Origin: Sistotremastrum niveocremeum HHB9708
Lineage: Eukaryota; Basidiomycota; Agaricomycetes; Sistotremastrales; Sistotremastraceae
Direction: 5' to 3'
Length of the DNA: 20,767 bases
NCBI GenBank assembly: GCA_001630475.1
Contig: KV419398.1
Span: forward strand, 12,517-33,283
A program made the translations under genes and the position numbers. Numbering within the stretch: the stretch's first letter is position 1; each line of letters begins with the position of its first letter. Positions 1-20,767 of this stretch are shown here, piece by piece. The notes below the pieces were generated by a model, which ran no database searches, was not told the origin of the DNA, and saw only the letters and a list, made by a program, of their open reading frames with translations.

Positions 1-208
1 AGTAGTAAAAAGTGGAGATTTATGACTTTTTTGAGGTCATAACCGCATTAACCGGTCAAAGTCAGGTCATGGTCACCCAATTTTGGCTTAACCGTGACCG
101 TTGGCGGTTATAGGTTACAGCAAAACCCATTAACCATAACCGTGGTTTGGTTACGGTTAGGGCCTCCGAGGGGCCCATAACCTAACTTAACCTGACTTTC
201 AAACACTA
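1..208. mobile_element. hAT-like MITE, right end only (left end outside the window)
   Basis: The stretch ends in the octamer AACACTA-type terminus at 202-208, whose reverse complement reads TAGTGTTTG, matching the TAGTGTT termini of two other elements here and the hAT terminal rule YARNG. Inside are many copies of TAACCG, ATAACC and their complements, for example near 42-55, 89-98, 128-143 and 178-190, as expected of subterminal transposase-binding repeats. The left end lies before base 1, so length and target duplication cannot be checked. If the assignment is right, the predicted 8-bp duplication is GTCCAGCC at 209-216. No coding capacity is visible. Confidence 0.55.
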
Positions 209-436
209 GTCCAGCCGCTAATCTCATACTTGCCTACAATGTATTAGGCAGGTACCCTTGGCAAGTATACTTGCGGATATCCTTAAATGGGCTATATTCG
301 TTGGAAGCCTTAGTCACAGAACACGCTCTCCGTAAGGTCAGTTTCTTGTTGAGCGAAGGCTCAATGTATCTGACCTGGTTGCATTAAATAGAACATGAAG
401 GAAGTCACTTACAAATGCACTCCGATCAGTGTCAAG
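209..436. other. intervening sequence, possible end of a minus-strand gene
   Basis: On the minus strand a short open frame runs from about 1213 (ATG) to 1182, is interrupted by the MITE at 437-1181, and is open again from 436 downward. It could continue through a very short intron (GTAAGT..CAG, about 38 nt, near 410-373) to a TAG near 238. Removing the MITE plus one 8-bp duplication keeps the frame. The putative protein matches nothing I recognise and the intron is shorter than the others in this window, so this is only a hint of a host gene. Confidence 0.2.
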
Positions 437-1189
437 TAGTGTTGTGAAATGCAATCTAATCAGATATTTTACCCAAATTTTGAAATATTGATATCATGAT
501 TGATATTGCAATTTCCAAAATCTCAAAATATCTGATCAATATCGCGATATCGATATTTTTCCCCCCAAACTGCGATATCAATATCAATTTAAATCAGTTT
601 AGATCGCTTTTGCGATAAAAATTGATAAAAATCGATTTATATTGCAGTTTTTTCTCAAATCCTTCTGTAATCTATTTCCAACCAATGATATATCATGTTT
701 TCATGCTTCTGTGTTGGTATATCACCTCTTACATGGTGTAAGCAGTGATATAAGTGGCTGGATGATGCCTTCCTGGGAAGGATGAGCATCTGGGTGACCT
801 GTGACTGATAGTAACATGGGTGACAACTGGACCCCTGAGGGTGAGAATATGCCTATATATGAGATATAAGGGGCAAAAACACTGTGATATAGTACAATAG
901 AGGGTATATGGGTATTATCAGATGATATATACTGCTATTATTAGCTCCAGATACCCCAAATATCACCCAAAACTGACCCCAGGTTCACCCAAAATCACAT
1001 CAGTTTAAATCAGTTTAAATCGATATTTTGCGATATTTTGAAATCTGAAAAGGGCGATAATATCTGATCATGATCACCTCCAAACTCAGGATATTTGATC
1101 ACATATCTGATCGCAAAGTGATATGATATGATATGATTTGCGATATTTTGCGATATTTTATATCTGATCGTTACAACACTAGTGTCAAG
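429..1189. mobile_element. complete hAT-like MITE, 745 bp, with 8-bp target duplication
   Basis: The element spans 437-1181. It starts TAGTGTTGT and ends ACAACACTA, a perfect 9-bp terminal inverted repeat followed by imperfect complementarity. Both sides carry the same 8 bases, GTGTCAAG, at 429-436 and 1182-1189, the target-site duplication length of hAT elements. The interior is AT-rich and built of GATAT/ATATC words, dense at both ends (480-660 and 1015-1165). It has a less repetitive core (about 690-960) holding CCCTGAGGGT at 833-842 and TATATATGAGATATAAG near 854-871. No transposase is encoded, so it must move in trans. A related copy in the same orientation begins at 20254. Confidence 0.88.
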
Positions 1190-1879
1190 CGGCAAGGCAC
1201 GTGAAAATGGCATCAGCTGCTGCTCGAGGGGTATTCGCAGTCCCTCTCACAGAGATCACAACACAATGAAATCACCAAAGAAGTGCCATAAACTAAACTT
1301 TACCAATATCTGCCGCGAAAGGAAATCACCACGAGGCAGCGGGGGTCATTGACGACCGGCTTTAAGCGCCGTTCTTCCAAGACTAGCCGTGTAGCCGGCA
1401 TCATTCACCTGATTACGGTCGCCCTCGAGTCTGTAGTAGACTTTCTCCGATTTGATTTTGGCTCGGGACCTTCGACTTCCGTCCCCACGGTAGATTTTCC
1501 GAAGCCAAGATCCTGGAGCAGAGGCGACGCTCCAGATCTCAGGTATATCTCGGTTCTCTAGATGTTTCATGAAATTAATGATCACTGATCAGTCACGTTG
1601 ACCACGCGTCGGACGTCACTGCAAGCTTCCGGCATTGAGAGGATGAAACGACCAAAACAAGGCACCCACAGTGTTATTTAAACTCTAGAACTGCATGGAA
1701 TTATCACCGAGGAACCAACAGACGTAGACAGTCGATAATCCATGAATCAATGCTTGCAGATTCAATTCCGGTTTGCCGATTGTATTTTTGGAACTTCGGA
1801 GCACGGGTCGGAGATCGAAAATAGGTGCCTCGACACAGCTCGCAACGCCGCCTTGCCCAGCAAGCCTAGGGATGTCGAC
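1190..1879. other. no confident gene; possible minus-strand exon fragments
   Basis: All six frames contain short open stretches between 1346 and 1585. On the minus strand one frame is open from about 1560 to 1410 after a splice-acceptor-like ATCTAG, and another continues to a GTAAAG donor-like site near 1297. The phases do not join cleanly with the small minus-strand frame at 1213. I cannot assign a product. The remainder, 1590-1879, shows nothing I can interpret. Confidence 0.2.
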
Positions 1880-2388
1880 TAGTGTTCCAAGGTCCAGTTG
1901 CCGTGACCAGTGGCAACCGGCAGTCGCGACTGGACCGTGACCGGACCGCAGTTGCCGGTTGCCTAGGTTCTTGGAAAATCAGGCAACTGGCAACTGCAGT
2001 CATGACCGGTCGTGACTGTGGTCGCAACCGAGGACCCTTAAGGATCCCCAACCAGGGTACCCTGAGGGTATTTTGAGTCTCAAATGGGTGTTCATGGTGA
2101 CATATCTGGTATATATTGGTCTCTATATGCATGTACCACATCATATGAGGTGTATATACAGCATATATAATATAATAATGATTAAAATATTGATAAAAGA
2201 CCAGTTGTGACTGGAAAAAGTGGCCATGACCGGTTGCACAACTGGTCGCAGCTGTGACCGGTCGCCGGACCGCAACTGCAGTCGCAGTTGCCAGTCACGC
2301 CAAATTTGGGACGGCAACCGGACCGGCAGTTGCCAGTCGCACTCTCCGGGGGTCAAAAGTCCAGCCGTGACTGGACCTCAGAACACTA
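1880..2388. mobile_element. hAT-like MITE, 509 bp, with subterminal repeat arrays
   Basis: The left end (1880-1898) and the complement of the right end (2370-2388) agree at 17 of 19 positions; both begin TAGTGTTC and share AGGTCCAGT. Both subterminal thirds are packed with GACCGG, CAGTTGCC, GCAACCGG and GTGACTGG words in both orientations. The middle (about 2080-2200) is AT-rich with TATATA runs. A core motif GGTACCCTGAGGGT lies at 2056-2069. The flanking octamers ATGTCGAC and CTTATGAT differ, so no target duplication survives. The element ends 47 bp before the start codon of the small gene at 2436 and may affect its promoter. Confidence 0.8.
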
Positions 2389-2571
2389 CTTATGATTCAC
2401 TGAAATTTCGCTGTCAGACTAACTGATTCTCATTCATGGAGTCTGAGCGCCGAAGCAATGGAGAAGATGGTCAACAGCACAGCCCGATCCACAACACGAG
2501 TTCCTCAAATTATTTCGACGACTTGGTTCGGAAGTTATCGACCAGCACTAGCCATGAGGTCGAAGATACAG

Positions 2572-2841
2572 TACTGTAGTAGATCAATCTATTGTCCCAG
2601 GGGTTGTGACCGTGACAAAAATGAACATATTGTCCCAGTGTCCCAAGCCAAAATTTTGGCTGTGACACAACCCAAAATTTTGTCCCAGATGCCTTGCAGA
2701 GCCCGAAAAAGAATATTTATGTTATACTATCCCAGATTTTTTGTCCCAAAACTCTGTGTGACAAGTGACGGGACAAATTTTTTGTCCCAATTTTTGGGTG
2801 TGTGACATGTGACTGGGACAATAGATTGATCTACTACAGTA
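2572..2841. mobile_element. TA-flanked MITE, 266 bp, perfect 27-bp terminal inverted repeats
   Basis: The element lies at 2574-2839 between TA dinucleotides at 2572-2573 and 2840-2841. Its ends, 2574-2600 and 2813-2839, are exact reverse complements over 27 bp and begin CTGTAGTAG. The TA duplication and perfect repeats point to the Tc1/mariner/pogo superfamily. The interior repeats TGTCCCA or its complement at least eight times, often within inverted pairs such as GGGACAAATTT..TTTGTCCC near 2770-2790. Perfect ends suggest a young insertion. It has no coding capacity. It splits an exon of the small gene starting at 2436. Confidence 0.9.
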
Positions 2842-2867
2842 TATGTTCAAGCTGCAGAAGTTGTCCG

Positions 2868-2954
2868 GTGAGCTATTCAACAGCAAGGTCGTAGAATCGC
2901 GATATCATATTTTTGACTTCATTTTCAGAAGCGGCGCATTGCAGATTGAGTCAG
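2868..2954 (+). other. predicted intron of the small gene (alternative acceptors at 2928 and 2954)
   Basis: The donor GTGAGC is at 2868. One acceptor, ATTTTCAG ending at 2928, follows a TTTGAC branch-like motif and gives a 61-nt intron. The other, GAGTCAG ending at 2954, gives an 87-nt intron and leads into a frame with a coiled-coil-like C-terminus. Both are phase-compatible with the upstream exon; the sequence alone does not decide. Confidence 0.45.
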
Positions 2955-3117
2955 TACGCGCCTTGATTATCGAAAACACCTCTCTGACTTGGGCACTAGA
3001 ACGTCGAAGACCAGGGTCCAAGCTTTAGAAATGAAGTTGGAGGAATTGCGCCGAAAGGCGGAGTCTTCCGGGAACTCCAAGTCAACTGACTAGGATACGT
3101 GGGGTGTGGCTATGGTG

Positions 3118-3502
3118 ATCCTTACTAAGGATGTTAAACGAGTATACCTTGTGGGTGTGGGTACCTGCGCAAAATCTCAGAATCCATACCTGCATCTGCC
3201 AGGTATTTTGAAGCGGGTACCCAATACCTGTGCAGGTATACCTACAGGTATTATAATATATTTCCTATTTTTAAAACATTTTTTTCAGGTTGTTTGAGCA
3301 GTTTGGAGTCACAAATAATTTTGGGTTTCTTAAAACCTGTGGGTAAGACAGGTACCTGCCATGAAAATTTGCCCAAAACCAATACCCGCATCTGCCAGGT
3401 ATTGGTAAAGGCAGGTATGATGGGTATGGGTACCTGTTCTTGGCGGGTACCTGCGGCAGGTACCCAGGTATACAATACTCATCTAACATCCTTAATCCTT
3501 AC
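3118..3502. mobile_element. complete hAT-like MITE, 369 bp, with 8-bp target duplication
   Basis: The element spans 3126-3494, starting TAAGGATGTTA and ending with its exact complement TAACATCCTTA. The octamer ATCCTTAC flanks it on both sides (3118-3125 and 3495-3502), a perfect 8-bp duplication typical of hAT. TAAGG obeys the YARNG terminal rule. The subterminal regions repeat GTACCTGC, CAGGTAT, ATACCTG and complements about a dozen times; the centre (3240-3310) is AT-rich. Non-coding. It lies about 30 bp past the stop codon of the small gene ending at 3093, so probably within its 3' untranslated region. Confidence 0.88.
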
Positions 3503-3576
3503 GTGTGAGATTTCAAGAGCGCAATGGCATCCGGCTGGGCAATGCTTCCCTAGTAAATAGTAGTAATACTTCAGTG

Positions 3577-5644
3577 TTAGTCTGTAATCGAGTTCCTGAT
3601 CAAAGATAGGATAATCCTTTTGGTCTGCTGCTTCAGTGTTGAACAATGGGCCCGTCCTTCATCAAACCAGAACGCATTGTCCGGTTCCGTTCGTCTCAAT
3701 TCCTGATCTTTGAAGCGACAATTGATTCTGCCCATAGATTAGTAATGTGTAGTATGATGCTAGTACGACCCTCCACAAAGGAGAAATGGAATCTCAGACC
3801 CAGTGCCTTCTCGCCAAAGTGATGTTGCCGGGCGCTTGATTTCAGTCTCCGAGAGGGGCAGACACCGCCACTCGCCCAAGCTGAAAACGGAAATACACAA
3901 TTCCGCGCTTCTCAAAGCGGGTTCTCACAGTTTCCAGGAACGAAACATATCAAAATATCTCACAGATACTCATAAAGCTACCTGGAAGTGCCATTCGATA
4001 TTACGGCGAGACGTCCAGACGTCGACAAGTTCTGGAGGAATTCCGAAGAAATTCGAACGCAATGAGAATTACTGAGCAGTATCAGGGTTTCAAGGGCATC
4101 CATGACTCCAACTCGTGAGGCTGACGTAGGATATCTTCACTCTGCCTCCTTCTAAGCATAGATAAATTCGGACCCTCGGAAAACGACGAGAATGACGCTG
4201 ACTGAGAATTTGACGATTCCAAGCTCCATACGCGTATAGTCGAATCGCCTGGTCAAGCTTCCAGAAAAATGAAGGCATGATAGTGGAATAAAAATAGGGA
4301 ACAGATAATCTCACTTGACTGTTCAGGTATCGCGCGATTTTGTGACCATGTACACTAGGTCTGAGATCTCCATTCGTATGCTTGAGCCACAGACCTTGAA
4401 ACACGGAGAGTCTCTATTGCCTCGAACAAGCCGATCGTGAGTTGTGTCAGGAATGAGAGCATGAACAGACTGCCTCGAGACTCTAGTTGAACGATTCAGA
4501 CGGATAACACTGATATGCTCAGTCCCCTAAATCCGTTGGCATATGCCTTCAGATAGAAGAAGAGTGATTTCACATGATCGCTCACCTTGAAGATATCCAG
4601 ATGAGCGATGAAAGGACGGAGATTCCCTGAATGAATGGGAGACGTCCGAAAAAACTAATCAGCCAACTCGAACGCACTTGATTCGTGGTTCGCCAGGACC
4701 AATATCAAAGACTTGAAATCCTGAAGTAGGTATCAGACATATAAGCGGAAAACATTGTAGAGGCACTACTCGCTCGTCGCTCGTGCGGAGAGGGTCTGGA
4801 GGTCGACAAGTCGTCGATCCAGTACCAGTGATCGCAACAATGCACTTCTTAGTAGTGAGAATCTTGGGATATTCTCGCGATGCTCAAGTGTCTCATTGTT
4901 AGTATCAGTTGGAGGCTCCGCGAAACAAGATGAATTCGGAGGGCTCGAATAATCGGGAAGATGATATCAAGAATGAAGCAGTTGCCGAATTCAAATCAGT
5001 CTCAGGATTGTCAAGATTAGTCCATGAAGTAAGATTCCAATTCCGGACTCCACACGCAAAGTGAAGGTGACAGCCCGCGATCCAAGTACAACATCATGAT
5101 GGCAGCGAGGTCCATTATACGACGCAGACTCGAGAACAAGACGGCGATTCGATAGAAAGAATGAGTCGGGTTGACTCAGGAGGAAGTTGAAGGCTTTACC
5201 CAAGTCGAATCAGCCTAGCAAGCAAAGGAGTTCATCGTTATAAATAAGGGGAAGAAGTCTTGTTCTCGTATCCCGCGAATTGTACGAGATTGGCTTGATA
5301 TGAATCTCTAGAGTATCAATCGACGTCGTGAGGAGAAAGCTTGCGAGAATCCGCTTAATAAAAGCCCAGAGGGAAGCGATGCCAGTGTGAATGATGAATA
5401 TTCCCCAGCAGCACGAGCGTTTTTGATATCATCATGACTCTTCAGACGGGGATAGAATATCCGGAATCCAATTCCTTCTGATCATAGATGCACTCACAGC
5501 CCGGAGAATGATAAGAACAAAGCAAATGGCGACCGCCGTCACCTCCAAGTCGACTTCATGCCCCTCGCTTTTACAAATTAGGGGACAAATCCAACCCCCA
5601 TGCGCGTCCAACCGAAATGACTGTCCACGGCCCAAGGTCGACAT
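3577..5644 (-). CDS. putative multi-exon gene or gene relic, product unknown
   Basis: Several minus-strand stretches look coding and have matching splice sites, but I could not assemble one complete model. The best-supported end is an exon from 3727 to a TAA at 3577-3579, containing NAFWFDEGRAHCSTLKQQ. It joins in phase, across a short intron with an atypical GTCGTA donor (3728-3769), to an exon ending at 3880. That exon joins across a GTAGCT..TTTCAG intron (3881-3981) to coding sequence starting near 4110. Further upstream, exons 4586-4654 and 4402-4526 join in phase across a 59-nt GTGAGC..TTTAG intron (4527-4585). A candidate start is the ATG at 5644, followed by a hydrophobic segment (AICFVLIIL) and a GTGAGT donor at 5497. 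Frames between 4700 and 5490 are ambiguous and may be degenerate. No family recognised; RNA evidence would be needed. Confidence 0.35.
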
Positions 5645-6520
5645 GCTGCATTGGCAGTGATCAAAAAGTGGATGGAAAAGGATTTCGCAGATCTAGAGTT
5701 TTGCAGGCTGAGACAATTCAGAGGACGTCGTGCCAATCGGGCCGACGCGGCCGGAGTCAGATGCCGAAGACCGAAGACGCCGAACAATGCCGAGCGTCTA
5801 ACCGTGCCGAAAACAACGAGAAAAGAATGACTCAGATCCATACACGTCACCTCTCGTGGCAAGCACGCGAGATAGGTCCCTTTTCTCCTGGCGTTGTCCG
5901 AGTCGCATTCCTGACATTCAACGCGCAGTCGTCAGTCAAAACTCGATTCAGCCAGTTCGATCGAAAGATGAAAAGCGGTGAGTCGGCGACAGAGGCTGAC
6001 AAAGGCGAAAAGACAAGGCGGTGAGACAGCTTGGCGTGCGTGAAAATAAGGATGAGGAAGGATCGGGTGTTTCCGGCTTTCGGCACGGGGCCGCGAGATA
6101 GAACTGAGACAGGAGTGGAGCAAGAATTCACCCTCAATATTCTCCTTCAATTATCCTACCTCGAAAGACGAAAACTCGCAACTCAAGAAAGAGAGGAAGA
6201 GGAAGAGGACAGGAATAAGGAATAAGGAACGAGGAACGACAGACGAAAGAGGAAAGCGCCGACTTGGCGGAAGAAACGTAATCAAAATCCTAAATCCCCT
6301 CGGCTAACAGTGTCGGGGGCCCAGACTCGGAGCCGAGATGGAGTCTGATTGGCTGATACCGATTTCCGTTCTCGGCTGAAACTACGACAAAATGAATATT
6401 CAATTTTCTTGTCTTGGCTCCATTTTTCGGCGTGACGATAACGACGCCCCCTCCTCCCGCCCTCGTCCACCGACCACCGACCACCGACTACTAGTACTGT
6501 AAGAAGGAGAAGGGAAGAGG
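5645..6520. promoter_or_regulatory. divergent intergenic region upstream of the 6521 gene
   Basis: This stretch separates the start of the minus-strand gene candidate (5644) from the plus-strand CDS at 6521. Open frames on both strands are short and look incidental. From about 6170 to 6260 the plus strand is strongly purine-rich (AGGAAGAGGAAGAGGA-type runs, with GGAATAAGGAATAAGGAACG nearby). From 6440 to 6490 it is C-rich with three tandem ACCGACC repeats (CGACCACCGACCACCGAC). No clear TATA box was found. The region probably holds the promoter and leader of the downstream gene. Confidence 0.4.
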
Positions 6521-8803
6521 ATGAGTGTAGTAACGAGAAGAACGAGCGAGGGTAATCTCCGTCTCGTAAGTTCTTTACTTGTATGGCAGACTAGGGAAAA
6601 GAGTAACAATCGACAACCGATCCAGCCCAAAGCCTCGCACCTCCCTCCTGCCTTTTCTTCTTCGTCCCTTCCACATCTCCCTCCTACCAATCAAACTACA
6701 ATCTATCAAGATCAATCGCCATCACTAGGAGGACTTCAACCCCCCGTCCCTGCGTATCTATCTCATCATCCCCGTCTACGCGATCGAGGACCTCCGAAGA
6801 GTTCACCTCTAACCGGTCCTTCGATATCGCATTCCCTATCAGGCGAGATTTCACTCAACGACTCGATGGACGATCTCCCTTCAGGCCACAGCACAGCCGA
6901 CGAATCCGGCGGTCCTTCAAGTAATAGTAGGAGTGAAAAGAGGATGAGTCGAGCTCGTCCAAATCGCATATCAGGCGTTCCTTCAAACTACACCTATTCC
7001 TCCCTCTCCCAACCCGGCTCTCGAGCCTCCTCCCCAGGACTCGACGAAATCGATCTCTCTCAATTCCCTCTTCCAAACTCATCCTCAGCTCGAAAAGATA
7101 AAGGAAAAGGCCGAGAGAGAGATTCAGTCGTCTTCTCAGACGACCTCCAAGCTTCCCTCTCTTCCCTTCGACCGCCGTCACCTTCGCCCTCAGGATCAGG
7201 GTCTCATTCGCCTTCGGGTGCATCATCCACCGCTCCCCGTCCCAAATCAATCCTCCGCACCTCCACATCCCAATACCCCCCTCCAAATCCCCTCTACGAC
7301 CCCCTCCCCTCCTCTTCCCCCTCCCCCTCTTCCCATCCCGCCCGTCGTCCAGGGCCAACTCCAATCCCTCCCCTCCCCACATATTCCAATCCCGATCCTT
7401 CATTCCATTACTCGAAGCAGGCACAGAAAGATGTACATGAGAACGGAGCTTGGTTGACGAGTACGAGTGCGCCGAGCTTTTCGAGGTTTAGGTTGAAGGG
7501 TGAGGGTGTTGTTATGCCTGTTAAAGCTCCTGTTGGGTATCGATCTCGTTCTTCTGGGGCGGGGGCGACCGGTAGGGAGCCGGGAGCAAATGTTGGCAGT
7601 GGAGGAGTGGGTGGGGGAGGTAGGAAGAGCGAGAGTGAAGTCTACACACGCGCAAGTGGAAGTGGTCTCAAGCGTACGGACACAAACAAAACCGCTCCCG
7701 CGCATCCATCACACTCTACCAAGGATAAGGAGGTCGACACATCCAAATCTTTGCGCTCAAGGTTGAGCATCCGCAGCGTCTCCGGTCTCGCATCACTTTC
7801 CCGCCATCGTGATACTCAGGCTTCAGCGGTGCCGCCTATTCCGACGGTTATTGTGACTCCTCATTCGCGTAGTGCCTCAATGGCAACAGTCGACGAAAAA
7901 CGATCATCACTTCTCTCTCCATCCTTCACACCTACTCTCGCACCTACTCCCTCTCATCCACTCCCTCACCCGCACGCAAACGGACACGCTCACGGAAATG
8001 GTAGTGCGGGTGGGATATTAGACTCAAGCGCAGAAGCGGAGTACTTTGCAGTACACACTCTCGAGCCTGTTCCTGAATCCATCAGCAGCTCTGGTCACCT
8101 GTCGAGGGGAAAGAAGGGGAGTAGTGGGAGTAGTAGCGTTGACATTACTGAACTTGGAGAACGGTCTACTCCCCCGCCGTTGTCTGGAGCTGGGGTTGGG
8201 AAGTCGACGAAGGCGATGACGATTAATGGGACGGTGAAAGATCCCAAGGAGAAGGATGGGAAGGAAGTGAAAGGGAGTTTGTTGGGGAGGACTAGGACGA
8301 TGTCTTTCTTCCGATCGAAATCTACCAAGACCCCTCGCGCTCCGGTCACCATTCCAGTAGTCGTACCTTCTATCCCGCCATCTTCAGGATCAACTCCGAC
8401 TCAGGCTTCGACTTCGGCGTCGAAGACGAAACCTATAACAGTCAAAGCTCCTTCCGAAAGCCATGCGCATACTCACCACACACATCGTCATCACCAACCC
8501 TCATCCGTCCCCCTCCCAACCGCAAACGGCACCGCAGTCCTGACCGATTCACTCCCATCTCCCAGCTCATCCATCGAATCCTCCGTCTCAGCCTCATCCA
8601 TATCGCCTTCGATGGCTTCTTCGCTCGCTGCGTCTAGTACGAGCGTCGTATCACCTCCTGTTCTTTCCAAGGTGGATCCTATTAGCACTATTAGCGCCGT
8701 CGGGGGTGGAGAGAACAAGGATGTGGGGACTGGTGCGAGTATGAGTGTGAGTGGGAAGAAGGGATTTGGATTTGGGGGCAAGATCTGGAAGAGGGTGTTC
8801 TGA
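6521..8803 (+). CDS. large Ser/Pro-rich disordered protein, 760 residues, function unknown
   Basis: An uninterrupted frame of 760 codons, the longest in the window, with codon use strongly biased to coding. The start is the first ATG of the frame, in the context GAGGATGAG. The protein is almost entirely low-complexity: Ser, Pro, Thr and Gly dominate, with runs such as SPSPSGSGSHSPSG, PPLPTYSNPDP and a His cluster HAHTHHTHRHHQ near residues 648-660. Short islands that look ordered or regulated are RPKSILRTSTS (about 240-250), SKSLRSRLSIRSVSG (about 407-421), GRTRTMSFFRSKSTK (about 590-604) and the basic aromatic end GFGFGGKIWKRVF. Arg-x-x-Ser sites are common, suggesting phosphorylation. There is no signal peptide, membrane segment or catalytic motif that I can see. 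Fungal scaffold or signalling proteins can look like this, but I do not recognise the family. An early GTAAGT..GCAG pair (about 6568-6591) is too short to be an intron. Confidence 0.85.
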   Translation: MSVVTRRTSEGNLRLVSSLLVWQTREKSNNRQPIQPKASHLPPAFSSSSLPHLPPTNQTTIYQDQSPSLGGLQPPVPAYLSHHPRLRDRGPPKSSPLTGPSISHSLSGEISLNDSMDDLPSGHSTADESGGPSSNSRSEKRMSRARPNRISGVPSNYTYSSLSQPGSRASSPGLDEIDLSQFPLPNSSSARKDKGKGRERDSVVFSDDLQASLSSLRPPSPSPSGSGSHSPSGASSTAPRPKSILRTSTSQYPPPNPLYDPLPSSSPSPSSHPARRPGPTPIPPLPTYSNPDPSFHYSKQAQKDVHENGAWLTSTSAPSFSRFRLKGEGVVMPVKAPVGYRSRSSGAGATGREPGANVGSGGVGGGGRKSESEVYTRASGSGLKRTDTNKTAPAHPSHSTKDKEVDTSKSLRSRLSIRSVSGLASLSRHRDTQASAVPPIPTVIVTPHSRSASMATVDEKRSSLLSPSFTPTLAPTPSHPLPHPHANGHAHGNGSAGGILDSSAEAEYFAVHTLEPVPESISSSGHLSRGKKGSSGSSSVDITELGERSTPPPLSGAGVGKSTKAMTINGTVKDPKEKDGKEVKGSLLGRTRTMSFFRSKSTKTPRAPVTIPVVVPSIPPSSGSTPTQASTSASKTKPITVKAPSESHAHTHHTHRHHQPSSVPLPTANGTAVLTDSLPSPSSSIESSVSASSISPSMASSLAASSTSVVSPPVLSKVDPISTISAVGGGENKDVGTGASMSVSGKKGFGFGGKIWKRVF

Positions 8804-10348
8804 GGTCCGTCATTTATCTTCGTATCCGGCTTCGGGGCATTTCTGATTTTGTTCCCGATCTAGGTGGCTAGGGAATGAATTTGCTATTTGAGAGGGGAGG
8901 TACGTTCTTCCGTTGAAGATACCTTTCAGTCATTAATTCCCATTCTCGAGCAGGTCTTTGGATGAACTCGACGTCACATCGTCCGATTCTTAAAGCCTCA
9001 AGCTCTTCATCTGGAGAGATTTGGATTCCTTCCTTCCGGGATGAGGGCGCATATCGTCATGAACATGGGCGCGGACGTCGACAGGGGCATCTTCGTCCCC
9101 CTCCTTCTCCTTCCACGTACTATATGTACCATTCACACCCAACGGGCGTCTCATGCGCGTCAACACTCCCATCACTAGCACTCTCACTCGGCACTAAATC
9201 ACACTCCACCTTGTTCCCTTAGTCCGGAATCCCATTCAGTGCATTCTCTCGGAACTTCCCTCTCTCTCTTCATTCCGCCGTCTCAACAACTCCCTTTCGA
9301 CTCCGCGTTCGAATCCAGATTTGAGTCCGGGTCCGCCTTTTATCTATTCTCGATCTTCCCCACAATATCTGTACATTCTTTCCTATCCTCTCTTCACCTC
9401 GTCTGTTCTTCGACGTCCACATCCGCTCCTGCGTCCGCCGATTCCGTTAACGTTTCACACTGTGGGACCTTCGCACCCCTATATCACCTATACAGGCCTA
9501 CCCCTATACGTCCAGCATCGACATCGACATTGAGCGGGATCAATACAGAACTTCCCCGTCGATCATTGCCTTTCCATTCGACCTTCTCGCGCTCATGGAC
9601 CAAAGCGACGAACTGATCAATGAGAACATCCATTCGGATTGAAGTCCTGCGTTCCGCTCGCTCTTCGCCCTAAACTTCGCGTCCGAAGCTTCCCTGTTTG
9701 GCGTTCGACTTGACCAGTATATTCGTGGTTTGACGTCGGACCTTCCAGGGGATCATGATCTTCGTCTCTACTCTTCTATTCATATGTACCCTCTCTCTCT
9801 TTCTTCCTTTCTCGTACTCGTATCTCTTTTTCAAATTCTCCTACCGGTCGGATCGCACGGATGGATTTCTTGGACTATACTTCTCTTCTCATTTCTTTTC
9901 TCATCTCTCCAAAGTTTATACCTAGGACAATGGACCTTGCTTACCGTACATCCTCTTCCGATCTTCACATCTCTATTTCTCCTTATGTTCCCCTTCTTTT
10001 CTCTGTTGTTTTTTCTTCCTCTTCTGACTTTTGTTCTTTTCGACGCGATGACGAACGATAGATTGACGCTTTACGACTTCTTACACTTCCTTACACTTGA
10101 CGCTTACTTACAATTACAGTAACGCCTACACTTCGACTACACACATCTTTATCCATATCTTTTCCTTCTCAACTTGGAGGCAGGATGATTTTATCAGATT
10201 TGACTCGATATTCATACTACGATGCTTTACTACCTACCTTTTATTTATGTGATGACTCGATGACTCCATAATCTATCTATGAATGACTCTTCCAACGCCT
10301 ACTCGCTGAGACCCTCCCCCGTGAGCTCTTGCTCAAGCCTTCAGTTTA
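8804..10348 (+). other. long pyrimidine-rich region, probably 3' untranslated sequence
   Basis: No convincing gene is present. A GTACGT..GAGCAG pair at 8900-8953 (54 nt) looks like a genuine intron, which would place it in the 3' untranslated region of the preceding gene. From about 9060 to 10130 the plus strand is markedly rich in C and T, with runs such as TCTCTCTCTTTCTTCC near 9792. This makes long plus-strand frames appear by chance, including a 130-codon Leu/Phe-rich frame at 9730-10122. From 10130 to 10348 I see nothing notable. Confidence 0.4.
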
Positions 10349-10563
10349 TTGGATTTTGGTTCCAACGACGTCTGGCTTGATCTACAGAAATATGTTGACT
10401 GCGGCATCTCCCGCACATTACGTATCATGACAGAACCCTCGTTCCTACCTCTAGGAGTCTCGCTGACTCTCGCATCCACGATTAAACGTCTTCTATTCAA
10501 CAGTACGCTCTTCCCTTTTGTACTTCGAGCCTGTAACCCACTTCATACTGGCCCAGTCTCTAC

Positions 10564-11753
10564 ATGTCAAGCCTCATCTCTGGAAACGACCAACGATTCC
10601 TACCTATCTCTTGGGTTCAGGACCAAGTTGTTCAGGACACCACATTCGCATTCGACGACGCGGATCTCGTCATTCACTCGGCAGATCATGTTCGCTTCAA
10701 GGTCCATAAACTCATAATGAGCATGCTCTCCGACGTCTTCAAAGATATGATTACTCTTGATCATATCAACAATAACTCGCATCGCGAGAACCAGAGCTAG
10801 ATCCTGGATACGAGTAGGATCGAACATGTGGATATCACGGAAAGAAGTGAAATAGTCCGTTTCGTCCTTCGATCGGCGTACCACCTTCCGATCCCCACAA
10901 TTCCTACTCTTGATCAGCTCTCAGACATCTTGATAATGCTCGACAAATACCAAATGCACCGTCTCCGCGAATTAGCTCAGAACTTCATCTTAGGAACAAT
11001 AAACCTCGAAGAGAACCCACTGCGACATTATATTCTCGCAAGGGACCATAACTTGACGAGGTTACGAAAAGCAGTCTTGCCTCTCATCGGCGCATTGGAT
11101 CTTCACGCCTACATGACCTCCACCGATTTACAGGTTCCCAACGATTTGCGGGTGTTTCCTTTTCAGGACTACCATAAACTCATTTTCTTCGCAAAAAATA
11201 GCGGGCGAATAAGATTCCATTACTCGTTCGAGTGGCTAGACTGCCGGTTGCAGTTTATGGGGTGAAATGCAAGGACAAGCCTGCTTGGAACCGTTACACT
11301 GACGGACCTCACACTCATTTGGATCCTTCCAGATGTTGCTCTTGGAAGGCATACCTCGCGGCGGCTGAAGAAGAGGTCAAGACAGCAAGTCACAAGGATA
11401 TCTTACGGCCAGAGCTAAGAGTCCAGGTCGCGATGAAATCACAGTGTTCCGATGCGATGCACTGGCTGATGGAAGAATGTAGAGAGATGGTTGATGGGGT
11501 AAGGAAGGCAGTCAAGGATGTTCCGTGGGATTACGAAGAGGAATACGAAAAGTACGATGTTTTCACTTGCTACAACAGCTCCGTACTTATGCGAATACCA
11601 CTGAAGAGTCCATGGTTCGGGCATCCAGAAGAAATAGGAGTCCTTGTGAAGTATTGTGATTTCCGTCAATTTTTTATTGTATCACGGGGAGTGAGGATGA
11701 TTGGTGACGAGACGCAACGCCATGAGTGTTATGCAAGTATCAATCGGAAATGA
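10564..11753 (+). pseudogene. BTB/POZ domain gene, disrupted by a stop codon and a frameshift
   Basis: The frame from ATG 10564 encodes a BTB/POZ start (FAFDDADLVIHSADHVRFKV, then HKLIMSMLSDVFKDM) closely matching the paralogues at 12158 and 13832. A single in-frame TAG at 10798-10800 interrupts it, and the same frame continues at once through the rest of the BTB fold (HVDITERS, RFVLRSAYHLP, LSDILIMLDKYQM). Near 11200-11215, after the conserved DYHKL block, the frame shifts by the equivalent of a one-base loss. Homology resumes in the frame ending at the TGA at 11751-11753, with the conserved CCSWKAYLAAAEEEV and DILRPELRV blocks. No GT..AG intron can remove the TAG. BTB domains normally mediate dimerisation or binding to Cullin-3; agaricomycetes carry many. 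Two independent lesions argue for a pseudogene rather than an error, though sequencing mistakes cannot be excluded. Confidence 0.8.
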
Positions 11754-12157
11754 CAGCGATGTACGAGTATAATATCAGCAATGCATTCGTGTGGAATCGA
11801 ATGAAAATCGGAGGGAGCGACGTTCAAGGCCTGAGGTGTAACAATTCAACTTATTATAATATGACCTTATTCTTCTCGACGCGATGAAGAACAATGAATC
11901 GACACTTGATGACTTCTTCCTTACGGTCCAAGCTCTACACTATACCTCGAATGGAGAAAGCGACCTCGACTTATGTTTTTCGGGTTATGGTTTTCTCAAG
12001 CTACGAATAAATAAATTCTTACAGATAGGACGGCCATGCATGATTACACCGGATCGATTCGACGTTAAAACGTATCGAGGTGATGATGCCTTCCGACGAT
12101 TTTCTATTTGTCGCTTGCATCGAGACCATGGATCCTTGAATATCATTTGTCTTAGTA
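11754..12157. other. convergent intergenic region between two BTB genes
   Basis: This stretch holds the 3' flanks of the plus-strand BTB pseudogene and the minus-strand BTB gene. The 3' end of the minus-strand gene shows a possible GTTAGT donor at its final codons (12162 downward), so its transcript may be spliced further into this region; I could not identify a following exon. The plus-strand frame at 11884-12189 has no recognisable content. Nothing else seen. Confidence 0.3.
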
Positions 12158-13126
12158 CTAACCTCGCGTTTCAGGAGAGAATAGAATAACAGACTTTCTA
12201 TAGTCCTCTTCGTATTCCCATGGAATTTTCTTGGCCTCGAGCCTAACTTTCTCCAAGTCCCCCGCGCAATGCCGCAAAAGCCACATTGTAGCATTTGGGC
12301 ACTTCGATTCTATGGCGACTCTGATCCGCAGCTCGGGTCGCAGGATATCTCTATGGCTGGAGGTATTGACCTCCTGACGAGCTGCGGTGAGGTATTGCTC
12401 CCAAGAGCAACATTTAGAAAGATATCCTCGAAGATTGTTCTTATTAGGGCATTGAACCGAGAGGAGTATGGGATCCAGTTCGATGTTTTCAACCAAAGCT
12501 AGAATCCAGCTAGCCCTGCGTTTCGTGAAATAAAGTAATCTGTGATAGTCTCGGAATGAGAGTGTTCCCACTACTGCAGGTACCTTCATTCCGGGATTCG
12601 TTACGTGGGCCAAGAGATCCAAAGCGCAAACGTGGGGCAATGCCGCTTGTTTTAGTCTCGGCAGGTTATATTCTCGGGCGCGAATATAATACCACAGCGG
12701 GTTTGTCTCAAGGTTCATGTTCAATAGGATGAAGTTCTGAACCGAGTTGCTGAGATGCTGCATGTGGTACTTGTCGAGCATTACCAGAATATCTGAGAGC
12801 TGGTCGAGAGTCGGGGATGATAGTGTGGTGAGAGGAAGATGATACGCCATTCGAAGGACGAAATTGAGTGTATCTGAACTCTCCGTGATCTGTACATGCT
12901 CCATCTCGTGCTCGCTCTCACAATGGATCCGCAGGCCCTTGTTGACTTGATCCAGAGCCGTCATATCCTTGAAGACGTCTGAGATCATCCTCATCAAGAG
13001 CTTATGGACTTTGAAGTGGATTCCATCTGCAGATCGGATGACAAGATCTGCGTCGTCAAATGCAAATGTCGGGTCCCAAACGATGGGTTGAGCTTGCTGT
13101 TCGATTTCGGCATTGGGATTGGACAT
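12158..13126 (-). CDS. BTB/POZ domain protein
   Basis: A 322-residue uninterrupted frame. Residues about 20-140 form a BTB/POZ domain: FAFDDADLVIRSADG, then FKVHKLLMRMISDVFKDM, then LDQLSDILVMLDKY. The remaining 180 residues carry the same C-terminal region as the two neighbours (FRDYHRLLYF, KCCSWEQYLTAARQEV, DILRPELRIRVAI, IPWEYEEDY), which I do not recognise as a named domain. BTB proteins usually act as dimers or as Cullin-3 adaptors; that role is inferred from the family. The start at 13126 matches the paralogues' N-termini. The frame ends soon after the conserved YEEDY block, about 55 residues earlier than the paralogues, and a GTTAGT lies at the last codons, so the true C-terminus may involve one more exon. 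It is inverted relative to the BTB genes on both sides. Confidence 0.85.
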   Translation of the reverse strand: MSNPNAEIEQQAQPIVWDPTFAFDDADLVIRSADGIHFKVHKLLMRMISDVFKDMTALDQVNKGLRIHCESEHEMEHVQITESSDTLNFVLRMAYHLPLTTLSSPTLDQLSDILVMLDKYHMQHLSNSVQNFILLNMNLETNPLWYYIRAREYNLPRLKQAALPHVCALDLLAHVTNPGMKVPAVVGTLSFRDYHRLLYFTKRRASWILALVENIELDPILLSVQCPNKNNLRGYLSKCCSWEQYLTAARQEVNTSSHRDILRPELRIRVAIESKCPNATMWLLRHCAGDLEKVRLEAKKIPWEYEEDYRKSVILFSPETRG

Positions 13127-13831
13127 GAAGCTGTAGCAGTGGAAACATGAGCTATAGCTGTATAGGATAGAAACGTCAGAAAACTAGCAACTTACATTCA
13201 GAGCTGCGTACAAGGCGGTGGACGACAAGAGCTCCTATGCGTCGGACCGAGTGTTACAGGCGCTACATGTCTGATGTGAAGGAACGCTCGGCGAACGCCG
13301 AAGACGAAGACAACATTCGTCATTGTTCACACTATAAGAGCCCATTGGACTTGGAGTCTCGGCGGCGCATCGCATTCACATACCGCATAGTGAATGACTG
13401 AACATTTAGACCCGAGATAATCGTGACTCATTTCAAGCTCCATTCTTCCCAGCTGCCTGTTTCTTGTGCCTGTTAGATTAATTTAAATGTAAAGGCTTCG
13501 CCATGTGCAATAATTTGCTTCATGACGTACATATTTTCTCGTGAGAAGCCTCGGCCCCGTACAGATATTGCGGAAGTGTTATGATCCTATCGCATTGCAG
13601 ATACTTGAGGAATATCGAGGACCCTTCGTAGCTTGATTTATTTAATATAAGACTGAACACGGAACTGAGAAAACGTGTTTATGAGCGGCATCTCCCGCAT
13701 ATCATTACTCTCCAGTTCTTTTCACTGTCCATGTAACCCTTGCTCCAGGCTTAGGGCTCTTGTATCCGACCGCCAACTGTACGTTCGTCCTTTCCGTCCG
13801 TATTCGATGCTCACTACAATACTGGGTCTAG
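13127..13831. promoter_or_regulatory. divergent promoter region between two BTB genes
   Basis: These 705 bp separate the minus-strand BTB gene from the plus-strand one and must carry both promoters. A TATA-like stretch, TATTTAATATAAG, lies at 13639-13651, about 180 bp before the plus-strand ATG. Just after it, GCGGCATCTCCCGCA (13685-13699) also occurs upstream of the BTB pseudogene (near 10401). The last 60 bp before the two start codons are also alike, including ACAGTACGCTC versus ACTGTACGTTC and ATACTGG near the ATG. The leader was therefore duplicated with the gene. Confidence 0.45.
13131..13195 (-). other. predicted intron in the 5' leader of the minus-strand BTB gene
   Basis: On the minus strand GTAAGT at 13195 and CTACAG ending at 13131 bound 65 nt, immediately before CTTC and the ATG at 13126. 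A TTCTGAC branch-like motif lies inside, and a second possible acceptor (ATACAG) follows it. The size fits the other introns in the window. Confidence 0.5.
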
Positions 13832-14980
13832 ATGTCTTCCACCAACAGTGAAACCAATCACCCAATCCACCGCACGAAATTCGCCTTCGCCGACGCAGAT
13901 CTTGTCATTCAGACAGCGGACAACCAGCGATTCAAAGTCCATAAATCCGTGATGAGCATGTTCTCGGACGTATTCAAGGACATGTTAGCCCTGGATCAAG
14001 TCAACAACAGAAAGCCGAATGACAGTGACAGCGAGAGTGACAGCGAGAGTAAGGTGGAACACGTCGAGATCACCGAGAGGAGTTACACATTCCGTTTCGT
14101 CCTTCGATTGACATACCACCTCCCAATCTCTACTCTGCCCTCCCTGGATCAGCTCTCAGACATTATGGTGATGCTCGACAAGTACCAGATGAGCCGTCTC
14201 CACGAATCGGTCCAGAATTTCATTCTGGCGAACCTGAATCTTGAGGAGAACCCACTGCGGTATTATGCTCTTGCCAGGTCATACAACCTGACGAGAGTTA
14301 AACAAGCGGTATTGCCCCACGTTGATGCCCTGGATCTCCGGGCGTACACGACCAATACAGTTGTAAAGATACCCAAGGAGTTGCTGGAGATCTCTTTCCG
14401 AGACTATCATAAATTGCTGTTCTTCAAAAATCAGAGAGCCACCCGGATTTTAGCATTCATTGAACGGGCTCGACTGCCCACTCCAGTTTACGTCGTGAGG
14501 TGCAACTCTCAGTCAGCCAGGATCATCCATGAGACTGGTGGATCTGAATCTACTTTCAACCCCAATCGATGTTGCTCTTGGAAGTCGTACATTACAGCGG
14601 CGCGCGAAGAGGTTAGTACTGCCAACAATCAAGATATCTTGAGGCCAGAGTTGAGAGTCAAGGTGGCAATAAATTCGAAATGTCCTAATGCAATGCGTTG
14701 GCTTTTAGACGATTGCGGACGGATTTTCGATGAGGCGCAGAAGGCGGCCAAGGAGATCCCGTGGGAATACGAAGAGGAGTATGAAAAGTACGCTGATATC
14801 TCTTGCTCCATCAGCTCCGTACTGACTCAAATACCTCTGCAGCGTTCATGGTGTTGGCGCTCAGGAGGCTTAAGAGTTGTTGGGATTATCATGTTTTTTT
14901 TGCCAAGTCATGCGAGTCATCGGCTTGCGGTGTGGATGACGAGAAGCGAACGTTTCGAGGAGGCCATGATTCAGGAATGA
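13832..14980 (+). CDS. BTB/POZ domain protein
   Basis: A 382-residue frame with an N-terminal BTB/POZ domain (residues about 16-140: FAFADADLVIQTADNQ, then FKVHKSVMSMFSDVFKDM, then LDQLSDIMVMLDKYQM). The family-specific C-terminal region follows (FRDYHKLLFF, RCCSWKSYITAAREEV, DILRPELRVKVAI, IPWEYEEEYEKY). A Ser/Asp/Glu loop at residues about 64-73 comes from a tandem 12-bp unit (14027-14038 and 14039-14050) absent from the paralogues. The last 55 residues differ from the pseudogene's. After a run of eight T (14894-14901) an alternative frame gives a better match (FFxxS...DDE..R), so a small frameshift or a missed splice near the end is possible. The start is supported by its neighbour's N-terminus and by a duplicated leader. 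Likely a dimerising or Cullin-3-binding adaptor, from family knowledge only. Confidence 0.85.
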   Translation: MSSTNSETNHPIHRTKFAFADADLVIQTADNQRFKVHKSVMSMFSDVFKDMLALDQVNNRKPNDSDSESDSESKVEHVEITERSYTFRFVLRLTYHLPISTLPSLDQLSDIMVMLDKYQMSRLHESVQNFILANLNLEENPLRYYALARSYNLTRVKQAVLPHVDALDLRAYTTNTVVKIPKELLEISFRDYHKLLFFKNQRATRILAFIERARLPTPVYVVRCNSQSARIIHETGGSESTFNPNRCCSWKSYITAAREEVSTANNQDILRPELRVKVAINSKCPNAMRWLLDDCGRIFDEAQKAAKEIPWEYEEEYEKYADISCSISSVLTQIPLQRSWCWRSGGLRVVGIIMFFLPSHASHRLAVWMTRSERFEEAMIQE

Positions 14981-15221
14981 CACAATTATATATCAGCAGT
15001 GTGTTTATACGACATCGGATAGACTAGGGGGGGAGATTCGAAAGCTGAGGTATAACAAGTCGGTTGATCCAATGGTGAACGTTGAACGTTGATCCCACGA
15101 CGTTGCAACGTGTCTTTGTTCCGAGATCCGCCTCCGAGATGCCCCTCAAAGTTTTCAATCTCCGCTTTCATTCATCCAGTAGCGACGCTCGGTGCTCTAT
15201 TCTCAGCTGGATCGTTCCTCG
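14981..15221. other. short spacer between the BTB gene and the copia LTR
   Basis: No gene is visible. It contains the small repeat GAACGTTGAACGTTGAT near 15077 and ends at the presumed copia insertion point. The five bases before the LTR, CCTCG at 15217-15221, would be the left target duplication. Confidence 0.3.
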
Positions 15222-15491
15222 TGTTGGACGACGAGCCACTACGGCAATCCCCGGAGTAGCGGATATAGCGGAGATACGACTTGTGGGTTGCCCGGGGTGC
15301 TGAGGTCGGACACCGGGACGGACTATGCAGCAGTTACTCTATTTAGGATGTTCCGATGTAGTATATTAGCGCATACCGGATGTCCGGAATGGGTAGAGGT
15401 TCTACCTATCCATTGACCGGACATCCAGGTTAGTCTACATAATATTATTCAGAGGTTCTACCTATCCATTGACCGGACATCCAGCTTGACA
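15222..15491 (+). repeat. 5' long terminal repeat of a Ty1/copia-like retrotransposon
   Basis: The sequence starts TGTTGGAC and ends TTGACA, the TG..CA form of copia LTRs, and is followed at once by a primer-binding site and gag. About 270 bp is a normal fungal copia LTR length. A hairpin-forming inverted repeat lies at about 15378-15426 (arms GGATGTCCGG and CCGGACATCC). A 34-bp direct repeat is present at 15395-15428 and 15451-15484. No second LTR lies in the window, so the boundaries rest on motif position and not on alignment. Confidence 0.65.
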
Positions 15492-15508
15492 GGTTATGAG
15501 CCCTGCGC
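15492..15508 (+). other. copia primer-binding site, initiator tRNA-Met half-tRNA type
   Basis: GGTTATGAGCCCTGCGC complements the anticodon arm of eukaryotic initiator tRNA-Met (GGGCTCATAACC core). Priming from a half-tRNA cut in the anticodon loop is known for Drosophila copia and yeast Ty5. It directly abuts the LTR end, which supports both calls. Confidence 0.75.
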
Positions 15509-15662
15509 TCTCGCTGTGAAATACGATCAATAAGAACTCTCTGGACGCTCAAAAAATTTTCACTCTCGCAAAACTCGATTATATTCTCATTACTCCTAAC
15601 TATTTCTCCTATCACTATCCACTCTCTTAAACCCCGCCTTACGACCCTCATTCGCACAAAAA

Positions 15663-16118
15663 ATGTCAACAGAGACCGACGACCGATCTACGTACGCTGC
15701 CGGACCCAAGGTTCCTAATCTGGTCCGTGCGAAGGGGAACGAGCCGTCGAATTTTCACACATGGAAGCTTCAACTCAAGGCGGTGTATCAGGAAAAGAAG
15801 TTGTGGGATGTTGTCACTGGGAAAGAGAAATCGAACATTCCGGTATTGGTGAAGAGCAAAACCATACCTGTTCAGATCGACGGTGTAATGAGAGAGGCGA
15901 AGACAATCGGGAACGAGGCTGAATATGCTCAAGCGGTAGCCGACAACGATGCCTGGGTTCAAAAGGATCGATCAGCCTGGCGAATACTCCTCTCGTGCCT
16001 CGACGCTGACAGTATCACTTACGTCGACGACTGCCCCACCACTGCCATCGCATGGTCTCGCCTATTCTCGTACTTCTCCGCAATAAGCAGCCGAGAGAGT
16101 GGTGCAATACTGTACTAA
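15663..16118 (+). pseudogene. Ty1/copia gag, truncated
   Basis: The frame begins at ATG 15663, 155 bp after the primer-binding site. It shows the copia Gag pattern (UBN2/DUF4219 type): NFHTWKLQLKAVYQEKKLWD at residues about 31-50, and later a KDRSAWRILLSCLD block followed by TAIAWSRLF. In copia, Gag assembles virus-like particles in the cytoplasm. The frame stops at 16118, around residue 151, before the zinc knuckle, and no protease, integrase or reverse transcriptase follows. The sequence past about 16100 belongs instead to a DNA transposon, so the retroelement was cut short by that insertion or by recombination. The rest may lie beyond the transposon's right end, outside this window. Confidence 0.7.
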
Positions 16119-16496
16119 AACAACCATTGCGGAGCAGGGGGGGACAAGGGACAACGAAATCTACCTTGCGGTAACGCGGTCGGACGCGTGGGGACAGGGG
16201 ACAATGAGATTTTCATGCGGATCGGCTTTCAGTACGCCGAGACGCCGGGACAAACAAACCTTTGGGTGCCGAGGTGCCGGCCCTTCACAACAACAACAAT
16301 GGCAAACACAAGTCGTCTCTCAGCCTCAAGTCTTTGTTGTTCCGTCGCCAGTGGCACGGTGGCATGAACTCAGTATATAATGTAATAATAACATGATATT
16401 TTTCTTTCAACCTCCACTTCACTGCATTGCTCGGTGCGGTGAACTTCGAAGTTTGAACGATCGACATCGACTGAATCAACCACCTAACCTCTCACT
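16119..16496 (+). promoter_or_regulatory. left subterminal repeats and promoter of the protease-transposase element
   Basis: Two degenerate copies of a 31-32 bp unit occur at 16140-16171 and 16190-16220 (GGGGACAaGGGACAAcGA-type start, TGCGG end), typical of transposase-binding subterminal repeats. A TATA box, TATATAA at 16374-16380, lies 117 bp before the ATG at 16497. The exact left terminus could not be fixed because the right terminus is outside the window; it probably falls between 16085 and 16140, where copia gag homology stops. Confidence 0.5.
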
Positions 16497-19400
16497 ATGG
16501 CTGACTTCGCTATCCCAGCTGAGATCAGGGCAGCCTTGTTGCTTGATCGTCAGTCCTCCGTTCATGACCTGCTTGCCATCCAACGTGTTCCACAAGTCTT
16601 TGACACGGCCCTTCCACTGCCACCCTTCAGCCACTTCCTCACCACCGACGAGCCCAACCAATCCATACACGACCTACTCGCTCTACTTCCCACACTTCCA
16701 ATTCCATCGACAACCACGGTCCAACGTTTGAGGCAAGCACTTCAGAAAGAATTAGAACAAAACAACACAATGAACACAAAATCAATTGTACCCGCTCATC
16801 TCGCTCTCGACATGGTGGTTCGCCTGCCTCTGTTCGTGCTTTCCTATTGGGGTGAGACACATCTCATTCGCGACAATCGCGGGAAATGGAACACGGCCAT
16901 CCAGTGGGCTAATACAAAGGTCAAACAAGCGAAGAAAAAGGGACATACAAACATACCTTGGGCCCACTTCATGCAGCAACTCTCCAAGCTGCAGTGGCAA
17001 GGTTACGTGCGAGGACCCGATGGATCGAAAGGGAAAGCAGTCCTTTTGACAGACTTTCTCAGCGAAGAGTGGCTTAGCGGCTCACATATATCGCAACTCA
17101 CCGAACTCGTCCGGCTCAGCATCGATCGAGAGAGGGGATCCCGGTCGTTGCGAAGTGTGATCGTGGAGCTGGAATTCTTCGAAAACCTTGTCGACGCATA
17201 TCAAAATCCGACCACGGTCAACAAGAAAGTACTCGAGCGTTTACAAAGTCTACGAAAGGAATTCAGGAATGATGAGGAAGACAAGCAGAAGACATACGAG
17301 ACGTTGGGTGGCGTGATGCATGTGGACGGGAATCACTTCACGACATGTGTTGTTGAGGTCGGCACTGGTGTCATCCTCTACGGAGATTCGAATGGACATG
17401 CAATCCCTGAGATTCATCGTCAGGCTTTGGAGTGGTGGATCAAATTGGACTCACCTGATACCGTTGTGTCTGTTGTTCAACTTCCTATTGCGGTTCAAGA
17501 CGATGGCTTCTCCTGCGGCATTCTCGCGTTCAACGCTCTGATGTGCCGATTCTGTCCGGATTCGTCCATGCTGTATGATGGATCAAACCGGCACGAATTG
17601 ACCTGTGCACGTGTTAAAATCTGCGATGACCTTTTGAAGATGACTTTGGACTTCGTACGTCGAGAAGTCAATACGTTGTGCATGCAACTGACGTACCACG
17701 TAGATGCCTGATTCGGCTCAACAACCGTCCACACCGTCTATGCCCTCGTCATCTTCACCGGATCCTCCATCGTCCTTGACTCCAAGTGCAGACGAGTCCT
17801 CACCCGAGCTTGCGAATGCTTGTGATACAAATGATGATGGTGATGTCAATGATGCTGCATCTGAACCCGCGGAATCCATAGTGGATGATTCGAGTTCAAC
17901 CAGTTTGCCATCGGATACATCGGATTCGGAGGACTCAAGTTCAGAATCAGACTCAGACGACAGTGATCATGACGAATTACAACCTCCCGTGAAGAAACGT
18001 CGCGCGGTCGTGGATGATTCTTATAGTGAACGAGAAGATCCGGGCCCCAAGATCTTGTCAATTCCCGCAGACAACAAAAAAAAAGGGGGGCTCACATCAA
18101 AGTTCGGCCTTGACCAATTGCACCAGGCGAAGCTCTCATTCGTGAAGGTCTCCGACGAGGAGGCTGAGGCACAGAGAAAGCGAGACACGGCCCGTTTCAG
18201 AGAAACTCAGAAGCGACACCAGCGCGCTGCAGATGAACTTGCTGAGGCGAAGAAGCTTGCTAAGCGGGAGAAGGAACGTCTGAAGAAAGAGCGTCAGCGC
18301 ACGAAACGGAAGGAACTCGATAAGATTATGGGGATTCGTCACCCAAATGGTGACCTGGTCGAGACGAAGCGTAAGAAGGTCAGTTCCACGTCACATAGGC
18401 CTGCATATCGCTGACTCACAAATATCTAGACACTGAAAGAACATGACGACTCGGTCAATCCTTCCGAAAGTGATAGACGACGAGCAGCAGAGGCCACGCG
18501 ACCTGGACGGCAACTGCGTCGAGAGCAAATGCTGGACCATAAGAAAGTTAAGAAGCCGTCAGGCCGTAAACAGAAGAGACAGATACCGGAAGACGACGCC
18601 AGACGACACAATTGGTGGCAGCCTGCCACTCTCATCATCATTGAAGATGCCATTCGAGAAGTCGGTCGGCCATGGTCTCCCACTGAGATTGTCAAGCGCT
18701 TGCAGGGGAAGAGCGAGAGCCTCTTTGCCGGCTTGTGGCCTCAACGTCTTTCGGAAGCGCGGGATATGACTGTAACGAGCCATTGGGAATGGAACGAGTC
18801 AACTAAGCGCAAGATAAAGAACGCCAATAAGCCTGCTGGGCATTCTACAAGAAAGCGAGTCCTGGTAAGTGAACCGTTCTGCCAGCCCGAAGATGGATCA
18901 CTCACGGATTGCACAGGAAGATTATCCCAAAGTCGAAACAGGGATACAAAAAGCATTCAAGTCTCTCCGCGAGACCGGAACAGCTCTCGATATCACTACG
19001 GCTCGCGGAATAATGATTGGCATCATCACGCGTCGGGCCCCCACAGTATTTCAGAAGAAGAATAAAAACGGAAAGCAATCATTCACCTGTACCCCAGCCT
19101 ACGTGCGGCGCTATCTTCATCGCATGAAATGGTCCCTCCGCCAGAGCACTCGAGCTGCACATAAATTTCCTGACGACGTGGACGAAGTCTTGAAGCAGGC
19201 CCATCAACGTATGGCAGCCGTTGTTCGCGAAGAGGAGATCCCGGATGGCGGGTTTATCGTTAATATCGATCAGACTCAAGTTGTATATGCCATGGGACCT
19301 GAGGGTACGTGGAATCAAAGAGGGGTCAAGCAAGTGAGCGTCACTGGCAAGGAGGAGAAACGTGCCTTCACCCTGGTCGTCGGAGTCTCGGCATCGGGAG

Positions 19401-20281
19401 ACGTGCTTCCGTTCCAGGCGATCTTTGCTGGCAAAACGGACGCATCTTGTCCATCCAAGAACTCACCATTCTACGCCAAAGCCATGGAATACGGATTCCA
19501 ATTCATCCCTTCTGGCATCTCTGGCAATTACTGGTCAAACCAACAAACCATGCGTCTCCTCATCATCCACATCGTCGCTCCTTATTTCTTCAAGCAACGC
19601 AAGCGAGTTGGCGACGACAGCCAGCCATGCATCTTGCAGCTGGATTGCTGGAGTGTTCATCGATCTGAAGAATTTCGAACCTGGATGCGAGAAAATTACC
19701 CATGGATCAGACTTCAGTACGTACCCGGCGGCTGCACTCCTCTTTTCCAACCTTGCGATGTCGCTATCCAAAAGCCTCTCAAACATGAAATCCAACGTCG
19801 AGCTCATGCATCCGTTGTTCAAGATGTCCTCCGACAACTGGACTCAGGAACCAAACCAAAGGATGTGAAGCCAAATCGGACAGTCGGGGTTTTGAGGAAT
19901 CGCTCCGTCGAGTGGATTGTTCATGGTTTCGAGGCGATCAACAATCCAACACTCGTGAAGAAGGTGCGTGTCCTCTTCTCATCGTAGCATTCATCACAGC
20001 TCATTAATTTACGCTTGCTGCAGTCCTTCGAGCTCTGCAAGGCCGGAGAGTTCAACCTGTCCTATGAGTCTCTCAATGGCGACGCTATGCGCAAAGTCCT
20101 TCGCGATCTCAAACGGACTGATCCAACCTACTACGCCACACTCACCACGCCATCCTCTCCTCCCATCGATGCCGATGCGACTCCCCCCGAAGATACTCAA
20201 GCCGAAGATGACCTCGCGGACGCAGCCGCCGACCTTCACACCCTGGACACGACTAGTGTTGCAAAATATGATATGATATGA
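16497..20281 (+). CDS. fused Ulp1-like protease and DDE_1 transposase of a DNA transposon
   Basis: Five exons join in phase 0: 16497-17654, 17704-18378, 18430-18864, 18917-19963 and 20024-20281, giving 1190 residues. Residues about 180-386 are a Ulp1/C48 cysteine protease: His280, Asp297, Gln334 and Cys340 (GNHFTTC, YGDSNG, VQDDGFSCG), with the His-Asp and Gln-Cys spacings of yeast Ulp1. Residues 387-611 are an acidic Ser/Asp stretch, a KKRR nuclear signal and a Lys/Glu coiled coil. Residues about 670-735 look like a helix-turn-helix (PWSPTEIVKRL). From about 757 comes a DDE_1 (pogo-like) transposase: Asp874 (NIDQTQ), Asp999 (LQLDCWSVHRSEEF) and Asp1037 (QPCDVAIQKP), the last two separated by 37 residues. 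The last nine codons and the stop derive wholly or partly from an inserted MITE, so the native tail is lost. The start ATG has A at -3. If the first intron is retained, the protease ends separately at 17711. The fusion is inferred from splice sites, not proven. Confidence 0.8.
17655..17703 (+). other. intron 1 joining protease and transposase reading frames
   Basis: 49 nt, donor GTACGT, branch-like ACTGAC 11-16 nt before the acceptor GTAG. It lies between codons on both sides. Retention leaves the protease frame open to a TGA at 17709-17711, which overlaps the first ATG of exon 2 (17704) by eight bases, ATGCCTGA. Confidence 0.65.
18379..18429 (+). other. intron 2 of the protease-transposase gene
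   Basis: 51 nt, donor GTCAGT, branch-like GCTGAC, acceptor TCTAG. Phase 0 on both sides. Retention would add 12 codons and a TGA. Confidence 0.75.
18865..18916 (+). other. intron 3 of the protease-transposase gene
   Basis: 52 nt, donor GTAAGT, acceptor CACAG, phase 0. It joins the helix-turn-helix-like exon to the transposase exon. Confidence 0.8.
19964..20023 (+). other. intron 4 of the protease-transposase gene
   Basis: 60 nt, donor GTGCGT, acceptor CTGCAG, phase 0. It joins the DDE_1 exon to an acidic C-terminal exon. Confidence 0.75.
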
Positions 20282-20767
20282 TATTTTACCCAAATTTTGG
20301 AATATCAATATCGATATCGATATCACAAATCCCAGAATCTTGGAAATATCATATCAATATCGCGATATCGATATTTTGTTTTCAAAATCAAAATATCATA
20401 TCGATTTAAATCGATTTTTATCACTTGTGCGATATAAATCAGTTTGATATCAGTTTTTATCAGTTTAAATTGCAATTTTTTCTCAAATCCTTCTGTAATC
20501 TACATATATCCTCCAGTATATCATGATATCATGGTACAGTGGTGCTATATCAGCCTCTACATACAGTTTCCAGTGATATCTGTGAGTGAGTGATGACCTC
20601 ATGGGAAGATTCAGCACCTGTGGGACCTGTGACGGAGGGTGATGTGGGTGACATCCGGTACCCAGAGGGTGGGAACTTGCCTATATATGAGAGATAACAC
20701 AGTATTATAGCATATAGGAGGCTATATATCACTTGGAAGGTGATATATACTGAGATATTGAGCCCCA
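20254..20767. mobile_element. second copy of the 745-bp hAT-like MITE, right end outside the window
   Basis: It starts TAGTGTTGCA at 20254 and aligns along its length with the element at 437-1181 in the same orientation. The GATAT-rich left part matches, as do the CTCAAATCCTTCTGTAATCT block (20482-20501), the CCCAGAGGGTGGGAA core (near 20661) and TGCCTATATATGAGA (20679-20693). About 220 bp of the right end should lie beyond the window. Its left flank, GACACGAC at 20246-20253, predicts the duplicated octamer. It interrupts the last coding exon of the protease-transposase gene. Non-coding. Confidence 0.85.

Follow-up and report, generated by a model that had tools for sequence, protein, structure and literature searches.

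Yeast Ulp1 and the human SENPs are cellular enzymes that carry no transposase, and the Mutator transposase belongs to a superfamily other than the one considered here. Ulp1 domains also occur in unrelated DNA transposons, where, in the accessible text of PMC2836005, a role in transposition is only suggested. Mutator elements with Ulp1 domains, cited there from plants, hydra and lancelet, resemble the present family in being DNA transposons that carry Ulp1 (PMC2836005). Closer in architecture is Ginger1, where a single protein combines the transposase with Ulp1 (or OTU); its Ulp1 is C-terminal and its transposase is Gypsy-integrase-like (PMC2836005). The family reported here differs in having an N-terminal Ulp1 domain and a DDE_1/mariner-like core. 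CryptonF and CryptonS of oomycetes carry a C48 peptidase, but they use a tyrosine recombinase and not a DDE transposase, and the CryptonS peptidase is described as an additional protein (accessible text of PMC3212892).

The pogo superfamily, which comprises Fot/Fot-like, Lemi, Tigger and other groups, has transposases of 300-977 aa, as described in the available part of PMC7386202. It has in common with the present family a DDE_1 core, a DDD triad, TA duplication and short inverted repeats (PMC7386202). The proteins reported here are longer (1190-1352 aa) and start with a Ulp1 protease domain, whereas the main text of PMC7386202, as far as it was accessible, does not contain the word "protease".

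Results

A five-exon gene in a nested and truncated element

We analyzed a stretch of 20,767 nucleotides of Sistotremastrum niveocremeum HHB9708 (the window). Five exons on the forward strand, joined from the raw sequence, splice into a single 1190-aa frame at 16497-20281, and the four introns (49, 51, 52 and 60 nt) are each phase 0 with GT..AG borders, which reproduces the gene model of the first-pass annotation. Exon 1 (16497..17654) encodes the Ulp1-type cysteine protease, with H280, D297, Q334 and C340, and is followed by the junction intron (17655..17703). Exon 2 (17704..18378) is a linker of low conservation, acidic and then basic, and is separated by intron 2 (18379..18429) from exon 3 (18430..18864), the presumed DNA-binding region preceding the catalytic core, which in the window copy has no Pfam match. 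Beyond intron 3 (18865..18916), exon 4 (18917..19963) begins with helices, matching HTH_33 weakly in the window copy, and continues into the DDD core; intron 4 (19964..20023) leads to exon 5, of which only 20024..20253 is homologous to the sister genes.

The first-pass annotation was right about the two domains and the introns within 16497-20281, but the element is larger than this interval and the end of the reported protein is foreign. On the left, the element starts on the forward strand at 16110..16206 with CTGTACTAAAACAACC, and these ~97 bp are common to the ends of miniature non-autonomous elements (MITEs) described below; the TA target dinucleotide lies at 16108..16109, a boundary identical to that in the MITEs. 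The right end was not found in the readable sequence. The last eight residues (SVAKYDMI) and the stop at 20281 come from a dispersed AT-rich repeat that begins at 20254, in the tract 20254..20767; this repeat has 70 matching pieces in the genome, including the window's own, and 32 of them start at window positions 20250-20254 (query 51-55). The sister genes continue for ~100 residues further, a tail that is absent from the window copy, where exon 5 is cut at ~20254. With exon 5 cut, the tail missing and the right end not found, the window gene is probably not a complete working copy, though both domains look intact.

A Copia-type element hosts the insertion, which lies within its gag gene and on the same strand. 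The start of gag, broken by the transposon, lies at 15660..16107 and matches Pfam DUF4219 above the cut-off and Retrotran_gag_2 slightly below it; a Copia-type pol is found further on. The presumed left LTR of this host retrotransposon (15221..15491) is 271 bp long and 100% identical to C5:39513-39783.

Protease and transposase are adjacent in every copy

We searched the genome (34.7 Mb, 111 contigs, with the window copy on contig C5) with protease and transposase queries separately. With the protease query we obtained 8 matches, distributed over 7 places, namely C5 (the window), C9 twice, C42, C35 in two pieces, C110 and C43, and the 13 matches of the transposase query fell at the same 7 places. 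Protease and transposase were thus adjacent and in unchanged order in 7/7 copies, six besides the window; seven is a lower bound on copy number, as the genome search scores the best candidates only. The sister genes on C9 (1241 aa), C42 (1215 aa), C110 (1352 aa) and C43 (1308 aa) were modelled by hand, with splice sites picked by homology and reading frame. They are 23-57% identical to the window gene in the protease and catalytic exons.

Four introns, all phase 0, recur in all five genes. The alignment columns preceding them are 410/739/912/1267 in C5, C9 and C42, 410/738/912/1267 in C110 and 412/725/912/1267 in C43; because these positions were partly chosen by homology, the exact columns are only partly independent evidence. 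To compare the exons we calculated pN and pS, with pS at or near saturation, so that the ratios are not dN/dS values. For the C9/C42 pair, pN/pS was lowest in exon 4 (0.23); exons 3 and 5 both gave 0.38, the protease exon gave 0.45 (pN 0.36 against pS 0.80) and the linker 0.49. In the five other gene pairs pN/pS was 0.36-0.74, with exon 5 omitted in the three pairs that include C5. Among the six of ten gene pairs compared (exon 5 in three), pN was lower than pS in every exon comparison.

Relatives were also sought outside this genome. None was confirmed among 598 pattern stretches from viral contigs or 59 pattern stretches from bacterial and archaeal genome contigs; both collections are by their descriptions non-fungal, so the absence says little.

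The junction intron supports a single gene

Taken alone, the window could be read as two separate transposon genes, a protease followed by a transposase, with the fusion an accident of open frames: when intron 1 is kept, the protease frame stops at 17711, giving a 404-aa protein that is the protease alone, and the next frame can start from an ATG at 17704. Exon 2 of C110 and C43 likewise contains Met codons, and the argument for fusion in those two genes rests on the intron; the C110 intron 1 has more than one possible AG, the acceptor having been picked by homology and frame. Against this reading, a phase-0 GT..AG intron is present at the junction in 6/6 distinct copies, including the decayed C35 copy (GTATGT..TTAG), and in every copy the raw sequence itself shows the GT, the AG and the open frames flanking the junction. 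In C9 this intron is 51 nt long and contains no stop, so the frame is fused whether the intron is spliced or kept, and fusion there is independent of splicing. Exon 2 of C9 and C42 lacks any Met, the first one lying 247 (C9) and 229 (C42) residues past the junction, which makes a separate transposase gene untenable in these two copies. We therefore rejected the two-gene reading as extremely improbable. The search for copies with separate genes, by which the first-pass annotation had proposed to check its claim of one spliced gene, gave the opposite. These results confirmed the encoding of protease and transposase by one spliced gene, the splicing of intron 1 being predicted from the copies.

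A variant of the one-gene model is that retention of intron 1 is regulated and yields the protease alone besides the fusion, with the protease also acting in trans. The retained intron has an internal stop in C42, C110 and C43, and in the window copy the stop comes shortly after it; the C9 intron is a multiple of three and open, and its retention would leave the products joined. We consider such a two-product gene unlikely, though worth keeping in mind.

The N-terminal domain resembles Ulp1

In the first-pass annotation H280, D297, Q334 and C340 had been named as the protease tetrad; they are at these positions and align with the catalytic residues of yeast Ulp1, and the comparison among copies showed the four residues, in the order H, D, Q, C, to be invariant in 5/5 genes. 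The tetrad falls within 32 invariant columns of the protease alignment; if invariant columns were random over the 386 residues, the chance of all four being invariant would be ~4e-5. At E<=1, Peptidase_C48 (Pfam) matched 4/5 members, the best of them at 1e-9. On its own, the window copy scored 15 bits, below the cut-off of 20.7, and is absent from the genome search matches of this model. That search gave 6 matches, two of them in the Ulp1-transposase family (C110 and C43, both above the cut-off), and the other four, on C14, C15 and C11, are presumably host genes.

A profile built from the five protease sequences matched yeast Ulp1 (1euv) with an E value of 4.2e-8 and with H, D, Q and C aligned. 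The predicted structure of the domain (pLDDT 72) had Ulp1 as its best Foldseek match (E 4.9e-7), though the superposition is loose (rmsd 7.4, query TM 0.35); Ulp1/SENP-type enzymes ranked best among the fold matches, followed by a poxvirus protease and by enzymes that cut NEDD8 or ubiquitin, which have the same fold. The domain encoded by exon 1 thus has the catalytic tetrad and the predicted fold in common with yeast Ulp1 and the human SENPs. These data suggest that the N-terminal domain is a Ulp1-like cysteine protease with apparently intact catalytic residues.

A mariner/pogo-type transposase in the C-terminal half

The three-aspartate DDE_1 core of the first-pass annotation was found again: the catalytic residues of the window protein are D874, D999 and D1037, and the three aspartates, with DD37D spacing, are invariant in 5/5 genes. 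DDE_1 (Pfam) matched 5/5 members at E<=1 (best 3.7e-9). The window copy alone scored 19.2 bits, below the cut-off of 22, and is not among the genome search matches, of which 6/6 are copies of the Ulp1-transposase family, all above the cut-off. Mos1 and Sleeping Beauty were the best fold matches of a weak transposase model (pLDDT 62; rmsd >13), with retroviral integrases lower in the ranking; a search of PDB sequences with the exon 4 profile gave no meaningful relative. From the sequence and the model, the C-terminal half is a predicted DDD transposase of the mariner/pogo type with a DD37D triad.

The narrower description of the transposase as pogo-like fared less evenly. The DDE_1 core, the DDD triad and the TA target fit pogo, but DD37D in 5/5 genes differs from the DD35D of Fot (available part of PMC7386202). 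Of the DNA-binding domains listed for pogo in the same source, none was detected in the five genes (PMC7386202): CENP-B_N, HTH_ABP1_N, HTH_Tnp_Tc5, BrkDBD and HTH_psq were all absent from exons 3-4, where a diverged domain could escape such a search. Exon 3 of the five genes gave one unrelated weak Pfam match only. Assignment to pogo is plausible but unproven.

Element ends, recent mobility and MITEs

The elements on C9, C42, C110 and C43 are ~4.5-4.8 kb long, with short inverted repeats, and are bounded on both sides by TA|CTGTAC.. (C9, C42 and C110) or TA|CTGTGC.. (C43). The copies at the two C9 places show no difference over 4378 bp but have different right flanks, which suggests that this element moved or was copied recently. 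One of the two copies starts at the contig end and so lacks the left end; its right flank recurs without the element at ~C9:59810-60035, and the shared sequence starts exactly at TA.

A terminal inverted repeat (TIR) pattern had 41 matches in the genome, compared with 15 for the reversed control, and 15 places taken from the 41 formed our MITE sample. Nine of these MITEs (371-383 bp) have C9-like ends, with 79-86% identity over ~94-122 bp, and six (339-350 bp) have window-like ends, with 77-85% identity over 95-97 bp. TA was present at both ends in 15/15, as it was part of the search pattern. We therefore joined the flanks of each MITE with a single TA and searched the genome for the empty site, which is independent of the TIR pattern. 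Ungapped, uninterrupted empty sites with one TA were found for 4/15 MITEs at 8 places: on C23, C17 and C16 for L070 (96-97%), twice on C46 for L073 (93 and 80%), on C6 for L072 (92%) and on C30 and C38 for L063 (81 and 79%). For the other 11/15 no empty site was found in the genome. These sites with a single TA indicate that the MITEs insert at TA and duplicate it. The left end of the window element is common to 14 genome places, which start at query positions 882-888 of 1040 (888 expected), and six of the 14 are the sampled MITEs.

Discussion

The window very probably contains a nested, 3'-damaged copy of a cut-and-paste transposon of the IS630-Tc1-mariner/pogo group, with a single five-exon Ulp1-transposase gene; this high confidence applies to the gene and the element and does not extend to the role of the protease. 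Because the arrangement is kept in several very different copies, the combination of protease and transposase is real and probably useful to the element.

We suggest that the transposase part would bind the inverted repeats, cut the element out and insert it at TA, and that the protease part would travel with it. The protease might then detach SUMO, or a modifier like it, either from the transposase or from proteins located at the donor or target DNA, and this removal could favor transposition or weaken SUMO-dependent repression or control of repair. Judging from the sequences, the chances are about even that the predicted protease acts on SUMO or a relative of it at the site of transposition and thereby aids transposition. 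A slightly more tentative proposal is that of a previously undescribed pogo/mariner-like lineage whose transposase has an N-terminal deSUMOylase of its own; at the ends being cut, the transposition complex may locally take SUMO off itself, off repair proteins or off chromatin, as an element-encoded counter to SUMO-dependent control. The first-pass annotation had likewise suggested that the protease might counter SUMO-linked silencing. The transposase was also considered as a SUMO target in its own right, and this idea was dropped: the numbers of psi-K-x-E motifs in the five genes (2, 0, 2, 1 and 1) are not above those of shuffled sequences.

Other roles for the protease have to be weighed against SUMO removal. 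Its position N-terminal to a long, weakly conserved linker is what would be expected if it processed its own protein in the manner of a polyprotein and freed the transposase from the N-terminal part, a release that the first-pass annotation had also envisaged. As far as Gly-Gly sites go, this did not hold up: exons 2-3 of C42 contain no Gly-Gly, and the other four genes have none in a common position. With no shared cleavage site, self-cleavage is less likely than removal of SUMO from other proteins or from the transposase, and we regard it as quite improbable. Alternatively, the element might have picked up the protease together with other sequence, as a passenger that plays no part in transposition. 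Conservation is indeed lower in the protease exon (mean column identity of 49%) than in the catalytic exon (65%). Yet the four catalytic residues have stayed unchanged in genes so diverged that synonymous sites are at or near saturation, and in exon 1 pN remains lower than pS; we judge a passenger to be very improbable. We continue to favor a protease that removes SUMO or a related modifier during transposition, at the strength given above.

With regard to novelty, the first-pass annotation knew of no family in which a Ulp1 protease is the N-terminal domain of a pogo-like transposase. None is described in the literature searched, in the parts of it that were accessible, and Repbase and most subscription papers lie outside this literature, so that an earlier record may exist; fusions of Ulp1 with a transposase as such, on the other hand, do exist, in Ginger1. 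The accessible parts of PMC10799480 and PMC10175614 likewise describe no pogo or mariner transposase with a Ulp1 domain, and PMC12730594 has no mention of protease, peptidase, Mariner, pogo, Ulp or SUMO. Within these sources, what is new is the occurrence of Ulp1 in a mariner/pogo-type transposase, and what was already known, from Ginger1, is the fusion itself.

With the family described here, Ulp1-transposase fusions would come to include the mariner/pogo group, and the protease lies at the N-terminus, opposite to its place in Ginger1. The persistence of the fusion across deeply diverged genes, together with recent mobility, means that what a SUMO protease does for the transposon carrying it can be tested directly.

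Repeats and neighbouring BTB/POZ-type genes or fragments in the window

The presumed left Copia LTR (positions 15221-15491) of the retrotransposon that hosts the transposon contains a 37-bp direct repeat (15395-15431 and 15451-15487; 97% identity). Three related BTB/POZ-type genes or fragments, one of them on the minus strand, lie one after another at 10630-14980, and both of the two tested gave a Pfam BTB match above the cut-off.

A dispersed AT-rich repeat, which starts with TAGTGTTGCAAAA, occurs at 437-869 and 20254-20740, and 70 matching pieces of it were found across the genome. Two copies on contig C41 (6668-7154 and 7681-8169), nearly identical to those of the window, face each other, as would be expected if a 1.5-kb element carried them as long inverted arms.

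Half of an empty site, and MITE families

The 226-bp right flank of one C9 element has a second, identical but inverted occurrence (the two are L022 4376-4601 and L023 311-536). This occurrence precedes the other C9 copy by ~2.7 kb, has no element next to it and is half of an empty site.

Two MITE families were represented by nine (L062-L070) and six (L071-L076) fetched copies, with one pair among these 15 sharing 98.7% identity. The Ulp1-DDE_1 transposase family probably mobilises both MITE families.
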